48,893 nt of DNA from the NCBI GenBank assembly GCA_035691305.1, contig DASSJF010000054.1:1-48893 (forward strand), given 5' to 3'. Below, one piece after another: positions 1 through 48,893 of this stretch (position 1 is its first letter; every line of letters starts with the position of its first letter). A model generated the notes under the pieces. That model saw only the letters and a program-made list of their open reading frames with translations, was not told the DNA's origin and did no database searches. This DNA comes from a bacterium. GTDB lineage: Bacteria > Sysuimicrobiota > Sysuimicrobiia > Sysuimicrobiales > Segetimicrobiaceae. A program made the translations under genes and the position numbers.

Positions 1-548
1 GTTCCGGGCATCACTACGGCGAGATAGGTGACATTGCCGTCACCGTTCCGAATGCCGCCGACGTGAGCCACGAGACCCTGCGACCAGATTAGTGCCAAAC
101 GATTCATGTTCAAGCCCACCTCGATCGGAGCACCGAACGCGGCAACAAAATCTGAAGCGGGCCCGTCCATCACGGGATCCCAATGCAGCGGAGGCAACTC
201 TAAAGTGCTCGCTACGCTGGGGGGCACACGGGAGAGCGATAAATGGAGACAGCCGCCAAACCGTGTGCCAGCTGCGACAACACGACCGGCTACGATAAGC
301 AGGTCGATCTGGCAGCCAGTTGCTCGTTCAAATGCGAGTGCGACGCCCGCAGCATCATATGCAGCCATCCCGAGCTTGACTGGCCCGACTTGCACTCCAG
401 GGATGATCTGTGGGATCTGATCGACGAACGCTGGTCGCTCGGTGCCATCGGCGGACGCCGCAAGCCTTGGATACTGTTCCGATTGGGGCGCGGCGCTTGC
501 AGAGGTCGACACCATCAGCAGAAAAACAACGCTCACGAATCCGCGCAT
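1..548 (-). CDS. Secreted repeat-family protein, partial (3' end beyond window)
   Basis: An open frame enters from the left edge on the minus strand and starts at an ATG at 548. The 182 visible residues begin with a signal peptide (hydrophobic residues about 5-16, Ala-rich cleavage region near 16-20). A domain follows that is clearly related to the upstream neighbour: a GPVKLGM box at about 55-61, TGCQIDLL at 77-84, GGC at 98-100, and an ALIW..GLVAHVG / VTYLAV block at the window edge. Cys79 and Cys100 are spaced exactly as the cysteine pair in the second repeat of the neighbour, so a disulfide is plausible in an exported protein. Only 22 bases separate it from the upstream gene, which suggests one transcript. 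The function is not recognised. Codon use has many A/T third positions, unlike most of the window. Confidence 0.75.
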   Translation of the reverse strand, partial: MRGFVSVVFLLMVSTSASAAPQSEQYPRLAASADGTERPAFVDQIPQIIPGVQVGPVKLGMAAYDAAGVALAFERATGCQIDLLIVAGRVVAAGTRFGGCLHLSLSRVPPSVASTLELPPLHWDPVMDGPASDFVAAFGAPIEVGLNMNRLALIWSQGLVAHVGGIRNGDGNVTYLAVVMPG

Positions 549-570
549 CGCTGTACACTGACCCCGCGCT

Positions 571-1764
571 CTAGGGACTCGGTGGTGGAGGTAGCAACCC
601 ATTACCACTCCCTCCATCGCTGTAGAGTAGAAAAGCGCGCTCGCTTGGCGGGATCGAATAGGCGGTTGATGATTGTGGCATCGTGTGACGGCTGTGCTCC
701 TCCGGCCAAGCTATGAAATGACCGATCCCAGGCACCGATCTCCAACCACGGGGCTGGACCGCCAGGTAGGTCACGAAACCACCATGTACGTGGAGAACAC
801 CAACGTGGGCCACGAGCCCATCGGCAAAGACGAGCGCTACGCGATCCCCGCCCAGATGCATAGTCTGGGGCCGGCCGAACACTTCCGCAAGCAATGCCGG
901 AGGATCGCCGATACCGTCTACGGGTGGCGTAGTCTGGCGTGGCACTTGAAGAGTCAAGCACCCGCCCCAGGGACTACCCGCCGCGATCACCACGCCACGT
1001 GCGGCAAGCAGATCAATATTGCATCCAGTCTGGTACTCAAATAGAGCGGCGGTCTCGCGTGCTTTGTAAATTGGCATACCAAGCGTTACCGGGCCAATGG
1101 AGCGCCCTGGAACGATAGCCGCTTCGGATGACTCACCACTCCAGGGAGCGAGTTGACCGATGCTCGACACGGGAACGAGATCCATAGATTGGATTGGGAG
1201 ATAAGTGACGACGATGCCTCTCGTCGGCCCCGGACTCCATCGGGCAAGATTGCCGATCGACGGCACCACCATGCTGCCGGTTTCCTGGACGGCGAGATAG
1301 CTCACTGTGGCACCTCGCGCCTGCGTTCGCTGAATGTACGCTATGAGTCCAGCGGCGAACATCAGCGCCAGATTGTCGCGACTCTCACGGACAACCCTCG
1401 GGGCGCCGAATACGTTGACGAGTTGGTCCGGAGACCCGTTGATATCGAGGGTACTTTGCCCTCCGATTGCATCTCGTGGAAGGAACGACTTGTTATCGTC
1501 GGGCAACTGAACATCGATGTGCGCGGTCAGGGCACTTCCGACGGCTGCCACCACCCCGTTTCGAAAGAGCACATCGATGACGCGGCCGGTTGTGCGCGCA
1601 AACCGTGCCGCCGCCGCGTCAGCTTCTCTCGCAGACATTCCGAGCGTAACAGGCCCAAGAGCATGACCTGGAAAAATAACAACCGCGCGGGGACTCCACG
1701 CTGTCGCATCGGGGATTGGTCCGATAATTATCGCCGCAACGACAAGCCCGGCAAGAACCTGCAC
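571..1764 (-). CDS. Secreted protein with two tandem copies of an unrecognised domain
   Basis: This 397-residue protein has a probable signal peptide (residues about 1-22). It contains two copies of one domain. Copy 1 starts at PGHALGPVTLGM (32-43) and copy 2 at PGRSIGPVTLGM (219-230). Each copy runs through an ID(V/L)L core to an ALMF/ALVF, GL(I/V)AxxxV, (S/T)YLAVQ ending. A shorter C-terminal unit (TYLxxQ, then VPxIG and a Trp) recurs near 155-176, 187-208 and 330-350. Copy 2 carries Cys248 and Cys269; copy 1 lacks both. GTG is the start because GAGGGG lies about 8 bases upstream. The downstream gene encodes a paralogue. The tail (about 350-397) is Ser/Pro-rich and low in complexity. The function is unknown; a cell-surface or binding role is only a guess. 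Confidence 0.72.
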   Translation of the reverse strand: MQVLAGLVVAAIIIGPIPDATAWSPRAVVIFPGHALGPVTLGMSAREADAAAARFARTTGRVIDVLFRNGVVAAVGSALTAHIDVQLPDDNKSFLPRDAIGGQSTLDINGSPDQLVNVFGAPRVVRESRDNLALMFAAGLIAYIQRTQARGATVSYLAVQETGSMVVPSIGNLARWSPGPTRGIVVTYLPIQSMDLVPVSSIGQLAPWSGESSEAAIVPGRSIGPVTLGMPIYKARETAALFEYQTGCNIDLLAARGVVIAAGSPWGGCLTLQVPRQTTPPVDGIGDPPALLAEVFGRPQTMHLGGDRVALVFADGLVAHVGVLHVHGGFVTYLAVQPRGWRSVPGIGHFIAWPEEHSRHTMPQSSTAYSIPPSERAFLLYSDGGSGNGLLPPPPSP

Positions 1765-1831
1765 GGCATAGCCCCCCTCTGGCCCCTGCCAAAAGGGTAA
1801 GGGAAACGGGTGCGGACTCCATCCGGGAAAT

Positions 1832-1841
1832 CCTATATAGG
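1832..1841 (-). promoter_or_regulatory. AT-centred palindrome upstream of the secreted repeat genes
   Basis: CCTATATAGG is a perfect 10-base palindrome about 68 bases upstream of the GTG at 1764. It lies in the gap behind the LuxR-type regulator gene. It could be a -10 element or an operator for the repeat-protein operon. No convincing -35 box was found, so this is tentative. Confidence 0.25.
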
Positions 1842-1882
1842 GATAGGTTCCTTGCGGGGAGGGAGGCCCAGACGCGGAGATT

Positions 1883-4420
1883 CTAGTCTAACGGCGGAGC
1901 GGACTCTCTTTGGTGCGCAACTATCCAAGCGGCGATTTGCGCACGGGTATTCATACCAAGTTTATTAAGGATGTGCTGGACATGAGCCTCTACGGTACCT
2001 TCTCTGATGGACATACGATCGGCAATCTCTCGATTTGTCATTCCCTCAGCGACAAGGGTCGCCACCTCTCTCTCACGGGGGGCCAATAGACCGGTTCGTT
2101 TCACTGCTGGAGACTTCGCGCGCCCGTGAGGCCTCACTTGATTCCGAGCGGATGGTGTTAGCGCATGTTCAACGGCATGCTCAAGCGTCATCGCTCGGCC
2201 TTCTGCACACGCAGTGGCAAATGCCGGCGAGCCTAGCGCACTTCGTACGGTAGCGATTCGCTGATCACGGTCAGTCCGAGTGCCGGGCCAGAAATTCGGA
2301 CCGGTTCTAGTTCGCGAGGCGTCGGATGCTCCGAACAACCGCGCTGCTTCCAAGTAATCGCCTTGACCCGAAGTCGCGACCGCGAGGCCTTCGAGACTCT
2401 CCGAAAGACCTCTTTTGTTTCCGAGCTCTTGAAGCATGGCGAGGCTTTCCCGAAACAGCATCGCCGCTCGATCGTAGTGGCCCTGAGCCAGCGCAACATT
2501 CGCCAGCCCAACCTTCGCCCAGGCGATGTAGTTCTTCGACCCAATCTGTTGTCCGAGCGTCAAGCCCTCTTCGATAAGTACGGTGGCTCGGTCGTAATTG
2601 CCTCGAAGCGCTTCCACCGCGGCTAGACCACCGAGAGCATAAGCAGTCGTAAATCTGTTCCCTGCGGCGCGGCAAAGGGCTAAGCTATCTACAAGTAACG
2701 GGGTTGCTTTCTCATGATCACCTTGCAGCAGCATCGCTGTTCCCAAGCAGTATAAAGACCAGCCAACGCCCCACGTATCCTGTGCTTGCTTGTAGAGAGA
2801 CACGCTCTGTTCAAACATGTCTACCGCCTGGTGGAAATCAGCTTCGCCTTCCGCAAAGTGCGCCAGATGGTGGAGTGCATAGGCAGCGCCCCGCTGATCG
2901 TTCAATTTCTGAAATAGAGCAAGGCTTTCGTGAAGATAGACGCTTCCGCTCGCGTCGCCTTGTCGCCACGCAAGTAGGCCGGCGCCAGAGAGCGCCAATG
3001 CGCGCACCGCCGCCGATGAGTCGATGCTGGCAGTGAGCGCTCCTTCGAGCGACTCACGCCCCTCAGTATAATGGCCGCAAATAAACCAAAATTCGTGGAG
3101 CGCAGCTGAGAACCGCAACCAAGCGCCAGCCCCGCTACGTTCCTTCTTGCTCCACTCTATCGCCGCCCGTAGATTATCATGTTCGGTCTCGAGCCGTTGC
3201 AGCCACGTGGCCTGCTGGGATTCACGTAGCGCTACGTTGGCCTTTTCCGCGAAACTCAGGTACCAGTCTCGATGTCGCCTGTGTGCGTCAGCAGCCTTTC
3301 CGGACTCCAGAAGCCGTTCCTCGCCATACTGACGAACCGTCTCCAATAGTCGATAACGCGCGCCGGCACCGCTTGTCTCCGCGATCACAAGCGACTTATC
3401 CACTAGGTGAGTCAACAAATCGAAGATGGTGGCCCTTTGGACTTCTCCTTCCGAGCAAATTGTCTCAGCGGCTTCCAACGACCACCCGCCAGCGAACACG
3501 GATAGGCGGGACAAGAGAATACGCTCATTCGCCGGCAGCAAATCGTAGCTCCAGTCCATCGCGGTCTTCAGAGTTTGATGCCGGGGCAAAGTCGCACGAC
3601 TTCCACTCGTGAGCAACCGAAACCGATCAGTGAGCCGGCCAAGAATCTCGCCAACGGCTAAGACTCGCACCCACGCTGCCGCCATCTCGATTGCTAGCGG
3701 AATACCATCCAACCGTCGGCAGAGGTCGGCAACTGTATGAGCGTTATTTTCGGTGATCGCAAACTCCGATCGTACGGCTCTTGCACGGTCGACGAACAAT
3801 CGGACAGCATCGTTGCGCAATACGGCGTCCATGCTTACTTGGTGCTGGAGATTCGGGGGAGAAAGCGGAGGCACCGTCCATCGGACCTCGCCAGCAACGC
3901 CGAGCGGTTCCCGACTTGTCGCCAGAATTCGCAGGTCGGGACAGCCTTGTAGGAGCGCATTTACGAGATCAGCGCAGGAACCAAGCAGGTGCTCACAATT
4001 GTCCAGCAGCAGAAGAAGTGATCTGGATCTGAGTGAAGCGGCTAACGTTTGTTGCAGCTGTCGTCTCGGTTGTTCGGGAATTCCTAGCACCGCAGCGACC
4101 GTTTGGGGCACAACAGCGCGATTTGAGACCGGCGCCAGATCCACTACCCAAACTCCATCGGGAGCCTCGTTGAGAAGATCGTCCGCTACCCGCAACGCTA
4201 ACCGCGTCTTGCCGCAGCCGCCTGTGCCAGTGAGCGTGAGGAGGCGCGTCGTGCCGAGGAGGCGCTTGATCTCGTCGATCTCGCGCTCTCGCCCGATGAA
4301 ACTTGTAAGTTGAGTACGTAGGTTGTGGCGACGCGGGACAGGCGGCGGAATCTTGGGCCGAGAAGCTTGTGGCTTTGTCTGTTTCGGCCTGGGGATCCGC
4401 GTCTTCGGCCGACGAGCCAT
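1883..4420 (-). CDS. Large ATPase-TPR-LuxR transcriptional regulator
   Basis: The 845-residue protein has the layout of AfsR/MalT-like signal-transduction ATPases. A basic Pro-rich N-terminus (1-35) is followed by an NB-ARC-type ATPase starting at FIGRERE (41-47), with Walker A GTGGCGKT at 65-72 and Walker B LLLLLDNCEH near 135-145. A long helical TPR region (about 480-700) comes next. The last 65 residues are a LuxR-type helix-turn-helix (LAPREREVATLVAEGMTNRE, then GTVEAHVQHILNKLG). Such proteins bind ATP and an unknown effector, oligomerise, and activate promoters through the LuxR domain. The start is an ATG with GGAGG 7 bases upstream. It sits upstream of the two secreted repeat genes on the same strand, 118 bases before the next start, so it may control them. 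Codon use has many A/T third positions, which suggests a different origin from genes to the right. Confidence 0.9.
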   Translation of the reverse strand: MARRPKTRIPRPKQTKPQASRPKIPPPVPRRHNLRTQLTSFIGREREIDEIKRLLGTTRLLTLTGTGGCGKTRLALRVADDLLNEAPDGVWVVDLAPVSNRAVVPQTVAAVLGIPEQPRRQLQQTLAASLRSRSLLLLLDNCEHLLGSCADLVNALLQGCPDLRILATSREPLGVAGEVRWTVPPLSPPNLQHQVSMDAVLRNDAVRLFVDRARAVRSEFAITENNAHTVADLCRRLDGIPLAIEMAAAWVRVLAVGEILGRLTDRFRLLTSGSRATLPRHQTLKTAMDWSYDLLPANERILLSRLSVFAGGWSLEAAETICSEGEVQRATIFDLLTHLVDKSLVIAETSGAGARYRLLETVRQYGEERLLESGKAADAHRRHRDWYLSFAEKANVALRESQQATWLQRLETEHDNLRAAIEWSKKERSGAGAWLRFSAALHEFWFICGHYTEGRESLEGALTASIDSSAAVRALALSGAGLLAWRQGDASGSVYLHESLALFQKLNDQRGAAYALHHLAHFAEGEADFHQAVDMFEQSVSLYKQAQDTWGVGWSLYCLGTAMLLQGDHEKATPLLVDSLALCRAAGNRFTTAYALGGLAAVEALRGNYDRATVLIEEGLTLGQQIGSKNYIAWAKVGLANVALAQGHYDRAAMLFRESLAMLQELGNKRGLSESLEGLAVATSGQGDYLEAARLFGASDASRTRTGPNFWPGTRTDRDQRIATVRSALGSPAFATACAEGRAMTLEHAVEHALTPSARNQVRPHGRAKSPAVKRTGLLAPREREVATLVAEGMTNREIADRMSIREGTVEAHVQHILNKLGMNTRAQIAAWIVAHQRESAPPLD

Positions 4421-4853
4421 TCGTCAGCCTCCATGATGCCGCTGTTCCTGGTGAGGTCGGGTTCGTCGCCTCGAAAGGCTGAACCTTCGGACTCAATTCT
4501 TCGAACGATCGGGGACAACTGCGCGCGACACCGCTTCTCCGCACCGGGAGTTCTGGCCGTCCAACCATTCGAATGTACTGATGGCTGACTATAGCGCGAG
4601 ATGTTTCGTAGGCGTTTTGAGGTGCCGTTCCCCTATCCCGTGCCGGCGACCATTGGGCGTCTCTGATCGGCGGAATCGTCGCGCCGGTGTTTAGCGGCTG
4701 GATCCTGTTCACGCTGTCGAGAACGGAATCGGCACGTAAGGCGCGCACGCACCAGTCGGCGCCGCACCCGGGCCGGAGATTCCGCCGCAGTCACCACGGC
4801 CGACCCAGGTGGCACGGCCGCACGGCGACGACGCCGGCCCGGGCGGAAGGGAA
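4421..4853. other. Gene-poor gap at the composition boundary, with one doubtful small frame
   Basis: The left part holds the ribosome-binding site and presumed promoter of the LuxR-type gene. The composition changes from moderate to high GC between about 4600 and 4750. A plus-strand frame at 4621-4857 encodes a short membrane-like stretch (WASLIGGIVAPVFSGWILF) followed by an Arg/His-rich tail. Its TGA overlaps the ATG of the next gene. It has no good start codon (first GTG at 4687), so it may be a truncated remnant. Confidence 0.35.
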
Positions 4854-5099
4854 ATGATGTTTCCGCCACCAACGCACCGGGACTCTGACGGACGGAGGGT
4901 TCCGGTGTTCGCCGCACCGCTCGTCTCGATCGGATTGCGCACCGCGCTGATGCTCGGACTGGGACTGCCGACGATCGCGCTGACGTTGCATCTCCTGCGC
5001 GTCCCGGAGAAGGAACGCCTGGTCGCGGGGTCGTTCTTCGCGATGGCGTACGGCCTGTTGGCGACGCTGCTGTTACACCGGATCATTCCTCTTCCCTAG
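4854..5099 (+). CDS. Small two-helix membrane protein
   Basis: The 81-residue product (80 if the second ATG at 4857 is used) has a short Pro-rich N-terminus. Two hydrophobic segments follow, at about 20-40 and 52-75, split by a charged VPEKERL turn. GGAAGG just upstream favours the second of the two adjacent ATGs. Third codon positions are strongly G/C-biased and the frame fills the space up to a hairpin, which supports real coding. No family is recognised. It converges on the M28 peptidase gene. Confidence 0.55.
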   Translation: MMFPPPTHRDSDGRRVPVFAAPLVSIGLRTALMLGLGLPTIALTLHLLRVPEKERLVAGSFFAMAYGLLATLLLHRIIPLP

Positions 5100-5119
5100 A
5101 CGCCGGTCCATGGCTCCCC

Positions 5120-5142
5120 GCGGGTGCCCGACGGGCGCCCGC
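5120..5142. terminator. Hairpin between convergent genes
   Basis: GCGGGTGCCCG and CGGGCGCCCGC form a near-perfect inverted repeat with one G-T wobble and almost no loop. It lies between the stop of the small membrane protein (5099) and the stop of the M28 peptidase (5165, minus). It could terminate transcription from both sides. There is no T tract. Confidence 0.5.
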
Positions 5143-5164
5143 CGTCGTGCAGGACCGAGCTGCA

Positions 5165-6469
5165 CTACTTCGTCTGCGCAGCCACGAGCGCGGTCGCGAC
5201 CGCGAGCTTCGTGGACGCCTCGAGCAACGCGGGCGACACCCGGTCCACGGTGTCGCGCGGCGTATCGTAGTACGGATCGTCGGGCCGGAACAGGAACACG
5301 ACGGGAATGCCCGCCCTCTCGAAGTTCGCGTGGTCGCTACCGCCTTCGGCCGCGTGGACCTCGACGCGGATACCGAGATCACCCGCGAGGCGCGCCGCCG
5401 TACGAACCATCGTGTCGTCGCCCTTGCCGGCCAGGATGAGCCGGTCGCCGACGCCCTCCATGTCGAGGTTGATCATGCCGATGATCCGGCCGCGCTCGAG
5501 ATGCTTGACGTACTCCGCCGAACCGTAGAGCCCATCCTCTTCCGCGCCGAACAGCACATACCGAACGGTCACCGGGAGCGGTACGTCCTTCAGCACCTCG
5601 GCGGTCTCGAGCACCGCCGCAACCCCGGAGGTGTTGTCGTTCGCGCCCGGCGCCTCGGCGACGGTATCGCGGTGCGCGCCGACGATCAAGACCCGCCCGG
5701 CATCGCCGCCGGCCGCGGTCCCCGGCGCGGCCTTCGTGCCCACGATGTTCCACGTCGTCCGCTGCTCGTTGACCGTCTGCACGTCCAGGCGCGCGACGGT
5801 GCGGCCGGTCCGTACGCGGTCGAGCAGCCGCTGTCCTTCGGTGCCCGACAGCGACACGACGGGGATGCGGGTCGCCTGGCCTAGGGTGCCCGAAAAGTCG
5901 TTCGGTTGCGAATTGTACACGACGACCGCCGCGGCCCCGGCATCGGCTGCGTTCTCGGCCTTCGCGCGGAACGTCATCTCGCCGCGCCGCACGAGCACGA
6001 TCTTGCCGCGCACCGGCGCACCCGCCGCGGCCTGGCCGCCGAAGTCACCCGGCCGCCCCAGTCCCGCGTCTACCACTTCCGCGGTGAGGCCCGCCCCGGG
6101 CGTGGAGGGGGAGTATTCCATCGCGCGCGGGTGCAGCGCCGGGCTGACCTCCGGAACCGTCAGCGCCACGTGCTTCACGTGGAAGTACGGGAACGTGAAG
6201 GACTGCCATTCTATGGTGCAGCCGTCGCGGGTCAACTGCGACGCGATGTAATTCCCCGACGTTTTGTCTTCGGGAGAGCCGGCGGGATGCGGTCCGATCT
6301 TCTGCGAAAGTGCGAGGACGTGCTGGTACGCGCGCTGGCCCGACACCCGGACCACCGCCCCCTGCGGCGCGACGCCCCCTCCCGCGGGCGCCGCGACAAT
6401 GGCCGCGGGCGCGGCCGTTGCGATCGCGATGATCGCGGCCGCGCGTACGATCCTCCGGCTTCCCTTCAC
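5165..6469 (-). CDS. Secreted M28 family metallopeptidase with PA domain
   Basis: The product is a 434-residue zinc aminopeptidase-like protein. The GTG at 6469 is preferred because GAGGTG lies 6 bases upstream and it directly precedes a signal peptide (hydrophobic residues about 8-28). A protease-associated domain is inserted at about 127-217 (GKIVLVRRGEMTFRAKAENA). Expected M28 metal and catalytic residues are His266 (GAHRDT), Asp278 (GANDN), Glu310/Glu311 (GAEEDG) and Asp336 (NLDMEG). The usual last ligand, the His of a Y-H-T-P-x-D-T motif, reads YYDTPRDT here, placing Asp402 at that position. Members release N-terminal residues from peptides outside the cytoplasm. It diverges from the MFS gene, with 69 bases between the two starts. 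Confidence 0.88.
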   Translation of the reverse strand: MKGSRRIVRAAAIIAIATAAPAAIVAAPAGGGVAPQGAVVRVSGQRAYQHVLALSQKIGPHPAGSPEDKTSGNYIASQLTRDGCTIEWQSFTFPYFHVKHVALTVPEVSPALHPRAMEYSPSTPGAGLTAEVVDAGLGRPGDFGGQAAAGAPVRGKIVLVRRGEMTFRAKAENAADAGAAAVVVYNSQPNDFSGTLGQATRIPVVSLSGTEGQRLLDRVRTGRTVARLDVQTVNEQRTTWNIVGTKAAPGTAAGGDAGRVLIVGAHRDTVAEAPGANDNTSGVAAVLETAEVLKDVPLPVTVRYVLFGAEEDGLYGSAEYVKHLERGRIIGMINLDMEGVGDRLILAGKGDDTMVRTAARLAGDLGIRVEVHAAEGGSDHANFERAGIPVVFLFRPDDPYYDTPRDTVDRVSPALLEASTKLAVATALVAAQTK

Positions 6470-6538
6470 GTTCCCACCTCGCGTCGCGCCGCCCTCCGGG
6501 GAGGCCGGCATCATTCGTTCGTCGAACGAGCACCGTCT

Positions 6539-7813
6539 GTGAACCGCCGCGTGTTGCTCCAGTTGAGTTACGGCCACTTCGCGACCGATCTCTCGCAGGG
6601 CGCGCTGCCGGCGCTGCTCCCCCTGTTTAAGACGCAGTACCATCTATCCTACACGGACGTCGGCCTGGTGGTGCTCATAGCTAGTATCAGCTCCTCTATC
6701 GTGCAGCCCGCGTTCGGCGTGCTGAGCGACCGGGCCCGGATGCGCTGGCTCATGCCGGCCGGGGCGCTGATCTCGGGGACCGGCATGATTCTGGCGGTGG
6801 CGGCCCACCACTTCGCACTCATGATGGCCATGATCTTCCTCTGCGGGCTCGGCGTGGCCGCGTTCCACCCCGAAGGGTACAAGTGGGCCGGCCTCGCGAG
6901 CGGCGAACGGCGCGCCACGGGCATGTCGTACTTCTCCGCCGGCGGAAACGTGGGCTACGGATTCGGCCCGGCGGCCGCCAGCGTGGCGCTACATCTCGCC
7001 GGCCTGAGGGGCCTTTTCTATATGCCGGTGTTCAGCATTCCCGCCGCCGTGATCCTGTGGTTCGTCGCTTCGCCGCGCCGGCGCAGCGAACTCGAAGCGG
7101 AGTGGCACGAGACCGCCCGTGCGGCCGCCGGCGAGGAGATGGACGGACGGAGGTCCGGCGTGCCGGCCGCCCCGCGGGTCGGCCGCATGACCGCGCAGAC
7201 GGTCCTGGGCCTCCTCGTCACGTTCGTCGTCCTGCGTTCCTGGACGTCGACGGGCGAGTCGAGCTTCATTCCGCTGTATTTCGCCGGTGTGCGCCATCTC
7301 ACACCGACGTACGCGGGCCTGCTGGTCAGCCTCTTCCTCGGCGCCGGATCGGTCGGTACGCTGCTCGGCGGCATCGCCGCGGATCGGTGGGGTCGCCGGC
7401 GCATGCTCCTCGTCTCGATGGCGATCCTGCCGCCGCTGCTGTGGCTCATGCCCCGCGCGGTCGGCCCGATCGGCCTGGCCGCGGCGCTGATCGCCGGGAT
7501 GGCCGCCGTCAGCACGTTCGCCGTCGTCATGGTGATGGCGCAGTCGGTCATTCCGGGACGGATCGGGCTCATCTCCGGCCTCATCATCGGCTTCGCCGTC
7601 GGCACCGGCGGCATCGGGACGACGATTCTCGGGGCGATCGCGGACCGGTGGGGCGTGCTGCGGGCGCTCGACGTGACCGCGCTGCTGCCGTTCGCGGCGC
7701 TCGCGATCGCGCTGCTGCTGCCCCCCGACCCACCGGGGGCATGGAACCCGAATGTCGAAACGACTCGTAGTTCCGTACGTGGCGCGCACGCCGGCGCCGC
7801 GGGAGGCTCGTGA
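6539..7813 (+). CDS. MFS transporter, fosmidomycin-resistance (Fsr)-like
   Basis: The 424-residue membrane protein has about 12 hydrophobic segments. The N-terminal sequence (LLQLSYGHFATDLSQGALPA, then LLPLFKTQYHLSYTDVGLV) closely resembles the Fsr group of major facilitator efflux proteins. Intracellular-loop signatures are FGVLSDRARMRW after helix 2 and ADRWGRRRM in the second half, with FHPEGYKWAG near helix 5 as in Fsr. GTG 6539 is chosen as the first start close to the conserved N-terminus; its ribosome-binding site is weak. The stop overlaps the next gene. The substrate cannot be read from sequence; family members export drugs or small metabolites with proton antiport. Confidence 0.85.
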   Translation: MNRRVLLQLSYGHFATDLSQGALPALLPLFKTQYHLSYTDVGLVVLIASISSSIVQPAFGVLSDRARMRWLMPAGALISGTGMILAVAAHHFALMMAMIFLCGLGVAAFHPEGYKWAGLASGERRATGMSYFSAGGNVGYGFGPAAASVALHLAGLRGLFYMPVFSIPAAVILWFVASPRRRSELEAEWHETARAAAGEEMDGRRSGVPAAPRVGRMTAQTVLGLLVTFVVLRSWTSTGESSFIPLYFAGVRHLTPTYAGLLVSLFLGAGSVGTLLGGIAADRWGRRRMLLVSMAILPPLLWLMPRAVGPIGLAAALIAGMAAVSTFAVVMVMAQSVIPGRIGLISGLIIGFAVGTGGIGTTILGAIADRWGVLRALDVTALLPFAALAIALLLPPDPPGAWNPNVETTRSSVRGAHAGAAGGS

Positions 7814-8724
7814 TGCATCACGACGACAATTTGTCAGGTGGAGGGCTGCGACGCCGGCGATTCCTGCGCTACCTGCTGGCCGGAGCGGCCGGGTCGCTGT
7901 GCGCCGGCACGCTTACCGCCCCGCAGGCGCGGCGCGCCTGGGCCGCGGCGCCGAAGGCGCCTCCGTCGCCACCCGGCTGGCCGCCCGACAAGGCCGGGAC
8001 GACCGGCATCACCGTCAAGCCCGACGACCCGTCGATCTCGGCCGCGCCGATCGAGTTTCCGGCGTTTCTCACCACGCTGCAGGGGTACCTCGCCACCCCG
8101 ACGGGGGGAGAGACGTATCCCGCGATCCTGATACTGCACGACGCGAGCGGCCTCTCGGAGCACTACCGCGACATCGCGCGCCGCCTCGCCAAACTGGGCT
8201 ACGTCGCGCTCGTGCCCGATCTGCTGTCCCGATCCGGAGGCACCGCCAAGTTGGGCGGCGACGCCAAAGTCGCGGACGCGATGACGCGAATTCCCATCCC
8301 CAAGTTCGTCCAGGATATGAACAGCGCGATGCGCTACCTGGAAGCGCACCCGCTCGTCTCCAAGACGCGCGTGGGTATGTTGTCGTTCGGGCTCGGCGGG
8401 GTGTTCTCGTGGTTCCTGCTGGCCGACAACTCGGACGTCAAAGCGGCGGCGATCTACTACGGCGGCGTGCCGAATTTGAATCTGGTACCCCATATCTCGA
8501 CGTCGGTGCTCGCGGTCTTCGGCGACGGCGACGGCCACGACGAAGCCGACCTCAAAGAACTCGACGCCGCGATGAAAAAGGCGGGCACGCCTTGGACGTA
8601 CAAGATCGAGGCCAAGGCCGGTCGCGGCTTCTTCGACGACACGCGGCGCGGATACACGCCGGAAGCCGCCAAAGACGCCTGGAAGATAGCGCTCGACTGG
8701 TACGAAAAGCATCTGACCGCCTGA
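7813..8724 (+). CDS. Exported dienelactone hydrolase-like protein lacking catalytic residues
   Basis: The 303-residue protein has a twin-arginine-type leader (RRRRFLRYLLAGAAG, about 13-27) and an alpha/beta-hydrolase fold of dienelactone hydrolase type. GGGAGG lies 6 bases before the ATG at 7813; a GTG directly before it is an alternative. Family landmarks are present: PAILILHDASGL, YVALVPDLLSR, AIYYGG, and FFDDTRRGYTPEAAKDAW at the C-terminus. The nucleophile elbow, normally G-F-C-x-G-G, reads S-F-G-L-G-G, so Gly193 replaces Cys. The catalytic His in G-H-x-F-F reads G-R-G-F-F (Arg271). Asp238 or Asp240 remain. This suggests a non-catalytic paralogue, although Ser191 could act in an altered geometry. 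It is translationally coupled to the MFS gene, since TGA and ATG overlap. Confidence 0.8.
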   Translation: MHHDDNLSGGGLRRRRFLRYLLAGAAGSLCAGTLTAPQARRAWAAAPKAPPSPPGWPPDKAGTTGITVKPDDPSISAAPIEFPAFLTTLQGYLATPTGGETYPAILILHDASGLSEHYRDIARRLAKLGYVALVPDLLSRSGGTAKLGGDAKVADAMTRIPIPKFVQDMNSAMRYLEAHPLVSKTRVGMLSFGLGGVFSWFLLADNSDVKAAAIYYGGVPNLNLVPHISTSVLAVFGDGDGHDEADLKELDAAMKKAGTPWTYKIEAKAGRGFFDDTRRGYTPEAAKDAWKIALDWYEKHLTA

Positions 8725-8799
8725 CACGCGCGCTCGGCGGCCGCGATCCTGGAAGGAGTACCGGGCGCCTGCGCCTGATGATATGATTCGGCGAGCGAC

Positions 8800-10707
8800 G
8801 TGACCGAGCCGATTCCCGCTTCCATCCGAGTATTCCGCGCGTTTTCTGTGACGACGGCCGTGGCGGCGTATCTGCTCGTGCTGCTCGGCGGGCTCGTCCG
8901 AATCACGGGCGCGGGCCTGGCCTGCCCGGATTGGCCGCTCTGCCACGGCCGGCTCGTGCCGCCCCTCGACGGCCTCGTCCTGATCGAATACGGCCACCGG
9001 CTGTTGGCCGCGTCGGTGAGCGTCCTCGTCCTCCTCACCGCGGCGCTCGCGTTCCGGGTACGGCGGTCGGTCTCGGGCAGCGGTCCGCTCGCGCTTGCGG
9101 TGCTGGTCCTCGTCGCGGTGCAGATCGTGCTCGGCGGCCTCACCGTCAAACTGCAGCTCACCCCGGGCCTCGTCGCCACGCACCTCGGCGTCGCGATGCT
9201 GTTCTTCGGCGGGCTGCTCGTGCAGGCGGCGAACGCGCTGCGGCCCGCGGGCCCGGCGGCGCCCGACGGGTTCCGGCGGCTCTCGCTCGGCGCGGCGGCG
9301 GCGACGTTCGTGATGATCCTGATCGGCGGCTACGTCGGCTCGAGCGGCGCCGCGCTTGCCTGTCCCGACCTGCCGTTCTGCCGGGGTCCCGTGGTGGTGC
9401 CGCCCGACGCGCCGTCGCAGATTCACATGCTGCACCGGTTCTGGGCGCTGGTCGTGGCCGCGCTGGTGATCTGGACCGCGGCGGCGGCGGCGCGGCTGCG
9501 CATCCGCCGCCTCGCCGTCGCCGCCAACCTCGCGCTGCTCTGCGTCGCCCTGCAGATCGCGGCGGGCGTGCTCAACGTCGCGACGCGCCTGGCCCCGGCG
9601 GTGCAGGGTGTGCACCTCGGCCTCGCCGCGGCGCTGTTCGCGACGCTCGTGGTCCTGACCGCGCTGACCCGGCCGGCGCCCGAGCGGTCGCCGGCCGGGG
9701 CGGACCGCGCCGTCCCGCCGGTACGCGCGCCGCGACCGATGCCCACAATTGCGGGCGGCTCGGTAGACGATTTCGCGGACGCGAAGGTGGCGGCGGACGC
9801 GCTGGCCTGGACCGCGGACGAGCCGAAGACGCCGCTCGGGCGCGCGGCCGCAACGGCGCGCGACTACCTCGCGCTGATGAAACCGCGCATCATCCTCCTG
9901 CTGCTCATCACGACGATCACGACGATGATGGTCGCCTCGCCGCATCACCTGCCGCTTGCGGCCCTCTTTCTGACGGTGCTCGGCGGCACGCTGGCGGCGG
10001 GCTCCGCCAACGCCTTCAACATGTATGTCGACCGCGATATCGACGCCATCATGCGGCGGACCTGCCTGCGTCCGGTCCCGGCGGGCCGCGTGCGCCCCTC
10101 GCAGGCCGTCGTGTTCGGCGTCGTGACCGGCTGTCTGTCGATGGCGGTGATGGCGCTCGGCGTGAACCTCCTCGCCGCGGCGCTGTCGACCGCAGGCATC
10201 CTGTTCTACGTGGGCGTCTACACGCTGTGGCTGAAGCGGTCCACGCCGCAGAACATCGTCATCGGCGGCGCCGCCGGCGCCGTGCCGCCGCTCGTCGGCT
10301 GGGCCGCGGCCACCGGGCGCATCGACGCGCCCGCGGTCGCGCTCTTCGCGATCGTGTTCCTGTGGACGCCGCCGCACTTCTGGGCGCTCGCGCTCGGCAA
10401 AGCCGACGACTACCGCGCGGCCGGGATTCCGATGCTGCCGGTCGTTCGGGGCGACGCGGAGACGCGCCGGCAGATCTTCATCTACTCGCTCGTCCTCAGC
10501 GCGGCGACGCTCGCGCTCTGGGTCCCGCTCCACGCGCTCGGCCTGGTGTACGCGGTCTCCGCGGTCGCGCTGGACGCGGTCTTCGTCGGCCTGGCGTGGG
10601 CGGTGCTGGCGCTCCGGCGGCCCGGGCTGGAGATGGCGCTCTTTGGATACTCGATCCTCTATCTCGGCCTGCTCTTCACGGCAATGGTGATCGACCGGCT
10701 GATCTGA
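8800..10707 (+). CDS. ctaA-ctaB: Fused heme A synthase and heme O synthase (CtaA-CtaB)
   Basis: One 635-residue membrane protein combines both steps from protoheme to heme A for cytochrome aa3-type oxidases. Residues 1-290 are CtaA/COX15, with heme-ligand or active-site residues Glu63, His66, His128, His212 and His272. Two extracellular cysteine pairs, Cys42/Cys48 and Cys188/Cys194, are as in Bacillus-type CtaA. A hydrophilic linker covers about 290-350. Residues 355-635 are the UbiA-type farnesyltransferase CtaB, with the first Asp-rich motif N407-xxx-D411-xxx-D415 and the second region at PPHFWALALGKADDYRAAG. The GTG start has no strong ribosome-binding site. No oxidase subunit gene lies in the window. 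Fusing the two enzymes would couple heme O production to its oxidation. Confidence 0.93.
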   Translation: MTEPIPASIRVFRAFSVTTAVAAYLLVLLGGLVRITGAGLACPDWPLCHGRLVPPLDGLVLIEYGHRLLAASVSVLVLLTAALAFRVRRSVSGSGPLALAVLVLVAVQIVLGGLTVKLQLTPGLVATHLGVAMLFFGGLLVQAANALRPAGPAAPDGFRRLSLGAAAATFVMILIGGYVGSSGAALACPDLPFCRGPVVVPPDAPSQIHMLHRFWALVVAALVIWTAAAAARLRIRRLAVAANLALLCVALQIAAGVLNVATRLAPAVQGVHLGLAAALFATLVVLTALTRPAPERSPAGADRAVPPVRAPRPMPTIAGGSVDDFADAKVAADALAWTADEPKTPLGRAAATARDYLALMKPRIILLLLITTITTMMVASPHHLPLAALFLTVLGGTLAAGSANAFNMYVDRDIDAIMRRTCLRPVPAGRVRPSQAVVFGVVTGCLSMAVMALGVNLLAAALSTAGILFYVGVYTLWLKRSTPQNIVIGGAAGAVPPLVGWAAATGRIDAPAVALFAIVFLWTPPHFWALALGKADDYRAAGIPMLPVVRGDAETRRQIFIYSLVLSAATLALWVPLHALGLVYAVSAVALDAVFVGLAWAVLALRRPGLEMALFGYSILYLGLLFTAMVIDRLI

Positions 10708-10735
10708 GCTGCGCGTTCGAGGCGGCGGACAGCGC

Positions 10736-11422
10736 ATGACGGCTCCCGCGAAGAGAGTTCTCCGTACGGTCCCTCGCGAGATCATCGGTCCGCGCGTGCG
10801 TCTGCGGCGGCTCCGGCTTTCGGACGCGCCGGCGGTATGGGACGCGATCGAAGAGTCGCGGACACGCCTCGAGCGCTGGCTGGAGTGGGTGCCCAAGTGC
10901 CGGTCGCTGCGAGACGAGCGCCGCGACATCGCGCGGATGCACGGGCTGTGGCGGCGTCGTGAGAGCTTCGTCGTCGGGATCTTCGACCGCACCAGCGGCC
11001 GGTACCTCGGCGGCAGCGCCTTCCACAAGATCAACTGGGAGCGGCGGTGCTTCGAAATCGGCTACTGGATCCGCACGAGCGCGGAGGGCCGGGGCTACGT
11101 CTCTGAAGCGGTTCGCCTGCTGACCTGCCTCGCGTTCGACCGTCTCGGCGCGGAGCGCGTGGAGATCTTCATGCACCCGCGCAACGTCCGCAGCGAAGCG
11201 GTGGTCAAGCGACTCGGGTTCGTCTACGAGGGCACCGCGCGCGCGGTGACCCCGGGCCCCGACGGAAACCTGGAAGACCGGCACATGTACGCGCTCGTGA
11301 AGGCCGACTACGCTCGGATCCGGTGGCGCCCCGGGCGGCTGAGATCACAGGGTGGCCGGCGGCCGCCGCGGGCTTTATCAAAAGTTTACACCCGCTGGAT
11401 ACGGTTCCGGTTGACGGAGTGA
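10736..11422 (+). CDS. GNAT acetyltransferase, RimJ/RimL type
   Basis: The 228-residue protein begins IIGPRVRLRRLRLSDAPAVW, typical of ribosomal-protein-alanine N-acetyltransferase relatives. It continues with GGSAFHKINWERRCFEIGYW and the acetyl-CoA loop RTSAEGRGYVSEAV. Residues 140-165 (VEIFMHPRNVRSEAVVKRLG) match the family's NxxSxxVxxKLGF motif. It likely transfers an acetyl group to an amine of a protein or small molecule. The last 30 residues are Arg-rich and extend beyond the usual family end. It follows the heme synthase gene by 28 bases. Confidence 0.8.
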   Translation: MTAPAKRVLRTVPREIIGPRVRLRRLRLSDAPAVWDAIEESRTRLERWLEWVPKCRSLRDERRDIARMHGLWRRRESFVVGIFDRTSGRYLGGSAFHKINWERRCFEIGYWIRTSAEGRGYVSEAVRLLTCLAFDRLGAERVEIFMHPRNVRSEAVVKRLGFVYEGTARAVTPGPDGNLEDRHMYALVKADYARIRWRPGRLRSQGGRRPPRALSKVYTRWIRFRLTE

Positions 11423-11440
11423 CGATCCCGGAGGACACCG

Positions 11441-11971
11441 ATGCGAACCCTTGTAGCGATCACCACGTGCGCCGTCGCCCTGGCGGCGGGAATGCTGACC
11501 CTTCACGCGGTGCCGGGCCTCGCGGCGACCGCGGCGCCCGAACTCACCGGCGGCGGACCGTGGTTCAACACCGACGGCCGGCCGGTGACGCTCGCGTCGC
11601 TACGCGGCAAAGTGGTCGGCGTGGAAATGTGGACGGCGGGCTGCGAGAACTGCCTCAACGTCCTGCCTTACATGAAGGAGTGGTACGCGAAGTATCGCGA
11701 CAGCGGATTCGTCCTGGTCGGCGTGCACACGCCCGAGTTCGCCCACGAAGGCCAGGTGGCGTACGTGCGCGCGGCGATCGCCCGGCTCGGGGTCGCGTAC
11801 CCCGTCGTCATGGACAACGACTACCGCATCTGGAACGCCTACCACAACGCGTACTGGCCGGCGCTCTACCTGATCGACAAACAGGGCCGGATTCGCTACA
11901 CGCACATCGGCGAGGGCGATTACGACGTGACGGAGCGGCAGATCAAAGCCCTCTTGGGCGAGAAGATCTAG
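11441..11971 (+). CDS. Exported thioredoxin-like protein (TlpA/DipZ C-terminal type)
   Basis: The 176-residue protein has an N-terminal signal peptide or anchor (about 1-30). A thioredoxin fold carries the redox motif WTAGCENC (Cys68, Cys71), followed by the VLPYMKEWYAKYRDSGFVLVG helix-strand and the cis-Pro region YWPALYLIDKQGRIRY. This pattern matches the C-terminal domain of DipZ and AhpC/TSA-type thioredoxins. It probably reduces or oxidises disulfides outside the cytoplasm. GGAGG lies 7 bases before the ATG. Being near the heme A synthase, it might maintain cysteines needed for oxidase assembly; this is inference from position only. A strong hairpin follows. Confidence 0.85.
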   Translation: MRTLVAITTCAVALAAGMLTLHAVPGLAATAAPELTGGGPWFNTDGRPVTLASLRGKVVGVEMWTAGCENCLNVLPYMKEWYAKYRDSGFVLVGVHTPEFAHEGQVAYVRAAIARLGVAYPVVMDNDYRIWNAYHNAYWPALYLIDKQGRIRYTHIGEGDYDVTERQIKALLGEKI

Positions 11972-11988
11972 CCGGGGTCGCGGCCGTG

Positions 11989-12019
11989 GCGGGCCGGACG
12001 GCGCAGCCGTCCGGCCCGC
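11989..12019 (+). terminator. 14-bp perfect stem-loop after the thioredoxin-like gene
   Basis: GCGGGCCGGACGGC and its exact complement flank a GCA loop, starting 17 bases after the stop at 11971. The stem is very stable; the following GGTCATTT is only weakly T-rich. It probably acts as a transcription terminator or mRNA 3' stabiliser. Confidence 0.65.
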
Positions 12020-12073
12020 GGTCATTTCCGCCGCGGTGGGGGCTTCGTTTCGCCGCGGCGAATCTCCCCGGCA

Positions 12074-12919
12074 ATGGCCGGTACCCAGCACTCGGGCGCG
12101 CGCCGGGGCAGCGCCCCGCGACCCGCCGCCCGCGGCGCAGAGGGCGTCGCCCCGGAGGTCATACGGGCGGCGCGCGAGATCGCGGATCGCCTGGCCCAAG
12201 AGCGGGCGGAGGCGGTCGTGCTCGTCGGCAGCCGCGTGCGCGGGGACGTCCACGACCACTCCGACGTGGACCTCATCGCCGTGGGGCGCGGACCGGCCCG
12301 CCGGCTGGAAGTGCACGAGCCCTTCGTCGTCTCGGTACAGTGGCGGACGCCGGCGCAGCTCCGCGAAGGCTTCGCCGATCTCGCGGATCTCAGCCCGATT
12401 CCCGGCTGGCGGCGCGCCGTGATCGTGTATGATCCCAAGAAGATCGCCGCCGGTCTGAAGCGCGAGGCGCTCGCGTGGGCTTGGGATGCGCTCGGCGCGC
12501 GGGCCGACGCGTGGGTGGCCGAACAGGTCACCGATTACGCGGAGGAAGTCTTCAAACTCGTCGGCAGCCTCCGCGCCGCCCGCTACAGCGCCGCCGCCGT
12601 TCAGCGGTCCGCGCTGGCGATGAAGCTGCCCCGGGTGATGGCGGTGCACCGCCGGACGTTGTACGACGGGGATGCGCAGCTTCACGAGGCGATCGTCGCC
12701 GGCATGGGCGAACCGTGGCGGCGCGCCCACCGCCGGACGCTCGGCGTGCAGGCGGAGACTCTCGAGCAAACCTGCGGCGCGGCGCTGGAACTCTACGCGC
12801 TCGCCGCGGAAGAGACGAAGCAGTTGCTGGACGAGCGCCAGTTCGCCGTCGTGCGGGGGGCCTGCACGGCGGCCGGGTTCCCGATCGGAAGGACGCCGCG
12901 CAGCAAACGCCTCATTTGA
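12074..12919 (+). CDS. Nucleotidyltransferase-domain protein
   Basis: The 281-residue protein has the minimal nucleotidyltransferase signature G52-S53-R followed by D64-V-D66 (VGSRVRGDVHDHSDVDLIAV). The sequence then continues for almost 180 mostly helical residues (about 110-281), rich in Ala and charged residues, that may be a HEPN-like or substrate domain. Such proteins transfer NMP to a protein, RNA or small molecule. The N-terminus (1-25) is low in complexity and the start has no clear ribosome-binding site, so the true start may be further in. The preceding hairpin separates it from the thioredoxin-like gene. Confidence 0.7.
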   Translation: MAGTQHSGARRGSAPRPAARGAEGVAPEVIRAAREIADRLAQERAEAVVLVGSRVRGDVHDHSDVDLIAVGRGPARRLEVHEPFVVSVQWRTPAQLREGFADLADLSPIPGWRRAVIVYDPKKIAAGLKREALAWAWDALGARADAWVAEQVTDYAEEVFKLVGSLRAARYSAAAVQRSALAMKLPRVMAVHRRTLYDGDAQLHEAIVAGMGEPWRRAHRRTLGVQAETLEQTCGAALELYALAAEETKQLLDERQFAVVRGACTAAGFPIGRTPRSKRLI

Positions 12920-13070
12920 CCAGGCTGGCGCGCGCGCGGGCCGTCGCGACGCCCTGCCGTCCGGGCACCTTCGAGCCGGCCCGGCGGGCGGACTCTCTCG
13001 CGGGCCGGTCGGTGGCCGGTCAGATACCTGCCCGAGAGTTCGATTAGACTTGCACGCAACAGAGGCCTAG

Positions 13071-13090
13071 CACCTCAATGTCGTGAGGTG
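13071..13090 (+). promoter_or_regulatory. Inverted repeat in the leader of the AAA ATPase gene
   Basis: CACCTCA and TGAGGTG form a 7-bp perfect inverted repeat around ATGTCG. It lies 70 bases before the ATG at 13160. It may be an operator or a leader hairpin; nothing else supports a specific role. Confidence 0.3.
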
Positions 13091-13159
13091 TCACTCCTCT
13101 CGCAGGCGAACCGCGACGAGTGTACCATGGGCGCACTTAGCGGTGAGAGGAGACGCATC

Positions 13160-14125
13160 ATGAATCCCATTCCTGCCGTCTGCGATTCACGCGCGAACGG
13201 CGAATCGATCCCCGCCGTCTCGACGGAAGACACGGTCACTGCGATCGGGCTGGCCTTCCTGGCCAACGTCCCGCTTTCGCTGCGCGGCGCCCCGGGAACC
13301 GGGAAAACCTCGCTGCTTCAGTCCATCGCCGATACGTTCAGGTGGCCCATCCACACGATGACGGCGACGATCCACGATGCGACGGATTTTGCCGGACTGG
13401 CGTATCTGTCGTCGAGCGGCTCCCTGGACACCCGCACGATGCGCGCATCCCTGCAGTGGGCCGTCGCCCTCGCCGCGCAGGCGGTGAAGCAGGGCGGCGA
13501 CGGCCTCCTCTTTTTCGACGACATCGCCTACGCGCCGCCGGCCGTGCAGAATGCGCTGCTCCAAATCGTACAACAGCGCCGCGTCGGGGATTTTCAGTTG
13601 CCGCTGGGCATCCGTTGCGCCGCGGCCCTCAACCCCACCGATACCGCGGCGAGCATGCGGGTGCTCACGGCGCCGCTTGCGAACCGGATGGTGCACGTCA
13701 CCTGGGCGCCCGACGCCGACAGTTGGGCCGAAGGATACCTGTCCGGCTGGCGTTTCGTCCTGCCGGCACTCCCCGAAGGCTGGCAGCGCGGTCTTCCCGC
13801 GACGCGGGCAAAGGTGGCCGCGTTTGTCCGTTCGCAGCCGAGTTTTCTTCACTGCGAACCGGCCGACCCAAACGCGCAGGGCTCTCCGTGGCCGTCGGGC
13901 CGAACGTGGGACATGGTGAGCACACTCCTCACCGCCTGCGACGCCGCAGACGCAAACATCAAAGTCCGGTGGCTGCTCACCGCCGGCGCGGTCGGCGATA
14001 GCGCCGCGGCCGCGTACCTGAGGTGGCAACGCGAGGCGGGATTTGTGCAGCCGGGCGGCGATGCGGCGGCCCAGTTCGCCTCGGAGCGGACGACGCGGAG
14101 GCCGGCGCTGCTCACGACGATGTAG
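13160..14125 (+). CDS. MoxR-like AAA ATPase
   Basis: The start is the ATG at 13160, with AGGAG 7 bases upstream; an in-frame GTG at 13088 lies inside an inverted repeat. The 321-residue ATPase has Walker A GAPGTGKT (43-50), Walker B LLFFDD (116-121), a VQNALLQIVQQRRVG helix and a sensor-1 Asn in ALNPTD (about 157-160). It resembles the AAA_5/MoxR group, which remodels or loads cofactors into partner proteins together with a von Willebrand A protein. No VWA gene lies beside it. The next gene is convergent, so it is probably transcribed alone. Confidence 0.82.
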   Translation: MNPIPAVCDSRANGESIPAVSTEDTVTAIGLAFLANVPLSLRGAPGTGKTSLLQSIADTFRWPIHTMTATIHDATDFAGLAYLSSSGSLDTRTMRASLQWAVALAAQAVKQGGDGLLFFDDIAYAPPAVQNALLQIVQQRRVGDFQLPLGIRCAAALNPTDTAASMRVLTAPLANRMVHVTWAPDADSWAEGYLSGWRFVLPALPEGWQRGLPATRAKVAAFVRSQPSFLHCEPADPNAQGSPWPSGRTWDMVSTLLTACDAADANIKVRWLLTAGAVGDSAAAAYLRWQREAGFVQPGGDAAAQFASERTTRRPALLTTM

Positions 14126-14170
14126 ACGGGAGCCCCCCAACGTTCGTCGGGCCGCTCCCGGTATCAGCTA

Positions 14171-14188
14171 GAAACGAATAGAAACGAA
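14171..14188. repeat. Short direct repeat in a convergent intergenic gap
   Basis: GAAACGAA occurs twice, two bases apart. The gap (14126-14355) separates the AAA ATPase gene from the oppositely oriented secreted repeat protein. No gene and no convincing terminator was seen in it. Confidence 0.35.
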
Positions 14189-14355
14189 CGCGCCGCAAGC
14201 GGCTCGAGTCCGGGCCGAAGCGGCGCGAACGTGTCTACTGGATCTTACCTGACACACAACGGCCCGCAAGAAGGCGTCGACGGGATTCCCGATCGGAAGA
14301 CGCCCGGCCGCGCGAGGCGGTCAAACCGCGGCGCCGGCGCGCCGTCTCGTCTGAG

Positions 14356-14850
14356 CTACCAGCCTCCGTTGCCGTAACCGCTGCTGGTGGGCTTGGACGG
14401 TGCGGGGCCGGCGGCGCCCATCTTCAGATCCACCTTTGCGACCCACCACTTGCCGGCGATGCCCTGGCCGTTGGCCTGGTGCGGGGCGGTATCACCGCTG
14501 TACCGGTAGAGCAGGTGCCCGTTGTAGGCGACCTGCTCGCCGTTTGCGGTCTTGACGACGCTCAGCTTGCCTGGAAGCTTGTTTCCCGACGTCGGCGTCG
14601 ACGTGCTGAGCATCGGCGGCCAGATCTGCGCGCACCCGCCGGTGCAGCTGCTGGTGCTCGGTGTATCGGAGCTGACATAGTACAGGGTCATCCCCTTCTC
14701 ATCGGTGAGCACAGTCGCCGACATCCCCTTGACCGTGATCGCCGCGGTATCCACTGTGTACCCGGCCCCGAACGCCGCCACCCCGAGCGCGGCCGCGAGC
14801 AGCACTGCGCCAGCTGCTCCCGCGAGCATCGCCCTCATCCGTTCCGCCAT
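14356..14850 (-). CDS. Secreted COG4315-type repeat protein
   Basis: The ATG at 14850 is chosen because GGAGG lies 8 bases upstream. The 164-residue product has a signal peptide (about 1-30). It carries two copies of the Y-x-(F/Y/W)-x-x-D motif that defines COG4315 secreted proteins. Copy 1 is LYYVSSD (56-62) followed by C69-TGG-C73, then AQIWPP. Copy 2 is LYRYSGD (114-120), then NGQGIAGKWWV. There is no lipobox cysteine, so it is likely a free or surface-bound protein. The tail is Gly/Ser-rich. The function of the family is not established. Confidence 0.85.
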   Translation of the reverse strand: MAERMRAMLAGAAGAVLLAAALGVAAFGAGYTVDTAAITVKGMSATVLTDEKGMTLYYVSSDTPSTSSCTGGCAQIWPPMLSTSTPTSGNKLPGKLSVVKTANGEQVAYNGHLLYRYSGDTAPHQANGQGIAGKWWVAKVDLKMGAAGPAPSKPTSSGYGNGGW

Positions 14851-14932
14851 CCTCATCACCTCCAAAAGAGTTGCCCACACACGAAAGGATGCGCCCGGCG
14901 GATCACACATCTGTCAGCCCTATGTAACGTCC

Positions 14933-15085
14933 ATGCAACAACCGGACATTGCCGACAGGGGACCGTGCCTTCGTCCCGAACAGCCCGGCCCGATCGCGCC
15001 GTTCTTCCAGGTGCGGGGCGCGAAGATCTGCGCGTACGAAACGCTGTTCGATGCGACGGAGCTGCGAAAACTCGGGGGGAAATGA
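14933..15085 (+). CDS. Small hypothetical protein
   Basis: This 50-codon frame ends two bases before the displaced tRNA fragment. Third codon positions are mostly G or C and the predicted sequence (GPIAPFFQVRGAKICAYETL, then FDATELRKLGGK) has ordinary amino-acid composition, so it may be real. The ATG has no ribosome-binding site, so it could instead be the surviving tail of a gene truncated on insertion. No homologue is recognised. Confidence 0.35.
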   Translation: MQQPDIADRGPCLRPEQPGPIAPFFQVRGAKICAYETLFDATELRKLGGK

Positions 15086-15086
15086 C

Positions 15087-15126
15087 TGGCTCCTCGGGGC
15101 AGGACTCGAACCTGCGACCCTCCGGT
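15087..15126 (-). pseudogene. tRNA 3'-end fragment, possible attachment-site copy
   Basis: Read on the minus strand, these 40 bases give the end of an anticodon stem, a variable loop, an intact T arm (GCAGG TTCGAGT CCTGC), an acceptor 3' strand and GCCA. They match the 3' part of the intact tRNA-Asn at 16309-16383 except for one extra base and one substitution. The 5' half of the tRNA is absent. Such displaced 3' ends commonly mark the far end of an element integrated at a tRNA gene. Confidence 0.75.
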
Positions 15127-15141
15127 AAGACAGGTGACATC

Positions 15142-16272
15142 ATGACGACAATTGGGTTGACGCTTCGCGTCGCGCAGAGGCTCCTGGCGGTCATCAGTAT
15201 CCTGAGTCTGGGGTGCGGGGCGGCAGCGGCGCAGGGCGGTCGGTCGGTGTACCTACCACTGCCATTCAGCGCCGAGCGCCGGGGCATTCAAACCACTGCG
15301 TGCCTGCGCGTGAGCGAATACGTCTACCCGGCGTCTCGGTGGTGGGCGGATGCGGCGGGCAGCGCCACCCCGGCTGAACAGGCGCTCAAAGCCGTCATCG
15401 CGGCGATGCGGAGCAAAGACCGCGCGACACTCTCTCATTTGTCCCACCCGACGCTCGGCCGCGATCCCAAGCGTTTTGACGAACAGGCCGGAGCCTATTT
15501 TCAACAATTCGCGGTCGCGGAGCTCCTGTCGATTCCACGCGGCTACGAATTTGATGGGTTCACGGTGTTCTTCGCGAAGATTCGGCTTGGGGGTCGGACC
15601 GTGTTTGCACCCATGGTCTTCGCGGTCGAAGATGACGGATCGTCCGGCTTTCTTCCTTATCGGACGGACGCGTTGACGTACCGGCTCGTCGCGGATTGGT
15701 TCGGTTCGAGATGGGGACCGGCCGCCGCCGACACCCCGGCCTACTGCACCGGCGACGACGTCGCACGGGCGACCCACAGGATCGCACTCGGAGTATCCTC
15801 GGGCGCCGCGAGGCCGGCGTGGCATCCGAGCCTCTTGCTCTTGCGCGGCGCCTCGTTCGACCGGCCTGGTGCACTCGGCGACCTCGTCAAGCGTACCCGG
15901 GCCGCGCTCGCAAGCCTGCAGTCTACCCTCGTCAGCGGGGACATTGACGCCGCGATGACCCACATGACATCCGAAGGCGGGAGGCGCTTGAAGGAATGGT
16001 TTACGACGGCCGGTCAAGGCGAGCGCCGTCGATACGGGGCCGCGCTCGCCGAACAGCACCCGTTCTTCCTATTCGACATGTCATCGGTCGCCGTCGTCTA
16101 CACGAGGGCCCCCGTCGACGTGCAAGTGCTGTACTTCGCCGCCGATGCCACCACGGCGCCGCTCTGGGTGAACTCTTCCTTCGCCACAGTGTGGGACCAG
16201 GTGTTTAAGAAAGGACCGCTATACGATGCGGCGTCGCAGCGAGTTCCGTTCCAGGGCATCGCGGTCAAATGA
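15142..16272 (+). CDS. Secreted protein of unknown function between tRNA copies
   Basis: The 376-residue protein begins with a signal peptide (hydrophobic about 8-25, Ala-rich cleavage region near 26-30). It has no recognised domain. AGGTGA lies 5 bases before the ATG, within 16 bases of the tRNA fragment. The mature part mixes helices with aromatic-rich strands (VFFAKIRLGGRTVFAPMVFA, ending LWVNSSFATVWDQVF) and has few cysteines. It is the only gene in the stretch bounded by the tRNA fragment and the intact tRNA-Asn, so it may be cargo of a small integrated segment. The two halves of the protein each contain a (G/T)-x-F-F/V-Y strand region, which could be a weak internal repeat. Confidence 0.65.
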   Translation: MTTIGLTLRVAQRLLAVISILSLGCGAAAAQGGRSVYLPLPFSAERRGIQTTACLRVSEYVYPASRWWADAAGSATPAEQALKAVIAAMRSKDRATLSHLSHPTLGRDPKRFDEQAGAYFQQFAVAELLSIPRGYEFDGFTVFFAKIRLGGRTVFAPMVFAVEDDGSSGFLPYRTDALTYRLVADWFGSRWGPAAADTPAYCTGDDVARATHRIALGVSSGAARPAWHPSLLLLRGASFDRPGALGDLVKRTRAALASLQSTLVSGDIDAAMTHMTSEGGRRLKEWFTTAGQGERRRYGAALAEQHPFFLFDMSSVAVVYTRAPVDVQVLYFAADATTAPLWVNSSFATVWDQVFKKGPLYDAASQRVPFQGIAVK

Positions 16273-16308
16273 GCGTCACGCCGGACGATTGAAAACCACG
16301 GGTTTACT

Positions 16309-16383
16309 TGGCTCCTCGGGCAGGACTCGAACCTGCAACCCTCCGGTTAACAGCCGGATGCTCTACCATTGAGCTACCGAGGA
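16309..16383 (-). tRNA. tRNA-Asn (anticodon GTT)
   Basis: All arms fold: acceptor TCCTCGG/CCGAGGA, D arm GCTC-AATGGTA-GAGC, anticodon arm TCCGG-CTGTTAA-CCGGA, 5-base variable loop and T arm GCAGG-TTCGAGT-CCTGC. The discriminator is G and CCA is encoded. The anticodon is GTT, reading Asn codons. The total is 75 bases. Its 3' part is duplicated 1.2 kb away at 15087-15126. Confidence 0.97.
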
Positions 16384-16524
16384 GCGCCGACTATGTGATT
16401 GTAGGAACGACCCCCGCGCGTGTCAATAATACCCGGCCGGGCGCGCCTCACCAAGTCCACCCCGCCACCTGGAGTCCTCCCCATGACCCTCATCCGGGAA
16501 CGTGAACCGATTATTTCAATTGAG

Positions 16525-16530
16525 TATAAT
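16525..16530 (+). promoter_or_regulatory. Consensus -10 box placed for a leaderless start
   Basis: TATAAT is a perfect -10 hexamer ending six bases before the GTG at 16537. Transcription would then begin at or next to the start codon, giving a leaderless mRNA. No good -35 was seen. Confidence 0.5.
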
Positions 16531-16536
16531 GGGCGC

Positions 16537-17724
16537 GTGCGTGACGGAATCGGCCGCCGCGGCCTGCTCGTCTTGTTCCTCGCCATCTTCATCGTCATGA
16601 TGGGGTTCGGCATCGTCCTGCCGGTGCTGCAGTTCTACGCGCGCACCGTCGGCGCGACCCCGCTCCAGATCGGCCTGCTCGCCACGAGCTACGCGGCGAT
16701 GCAGTTCCTGTTCGCGCCGCTGTGGGGCGCGGCCAGCGACCGGATCGGGCGGAAGCCGGTGTTCTCGGTCGGCCTCGTCGGCTACGCCGTCTCGTTCGTG
16801 CTTTTCGGCCTCGCCCACCAGATCTGGCAGCTCTTCTTCGCACGGATCCTCGGCGGCGTGCTGAGCGCCGCGACGCTCCCCACCGCCATGGCCTACATCG
16901 GCGACACGACCTCCGAAGAGCGACGCGGCGGCGGGATGGGGATGATGGGCGCGGCCATGGGCCTCGGGTTCACGATCGGGCCCGGGATCGGCGGGCTGCT
17001 CGGCCGCGCGAACCTCGCCCTGCCGTTCTTCGTCGGGGCGGCGCTCGCGCTCGTCACGCTGCTCCTCAGTTGGGGTGCGCTGCCTGAACCGGCCCGGCAC
17101 CACGACTCTTCCGCCGAGCGCCCGTCGCGCATCGACGCGTTCCGCCTCGCGCTCGGCGGCCCGCTGGCCTACTTCTTCCTCGTCACGCTCGCCGGGGCGT
17201 TCGCGCTGGCCTCGCTCGAGGCCACCTACGCGCTGTTCGCCCAAGACCGGCTGCACCTCACCAGCACGGGCGGCGCCGGGGCGATCGGCGTGGTGTTCGT
17301 CGTCGTGGGCCTCGTGCAGGCGGCGATTCTCGGCGGGCTCGTCGGACGGCTGATCAACCGGTTCGGAGAAGGGCGGCTGACGGTCGGAGGGCTGATTCTG
17401 GCCGCCGCCGGCTACGTGCTGATCACGCAGACGCACACGATCGCGGAGCTGGCCGTCTACGCGGCGATCGCCGGGGCCGGACATTCGCTCATGCGTCCGA
17501 GCATCGCATCGCTGATCTCGAAGCGCACGACGGCCGGTCAGGGCTTCTCCATCGGCATCATGGACTCGTTCGACAGTCTCGGCCGCATCCTCGGCCCCGC
17601 CTGGGGCGGCTGGATCTACCACCTCGGCATCGCGCTGCCCTACGGCTCGGCGGCCGCGGTCCTCGTCCTGACGGCGGCGCTCTCCGGCGCGGCCGCGGGC
17701 CGGCACGTCGCTGCGCGCGCCTAG
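16537..17724 (+). CDS. MFS transporter, TetA-like multidrug type
   Basis: The 395-residue protein has about 12 membrane helices. It carries family signatures in loop 2-3 (GAASDRIGRKPV) and helix 5 (GLGFTIGPGIGGLLG), characteristic of drug:H+ antiporters of the TetA/Bmr group. GTG 16537 is preferred over the ATG at 16483 because the extra codons are AT-rich, the hydrophobic N-terminus begins right after the GTG, and a TATAAT box lies six bases upstream. It follows the tRNA-Asn gene on the opposite strand and leads directly into the DUF4010 gene (4-base gap). The substrate is unknown. Confidence 0.85.
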   Translation: MRDGIGRRGLLVLFLAIFIVMMGFGIVLPVLQFYARTVGATPLQIGLLATSYAAMQFLFAPLWGAASDRIGRKPVFSVGLVGYAVSFVLFGLAHQIWQLFFARILGGVLSAATLPTAMAYIGDTTSEERRGGGMGMMGAAMGLGFTIGPGIGGLLGRANLALPFFVGAALALVTLLLSWGALPEPARHHDSSAERPSRIDAFRLALGGPLAYFFLVTLAGAFALASLEATYALFAQDRLHLTSTGGAGAIGVVFVVVGLVQAAILGGLVGRLINRFGEGRLTVGGLILAAAGYVLITQTHTIAELAVYAAIAGAGHSLMRPSIASLISKRTTAGQGFSIGIMDSFDSLGRILGPAWGGWIYHLGIALPYGSAAAVLVLTAALSGAAAGRHVAARA

Positions 17725-17728
17725 CGGA

Positions 17729-18991
17729 ATGCAGCCGCCGGTGCCCGGGCAAGGCCTCGAGTACCTGCCGCAGATTGAACGCGCCGCGGTCGCGCTCGCG
17801 ATCGGCGGCATGGTCGGGATGGAACGGGAGTGGGCGCACAAAGACATCGGCGTGCGCACCTTCGCGCTCATCACGCTCTCCTTCGCGCTCGCCTGGATGA
17901 TCTCGCCGACGGCCGCCTACATCCTGATGGCCGCGCTGATTCCGCTCGTCACGCTTGTGAACTGGCGGTCCTTCGCTCGGGACCGCTCACTCGAAATGAC
18001 CACGTCGGTCGCCGTGCTCGCCACCGCGCTCCTCGGCATCCTCGCCGGGCAGGGGCTGCTCCTGCTCGCCGCCGCGTGCGGCGTCGTCGTGACGATGCTG
18101 CTCGCCTGGAAGGCGGAAATGGTCCGCTTCGCCGGCGAGGTCACGATCGATGAGATCCGCGGCGCGCTGCTGCTCGGCGTGATCGCGATCGTCGTGTACC
18201 CGATTCTGCCCGTGGGACCGGTCGATCCGCTGCGGCTCATCGACCTCCGCGCCGCCTGGACCGTGGTGCTCGTCATCTCCGCGATCGCCTTCGTGAACTA
18301 CGTCCTGCTCCGGCTCTACGGCACCCGCGGCATCCGCTGGACCGGACTCCTCGGCGGGCTCGTCAACAGCACGGCCACGGTCGCGGAGCTGGCAAGCCGC
18401 GCGCGCAACGACGGCCGCCTGTCGATGTTCTGCCTGACCGGGATGCTGACCGCGGACACGGCGATGCTGCTGCGCAACGGCTTCATCCTGGGGGTCTTCG
18501 CCCTGCCGGCGCTCTCCTACGGATGGATCGGCGTCGGCGTGATGCTTGCCGCGAGCCTGCTGCTCGCGGCGCGGATGAACGTCGCGGACACCGAAACCGC
18601 GCCGCTGGAGATGCGCTCGCCGATCTCGCTGCGCCACGCGCTGACGTTCGGAATCGTCTTCGTGGCCATCGCCCTCGCGAGCCAGCTCGCGTACCGGTGG
18701 CTGGGACAGCCGGGATTCCTGCTCGTCGCGGTGATCGGCGGCCTCGTGAGCAGCGCGTCCACGTCCGCCGCGGCCGGCACCCTCGCCGCCGGCGGATTGC
18801 TCGCTCCGGCGCTGGCCGGCTACGGCGTGGTGCTGGCCTCCATGGCGAGCCTCGTGTTCCACGTGCCGACGGCGAAGTTCGCCGGTCTCAACCCCAAAGA
18901 CACGCGCCGGCTCGCCGTGCTCACCGCGATCATCCTGGCGTTCGGACTCGCCGGCCTCGCCGCACAGGCCCTGCTCGGCCGCCGGCTCTGA
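17729..18991 (+). CDS. MgtC/SapB and DUF4010 membrane protein
   Basis: The 420-residue protein starts with an MgtC/SapB-like domain (AAVALAIGGMVGMEREWAHK at about 19-38, then GVRTFALITLSFALAWMIS). A DUF4010 membrane domain follows, containing TGLLGGLVNSTATVAELASR and GGLVSSASTSAAAGTLAAGG, a pair of related Gly/Ser-rich loops. About 11-12 hydrophobic segments are visible. The Ser/Thr/Ala-rich loops resemble substrate-binding re-entrant loops of transporters, but the substrate is unknown. The gene lies 4 bases after the MFS gene and 11 before the AI-2E family gene, so the three probably share a transcript. Confidence 0.85.
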   Translation: MQPPVPGQGLEYLPQIERAAVALAIGGMVGMEREWAHKDIGVRTFALITLSFALAWMISPTAAYILMAALIPLVTLVNWRSFARDRSLEMTTSVAVLATALLGILAGQGLLLLAAACGVVVTMLLAWKAEMVRFAGEVTIDEIRGALLLGVIAIVVYPILPVGPVDPLRLIDLRAAWTVVLVISAIAFVNYVLLRLYGTRGIRWTGLLGGLVNSTATVAELASRARNDGRLSMFCLTGMLTADTAMLLRNGFILGVFALPALSYGWIGVGVMLAASLLLAARMNVADTETAPLEMRSPISLRHALTFGIVFVAIALASQLAYRWLGQPGFLLVAVIGGLVSSASTSAAAGTLAAGGLLAPALAGYGVVLASMASLVFHVPTAKFAGLNPKDTRRLAVLTAIILAFGLAGLAAQALLGRRL

Positions 18992-19002
18992 CGCCCCGGC
19001 CC

Positions 19003-20079
19003 GTGACGCAGCGCCAGTTCGTCGGCAGGGTCGCCACAGTCATCGCGCTCGTAGCCCTCGCCTGGGCGATGCTCTGGGTCGTCCGGCAGACAACCGAAAT
19101 CATCATCCTGTTGCTCGTCTCGGCGATCCTGGCATCCGGCCTCTCGCCGGCCGTCGAGTGGCTCGAATCCCGCCGCTTCCCGCGGGGTGTCCGGCTGACG
19201 CGCGGGACCGCCATCTTCGTTCTGTATCTGGCCCTGTTCGCGGCCCTCGGCGCGATCCTGTCCGGGATCCTCATCCCGGCCGCCGCGGAGGGGCGGGTGT
19301 TCGTCCAGCATCTTCCCGAAGAGACGGCCGCGTTTCAAGCCTGGCTCGGCGAGCTCCAAACGCGCTACACCTGGCTGCCGGATTTCGCGACACAGATCAC
19401 CCGCCTGCCGCAGCAGATGCTGGGGCTGGGCAAGTACGGCGCGAGCGCGGCGTCCGTGGCGTTTTCGTTCCTCGGCGGCATCACGTCGACGATAACCGTC
19501 CTCGTCTTCGTCTACTACATGCTGCTCGAGCACGCGAGCATGAGGGCCGCCTTTCTCTCGCTGCTGCCGCCCGCAGAGCGGCCGCGCGGCGGGCTCGTCC
19601 TCGAGCGGATCGGGACGAAGTTCGGAGGCTGGTTCCGCGGCCAATCCCTGCTGTCGTTCACGATCGCGGTCGTGGTCTCGGTCGCGCTGCTGCTGATCGG
19701 CATGCCGTATCCGTTCCTGCTCGGAATCATCGCGGGCCTCGGCGAGCTCGTGCCGATGGTGGGCCTGTGGATCGGCGCGTCGGTGGCGATACTGGTCGGA
19801 CTGTCGCAGCCGACCTGGCGCCTCATCGCGACGGTTGCGTTCTTTGTCGTGATCATGAACATCGAGCCGCACTACCTCACGCCCCGCATCATGTCACGCG
19901 CGGTCGGGTTGTCTCCCCTGCTGACGATCGTCGCGCTGCTCGCGGGCATCAAGCTGCTCGGGATTATCGGCGGGCTCATCGCCCTGCCGCTGGCCGCCGC
20001 GCTTCAGGTGATCGTCGCGGAGATCGCCGCGGCCATCCAGGCCAACCACGACGTCGAGATCGGCCGCGAAGACGCCTAA
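19003..20079 (+). CDS. AI-2E family transporter
   Basis: The 358-residue protein has the usual length and layout of the AI-2E/PerM family: two N-terminal helices, an amphipathic soluble segment (about 100-155), then five or six helices. Signatures are SAILASGLSPAVEWLE near the N-terminus, LGIIAGLGELVPMVGLWIGA and NIEPHYLTPRIMSRAVGLSP in the C-terminal half. Members export small molecules or ions; AI-2 itself is the substrate in only some. GTG 19003 is the first start after the upstream stop. Confidence 0.87.
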   Translation: MTQRQFVGRVATVIALVALAWAMLWVVRQTTEIIILLLVSAILASGLSPAVEWLESRRFPRGVRLTRGTAIFVLYLALFAALGAILSGILIPAAAEGRVFVQHLPEETAAFQAWLGELQTRYTWLPDFATQITRLPQQMLGLGKYGASAASVAFSFLGGITSTITVLVFVYYMLLEHASMRAAFLSLLPPAERPRGGLVLERIGTKFGGWFRGQSLLSFTIAVVVSVALLLIGMPYPFLLGIIAGLGELVPMVGLWIGASVAILVGLSQPTWRLIATVAFFVVIMNIEPHYLTPRIMSRAVGLSPLLTIVALLAGIKLLGIIGGLIALPLAAALQVIVAEIAAAIQANHDVEIGREDA

Positions 20080-20098
20080 AGATCCGGGCGCCGGGCGA

Positions 20099-20124
20099 GG
20101 CAGGGTTTACCGCGCGGCCCTGCC
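20099..20124 (+). terminator. Possible hairpin terminator after the AI-2E family gene
   Basis: GGCAGGG and CCCTGCC pair over a 12-base loop, followed by AATTCTTC. It lies in the 83-base gap before livG and could end the upstream transcript. The stem is short and the loop large, so this is uncertain. Confidence 0.35.
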
Positions 20125-20162
20125 AATTCTTCGATGCTCCGCCTAGCGCCTCGGGGTTTGCG

Positions 20163-20906
20163 ATGGCGATTCTCGAGACACACGGTCTCACGATGGAGTT
20201 CCGCGGCTTCCGTGCCCTGGACGGCGTCGATCTGCGTGTCGAATCGGGCGAGCTGCACGCGATCATCGGACCGAACGGCGCCGGCAAGACCACGCTCTTC
20301 AATCTCCTGAGCGGCCTGCTCCGGCCGACGGCCGGCCGGATCGAGTTCGAGGGCCGCGAGATCACGGGGCTGCCCCCGCACGAGGTCGCCCGGCGCGGCA
20401 TCGCGCGGTCGTTCCAGATCACGAGCGTCTTCCCGCACCTGTCCGTCGTCGCCAACGTGGAGCTCGCGCTGCAGGCGCGCACGCCGCTCGGCTACACGTG
20501 GTGGCGTTCCGCACGGGTGCTGCGCCGCTTCGACGGCCGCGCGGAGGAGATCCTCACCGCGATCGGCCTGGCGGACATGGCGCGACGCGAGGTCGCGACG
20601 CTTCCCTACGGGCACAAGCGGGTGCTCGAGATCGGGCTCGCGATCGCGCTCGAGCCGACCCTCCTGCTCCTCGACGAGCCGACGGCGGGGTTGAGCGTCG
20701 ACGACGCGGCGCGGATCGTCGGCGTCGTGCGCCGCGTGGCGCGGGACCGGACGATCGTTCTCGTCGAGCACAACATGGGCGTCGTCGCGGAGCTCTCCCA
20801 GCGGATTACGGTCCTCGCGCGCGGCCGCGTGCTGGCCGAGGGGACATACGAAGCGCTGCGCGCCAATCCCGCGGTGATCGAAGCGTATCTCGGAGGCGCC
20901 GCCTAG
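20163..20906 (+). CDS. livG: Branched-chain amino acid ABC transporter ATPase LivG
   Basis: The 247-residue ATPase has Walker A GPNGAGKTT (about 38-46), Q-loop RSFQITSVFPHL, a LivG-type signature LPYGHKRVLEIG, Walker B LLLLDEPTAGLS and the switch His in LVEHNM. It energises import of branched-chain or other amides and amino acids together with LivF, LivH and LivM. It is the first gene of a livGFKHM operon. The ATG lies 83 bases after the preceding stop, so a promoter may sit there. Confidence 0.95.
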   Translation: MAILETHGLTMEFRGFRALDGVDLRVESGELHAIIGPNGAGKTTLFNLLSGLLRPTAGRIEFEGREITGLPPHEVARRGIARSFQITSVFPHLSVVANVELALQARTPLGYTWWRSARVLRRFDGRAEEILTAIGLADMARREVATLPYGHKRVLEIGLAIALEPTLLLLDEPTAGLSVDDAARIVGVVRRVARDRTIVLVEHNMGVVAELSQRITVLARGRVLAEGTYEALRANPAVIEAYLGGAA

Positions 20907-21599
20907 ATGCTGCGCGTCGAAGGCCTGCACGCCTGGTACGGCGAGAGCCACGTGCTGCACGGCGTGACCTTCGAAGTGCCGGACGGTGAGATCGTCACGC
21001 TCGTCGGCCGCAACGGCATGGGCAAGACGACCGCGCTGCGCTGCATCATGGGGCTGCACCGCGCCAAGCAGGGCCGGATCACGCTCGACGGCCGCGACAT
21101 CACCCGCTTCCCGCCGCAGCAGATCGCGCGGCTCGGCGTGGGCTGGGTGCAGGACGACCGCGGCATCTACAGCCGCCTCACCGTCCTGGAGCACCTTCGC
21201 CTTCCCCCGGTCGTGAGCGACCAGGCGTGGAGCCTCGGCCGGATCTTCGAGGCGTTCCCGATCCTGAAAGAGCGGGGCGGCACCCCGGGAAGCAAGCTCT
21301 CCGGCGGTGAGCAGCAGATCCTCGCCGTCGCCCGCGTGCTGCGGATGGGGGCGCGCCTGCTGTTGATGGACGAGCCGACGGAGGGGCTCGCGCCGATCAT
21401 CGTGCGCCGCGTCGGCGAGATCCTCGGCGACATCAAGGGGCACGGTCTCACGGTGCTGCTGGTCGAGCAGAACCTGCGCTTTGCGACGATGGTCGCGGAC
21501 CGGCACTACCTCGTCGTGAACGGACGCACGGTCAACACGTTCACCAACCAGGAAGCGGCCCGTCAGGAAGCGGAACTGCTGGCGTATCTCGGCGTTTAA
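20907..21599 (+). CDS. livF: Branched-chain amino acid ABC transporter ATPase LivF
   Basis: The 230-residue second ATPase starts immediately after the livG stop codon. Walker A is GRNGMGKTT (about 34-42), the signature is LSGGEQQILAVAR, Walker B is LLLMDEPTEGLAP and the switch region is LVEQNL. It forms the heterodimeric motor with LivG. A GC-rich stem-loop and then livK follow. Confidence 0.95.
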   Translation: MLRVEGLHAWYGESHVLHGVTFEVPDGEIVTLVGRNGMGKTTALRCIMGLHRAKQGRITLDGRDITRFPPQQIARLGVGWVQDDRGIYSRLTVLEHLRLPPVVSDQAWSLGRIFEAFPILKERGGTPGSKLSGGEQQILAVARVLRMGARLLLMDEPTEGLAPIIVRRVGEILGDIKGHGLTVLLVEQNLRFATMVADRHYLVVNGRTVNTFTNQEAARQEAELLAYLGV

Positions 21600-21608
21600 A
21601 CGGGAAAG

Positions 21609-21640
21609 GCCCGGTGCGCGGCGGGGTCCCGCGGCCGGGC
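21609..21640 (+). promoter_or_regulatory. GC-rich stem-loop between livF and livK
   Basis: GCCCGG and CCGGGC enclose a GC-rich inner region that can pair further (CGGG/CCCG with a bulge). It starts 9 bases after the livF stop and ends 20 bases before the livK start. It could protect or separate the livK message. Confidence 0.45.
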
Positions 21641-21660
21641 GACAACGAAGGGGGTGCGGG

Positions 21661-22905
<1,245 letters not shown>

Positions 22906-22926
22906 GTTCGCGGCCGATTCCCTCGC

Positions 22927-22956
22927 GGGCGGGCGCCGGCTCGCCGGCGCCCGCCC
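22927..22956 (+). promoter_or_regulatory. 13-bp perfect stem-loop between livK and livH
   Basis: GGGCGGGCGCCGG and its exact complement surround a CTCG loop, ending 9 bases before the livH ATG. There is no T tract. It probably blocks 3' exonucleases and lowers read-through, raising binding protein over permease. It may also affect livH initiation, as the ribosome site lies against the hairpin. Confidence 0.6.
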
Positions 22957-22965
22957 GGCCCCGCG

Positions 22966-23832
22966 ATGGAAACGATCCTGGTGGTCTTCAACGGCCTGAT
23001 CAACGGGGCGTTCTACGCCTTGTTGAGCCTGGGGCTCGCGGTCATCTTCGGCATGCTGCGGGTCGTCAATTTCATGCACGGGGCCTTGTACATGTTGGGG
23101 GCCTTCGGCGCGTTTCTGCTCGGCACGATCTTCGGGGTTTCCTTTTGGTGGGCGCTGCTCATCTCCCCGATCGCGGTCGCGATCGTCGGCTATGCGCTCG
23201 AGCGCACGCTCCTCCGCCGGCTGTACGACCTCGACGTCCTCTACAATCTGCTCCTCACGTTCGGCCTGACGCTCTTCATCCAGGACGCGATGCGCCTCCG
23301 GTTCGGCATCCAGGGCGTGCCGTACCCCTCCCCGCCCGAACTGCACGGCGTCGTTGCCGTCGGCTTCATGCTCTTCCCGACGTACCGCTTCTTCGTGCTC
23401 GTCTTCTCCGTGGCGGTGTGTCTCGGCGTCTGGTGGCTCCTTGAACACACGCGCGCCGGCATGATCATCCGCGCCTCGACGGAAAACGCGATGCTGACTC
23501 GGGCCCTCGGCGTGGACGTGGACCGATGGATCCCGCTCGTCTTCGCCTTCGGGGTCGCGCTGGCGGGGCTCGCCGGCGTGCTCGCGGCGCCGATGTACGC
23601 CGTGTCGCCGCTGATGGGCGGCGACCTCATCATCACGACCTTCGCCATCGTTGTCATCGGGGGCATGGGATCGATCCTGGGATCGGTGGTCACGGCCTTC
23701 GGGGTCGGCGCACTCTCCGCCCTCGCGTCGGTCTACTATCCCGCCGCGGCGAACCTGCTGGTCTTCGTGGTCATGGCCGTCGTCCTGCTGCTGCGGCCGG
23801 CCGGACTGTTCGGGTCGGCGGAATCCGCCTGA
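22966..23832 (+). CDS. livH: Branched-chain amino acid ABC transporter permease LivH
   Basis: The 288-residue permease has about eight helices and the family motifs LINGAFYALLSLGLAVIFGM, RVVNFMHGALYMLGA and, in the cytoplasmic coupling loop, IRASTENAMLTRALGVDVDR. The C-terminal FAIVVIGGMGSILGS is typical. It pairs with LivM to form the channel. Its stop overlaps the livM start (TGATG). Confidence 0.95.
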   Translation: METILVVFNGLINGAFYALLSLGLAVIFGMLRVVNFMHGALYMLGAFGAFLLGTIFGVSFWWALLISPIAVAIVGYALERTLLRRLYDLDVLYNLLLTFGLTLFIQDAMRLRFGIQGVPYPSPPELHGVVAVGFMLFPTYRFFVLVFSVAVCLGVWWLLEHTRAGMIIRASTENAMLTRALGVDVDRWIPLVFAFGVALAGLAGVLAAPMYAVSPLMGGDLIITTFAIVVIGGMGSILGSVVTAFGVGALSALASVYYPAAANLLVFVVMAVVLLLRPAGLFGSAESA

Positions 23833-24806
23833 TGCGCGCCGCGCTCGGCTGGGCCGCGCTCGCCGCCGTCGCCGTGGCGCTGCCGTGGATCATGTACCCG
23901 GTGCTCGCGACGGACATCGTGACGTGGGGCCTCTTCGCGGCGGCCTTCGACATCCTGCTCGGCTACACCGGTCTGCTCTCGTTCGGCCAGGCCGCGTATT
24001 TCGGCGGCGGCGCCTACGCGGCGGGGCTGCTCGCACAGCGGGCCGGCGTGCCGTTTCCGCTGAACGCCTTCGCCGCGGGCATCATCGCCGGGGCGATGGC
24101 CGTGCCGCTGATGGGCCTCGCGATCCGCCGGCGCGGGATCTACTTTGCGATGATCACGCTCGCGTTCGCCGAGATGGTCTTCTACGTCATCAACGAATGG
24201 CGCAGCCTGACCGGCGGCGAGAACGGCGTCCAGGGCATCCCCCGCGTCGCGCCGGGGGGCCTCTCCCTTGCGTCGCCGATCGTCTATTACTACACGGCGC
24301 TTCCCATCGCCGTGCTCGGCCTGCTCCTGTGCTGGCGCATCGTGCGCTCGCCGTTCGGCCGTGTGTTGCTCGCGATCCGCGAGAACGAGGTGCGCACGGA
24401 GATGCTGGGCTACCCGGTGACGCGGTACAAGCTGCTCGCCGCGGTGCTCTCGTGCGCCATCTCGGGGTTCGCCGGCGGGCTGTGGGTGATCAACCACGGC
24501 TTCGTCGCGCTCGACGCGGTACACTGGAGCACGTCGGGCCTCGTCCTCACGATGGTGCTGCTCGGCGGCATCGGGACGCGCTTGGGTCCGCTCGCGGGCG
24601 CGGCGCTCGTGCTGTACCTGCGCGACTTCCTCTCGACCTGGACCGACGCGTGGGGCGTCGTGACGGGCGTCATCTTCATCGCGGTGATTCTGATCTTCCG
24701 CCGCGGCATCGTCGGCACGCTCGAACCGCTGATCGTCCGCGGCCCCCGCGCCGATCGTGCGCCGGCCGCGGAACCCGGGTTGTCGCCGCAGGGCGGCCCG
24801 GGATAA
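23832..24806 (+). CDS. livM: Branched-chain amino acid ABC transporter permease LivM
   Basis: The 324-residue permease has family landmarks LGYTGLLSFGQAAYFGGGAY, ITLAFAEMVFYV, LAIRENEVRTEMLGYPVTRY and LLGGIGTRLGPLAGA. It is translationally coupled to livH by overlapping stop and start codons. The last 20 residues are a Pro/Gly/Ala-rich hydrophilic tail. An M28 peptidase gene begins 34 bases later, suggesting uptake and peptide or amide breakdown may be linked. Confidence 0.95.
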   Translation: MRAALGWAALAAVAVALPWIMYPVLATDIVTWGLFAAAFDILLGYTGLLSFGQAAYFGGGAYAAGLLAQRAGVPFPLNAFAAGIIAGAMAVPLMGLAIRRRGIYFAMITLAFAEMVFYVINEWRSLTGGENGVQGIPRVAPGGLSLASPIVYYYTALPIAVLGLLLCWRIVRSPFGRVLLAIRENEVRTEMLGYPVTRYKLLAAVLSCAISGFAGGLWVINHGFVALDAVHWSTSGLVLTMVLLGGIGTRLGPLAGAALVLYLRDFLSTWTDAWGVVTGVIFIAVILIFRRGIVGTLEPLIVRGPRADRAPAAEPGLSPQGGPG

Positions 24807-24840
24807 GACAGGATGGGTTGGACCGAAGGGAGGCGCTAAC

Positions 24841-26616
24841 GTGGCGACCAGGATGTCCACCGACCAGGAACAGGCGCTCGGCAACGCCGTTTCCGCGTCC
24901 AAACTGATGCAGTTCACACGCGGCGTGGCGAAATGGGTGCGGCTCTCCGGCAGCGAGGACGAGGCCAAGGCCTTCGATTATGTCCAGGAGACGCTGAGGG
25001 GCTTCGGCCTCGAGGTGCAGCGGCACGCCCACGACGCGCTCGTCTCCTGGCCGGGACCCGCGTCGCTCGAGATTCTCGGCCCGGACGGGGCGGCGGCCGG
25101 GCGGGTCGAGTGCATCACGCACTCCTTCGCGGCCTCGACGCCGCCCGAGGGTCTCGAGGGCGAGATCGTCGACGCGGGCCCGGGAGCCACCCCGTCCGCC
25201 CGCGGGAAGATCGCGCTCATCGACGGCCTCGCCATGCCGGTGAAGGCGCGCGCCGCCGAGGACGCCGGGACCGTCGCGGCCATCTTCATCAACCCCGCGC
25301 ACCTGCACGAGATGATCATCTCGAGCGTCTGGGGCGCCCCCACGCCCGAGACCCTCGGCGCCCTGCCGAAGCTCGTCGCCGTCTCCGTCAAGGAGTCCGA
25401 CGGCGCGGTCCTGCGCGCCCGCGCGCGCGAGGGCGGGCTCCGCGTCCGCATCCGCGCGGAGGTGGACACGCGGTGGCGCAAGACGCCGCTGCTGACCGCG
25501 GACCTGCCGGGCCGCGAGGACCGCTTCGTCCTGTTCAGCGGGCACATCGACTCGTGGCACTACGGCGCGATGGACAACGGCAGCGCCAACGCGGTGATGA
25601 TCGAGATGGCGCGCCTCCTCAGCAAGCGCCGCCGGCGCCTCCGGCGCGGGATCCGGTTCGCGTTTTGGTCCGGTCACTCGCACGGTCGCTACTCCGGCTC
25701 GACCTGGTACGCCGACACGCACTGGAACGAGCTCCACCGCCGCGCGGTCCTTCACCTCAACATCGACTCCCCCGGCGCGAAGGGCGCGACCGTCCTGAAC
25801 GAAGGGCTGACGATGGCGGAGACCTGGTCGCTCGCGGCCGACTGCGTGCGCCTGGTCGCCGACCAAGAGCTCGAGCGGCGCCGCGTCACGAGGATGGGCG
25901 ACCAGTCGTTCTGGGGGATCGGCCTGCCGTCGCTCTTCGTCGGCGTCTCCGAGCAGCCCGCCGGCGACTCCGCCGCGGGCGCCGCGATCGCGGCGCTGAG
26001 CGGCGGACACGTCTCAGGCGGACTCGGCTGGTGGTGGCACACGACGGAAGACACGATGGACAAGATCGACCGGGACAACCTTGCGCGCGACGCGCGGATC
26101 TACGCGAGGATCCTGTGGCGGTGGTGCACGGCGCCGGTCCTGCCGCTCGACTACCGCGCGACGGCCGCGGAGTTCAGGGAGACGCTGCGGGATATCCAGC
26201 GCGCCGCCGGCGGCGCCTTCGATCTCGGACCGGCCCTCGCGGCGGCCGACCGGTTCGCGGCCGCCGCGGAAGCGCTGCACACCAGGGCGGCGCCGCTCGC
26301 AGACGCGCTCGGACACGCTCGCGGCGCCCGCAGGCAGCGCGACGCGGCCGACGCAATCAACGCCGCCCTGATGCGCGCCGGGCGGGCGTTGATCCCGGTG
26401 GGCTACACGACAACCGGCCCGTTCGACCACGACCGGGCGCTCCCGGTCGCGCCGATTCCGTCGCTGCAGCCCGCGGCCCGGCTGGGACAATTGCCGCAGG
26501 ACGGCATGGAACGCCACGCCCTCGAGACCCGGCTCGTCCGCGACCGGAACAAGGTAACGCACGCGCTGGAAACCGCGGCCGAGGCGTTCGAAGAAGCCGC
26601 GGGCCGGACAGGCTAG
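24841..26616 (+). CDS. M28-family peptidase-like protein with altered metal site
   Basis: The 591-residue protein lacks a signal peptide and is probably cytoplasmic. GGGAGG lies 8 bases before the GTG. A PA-like insert (about 100-200) precedes the M28 core. Recognisable ligands are His235 (SGHIDSWH), Asp245 (GAMDNGSAN), Asp309 (LNIDS) and His400 (WWWHTTEDT). The catalytic and metal-binding Glu-Glu pair, normally in A-E-E-x-G-L-x-G-S, is replaced by G278-H-S-H-G-R before YSGS. His279 or His281 could take over metal binding, but the general base is missing. A helical C-terminal region (about 420-591) may mediate dimerisation. It follows the liv operon closely and is probably co-transcribed. Confidence 0.85.
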   Translation: MATRMSTDQEQALGNAVSASKLMQFTRGVAKWVRLSGSEDEAKAFDYVQETLRGFGLEVQRHAHDALVSWPGPASLEILGPDGAAAGRVECITHSFAASTPPEGLEGEIVDAGPGATPSARGKIALIDGLAMPVKARAAEDAGTVAAIFINPAHLHEMIISSVWGAPTPETLGALPKLVAVSVKESDGAVLRARAREGGLRVRIRAEVDTRWRKTPLLTADLPGREDRFVLFSGHIDSWHYGAMDNGSANAVMIEMARLLSKRRRRLRRGIRFAFWSGHSHGRYSGSTWYADTHWNELHRRAVLHLNIDSPGAKGATVLNEGLTMAETWSLAADCVRLVADQELERRRVTRMGDQSFWGIGLPSLFVGVSEQPAGDSAAGAAIAALSGGHVSGGLGWWWHTTEDTMDKIDRDNLARDARIYARILWRWCTAPVLPLDYRATAAEFRETLRDIQRAAGGAFDLGPALAAADRFAAAAEALHTRAAPLADALGHARGARRQRDAADAINAALMRAGRALIPVGYTTTGPFDHDRALPVAPIPSLQPAARLGQLPQDGMERHALETRLVRDRNKVTHALETAAEAFEEAAGRTG

Positions 26617-26668
26617 CGCGGCGGCGAATTCCACGCGGGCCCCCGCGGGTTACGCGCGGAGCCGATCT

Positions 26669-26683
26669 CCGGGAACGTCCCGG
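26669..26683. terminator. Small hairpin between convergent M28 and guaB genes
   Basis: CCGGGA and TCCCGG pair over an ACG loop. A second weak GC hairpin (CGCGG/CCGCG) lies about 30 bases to the left. The 77-base gap between the two stops makes a shared terminator plausible. Confidence 0.4.
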
Positions 26684-26693
26684 GGCCGCGGCG

Positions 26694-28133
26694 TCAGGAC
26701 AAGGTGTCGACGTCGTGCGGCATGCTCTCGCGCACGCCGGCGTCGGTCATGCGGATGAACTTGGCGTTGGCGCGCAGCTCCGCAAGCGTCGTGGCGCCGC
26801 AGTAGCTCATCCCTGACCGCAGGCCGCCGACGAGCTGCGCCAGCACGCCGGCCACCCTGCCGCGGTACGGGACGAGCGCCTCCACGCCCTCCGGCACGAT
26901 CTCGGAGAGCAGGTCGTCCTCCTGCGGCATATCCCGCCGCTCCGCGGACGCCCACAGACTCGCCATGCCCCGGTACAGCTTGAACTGCCGGCCGTTGCGG
27001 CTGACGCTCGCGCCCGGGCTCTCCTCGGTGCCGGCGAGCAGGTTGCCGAGCATGACGGTCGCGGCGCCGCCGGCGAGGGCCTTCACGAGGTCGCCCGATC
27101 CGCGGATCCCCCCGTCGCCGATCACGGGCACGCCGGAGCCGGCCGCGGCCCGCGCGCACTCGAGGATCGCGGTGAGCTGCGGCACGCCCGAGCCCGTGAC
27201 GATCCGCGTCGTGCAGGTCGAGCCGGGCCCGACGCCGACCTTCACGCCATCCACGCCGCGCGCGATCAGGTCGCGCGTGCCCTCCGCGGTGGCGACGTTG
27301 CCGGCGATCAGCGGCACTTTGCCGCAGCGCCCGCGCACCGCGTCGATCGTCGCGAACGAGAGGTCCGAGTGCCCGTGGGCGATGTCGATCACCAGCACGT
27401 CCACTTCCGCGGCCACGAGCGCCTCGGCGCGCTCGAGGTAGTCGCCGCGCACGCCGATCGCCGCCCCGACCTGGAGGCGTCCCCGCGCGTCCTTCGTCGC
27501 CTGCGGGTGGCGCTGGCGGCTCTGGATGTCGCGGCTCGTGATCAGGCCGACGAGCCGGCCGCCTTGATCGACGAGCGGCAGCTTCTCGATCCGGTGGCGG
27601 TGCAGGATCTGCTTCGCCTCTTCCACCGGCGTGCCGGCGGGTGCGGTGATCAGGCGCTCGCGCGGTGTCATCACCGTGGTGATCGGCCGATCCGCGGCTC
27701 CCGCCTCGAAGAGAACGTCCCGCGCGGTCACGATACCGAGCAGCCGCCGCTCCGGGTCGATCACAAGGATCCCGGCGGAGCCGTGCTCGTCCATGAAGGC
27801 CGCGGCTTGGCCCACGGTGCCGTCCGGCGGCAGCGTGTAGGGCGCGTCGATCACGACGCTCTCGGCGCGTTTCACCCGCCGCACCTCGGCAACGTGCTCT
27901 TCGATCGGCAGGAATCGGTGGATAATGCCGATGCCGCCTTCCCGCGCCATCGCGATCGCCATCGCGCCTTCCGTCACCGTATCCATGCTGGCGCTCACGA
28001 TGGGGATGGCGAGATCGAGGCCGCGACAGAGCGGCGTGCGGGTACCGATCTGCCGGCGCGTGCTCACCGCGGAGCGACGCGGCACCAGCAGGACGTCGTC
28101 GAAGGTCAGGCCGATCTCGAACGGCTCGGTCAT
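26694..28133 (-). CDS. guaB: Inosine-5'-monophosphate dehydrogenase
   Basis: The ATG at 28133 is chosen because GAGGAGG lies 3-4 bases upstream; an in-frame start 24 bases earlier has none. The 479-residue enzyme oxidises IMP to XMP with NAD+, the committed step to GMP. Features are [11 protein letters not shown] at the N-terminus, two CBS domains (about 90-205), the catalytic loop GPGSTCTTR with Cys307, the phosphate-binding [10 protein letters not shown] and a late flap with YRGRV. The catalytic loop has Thr where Ile is common (GPGSIC). It diverges from the MFS gene with 57 bases between starts. Confidence 0.96.
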
Positions 28134-28176
28134 ACGCCTCCTCGCAGGTCCGGGCAACGATCCGGGCCCTCGGTGC

Positions 28177-28182
28177 TATTAT
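28177..28182 (+). promoter_or_regulatory. -10-like box directly upstream of the MFS exporter start
   Basis: TATTAT ends eight bases before the ATG at 28191. AGGAGG lies between them but only two bases from that ATG. The arrangement fits either a leaderless start at 28191 or a Shine-Dalgarno used by the ATG at 28209. No -35 is obvious. Confidence 0.35.
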
Positions 28183-28190
28183 AGGAGGAA

Positions 28191-29546
28191 ATGAGGGGCG
28201 GTTCGTTCATGTCATCGCGGTACCACGCCTATCCGCCGCCGCCCGGCGGACGGCGCAACGTGTTTGCCGCGCTCCGCCACCGCAATTTCCGCCTGTTCTT
28301 CGTCGGACAATTCATCTCGCTGATCGGCACGTGGATGCAGCGGATCGCCCAATCGTGGCTGGTCCTCAACCTCACCCACTCGCCGCTCCTGCTCGGCGTC
28401 GTCGGCGCCCTGCAGTGGCTGCCGGTGCTCTTCTTCTCGCTCGTCGGCGGCGTCATCGCCGACCGGGTCAGCAAACGCTCGCTGCTCGTCGTCACGCAGT
28501 CGGCCCAGATGATCCAGGCGTTCGTGCTCGGCGGGTTGGTGCTGACCGGCACGATCCAGTACTGGCATGTCGTGGTGCTGGCGTGCGCGCTCGGCTTCAC
28601 CTCGGCGTTCGACATCCCCACGCGGCAGTCGTTCGTCTTCGAGATGGTCGAGGGCGTGGACACGATGAACGCCGTGGCCATGAACTCGACGATCTTCAAC
28701 GGCGCCCGGCTGTTCGGGCCCGCGATCGCCGGCATCGCCATCGGCACCCTCGGGATGGGCTGGGCGTTCATCGCCAACGGAGTCAGCTTCATCGCGGTGA
28801 TCGTGGCCCTGCTGATGATGGTCGTCCGGCCGGTCGAGCCCATCACCAGCGGCGGCATGATCGACCACCTGCGGGAAGGCATCGCCTACGTTCGGCGAAC
28901 GCCCGCCGCCCTGCAGGTCGTGACGCTTGTCGCCACGATGAGCGTGTTTGCGATGAACTTCAACATCCTCGTGCCGGTGCTGGCGAAGGACGTGCTCCAT
29001 CAGGAGGCGGCCGGCTTCGGCTTTCTGATGTCGGCCCAGGGGATCGGCGCGCTCGTCGGCGCGCTGTGGATCGCGTCGGTGAGCCACCTCGGACCGCGCC
29101 CGTCGATCATGCTCAGCGGCGCGGCGGTGCTCGCCCTCGCCATGATGGCGACCGCGGAGGCGCGCCACTTCGCCGCGGCGGCGGTGCTCCTCGCCGTCGC
29201 CGGCGGGGCGATGGTCACGTTCACGGCGACGGCCAACACGAGCCTCCAGGTCACGGCGCCCGACCAGCTGCGGGGTCGCGTGATGGCGATGTACGCGATC
29301 GTCATGGGCGGGATGACGCCGGCCGGCGCGCTGGTCTCAGGCGCGCTTGCGCAGTTCCTGGGCGCCTCGGGAGCCTTCGGCATCGGAGGGTTCGTCGGCA
29401 TGCTCTCCGTATTGTCGATCTGGCGCTGGCGCGCGGCCTCGAGGCTCGCGGCGGAGCCGATCGCGGGCGCCTCGGAGGGCCGCGAGGACCGCAGGCCCTC
29501 GCTCGCGGAAGACAATTTCAGGCCGGCGCCGGCCGACGAAGAGTAG
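28191..29546 (+). CDS. MFS exporter, EntS/MFS_3 type
   Basis: The 451-residue protein begins with a cytosolic Arg/Pro-rich stretch. It then carries the EntS-like N-terminal motif FRLFFVGQFISLIGTWMQRI and AQSWLVLNLT. Loop motifs GGVIADRVSKRSLL and FDIPTRQSFVFEMVEG, together with DQLRGRVMAMYAIVMGGMTP in the C-half, are diagnostic of this group. Members export siderophores or drugs. The last 45 residues are hydrophilic and acidic-basic mixed, outside the transporter. It lies 27 bases before the nitrile hydratase alpha gene on the same strand and may share its transcript. Confidence 0.87.
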   Translation: MRGGSFMSSRYHAYPPPPGGRRNVFAALRHRNFRLFFVGQFISLIGTWMQRIAQSWLVLNLTHSPLLLGVVGALQWLPVLFFSLVGGVIADRVSKRSLLVVTQSAQMIQAFVLGGLVLTGTIQYWHVVVLACALGFTSAFDIPTRQSFVFEMVEGVDTMNAVAMNSTIFNGARLFGPAIAGIAIGTLGMGWAFIANGVSFIAVIVALLMMVVRPVEPITSGGMIDHLREGIAYVRRTPAALQVVTLVATMSVFAMNFNILVPVLAKDVLHQEAAGFGFLMSAQGIGALVGALWIASVSHLGPRPSIMLSGAAVLALAMMATAEARHFAAAAVLLAVAGGAMVTFTATANTSLQVTAPDQLRGRVMAMYAIVMGGMTPAGALVSGALAQFLGASGAFGIGGFVGMLSVLSIWRWRAASRLAAEPIAGASEGREDRRPSLAEDNFRPAPADEE

Positions 29547-29573
29547 CCCGGCGGCGTTCACACAGGAGGCCGC

Positions 29574-30224
29574 ATGGACCACGATCACCACGATCACGAG
29601 CACCACGACCACGGCCACGCCCACCAGGCTGTGCCGTCGGACCTCGCGCTGCGGGTGAAGGCCCTCGAGTCGCTCCTGGTCGAGAAAGGCCTGGTCGATC
29701 CCGCGGCCCTCGACGAGATCGTCGATACGTACGAGCGCAAGATCGGTCCGCGCAACGGCGCCCGGGTGGTGGCGCGCGCGTGGGTGGACCCGGCCTACCG
29801 GCAGCGGCTCCTCGCGGACGCCCCCGCCGCTATTGCCGAGATGGGCTTCAGTCCGGGGCAGGGCGAAGACATGGTCGTCGTCGAGAACACGCCCACGGTC
29901 CACAACCTGATCGTGTGCACGCTGTGTTCCTGCTACCCGTGGCCGCTCCTCGGCCTCCCGCCGGTATGGTACAAGTCGGCCCCCTACCGGTCGCGCGCCG
30001 TGATCGACCCGCGGGGCGTGCTGCGCGAGTTTGGCCTGGAACTGGCCGACGACGTGGAGATCCGGGTGTGGGACAGCACCGCCGAGATCCGCTACATCGT
30101 TCTGCCGGAACGGCCGGCCGGCAGTGACCGCCTCGGCGAGGACGAGCTGGCGGCCCTCGTGACGCGCGACGCCATGGTCGGCACGGCCAAGGTCATGCCG
30201 CCCTCCACGGAGGCGGCACGGTGA
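29574..30224 (+). CDS. nthA: Cobalt-type nitrile hydratase alpha subunit with His-rich N-terminus
   Basis: The 216-residue subunit has the metal-binding claw V-C115-T-L-C118-S119-C120-Y-P-W-P. In this family Thr between the first two Cys marks the cobalt form, and Cys118 and Cys120 are oxidised in the active enzyme. The following [19 protein letters not shown] and [17 protein letters not shown] are conserved. The first 17 residues contain nine His interleaved with Asp and Glu, an extension not part of the core fold and likely to bind cobalt or nickel. GGAGG lies 5 bases before the ATG. The enzyme hydrates nitriles to amides with the beta subunit. The stop overlaps nthB (GTGA). Confidence 0.95.
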
Positions 30225-30880
30225 ACGGCGTGCACGATATGGGCGGGACGCACGGCATGGGGCGGATCGACCGGGAAGCGCACGAACCGGTGTTTCACGC
30301 CGCGTGGGAGGGCCGGGTGCGCGCCATGTACACGGCCATGTCGGCATGGCGAACCTGGAACCTCGACGCCTTTCGCCACGCGATCGAGCGGATTGCGCCG
30401 GCGCGGTACCTCGCCATGACCTATTACGAAAAATGGTTTACCGGGCTCGTCGATCTGATCGTCCAGGCCGGCCTGGCCACGCAGGGGGAAATCGAATCCG
30501 GACGGGCCGCCGCCGGGCCCTCGAAGGTCACACCCGCGCTCACGCGGCAGCGCGCCGCGGAGGCGTCGCTGAGGCGTCCCCATGTCCGGCGTGATACAGG
30601 GGCACCCGCGCGGTTTCGGGCCGGGCAGCCGGTCCGCGCGCGCAACATCCACCCGACGGGACACACGCGCCTGCCGCGTTACGTTCGCGGCAGGTCCGGC
30701 ACCGTCGAACGCGATCGCGGCGTCTACGTCTTCCCGGACACCAACGCGCACTTTCTCGGCGAAAAGCCGCAGCATTTGTACTCCGTCCGCTTCGCGGCGC
30801 GCGAGTTGTGGGGCGGCCAGGCGGCCGCGCACGACGCCGTCTACCTCGACATGTGGGACGATTATCTTGAACCCGCCTGA
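30221..30880 (+). CDS. nthB: Nitrile hydratase beta subunit
   Basis: The 219-residue subunit starts at a GTG overlapping the alpha stop. It opens with the family signature [16 protein letters not shown], then [15 protein letters not shown] and [10 protein letters not shown]. The C-terminal SH3-like barrel carries [20 protein letters not shown] and [14 protein letters not shown]. It forms the alpha-beta active-site interface. The stop overlaps the start of the accessory gene. Confidence 0.95.
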
Positions 30881-31265
30881 GCCGGGCCCCAAGATCGCCG
30901 CCCCGGCCGATCGCACGGCCGCGCTGCCGTCGCTTCCGCGGGACGCGGGCGGCCCGGTGTTCGCGGAGCCATGGCAGGCGCAGGCGTTCGCGCTCGCCGT
31001 CAGGCTCTCCGAGCAGGGGTATTTCACGTGGCCGGAGTGGTCCGTGGCGCTGGCGGCCGAGCTGAAGGCTGCCGCCGACCGCGGCGAACCGGACGACGGT
31101 TCGCGTTATTACAGCCACTGGCTCACGGCGCTCGAGCGGCTCGCCGCGTCGAAGGGTCTGACGGATCCGCGGGCGATGCGCACGCGCAAAGAAGCCTGGG
31201 CGGAGGCCTACCGCCGTACGCCGCACGGCAAACCCGTCGAACTGCGCCCGGCCGACCGCCGCTAG
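30867..31265 (+). CDS. Nitrile hydratase accessory (metal-insertion) protein
   Basis: The 132-residue protein matches the nitrile hydratase accessory family through VFAEPWQAQAFALAVRLSEQ, FTWPEWSVALAAEL, YYSHWLTALERL and AYRRTPHGKPVELRP. It resembles the N-terminal half of the beta subunit and, by family knowledge, carries the alpha subunit for cobalt insertion and cysteine oxidation. A TTG at 30867 is taken as start; it overlaps the nthB stop, with no better in-frame start nearby. This completes an alpha-beta-activator operon. Confidence 0.85.
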   Translation: MNPPEPGPKIAAPADRTAALPSLPRDAGGPVFAEPWQAQAFALAVRLSEQGYFTWPEWSVALAAELKAAADRGEPDDGSRYYSHWLTALERLAASKGLTDPRAMRTRKEAWAEAYRRTPHGKPVELRPADRR

Positions 31266-31329
31266 ATAGCGCGCGTCGCTCTCAAGCAGCCCCGTTTGTC
31301 GTCGAGGGCGGGCGTCTCGACCGCGATCC

Positions 31330-31341
31330 GAAAATATTTTC
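31330..31341. promoter_or_regulatory. AT-rich palindrome before the RND efflux operon
   Basis: GAAAATATTTTC is a perfect 12-base palindrome in otherwise very GC-rich DNA. It lies 58 bases before the adaptor gene and 64 after the accessory gene stop. It may be an operator of a repressor controlling the pump, or an AT-rich promoter element. No regulator gene is adjacent. Confidence 0.4.
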
Positions 31342-31399
31342 AACGCCCGCACCGATGCCTTGGTAGACTGTTGCTATTACGCGGCGGGAGGCAGCGCAG

Positions 31400-32731
31400 A
31401 TGCGCCTTCGGATCGTGCCCGGCACTGTGGGCCGGTGGATCAGCCGGGCCGGGCTGCTGGTGCTGGTCGGCGTTCTCGCCGGGTGCGGCGCGCGCGCGCA
31501 GCGGCAGAGCCCGGCGAGCGCGGCGTCGCCGCCGCCCGCGGTCGTCGTCACCGGCGCGATCCAGGCCACCGTCCCCGTCTACGAAGAGGTCGTCGCGCAA
31601 ACCGTGGCCGTCCAGACGGTGGCGCTGCGCGCGCAGATCGCGGGCACGCTCGAGCAGGTGCTGTTCAGAGAAGGCACCGAGGTCAGGCGCGGGCAGACCG
31701 TCTTCGTGGTCGACCAGCGGCCGTACATGGCGGCACTGCAGTCCGCGAGGGCGCAGCTCGCCACCGCGCGCGCGAACCTCAATCAGGCGCGCGAGCAGGT
31801 CCAGCTGAAACAGGCCCAGGCGCAGCTCGCGGCGCTCCAGGCGACGCTCGCCAACACGCAGGTCCAGGTGAAGCGCGACCAATATCTCGTCGCCCAGCAC
31901 GCGATCGCCCAACAGCAGCTCGACGACGACGAGACGGCGATGAAGGCCGCCGCCGCGAACGTGGAAGCGCAGCAGGCGGTGGTCAAGAACACCGCGCTCT
32001 CGACCCAGACCGGCATCGAGCAGGCGCGGGCGGCCGTACAGCAGGCCGACGCCGCGGTCACCCAGGCGCAGCTCAACCTCGCGTACACGACCGTCCAGGC
32101 GCCCGTCGGCGGGATCATCAGCCTCCTCACCGTCGACCAGGGCAACCTCGTCGCGGTGAACCAGCAGCTCGCGACGCTCACGGCTGTGGACCCGATTATC
32201 GCGCAGATGTCGATCAGCGAGGTCACGTTCCTGAAGCTGGCGCGGGAGGCCGGGACCGCGACGGGACAACTCGGGCAGGCCGTGCCTGCCGCCCTCGCGT
32301 TCCAGCTGGTCCTGCCGGACGGCACCGTCTACGGCCACCCCGGCGTCTTCCGCGCCGTCAACAACTCCGCCAACCCGCAGTCGGGCACCATTCTGGTCCA
32401 GGCGACGTTCCCAAACCCCGAACGCCTGCTCCGCGCCGGAATGTACGCGCGCGTGCGCGTGCGTACCCAGGACCGCCCCCGCACCGTGCTGGTGCCGCAG
32501 AGCGCGGTGCAGGTCGTGCAGGGAACGCGCACCGTCTACGTCGTGGGATCCGACAATTCGGTCGCGCTGCGGACGATCACGGACGGCGGCCCCTACGGCC
32601 CGTTCTTCGTCGTGCTCAGCGGCGTCCAGGCGGGCGAGCGCGTGATCGTCGAAGGCGTCCAAAAGATCCGGCCGGGCGCCAGGGTCTCTCCCACCGTCCG
32701 GCCCGCGCCGCCGCTCCCCGCCGGGTCCTGA
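31400..32731 (+). CDS. RND efflux periplasmic adaptor lipoprotein (AcrA/MexA type)
   Basis: The 443-residue protein has a lipoprotein signal with lipobox L26-A-G-C29. It shows the adaptor order of beta-barrel/lipoyl halves around a long coiled-coil hairpin. The hairpin spans about 105-230 and is rich in Gln/Ala heptads ([20 protein letters not shown]). The lipoyl region [20 protein letters not shown] and [20 protein letters not shown] follow family form. It bridges the inner-membrane pump and an outer-membrane channel. GGGAGG lies 10 bases before the ATG. The pump gene starts 15 bases after its stop. Confidence 0.93.
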
Positions 32732-32745
32732 ACCGCGCGCCGCCC

Positions 32746-35700
32746 ATGATCAGCCAGTTCTTCATCCACCGCCCGATCTTCGCGATGTCGCTGTCGCTGT
32801 TGATCGTGCTGGTGGGCGCGCTCTCGTACGCCGGCCTGCCCCGCGAGCAGTACCCCAACATCAGCCCGCCGACCGTCACCGTTCAGACGACCTACGTCGG
32901 CGCGAGTGCGGCGGTCGTGGCGCAGAACGTGGCGGTGCCGATCGAAGAAGCCGTGAACGGCGTCAGCAACGCCCTGTACATGCAGTCCCGCAGCACCGCC
33001 TCGGGACAGTACTCGCTCACCGTGACGTTCCGGCTCGGCACCGACCCGGATGCGGACGCCGTGGCGGTGCAAAACCGCGTGAGCCAGGCGGCGGGCAACC
33101 TCCCGGCCGCCGTCAACAACTTCGGCCTCACCGTGCGCAAGGCGTCGCCGAACTTCCTGATGGGCTTCGCCCTCTACTCGCCGCAGGACAGCTACGATCC
33201 GTCCTTCCTCGCGAACTACGCCCTCATTCACCTCGTCGACCCGCTGGTACGGGTCCCCGGCGTGGGCGACAGCCTCGTGTTTCCCGCGCGCAGCTACGCG
33301 ATCCGGGCGTGGCTCAAGCCGGACGCGCTCGCGGCGCTCGGGCTCACGACCGGCGACATCACGAACGCGCTCACGGCGCAGAACACGGTCGCGCCGGGCG
33401 GCGTGCTCGGACAGCCGCCGATTCCGAATCCCGACACGCAGTTCCAGTACACGGTCAACACCAACGGCCAGCTCACGGACGCCGCCGAATTCGGGCAGGT
33501 CGTGGTGAAGACGCTGCCGGACGGAAGCGTCGTCCGGCTCCGCGACGTCGCCCGCACGGAGCTCGGCACCCAGGACTACGTGACCTACGGCTACTGGAAG
33601 ACGCACCCCGCGGCGCTGGTGCTCCTGCTGCAGAGCCCCGGCTCGAACGCCCTCCAGGCCTCCCAGGGGGCGCGGGCGGTGATGGCCGGCCTCGCGGAGA
33701 ACCTGCCGCCGGGCCTCACCTACGACGTGATCTTCGACACGACGAGCTTCATCAACGCGGCGCTCGGCGACGTGCAGCGCACGCTGGTGCTGGCGTTCCT
33801 CCTCGTGCTGCTGGTCGTGTTCGTCTTCCTCGGCACCGTCCGCGCGTCGCTGATCCCGATGCTCACGGTTCCGGTGTCGCTGATCGGCGCCTTCGCCGCG
33901 TTCAACGCGCTCGGTTTCACGATCAACATCCTGACGATGTTCGCGCTGATCCTGGCGATCGGCCTCGTCGTCGACGACGCGATCGTGGTCGTCGAGGCGG
34001 TCGGACGCCACATCGAAGAGGGCCGCGCGCCGGTGGCCGCGGCCGAGCAGGCGATGCGCGAGGTGTCGGGGCCGGTCATCGCGATCGCGCTCGTGCTCGA
34101 CGCGGTGTTCCTGCCGACCGCGTTCATCGGCGGCATCACCGGACAGCTCTACCGGCAGTTCGCGCTGACCCTCGCCGCGGCCGTGACCATCTCGGCGTTC
34201 GTGGCGCTCACCCTGACGCCGGCGCTGTGCGCGCTGCTGCTGCGCGGCCGGGGCGCGCCCCACACGCTGTTCGGACGCCTGCTCGGGGGGTTCGACGCGG
34301 GCTTCCGCCGCGTCACCGAGGCCTACATCGGCGGCGTGCGGCGGGCGATCCGCCGGCGGTGGCTGATGGTCGGCGCCCTGGCGCTCATCGGGTTCCTCGC
34401 GTTCCAGTTGCTGCGGATCTTACCGTCGACCTTCGTGCCGATCGAAGACCAGGGCTTCTTTGTGTCGGCGTTCCGTCTGCCGGACGGCGCGTCGCAGGCG
34501 CGCGCGGAGGAGGTGGCACGCAAGGCGATCCGCGCGGTGCTCGCGATTCCCGGCGTCGCCGGGGCCGCGACGGTCGGCGGCTACGACGTACTAACGCAGT
34601 CGATCAACTCGAACACGTTCGCGATGTTCGTGCTGCTGAAGCCGTGGGACGAGCGGCGCACCCGGGACACGCAGCTCTTTCCGATTCTGGTCCGCGCGAA
34701 CATCGCGTTCTCGCAGTTTCCTGAGGCGATCGGCTTCGCCTTCCCGCTGCCGCCGCTGCCGGGCGTCGGCAACACGAACGGCTTTCAGTTCGTGGTCGAA
34801 GACCACAACGGCAACGGCGGCCTGAACCGTCTCGCCCAGGTCACGCAGGGCGTGCTCGGCGCGGCCGGACGCCGGCCGGAGGTTACCTCGCTCTCGACCG
34901 GCTTCAGCACATCGGTCCCGCAGTACAGCGTCGACGTCAACCGGGACAAGGCCGGCGCGCTCGGCGTGCCGGTCGACAGCGTCTTTCAGAGTGTGAGCGC
35001 GTTCCTCGGGGGACTGCAGATCAACAACGTCAACCTGTTCGGGCGCGTCTACAAGGTGATGATCCAGGCCGAGCCCGCGTACCGGATGACGCCGGACGGC
35101 ATCGGCGCGATCTACGTCCGCAACAACACCGGCGCGATGGTCCCCCTCAGCACGCTCGTCACCGTGACGCAGGGCACCGGTCCCAACCTCGTGTCGCGCT
35201 ACAACGGCTATTACGCGGCGGAGGTCGACGGTCAGGCGCCGTTCGGGGCGAGCTCCGCCCGAGCCATCACCGCGATGGAAGGCATCGGCGCGACTCTTCC
35301 GGCCGGATACGGATACGAGTGGACCGGCCTCGCGTTCCAGGAAAAGCAGGCCGCGGGGGCGCAGGCGCTGATCTTCATGCTCGCGCTCGTGCTGGTCTTT
35401 CTGCTCCTCGCGGCGCTGTACGAGAGCTGGAGCATTCCGCTCAGCGTGATCCTCGGCGTGCCGATCGCCGCGTTCGGCTCGCTCCTCGCCGTGCTGCTGC
35501 GCGGGCTCTTTCTGCGCGACGTGCAGAGCGACGTGTACGTGCAGATCGGCCTGGTCATGCTGATCGGCCTCGCCGCGAAAAACGCGATCCTGATCGTCGA
35601 ATTCGCGAAGGCGCGGCACGAGAAGGACGGCCTGCCGATCATCGATGCCGCCGTCGCCGGGGCGCGGCTGCGATTCCGGCCGATCGTCATGACCTCGCTC

Positions 35701-35919
35701 GCGTTCGTCTGCGGCGCGCTGCCGCTCGTGTTCGCGAGCGGCGCGGGCGCCAACTCGCGCCACTCGCTCGGCACCGGCGTGGTCGGCGGTATGACGATGG
35801 CGACCGCGGTCGGCGTCTTCTTCATCCCGGTGCTCTACGTGCTCATGGCGGGCCGGCGGAGGCCGAGGACACCCGCGGCGGGCTCCGCTTCATCCGCCCT
35901 CGGCCAGCCGGGCCACTAG
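32746..35919 (+). CDS. RND efflux inner-membrane transporter (HAE1/AcrB type)
   Basis: The 1057-residue pump begins [20 protein letters not shown], as in AcrB/MexB. It has 12 expected helices and two large periplasmic loops. The proton-relay pair Asp410-Asp411 ([13 protein letters not shown]) and Lys945 ([16 protein letters not shown]) are present, as are [10 protein letters not shown] and [10 protein letters not shown]. It exports drugs or lipophilic compounds using proton flux, with the upstream adaptor. No outer-membrane TolC-like gene follows, so the channel must be encoded elsewhere. Its 3' end overlaps the convergent aldo/keto reductase gene by 30 bases. Confidence 0.95.
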
Positions 35920-36702
35920 GTCCCGCTCCCGCTCGCCGAGCCACGGCGGAGAGCCGGCCGCGGCGTTCTCGACCGCGTGCGCCTCGTCGGACGTCGCCGG
36001 GATGGCGACGTGGCAGCGGCGGTCGCTCAGGACCCATTTCAGCAGCGCCTGCGCCCACGTGGTCACGCCGAACTCCCGCAGCGGCGCCAGTTCCGTCGGC
36101 TTCGGCCGGCGACGCATCAGCGCGCCCTCCCCAAACGGCCGCATCACGACGACGCCGAGGCCCAGGTCGGCGGCGCGCGGCAGGATCTCCCGCTCCACGT
36201 CCCGCTCGAGCGGATTGTACGGAATCTGGATCGCCGCGATGCGTCCCGTGTCCATCACGCGCCGCAGCTCGCCGAACGCCCTGGAACTGTAGTGCGTCGC
36301 GCCGATCGCGGCCACCCTGCCCTCGTCCCGCAGGCGCGCGAGCACGGGCAGGTGCTCCCGCCACGCCACCAAGTTGTGGATCTGATACAGATCGACGCGG
36401 CCGCCGAAGTACCCGAGCGCGCGCTCGATCTGGTGCCGGCCCTCCGCGAGGGAGTCCGTCCAGACCTTCGTAAGCACAAAAACGTCCGCGCGGTGGGGCG
36501 CGAGCGCGGCGCCGAGGACGCGTTCGGCCTCGCCGTACATCGGCGAAGAGTCGAAAACGCGCGTCCCCGCGCCGGCCGCCGCGTCCACGACCCGCCGCGC
36601 GTTCCGCTCGGGGCCGGCGCCGCGCACGTCGAAGGTGCGCCACGTCCCCATGCCGACGACCGGCACGCGAAGACCCGTCCCGCCGAGCACCCGCTCGTCC
36701 AT
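35890..36702 (-). CDS. Aldo/keto reductase
   Basis: The 270-residue TIM-barrel oxidoreductase has the catalytic tetrad Asp51 (VFDSSPMYG), Tyr56, Lys79 (VLTKVW) and His109 (YQIHN). An NADPH-binding C-terminal region carries [20 protein letters not shown]. It reduces aldehydes or ketones; the substrate is not readable from sequence. It lies 10 bases downstream of the APC permease gene on the same strand, so they may form an operon. The C-terminal 10 codons overlap the end of the RND gene on the opposite strand. Confidence 0.9.
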
Positions 36703-36712
36703 CCGCCGCCGC

Positions 36713-38581
36713 TCACACCTTGAGGTACCACGGCACGCTCATCACGCTGACTCGGTCGCTCCGCCGCAGCAGCAAGAGCGCCCGCAGCAGTTCCGCGCGC
36801 TGGTTGTGCAGCGGATAGTGGTACCAGTGCGGCTCGACCAGCTCCGGGATCATGACGACGATCTGCCGGTCGGACTGGACCGCCTCCACCCGGGCGACGT
36901 ACTCGACGATGGGCAGGGTCACGTACCGGTACGGGGACGGCAGGACCACCAGGTTCGGCGGGCGCACGCCGGCCCGCTGTGCCGGTTCTTCCACGAGGTG
37001 CGGCCACCGCCGCTGCAGCGTCTCGCGCCCTTCGCCGGTGTCGACGTGCACCGCGTGCACGTCCGGCGACATGCCGGCCGCAAACCGGAGCGCCTTCTCG
37101 GCCGCCCGGTCCCACCCCGCGATCGGAACGATCACGATCGGCGGACGTGGGCCCTCGATCTTGAGCGGCGACGTCGTCGCCGTCTCCGCGCCGACCCGCG
37201 CGTAGTGGCGGTGGATCGCCAGCATCAGCGCGACGAGCCCGGGGATCAGGAGCAGCGTCACCCAGGCGCCCTCCGCGAACTTCGCGACCATCACGACGGT
37301 CACGGTGACCCCGGTCGCCGCGGCCCCGAGGCCGTTCACGAACATGCCGGCGCGCGCCCGGGGCCCGCCCTGCTTCCGCCAGTGCATCACCATGCCGGCC
37401 TGCGAGAGCGTGAACGCGAGAAACGCCCCGACGGCGTAGAGCGGGATCAGCCGGTCGGTCACGCCGCCGAAGAGGATGAGGAGCAGGCCGCAGAGCAGCG
37501 CGAGTGTATAGATCCCGTAGGAGTACACGAGACGCCGGCCGCGCAGCACCGCCGCCTGCGGCAGGTACCGGTTCAGCGCCACGGCGCGGGCGACGCGCGG
37601 GAAGTCCGCGAACGCCGTGTTCGCCGACAGCACCAAGACGGCGAGGATCGACGCCATCGCGACGTAGTAAAAGGCGCCCCGGCCGCCGACCGCCGCGATC
37701 AAGATTGACAGAACACTCTGGTAGCCGGGCTCGCCGGGCGCGGCGGCGCCGATGTGATAGGCGCGGACGAGGTAAGCGATGCCGGCGAGCATGACCATCA
37801 GGATCGCGATGATCGCGGTCAGCGTGCGCTGCGCCGACTGCACCACCGGCTCCCGGAAGGCGCGGACGCCGTTGCTCACCGCCTCCACCCCGGTCATCGC
37901 GGTGCAGCCGTTGGCGAACGCCTGGAGCAGCAGCCACGCGCTCACCGCCTCGAGCGGCGGATGGAGCGGCGGCGGGGTCTCGACGGGAACGGGGTGGCCG
38001 CCCGCGGCAAGGGCCTTCGCCAGCCCCCACGCGATCGCGCCGAGCAGGCTCGCGATGAACACGTAGGTCGGCAGCATGAACACGGTCCCCGCCTGCCGCA
38101 GCCCCCGCAGGTTGACGATCGTGATGCCGATCAGGATCACGAGGCACAGGGCCAGGGTGTGCCGCTGCAGCGACGGCACCGCGGAGACGAGCGCGCCCAC
38201 GCCGGCCGAGATGCCGACGGCCGCCGTGAGCACGTAGTCGATCAGCAGCGCCGCCGCCGCCAGCAGGCCGGCGCGGGCGCCGAGATTGACGCGCGCCACG
38301 GTGTAGGAGCCGCCGCCCGTCGGATAGGCGGCGATCGTCTGCCGGTACGAAAAGTACACGATCCCGAGCAGCACGATGATGCTCATGCTGATCGGCATCA
38401 TGTAGACGAGGCCCGCCGCGCCGAGCGGGATCAGCAGCGTGAGCGCCGCCTCCGGGCCGTACGCGGCCGAACTGAGGGCGTCGAGGCCGAAGATGCCGAT
38501 GCCGTTTGCGGGCCCGACCCGTTCGGCCCGTTCCTCGTAGGTCGCGAGCGGCCGTCCGAGGAGAATATCCGCGAGAGACAT
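36713..38581 (-). CDS. APC-family amino acid permease with C-terminal USP-like domain
   Basis: The 622-residue protein has about 12 helices in residues 30-440. They include IGIFGLDALSSAAYGPEAAL in helix 1, YPTGGGSYTVARVNLG near helix 3 and GCTAMTGVEAVSNGVRAFRE in helix 6. This matches the large-APC (KUP-neighbouring) group. Residues about 460-620 form a soluble alpha/beta domain opening PPIVIVPIAGWDRAAEKALR, similar to universal stress protein domains, which may sense nucleotides and regulate transport. The ATG at 38581 has no strong ribosome-binding site. The substrate is likely an amino acid or amine, judged only by family. Confidence 0.87.
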   Translation of the reverse strand: MSLADILLGRPLATYEERAERVGPANGIGIFGLDALSSAAYGPEAALTLLIPLGAAGLVYMMPISMSIIVLLGIVYFSYRQTIAAYPTGGGSYTVARVNLGARAGLLAAAALLIDYVLTAAVGISAGVGALVSAVPSLQRHTLALCLVILIGITIVNLRGLRQAGTVFMLPTYVFIASLLGAIAWGLAKALAAGGHPVPVETPPPLHPPLEAVSAWLLLQAFANGCTAMTGVEAVSNGVRAFREPVVQSAQRTLTAIIAILMVMLAGIAYLVRAYHIGAAAPGEPGYQSVLSILIAAVGGRGAFYYVAMASILAVLVLSANTAFADFPRVARAVALNRYLPQAAVLRGRRLVYSYGIYTLALLCGLLLILFGGVTDRLIPLYAVGAFLAFTLSQAGMVMHWRKQGGPRARAGMFVNGLGAAATGVTVTVVMVAKFAEGAWVTLLLIPGLVALMLAIHRHYARVGAETATTSPLKIEGPRPPIVIVPIAGWDRAAEKALRFAAGMSPDVHAVHVDTGEGRETLQRRWPHLVEEPAQRAGVRPPNLVVLPSPYRYVTLPIVEYVARVEAVQSDRQIVVMIPELVEPHWYHYPLHNQRAELLRALLLLRRSDRVSVMSVPWYLKV

Positions 38582-38695
38582 CAGCGCAGGCAATTCAGCA
38601 GGCGCGGGGCGAAGCCTCCTCGCGAGAAGCCCCGACGATTGCAGGGGGCCCGAGTGGGCCGGAGGTCCTGCGCCGAACAGGAGGAGGGACGAACA

Positions 38696-39079
38696 ATGCC
38701 ACGTGAGGATGTTGCGGTTCGCGGAATGCACAAGACCACCGGGTATTCGCACGCCGCCAAAGCCGGCGGGTTGGTCTACGTCGCCGGCCAGATCGCCCAG
38801 GACGTCGAGGGCAACCTCGTGGGGCGCGGCGACATCGAGGCCCAGGCGGTGCAGATCTTCGAGAACCTGAAGACCGTGCTGGCCTCCGCCGGCACCTCGC
38901 TCGATCAGGTGGTCAAGCTCACCACCTTCACGACCAACGTCGTCTACCGGCAGAAGATCGCGGAGGTACGCGCGCGGTATTTCAAGGACTACTTCCCGCC
39001 GAACACCTTTCTCGTCGTGGCGAGCCTCGCCACGCCGGATTACCTGCTCGAGATCGAAGCGGTCGCGGCCTGCCCTTAA
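38696..39079 (+). CDS. RidA family protein
   Basis: The 127-residue protein has a RidA/YjgF fold: GLVYVAGQIAQDVEGNLVG, QAVQIFENLKTVLASAGTSL, VVKLTTFTTN and LLEIEAVAAC. RidA enzymes hydrolyse reactive imines and enamines from amino acid oxidation or PLP enzymes. The conserved Arg (Arg105 in E. coli RidA) that binds the substrate carboxylate is absent; residues 101-106 are PPNTFL. This places it in a non-canonical Rid subgroup. GGAGGAGGG precedes the ATG. It heads a tight gene series with a GNAT, a HAD hydrolase and a FAD amine/amino acid oxidase. Confidence 0.92.
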   Translation: MPREDVAVRGMHKTTGYSHAAKAGGLVYVAGQIAQDVEGNLVGRGDIEAQAVQIFENLKTVLASAGTSLDQVVKLTTFTTNVVYRQKIAEVRARYFKDYFPPNTFLVVASLATPDYLLEIEAVAACP

Positions 39080-39100
39080 GCCATCGCGGGAGGCGGTTCG

Positions 39101-39523
39101 ATGGCGCAGATCCGCCGTGCGGTCGATCAGGATTTTGAGGCGGCGCACCGGCTGCTGGAGCAGCTGATGCCCGCGCCGTCGAACCTCAGGCACGCCATCT
39201 GGAGCCGGACGCTCGCCCATCAGGGCTACGCGGCCTGGATCGCGGAGGTCGACGGCCGCCCCGCCGGGTTTATCGACCTGTACGTCTTTCCGGACATCGG
39301 GCACGGCCGCGACATCGGCCTGATCAACAATCTTGTCGTCGGCGAAGAGTTCAGGCGCCGCGGCTTGGGCGAGGCGCTGCTGGACGAAACCGTCGGGTAC
39401 TGCCGGGCGCGCGACGTCGTCGAACTGCATCTGTGGACCGACTTCGACAACGCCGGGGCGCTCGCGCTGTATGCACGCCGTGGCTTTGTCCGGCGCTCGC
39501 TCCTCATGGAGCTCGAACTGTGA
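39101..39523 (+). CDS. GNAT family N-acetyltransferase
   Basis: The 140-residue protein covers one GNAT domain. Beta strand 4 NNLVVGEEFRRRGLGEALLD holds the acetyl-CoA pyrophosphate loop R-R-x-G-L-G, and ALALYARRGFVRRSLLMELE closes the fold. GGGAGG lies 7 bases before the ATG. Its stop overlaps the GTG of the HAD gene. The likely substrate is an amine from the same pathway; this is inference. Confidence 0.88.
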   Translation: MAQIRRAVDQDFEAAHRLLEQLMPAPSNLRHAIWSRTLAHQGYAAWIAEVDGRPAGFIDLYVFPDIGHGRDIGLINNLVVGEEFRRRGLGEALLDETVGYCRARDVVELHLWTDFDNAGALALYARRGFVRRSLLMELEL

Positions 39524-40224
39524 ACGGCGGCGGAACGGCGCCCGCGCCGGATACCATCACGTTCGATTGTTACGGCACGCTCGTCGACTTCGACCTGAAC
39601 CGCGTCACCCGCGCCATCCTCGGAGACCGCCTACGCATCGACGGCGTGCACGAGGCGGAGTTCCTGGACGACTTCCGCGTGATGCGCTTCCAGGCCGTCC
39701 TGGAGCCGTACCGTCCGTACGAAGCCCTCCTCCGCGTCACGCTGGAGCAGGCGATGCGCCTGCACGGCATGCCGTACCGCGGCGCGGACGGCGATGCGCT
39801 GGTCGCGGCGGTTCCCGCGTTCGGACCGTTCCCGGAGGTCCCGGGCGCGCTGACGCGGCTCAGAGAGAAGTACCGGCTCGCGATCATTTCGAACACCGAC
39901 GACGACCTGATCCGGGGCAACGTCGAGCGAATCGGCGTGGACTTCGACTTCGTGATCACGGCGCAGCAGGCGCGCGCCTACAAGCCGCGGCGCGAGGCGT
40001 TCGAGTACGCGCTGCGCAGGGTCGGCCGGACGCCCGCGCAGGTGGTGCACGTCGCCCAAGGGTTCGAGTACGACATCATGCCGACGCACGAGTTCGGGAT
40101 GCGGCGGATCTGGATCAACCGCGGCGGCCGCCGGGGCAGCAGCGCTTTCATGCCCTACGAAGAACTCCCCGACATGTCCCGCCTGCCCACCCTGCTCGGG
40201 CTCCCCCCGGCTTCAGTTCCATGA
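39520..40224 (+). CDS. HAD-family hydrolase, haloacid dehalogenase type II-like
   Basis: The 234-residue protein carries motif I FDCYGTLVDF with nucleophile Asp16 and the Tyr characteristic of type II 2-haloacid dehalogenases (D-x-Y-G-T). Motif II is IISNTDDD, motif III the Lys of AYKPRREAFEYAL and motif IV VAQGFEYDIMPTHEFGM. It hydrolyses a phosphate ester or C-halogen bond; the dehalogenase label rests on family resemblance only. It is coupled on both sides by four-base overlaps (GTGA and ATGA), showing tight co-expression with the GNAT and oxidase. Confidence 0.9.
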   Translation: MNGGGTAPAPDTITFDCYGTLVDFDLNRVTRAILGDRLRIDGVHEAEFLDDFRVMRFQAVLEPYRPYEALLRVTLEQAMRLHGMPYRGADGDALVAAVPAFGPFPEVPGALTRLREKYRLAIISNTDDDLIRGNVERIGVDFDFVITAQQARAYKPRREAFEYALRRVGRTPAQVVHVAQGFEYDIMPTHEFGMRRIWINRGGRRGSSAFMPYEELPDMSRLPTLLGLPPASVP

Positions 40225-41537
40225 GCGCCGGCGAGTTCCGCGGCGGCCGGTCCGCCGGCTTGAACGAGATCCCGTACTGGATCGACACGGCGCCGGAGTT
40301 CCCCGACCGCGCGGGGCGGCCGCTTCCCGACCGCGCCGACGTCGCCGTTGTCGGCGGCGGCCTCACCGGCCTCAATGCCGCGATCGCGCTCGCGCGAAAG
40401 GGCGCCGCGACGGTCGTGCTCGAGCAGGGGCGGTTTGGCTCCGGCGCCGCCGGCCGGAACGGCGGCATGTGCACAACGGGGCTGTCGGTCGGACCGGCCA
40501 CCGCGGTGAAGCGCTACGGCCTCGCAGCCGCCCGCGCCTACCACGATGTGTATCGCGAGGCCGTCGACTTCGTCGAGTCGCTGGTGCGGGCGGAAGGGAT
40601 CGACTGCCACTTCCGGCGCGCGGGCCGGCTCGGTGTCGCGTGCAAGCCCTCGCACCACGACCGCCAGCGGGCGACCCAGAGGCTCCTGGCCGAGCAGTTC
40701 GGCCACGAGATGTTCCTCATCGGCCCGTCGGAGTTGCGGTCGGAGATCGGCTCGAACGCCTACCACGGCGCGCTGCTGGACCCGCTCAGCGCCGGACTGC
40801 ACCCCGGCAAGTACGTTCGCGGGCTGACCGATGTCGCGGAGCGAGCGGGGGCCCGGCTCCATGAAAACACAAAGGTCACCGGCGTCGGACGCGAACCCGG
40901 CGGGCGCTTCCGGATCGCCACCGCGCGCGGCCCCGTGTCCGCGCGACAGGTTCTGGTGGCCACGGACGCCTACACGAGCGGCGTCTTTCCCGCCCTCCGG
41001 CGGCGCATGGTCGTCGTCGGCAGCTTCATCGTCGCAACGGAGCCGCTCGGCGAGGCGCGCGCGGCGGAGATCATCCCGCGCGCACGAATGGTGGTCGACA
41101 CCAAAAATATCGGCCATTACTACCGGCTGACGCCGGACAATCGGCTGCTCTTCGGCGGCCGGGCGCGCTTCGCGCTCTCCAATCCGGGCTCCGACCGGAG
41201 GAGCGGCCGCATCCTCCGGCGCGACATGCTGGCGATCTTTCCGCAGCTCGCCGATGCGCGGATCGAATACGTCTGGGGCGGCCACGTCGGTTTCCCCGCC
41301 GACCGCATGCCGCACGCCGGCGAGATGGGCGGCCTGTACTACTCGATGGGCTATTCGGGCCACGGTGTGCAGATGGCGTCGCTCATGGGCGCGCGCATGG
41401 CCGAGATCATGGACGGACACCCCGAAGCGAATCCATGGCGGAAGCTGCAGGCGCGGCCCTTTCCGACCTACTCGGGCACGGCCTGGTTCCTGCCGTTCGT
41501 GGGCGCCTATTACAGTGTAAAGGATCGCTGGGGTTGA
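40221..41537 (+). CDS. FAD-dependent amine/amino acid oxidase (DAO family)
   Basis: The 438-residue flavoprotein opens, after a short N-terminus, with a Rossmann motif DVAVVGGGLTGLNAAIALAR and the dinucleotide-binding acidic end TVVLEQGRF. GSGAAGRNGGMCTTGLS and, near the C-terminus, YYSMGYSGHGVQMASLMGAR are typical of the PuuB/OrdL-like oxidases acting on gamma-glutamylputrescine, glycine derivatives or similar amines. It probably produces an imine and H2O2, matching the RidA gene three genes upstream. Its ATG overlaps the HAD stop. Confidence 0.92.
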   Translation: MSAGEFRGGRSAGLNEIPYWIDTAPEFPDRAGRPLPDRADVAVVGGGLTGLNAAIALARKGAATVVLEQGRFGSGAAGRNGGMCTTGLSVGPATAVKRYGLAAARAYHDVYREAVDFVESLVRAEGIDCHFRRAGRLGVACKPSHHDRQRATQRLLAEQFGHEMFLIGPSELRSEIGSNAYHGALLDPLSAGLHPGKYVRGLTDVAERAGARLHENTKVTGVGREPGGRFRIATARGPVSARQVLVATDAYTSGVFPALRRRMVVVGSFIVATEPLGEARAAEIIPRARMVVDTKNIGHYYRLTPDNRLLFGGRARFALSNPGSDRRSGRILRRDMLAIFPQLADARIEYVWGGHVGFPADRMPHAGEMGGLYYSMGYSGHGVQMASLMGARMAEIMDGHPEANPWRKLQARPFPTYSGTAWFLPFVGAYYSVKDRWG

Positions 41538-41639
41538 AGCGGCCGGAACCGGTCACACGGCCCACCGTGGGAAGGATTAGCGTGGGACCGCCGTTGGGCT
41601 AACGTGAAGGGTGGATTCACAACGTCTGGAGGTCCGACC

Positions 41640-41921
41640 ATGAAGGCGACATGGCGCGGAGACGTCATCGCGCAGAGCGAACAGACGCTGGACGTCGGCG
41701 GCTACACGTACTTCCCGCGGGACGCCGTCCGCATGGACCTGCTGCGGATCTCACCGAAGACGCCGCACGATCTGGAGTGCCCGCACGGCGTGCAGTTCTA
41801 CGACGTGGTCAACGGCGCGGCATCGAGCCCGCGCGCTGCCTGGTCTTACGAAGCCCCGCGCGACTCGATGAAGAAGGTCGACCACTGGGTCGGGTTCTGG
41901 GAGGACGTCGAGGTCGGCTAA
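41640..41921 (+). CDS. DUF427 domain protein
   Basis: The 93-residue protein fits DUF427: GDVIAQSEQTLDVGGYTYFP, then CPHGVQFYDVVNG and the C-terminal VGFWEDVEV. The family is a small beta-rich fold with no firmly established reaction. The ATG at 41640 is chosen because GGAGG lies 7 bases upstream. It follows the oxidase gene after a 102-base gap that holds no gene. Confidence 0.85.
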   Translation: MKATWRGDVIAQSEQTLDVGGYTYFPRDAVRMDLLRISPKTPHDLECPHGVQFYDVVNGAASSPRAAWSYEAPRDSMKKVDHWVGFWEDVEVG

Positions 41922-41967
41922 GTTCCCCCCGCGCTAGGCAGTACCGCTTCGGGGCATCACAGGCGCC

Positions 41968-43149
41968 GTGGAGACGTACACCTGTCCGGCCTGCGGGCAC
42001 GTGCTGGCGCGCCGGCAGGATGGCCACGGCGTCTTCTGGGACTGTCCGGCCTGCGGCGGCCGCGCGGTCGGCGTCGGCCTGCTGAAGCAGCTGCGCGATC
42101 CCGCCCTCGTCACGCGCGCGTGGCTCACGGCTGAATCAACCGCCTCGGGCGGGCGGCCGTGCCCAATGTGCGGGCGGCCGATGCATGTCGTCACCCTCGA
42201 CGCGCTCCCCAAACTGGAGATCTGCCTTCTCTGCGAATTCGTCTGGTGTGACCCCAAGGTCTACGAGAGTTTGCCGGCGGGCGCCGGGGCGGCCGCCGCG
42301 GCTCAGGTCGGGGCGGACACCCCCGCGACGCGGGACTTGCCCGAAGAAGCTCGCGTGATCCTGGCCACGGAGGAGTCTCGACGCATCGCCGAGCGGGGCG
42401 CGGGAGCCGACCCACCCGATGCATGGTGGAAGTACGTCGCCGCGTTTTTCGGCATGCCCGTGCGGGACGGCCGGGAGCAGCTGGACCGGCCCCCGTGGGC
42501 CACGTGGGGGCTCGTGGCGTTCACCTGTTGCGTCAGCGGCCTGTCGTTCCTCAACCTGCCGCATTGGGTGGCCATGTTCGGGCTCATCCCGGCGCAGGCG
42601 CAGCGGTACTGGGGCCTGACCTTCGTCACGTCCTTCTTCCTCCATGCCGGCGTCTTGCACTTGGTCAGCAACATGTACTTCCTCTTGCTGTTCGGAGACA
42701 ACGTCGAGGAAACGATCGGCGTCGGCCGCTACCTGCCGCTCATCTTCCTGGCCGCCGCGGCGGGCGGTGCGGTCCACGCAACGTTCGATCCCCACCGCAC
42801 CGTACCGCTCATCGGCGCGTCCGGCGGGATCGCCGGGGTGATGACGTTCTACGCCTGCCAGTTCCCGGGCGTCCGGCTGAAGTTCCTCGTGGGATGGGTC
42901 CTCTACGGCCTCTACCGGTGGGTCACCGTACCGACGTGGGGCTTCTTCGCGTTCTGGATCGCGCTGCAGGGCATAGGCGCGATACAGCAGGTGGCCGGCT
43001 TCTCCAATGTCTCATCCCTCGGCCACCTGGGCGGCGCCGCCGTGGGCGCACTCTTCTACCTCGAGTGGCGGTTTGTTGGATCTGCCGCCGCGGGGCCCGA
43101 GCCGGCCGCCGGCGTTCGCCCGGCTACGGCGAGAGCCAGACCGTCCTGA
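41968..43149 (+). CDS. Rhomboid intramembrane protease with N-terminal zinc ribbons
   Basis: The 393-residue protein has a C-terminal rhomboid domain with six helices. The catalytic Ser285 is in GASGG, His353 in GHLGG, and the helix-2 His231-xxx-Asn235 motif is present (HAGVLHLVSNMYF). It cleaves membrane substrates within the bilayer. The N-terminal 100 residues contain two zinc-ribbon-like modules, with CxxC pairs at Cys6/Cys9 and Cys26/Cys29, then Cys65/Cys68 and Cys86/Cys89 plus Cys94. A Pro/Ala linker and helix join the parts. These ribbons should be cytoplasmic and could recruit substrates or a partner. The GTG start lacks a good ribosome-binding site. Its 3' end overlaps the convergent solute-binding protein gene by 26 bases. 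Confidence 0.9.
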   Translation: METYTCPACGHVLARRQDGHGVFWDCPACGGRAVGVGLLKQLRDPALVTRAWLTAESTASGGRPCPMCGRPMHVVTLDALPKLEICLLCEFVWCDPKVYESLPAGAGAAAAAQVGADTPATRDLPEEARVILATEESRRIAERGAGADPPDAWWKYVAAFFGMPVRDGREQLDRPPWATWGLVAFTCCVSGLSFLNLPHWVAMFGLIPAQAQRYWGLTFVTSFFLHAGVLHLVSNMYFLLLFGDNVEETIGVGRYLPLIFLAAAAGGAVHATFDPHRTVPLIGASGGIAGVMTFYACQFPGVRLKFLVGWVLYGLYRWVTVPTWGFFAFWIALQGIGAIQQVAGFSNVSSLGHLGGAAVGALFYLEWRFVGSAAAGPEPAAGVRPATARARPS

Positions 43150-44662
43150 GCCGCATCATCCCGTCCGGCACTTGAATGAAGCCGTGCACGCGCGTGGATT
43201 CCAGCTTGTACTCCTTCGGAAAGAACAGCGGCACGTAGGGGACGTCGTCCGCGAGAATCTCCATGGCCTGGCGGTACGCGCGCCGGCGCTGGTTCATGTC
43301 GTTGAGGTACCGCGCGGCGTCGAGGATCGTCTGCATCTTGTCGCCGGTGTAACCCACGTAGTTGAACGAGCCGAAACCCGACTGCGTCACGAACGGGTAG
43401 ATGTCGAAATCCGGGTCCGGCCGCCCGCTCCATTCGATGACGCCCGACTGCGCCTGCCGGTTCGTCACGTCGCTCACGAAGGTGCCCTGCTCTTCGGTCT
43501 TGATCGTGACGCGGATCCCGGCGTCGGCCGCCATCGCCTGGACCGCTTGGGCAAGCGCGACGCGCTGCTGGCCCGGCAGGATGATGAGCGCGAACTCGAA
43601 GCCGCCCGGACGGCCGGCCGCCTGAAGCTTCTCCTTCGCCGTGGCGATGCTGCGCGGCGGCAGCTTGAAGCCCGGGTCGTACGCCGCGGTGCCGTTCGGG
43701 AACAGCGAGTAGGCGGGATACGCGGCGCCCTGCAGCACGACGTTGGCGATCGCGTTGCGGTCGATCGTCGCCGCGAACGCCTGCCGCAGCAGCTTGTTGT
43801 CGAACGGCGGCTTCGTGACGTTGAGCGAGAGCGCCGTCCACGCCATCGCGCCGTGCTCGATGAGTTTGAACCGCGCGCCGGGCGCCGCCGCCTCCTGCGT
43901 CAGCGTCTTGACCTGGGGCAGCGGCACCAGATTGATGATGTCGACGTCGCCGGACTTGACGTTGGCGACGCGGGCGTTGTCGTCCGTGATCGGCCGGAAG
44001 ACGACCTCGTCGACGTAGGGCTCGCCCTTCACCCAGTAGTTGGCGTTCCGGCGCAGCGTGATGTGGTCTTGCGGCACCCGCTCCACCCACTCAAACGGGC
44101 CGGTCCCGACGGGATGCTGGGCGAAGTTCGTCCCGGCGGCCCGGGCGGCGGCCGGCGACACCATCATGCCGGCGCGGTCCGTCAGCACGTAGAGCAGCGG
44201 GCTGTAGGGCCGCTCGAGGGAGATCACGACCGTGTACGGGTCGGTCGCGGTCACGCCGGTGACCGGCCGGATCTCGCTGCGGCGCACCGAGGGGAACTTC
44301 GGGTCGAGCATCCGCTCGAAGTTGTACTTCACCGCTTCCGCGTTGAACGGCGTACCGTCGTGGAACTTCACGCCCTGCCGCAGCTTGAACGTGACGGCCC
44401 TGCCGTCCGGCGAGATCGTCCAGGAGGTCGCGAGCATGGGGACGATCGCGAGGCCGGCGTCGGTATCGACCAGCTTGTCGTAGAGGTTCTGGTAGACCTG
44501 GCGGTCGACGGCCGACCCGGAGAGATGCGGGTCCATCGTCGGCGGATCGGCGTCGAGCCCGGCCCGCAGCGTGCCGCCGCGCCGGCCGCCCTGCGCAGAC
44601 GCGATCGTGAGCAGGCCGCCGAGCAGCACGGCGGCCGCCAGGAGCGCACAGATTCTCCGCAC
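43124..44662 (-). CDS. ABC transporter peptide-type substrate-binding protein (SBP family 5)
   Basis: The 512-residue protein has a signal peptide (about 1-23). It carries family 5 signatures GGTLRAGLDADPPTMDPHLS, WTISPDGRAVTFKLRQGVKF, HDGTPFNAEAVKYNFERML and WVEGEP-like YWVKGEPYVDEVVF. Members bind peptides, nickel, opines or sugars. A GTG start is supported by GGGAGGGG 6 bases upstream. No dpp/opp permease genes lie beside it. It follows the pyrroline-5-carboxylate dehydrogenase gene by 20 bases on the same strand, so an amino acid or peptide ligand is likely. Confidence 0.92.
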   Translation of the reverse strand: MRRICALLAAAVLLGGLLTIASAQGGRRGGTLRAGLDADPPTMDPHLSGSAVDRQVYQNLYDKLVDTDAGLAIVPMLATSWTISPDGRAVTFKLRQGVKFHDGTPFNAEAVKYNFERMLDPKFPSVRRSEIRPVTGVTATDPYTVVISLERPYSPLLYVLTDRAGMMVSPAAARAAGTNFAQHPVGTGPFEWVERVPQDHITLRRNANYWVKGEPYVDEVVFRPITDDNARVANVKSGDVDIINLVPLPQVKTLTQEAAAPGARFKLIEHGAMAWTALSLNVTKPPFDNKLLRQAFAATIDRNAIANVVLQGAAYPAYSLFPNGTAAYDPGFKLPPRSIATAKEKLQAAGRPGGFEFALIILPGQQRVALAQAVQAMAADAGIRVTIKTEEQGTFVSDVTNRQAQSGVIEWSGRPDPDFDIYPFVTQSGFGSFNYVGYTGDKMQTILDAARYLNDMNQRRRAYRQAMEILADDVPYVPLFFPKEYKLESTRVHGFIQVPDGMMRLRTVWLSP

Positions 44663-44682
44663 TCTGATCCCCTCCCGTGCCC

Positions 44683-46239
<1,557 letters not shown>

Positions 46240-46251
46240 CGCGGCACCCCC

Positions 46252-47442
46252 CTAGACGCGCGCGGCGTACGGCGACAGCGCTTTCGCGATGCGGTCCAGA
46301 CCCGCCTTGATCCGGTCCATCGAGGTCGCGTACGAGAGACGGAGGAACCCCGGCGCCTCGAACGCCTCGCCGGGCACCACCGCGACGTGCGCCTCGTCGA
46401 GCAGCCGTTCGGAGAGCGCGAGCGACGTCGCCGGAGCGCCCGCCCGGCCGAGCAACTCCTGGACGTCGGGGAAGGCGTAGAAGGCGCCGCGCGGCATGCC
46501 GCAGCGGACGCCCGCGATCTCGTTGAGCCGTCCGACGACATAGCGGCGCCGCCGGTCGTATTCCGCGACCATCTCTTCCAGGTTGACGTGGGCCACGAGC
46601 GCGTGGAGCGCCGCCTTCTGCGAGATCGAGCTGGGGTTGCCGGCGAGGTGGCCCTGGAGCGCGATGATGCCGTCGGCGATCTCCCGGGGCGCGGCCGCGA
46701 ACCCGATGCGCCAGCCCGTCATCGCGTAGGTCTTGGACATCGAGTTCAGCAGTATGATGCGGTCGCGCGCGGCGGGCCAGGCGCCCGGCACACAGATGTG
46801 ATGGGCGCCGTCGTAGACCATGCTCTCGTAGATCTCGTCGCTCAACAGGTAGAAGCCGTGCCGCTCCGAGAGGCGCACCACGCCCTCGAGCGTCTCCCGA
46901 TCGTAAATCGCGCCGGTCGGATTGTGCGGGGACGTCAGGATGATCGCGCGGGTGCGGGGCGAGACGAGCGCCGCGACGCGGTCGGGAAGCGGCTGCCAGC
47001 CCGAGGCGGCGTCGGTCGGCACGAACACCGGCCGGGCCCCCACCAGCCGCACCTGCTCCGCGTAGGAGACCCACGCCGGGATCGGGATCAGCACCTCGTC
47101 GCCCGGCTCGCAGATCGCCTGCAGCGCGAAGTAGAGCGCGGGCTTGCCGCCGGCCGTGATCACGACCTCGTCGGCCGCGTAGGTCGCGCCGTAGGTCTCC
47201 TTGAGGTGCGCCGCCACCGCGCTGCGCAGTTCGGGAATGCCCGCGGGTCCGGTGTACTTCGTGAAGCCCTCACGGATCGCCGCGATCGCGGCGTGCTTGA
47301 CCGAGTCCGGCGTGTCGAAGTCCGGCTCGCCCGCGGCGAAGCTGAGAACGTCCACGCCCTGGCGGCGGAGCCGGCGGGCCCGGTCGTCCATCGCGATGGT
47401 CATGGACGGGGTGATGGCGCGCACTGCCTCGGAAAGGTGCAT
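46252..47442 (-). CDS. PLP-dependent class I/II aminotransferase (AspB-like)
   Basis: The 396-residue enzyme has PLP Lys237 (SMSKTYAMTGWRIG), Asn174 (SPHNPTG), Asp202 and Tyr205 (SDEIYE) and Arg372-type C-terminal RLSYATS. It is close to the bacterial aspartate/prephenate aminotransferase Ib group, transferring amino groups to 2-oxoglutarate. GGGAGGG precedes the ATG. It sits between an amino acid permease pair (livM, livH) and P5C dehydrogenase, so it probably works in amino acid catabolism. Confidence 0.92.
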   Translation of the reverse strand: MHLSEAVRAITPSMTIAMDDRARRLRRQGVDVLSFAAGEPDFDTPDSVKHAAIAAIREGFTKYTGPAGIPELRSAVAAHLKETYGATYAADEVVITAGGKPALYFALQAICEPGDEVLIPIPAWVSYAEQVRLVGARPVFVPTDAASGWQPLPDRVAALVSPRTRAIILTSPHNPTGAIYDRETLEGVVRLSERHGFYLLSDEIYESMVYDGAHHICVPGAWPAARDRIILLNSMSKTYAMTGWRIGFAAAPREIADGIIALQGHLAGNPSSISQKAALHALVAHVNLEEMVAEYDRRRRYVVGRLNEIAGVRCGMPRGAFYAFPDVQELLGRAGAPATSLALSERLLDEAHVAVVPGEAFEAPGFLRLSYATSMDRIKAGLDRIAKALSPYAARV

Positions 47443-47510
47443 CGAGTGCCCTCCCTGCAGCCTGCTGATCTATCGCTATTCTCCGCGGGTGCGACCGCTC
47501 CCTCACCTCG

Positions 47511-48464
47511 TCAGGCGGCCGCCCGAAGGTCGGCGGCCCGGCGCCGGAACGGCAGCCGCCCCGCCCCGGCCCGCACCAGCCCGACGAGGCCCGGCGGATA
47601 GATCCGCATCACCGCCAGCACGACGAGCGCGAAGATCACCATGCGGATCTGCCCGTACGCGCGCAGCGCTTCGGAGACCACCTCGACCGTCACCGCCCCG
47701 ACGACCGGCCCCGCGATCGTCCGCTGGCCGCCGAGAATCACCATGATGATGATCAGCGCCATCTCGTCGAACTTCATCGCGACGGGGCTGAGCAGTCCGA
47801 TGTAATGGCCGTAGAGTGCGCCGGCCGCGCCCGAGGCGCTGCTGGCGACGGCGAATGCGAAGCGCTTCCAGCGCACGGTGTTGACCCCCGCGGCCCGTGC
47901 CGCGCCCTCGTCGTCCCTGATCGCGCGGAGCCGGTAGCCGGTGGGGGTGCGCAGCAGCCAGGCGACGCCGCAGACGGCCGCCACCGCGGAGACGAGAAAC
48001 ACCTCGTAGTACGGCGCCGGCCCGGCGCCCGGAAACAGCTTCGGCACGGCCAGCCCGAGGTCGCCGCGGGTGATCCCGTATTCCATCGAGACCGCGACCC
48101 TGGTCGATTCTGCGAAGGCCCACGTCGCCAGCGCGAGATACAGCGTCCGCAGGCGCAGCGTCACGCTGCCGAGGGCAAAGCCGACCGCGCCGGCCAGCGC
48201 GGCGCCGGCGGCCACCCCGAGCGGAATGGGGAGACCGGTACGCAGGACGAGCAGCGCGGAGGCGTAGGCGCCGATCCCGGCAAAGACATGGTGGGCGAGC
48301 GAAAAGAGGCCGGTGTAGCCGGCAAGCAGGTTCCACGACGAGGCGAGCACGACGTAGTAGAGCGCCGCCGTCAGCACGTGGACGTGGTACGAGCCGAGGA
48401 CGAGCGGCAAGAGCGCCGCCGCGACGAGCCCCGCGGCGCCGAGGGCGCCGCGCGTCGCGTTCAC
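47511..48464 (-). CDS. livM: Branched-chain amino acid ABC transporter permease LivM, second copy
   Basis: The 317-residue permease carries LAGYTGLFSLAHHVFAGIGA, LRAIRDDEGAARAAGVNTVR and VILGGQRTIAGPVVGAVTVE. Where livM proteins usually have S-F-G-Q/H-A, this reads SLAHHVF. GTG 48464 is chosen because it overlaps the livH stop (GTGA), giving translational coupling. It differs strongly from the livM at 23832, so it belongs to a separate transporter. A 68-base gap separates it from the aminotransferase start. Confidence 0.93.
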   Translation of the reverse strand: MNATRGALGAAGLVAAALLPLVLGSYHVHVLTAALYYVVLASSWNLLAGYTGLFSLAHHVFAGIGAYASALLVLRTGLPIPLGVAAGAALAGAVGFALGSVTLRLRTLYLALATWAFAESTRVAVSMEYGITRGDLGLAVPKLFPGAGPAPYYEVFLVSAVAAVCGVAWLLRTPTGYRLRAIRDDEGAARAAGVNTVRWKRFAFAVASSASGAAGALYGHYIGLLSPVAMKFDEMALIIIMVILGGQRTIAGPVVGAVTVEVVSEALRAYGQIRMVIFALVVLAVMRIYPPGLVGLVRAGAGRLPFRRRAADLRAAA

Positions 48465-48893
48465 GCTTCGCGCAGCCGTTCGCCCCACAGCCCGGTCGGC
48501 CGCAGCGCGAGAATCAGCAGGAGCGCCCCGAACCCGTAGACGTCCCGGAACGACGGCGACAACAGGACGGAGCCGAGGCTCTCGACCAGACCGAGCAGCA
48601 GACCGCCGACGACGCTGCCGGGCAGCGAGCCGAGCCCGCCGATCACGATGATCTCAAAGCCCTTGACGGTGCTGAGCGCGCCGCTCTCCGGGAAGACGAG
48701 AAACACCGGCGCGAGCAAGGCGCCCGCGGCTCCGGCCAGCCCCACTCCGATTCCGAACGCCAGCATGTCGATCCGGCCGAGATCGATGCCCGCGGCAATT
48801 GCGCCGAGCCGGTTCTGCGCGACGCCGCGCAGGGCGAGGCCGAACCACGTCCGCCGCACGACGAACGCGAACAGGCCGAGCAGGATCACCGCC
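48461..48893 (-). CDS. livH: Branched-chain amino acid ABC transporter permease LivH, partial (5' end beyond window)
   Basis: The C-terminal 143 residues are visible; the gene continues past the right edge. LRGVAQNRLGAIAAGIDLGR matches the cytoplasmic coupling loop, and FEIIVIGGLGSLPGSVVGGL the conserved C-terminal segment of LivH. It is the partner of the adjacent livM. The remaining genes (ATPases, binding protein) are probably outside the window. Confidence 0.92.
   Translation of the reverse strand, partial: AVILLGLFAFVVRRTWFGLALRGVAQNRLGAIAAGIDLGRIDMLAFGIGVGLAGAAGALLAPVFLVFPESGALSTVKGFEIIVIGGLGSLPGSVVGGLLLGLVESLGSVLLSPSFRDVYGFGALLLILALRPTGLWGERLREA

Follow-up and report, generated by a model that had tools for sequence, protein, structure and literature searches.

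Integration of mobile DNA into tRNA genes by tyrosine recombinases restores the tRNA and displaces a fragment of it, and a crossover centred on the anticodon is one of two common classes (PMC4383910). The tDNA-bounded islands collected by Islander carry the integrase inside the interval and are 2-200 kb long (PMC4383910). At the ssrA gene of Dehalococcoides, att-bracketed DNA without integration or transfer genes has been described, together with relics that were fixed by deletions (PMC3146451). For Segetimicrobiaceae (Ca. Sysuimicrobiota), we found no description of mobile elements, and the main text of a Sysuimicrobiota genome paper that was searched does not contain the words integrase or prophage.

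Here, we describe a segment of 1.2 kb between an intact tRNA-Asn gene and a displaced copy of its 3' half in a genome of this family. The stretch of DNA that was analysed (the window, 48,893 nt) is contig C54 of a metagenome-assembled genome of 3.58 Mb with a completeness of 96%; each species in the comparison is represented by one genome. Like the islands in Islander, the locus has an apparently regenerated tRNA and a displaced fragment that reaches the 3' end, in the same orientation and in the correct order, and its crossover is anticodon-centred, the commoner of Islander's two classes (PMC4383910). Unlike them, it has no integrase in the interval and, with about 1.2 kb, it falls under the 2-kb floor; Islander would reject it. 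Because it does not pass these two filters, we call it a remnant and not an island.

With the cis-mobilisable elements of Dehalococcoides the locus shares att-like direct repeats of the 3' end of an RNA gene, the lack of integration and transfer genes and a hypervariable region on one side of the target RNA gene (PMC3146451). These elements differ in that they have ssrA as target, the T loop as break point and serine recombinases, whereas the window has tRNA-Asn, the anticodon loop and putative att copies (PMC3146451). As far as can be read from the sequence, the unit would have the features of a CIME, i.e. two att-like sites and no integration or transfer genes.

The tRNA-Asn gene and its displaced 3' half

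The features of the locus are as follows:

14356-14850, minus strand: left neighbour outside the putative scar, a Lipoprotein_15 gene (Pfam PF03640; synteny with genomes G002 and G001)
14940-15086, no strand: spacer from the conserved left flank to the fragment, containing the small frame 14933-15085
15087-15133, minus strand: displaced 3' half of tRNA-Asn, anticodon loop through CCA (local score 37 vs a shuffle maximum of 15)
15142-16272, plus strand: cargo gene for a 376-residue secreted protein whose C-terminal part is NTF2-like in the model (open reading frame; lowest GC3; model and fold comparison)
16309-16383, minus strand: intact tRNA-Asn (GTT) (ARAGORN; Rfam RF00005, 74.2 bits)
16398-16426, minus strand: promoter-like site of the tRNA-Asn gene (TTGACA-17-TACAAT, 11/12, consensus match alone)
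16483-17724, plus strand: right neighbour, an MFS transporter gene on the 5' side of the tRNA (Pfam PF07690; synteny)

The complete tRNA-Asn reported in the first-pass annotation was called by both ARAGORN and Rfam, and the sigma-70-like promoter match lies 15 nt upstream of it. Under the canonical mechanism this tRNA would be the regenerated target, and its 3' half (about 16309-16353) would be derived from the element. The fragment is on the same strand, 1.18 kb downstream of the tRNA 3' end. It had been described as a 40-base copy of the T arm and acceptor strand with one insertion and one substitution. The copy is real and its orientation is as described, but it is longer: the homology covers 47 nt, from the anticodon loop (CTGT..) to the CCA, with 43/45 tRNA bases matching. 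The 40 nt at 15087-15126 are the cleaner core (95% identical), and the full 47 nt contain two 1-nt insertions and two substitutions. For comparison, 60 shuffled versions of the 2.3-kb region reached local scores of at most 15, and the opposite strand reached 12. When the whole assembly was searched for copies of the fragment, the sole comparable one was the tRNA-Asn itself; all other matches had at most 31 nt at 87%, as the T arms of other tRNAs would give. An origin from another tRNA was rejected, since Asn matches best.

A repeat of this length is able to mislead a short-k assembly, and the locus is known from a single contig of a metagenome assembly. It is conceivable in principle that unrelated DNA was joined where the tRNA 3' half recurs over 40 nt, but we consider this very improbable: the two copies are not identical and are therefore separable by exact words, and both flanks consist of genes native to the genus, arranged as expected.

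Between the tRNA and the fragment there is a single gene, the cargo gene. Its open reading frame is intact, with an ATG start 8 nt from the fragment and an AGGTGA just upstream. No integrase, excisionase or arm-like repeat was found in the 1.2-kb interval. That an integrase is missing, as had been noted before, thus holds for the interval, in which the only gene is without Pfam match, and for the whole of C54, which gave no match to PF00589.

The site in related genomes

In the genus mate G002, the Lipoprotein_15 gene and its upstream region are followed by 67 bp and then by a single intact tRNA-Asn, whose 5' flank is as in the window; there is neither a fragment nor a secreted-protein gene. 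Judged by sequence, this is the empty, uninterrupted site. The first-pass annotation had suggested looking for a strain that lacks 15127-16308 and has one intact tRNA-Asn, and G002 is such a genome, with the tRNA next to the same neighbour region. The G002 contig ends 186 bp past the tRNA, and the right gene block is thus off the contig. On the left, homology of the window to G002 extends to about 14939, and the spacer 14940-15086 could not be aligned with the 67 bp at this place in G002. The small frame in this spacer had been expected to be joined to the tRNA in an empty-site strain. This is not the case in G002, and the frame as a gene was rejected: no convincing relatives turned up (best foreign E 0.07), G002 lacks a counterpart, and the frame is therefore probably not a gene.

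The second genus mate, G001, has kept both flanking blocks, with other genes in between and no fragment at the locus. On the 5' side of the tRNA the MFS gene opens a block that is syntenic across Segetimicrobiaceae; with the exception of G002, the eight other family genomes compared at this locus all have the same MFS-led block, G003 with an additional gene. The 3' side of tRNA-Asn, in turn, varies from genome to genome among these eight. Possible degenerate fragments downstream of the tRNA-Asn in G001, G002, G005, G006, G007 and G009 scored at shuffle level. The gene order fits a native 3' flank beyond the fragment and DNA of the element beyond the intact tRNA, but the short flanks after the tRNA and after the fragment do not convincingly align with relatives. 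The best match, of the window's tRNA flank to G002, is weak (p about 0.05) and, if real, would be opposite to the canonical model.

A larger insert at the same tRNA

Genome G004, of the same family, has a 48-bp copy of the tRNA-Asn 3' half that is broken at the same loop and lies 21.8 kb from the tRNA. Just inside this copy is a C-terminal remnant of a tyrosine integrase (C61:54731-54868; PF00589, 36 bits, above cut-off). The genes outside the copy, for an FAD-oxidoreductase, a response regulator and a kinase, are those that G007 and G009 have on this side of tRNA-Asn. This is a better-preserved case at the same tRNA. It resembles the window in the target, in the break point and in the 3'-half copy facing the native flank; it differs in its size, in the integrase remnant, in a paired TGCTACC repeat and in having no secreted-protein gene of the window kind. 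The DNA between the tRNA-Asn and the copy (G004:C61:54547-76365, i.e. L036 4548-19901 plus L037 1-6465) carries transporter genes.

A further, isolated copy of the tRNA-Asn 3' half is present near a contig end in G001 (C141; L038 205-305). It also starts at the anticodon loop and, from its sequence, looks like an attP or an attP relic. In about 550 kb of DNA examined, the paired TGCTACC repeat stands at two independent sites, one in G004 and one in G001:C141, and nowhere else; at both, it comes 30 nt after a tRNA-Asn 3' half. These repeats are possibly arm sites of an integrase; the window has no such pair. Directly behind the CCA, a stretch of about 20-50 nt is common to G001, G003, G004, G005, G006 and G007, from four genera (ATCAAG.CTTTCC.GCG), and the DNA beyond differs. 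This stretch may be a native trailer or an element-borne, common element end, and the G001:C141 copy favours the latter.

These copies bear on another explanation, according to which a second tRNA-Asn gene arose by tandem duplication and decayed until the fragment was left, the secreted-protein gene having arrived or been carried independently. A single tRNA-Asn gene copy suffices for the cell, and the differences between fragment and tRNA are what a decaying copy would show. However, no 5' half is found nearby, two tRNA-Asn genes at the locus were seen in no relative examined, the G004 copy has an integrase remnant beside it, and three copies in the family (the fragment, G004 and G001:C141) share the break at the anticodon loop. 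We regard a second tRNA gene as highly unlikely and rejected it on account of the missing 5' half and the common break point.

Properties and relatives of the cargo gene

The first-pass annotation had seen a signal-peptide protein with no recognised domain in the cargo gene. In line with this, the protein has no family match in Pfam, NCBIfam or PHROG, and its N-terminus is a signal-peptide-like stretch, as read by eye from the sequence. AlphaFold modelled the protein with moderate confidence (pLDDT 65). Residues 242-356 of this model, and this part only, resemble NTF2-like proteins, with VIA Z scores that reach 8.6 for alignments of about 97 residues; the N-terminal part is modelled with a similar helix-then-sheet order. 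Foldseek with the model gave nothing below E 0.001 (best E 0.039). A role of the cargo in ligand binding would be compatible with an NTF2-like domain in a secreted protein.

The GC3 of the cargo gene (0.764) is the lowest of the 36 genes in the window (mean 0.900, SD 0.040). The second-lowest value belongs to an AAA-ATPase gene at 13160-14125, which G002 lacks at this position, the two neighbouring genes there being separated by 18 nt.

Of the 43 genomes of the order, three have the cargo gene, at two loci altogether. Besides the window, it was found in two Segetimicrobium genomes at a different locus, where its neighbours are genes for cation efflux and for a 5'-3' exonuclease; two of the Segetimicrobiaceae genomes are those of Terrabacteria group bacterium ANGP1, now Candidatus Segetimicrobium genomatis. 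Relatives outside the order are found in three Rokubacteria genomes and, as a truncated copy, in one Omnitrophota genome; clearly, the spread across phyla is patchy. The truncated copy (L083 5013-5348 and 5359-5570) lies directly ahead of a tRNA-Pro, of which a 29-nt piece from near the anticodon loop repeats 104 nt downstream (score 21 vs 18 as the best of 200 shuffles).

A tree of the cargo gene preferred a grouping of the window copy with the Segetimicrobium copies (support 0.976), and the alternative topologies gave AU p-values of 0.024 and 0.008 with only 1000 resamplings. By identity, the Segetimicrobium copies had seemed nearer to that of Rokubacteria AR41 (61%) than to that of the window (57%), which this tree did not bear out. 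Since the window copy groups with the family's other copies and not with Rokubacteria, import of the gene by the element is not demonstrated. Values of dN/dS against the two Segetimicrobium copies are about 0.26-0.28 and indicate purifying selection; as dS is >1, this is a rough measure.

A dN/dS well below 1 would also be expected of a minimal passenger without integrase that is still moved in trans between tRNA-Asn sites by elements using the same anticodon-loop site, in a cis-mobilisable or satellite-like manner, and it is in keeping with such a unit that two att-like copies enclose exactly one intact gene. Several findings speak against it. The assembly has no other copy of the tRNA-Asn 3' half and therefore no co-resident element with this core, and the fragment has accumulated its insertions and substitutions. 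None of the full-length cargo relatives is beside a tRNA in the flanking DNA examined, and neither the cargo nor the att core turned up in viruses (IMG/VR), phages or plasmids. A passenger that is still mobile thus appears highly unlikely.

Probable origin of the segment

In our view, the segment between tRNA-Asn and the displaced 3' half is likely what remains of an integrative element that targeted the tRNA, with a single cargo gene surviving. This is based on an intact tRNA and a displaced 3' half that is correctly placed and oriented, with a break in the anticodon loop, on the empty site in G002 and the variability on the 3' side of the tRNA only, and on the atypical composition of the cargo gene together with the larger insert and its integrase remnant at the same tRNA in G004. 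What counts against it is the absence of integrase, excisionase and arm repeats, the short flanks without convincing alignment and the cargo tree. The integration scar proposed in the first-pass annotation is thus supported by the empty site and by the fuller event in G004. Among the three options offered there, a decayed element is the best supported; for a unit relying on an outside integrase and for a satellite there is no positive evidence.

The course would have begun with a recombination, at the anticodon loop, between the tRNA gene and a tyrosine-recombinase element that bore a copy of the tRNA 3' half. The element's own 3' half would then have restored a whole tRNA, and the original 3' half would have been displaced outward. 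Later deletions would have taken the integrase and nearly everything else, leaving 1.2 kb with the secreted-protein gene, which selection seems to retain. The acting integrase, the original size and the order of the losses are parts of this account that we infer.

The remnant is an example of a cargo gene that outlived its element. It does not change the understanding of tRNA integration; the scar is of an ordinary type, here in a little-studied group of uncultured soil bacteria. With it, tRNA-Asn is documented as a hotspot of integration in Segetimicrobiaceae. These genomes also have integrase genes close to tRNA-Gly, tRNA-Ala and tRNA-Pro. The window's own genome has a tyrosine-integrase frame with one TAG within about 1 kb of a tRNA-Gly (ccc) (L053, G000:C8), and the integrase locus of G002 (L049) also contains a tRNA-Gly.
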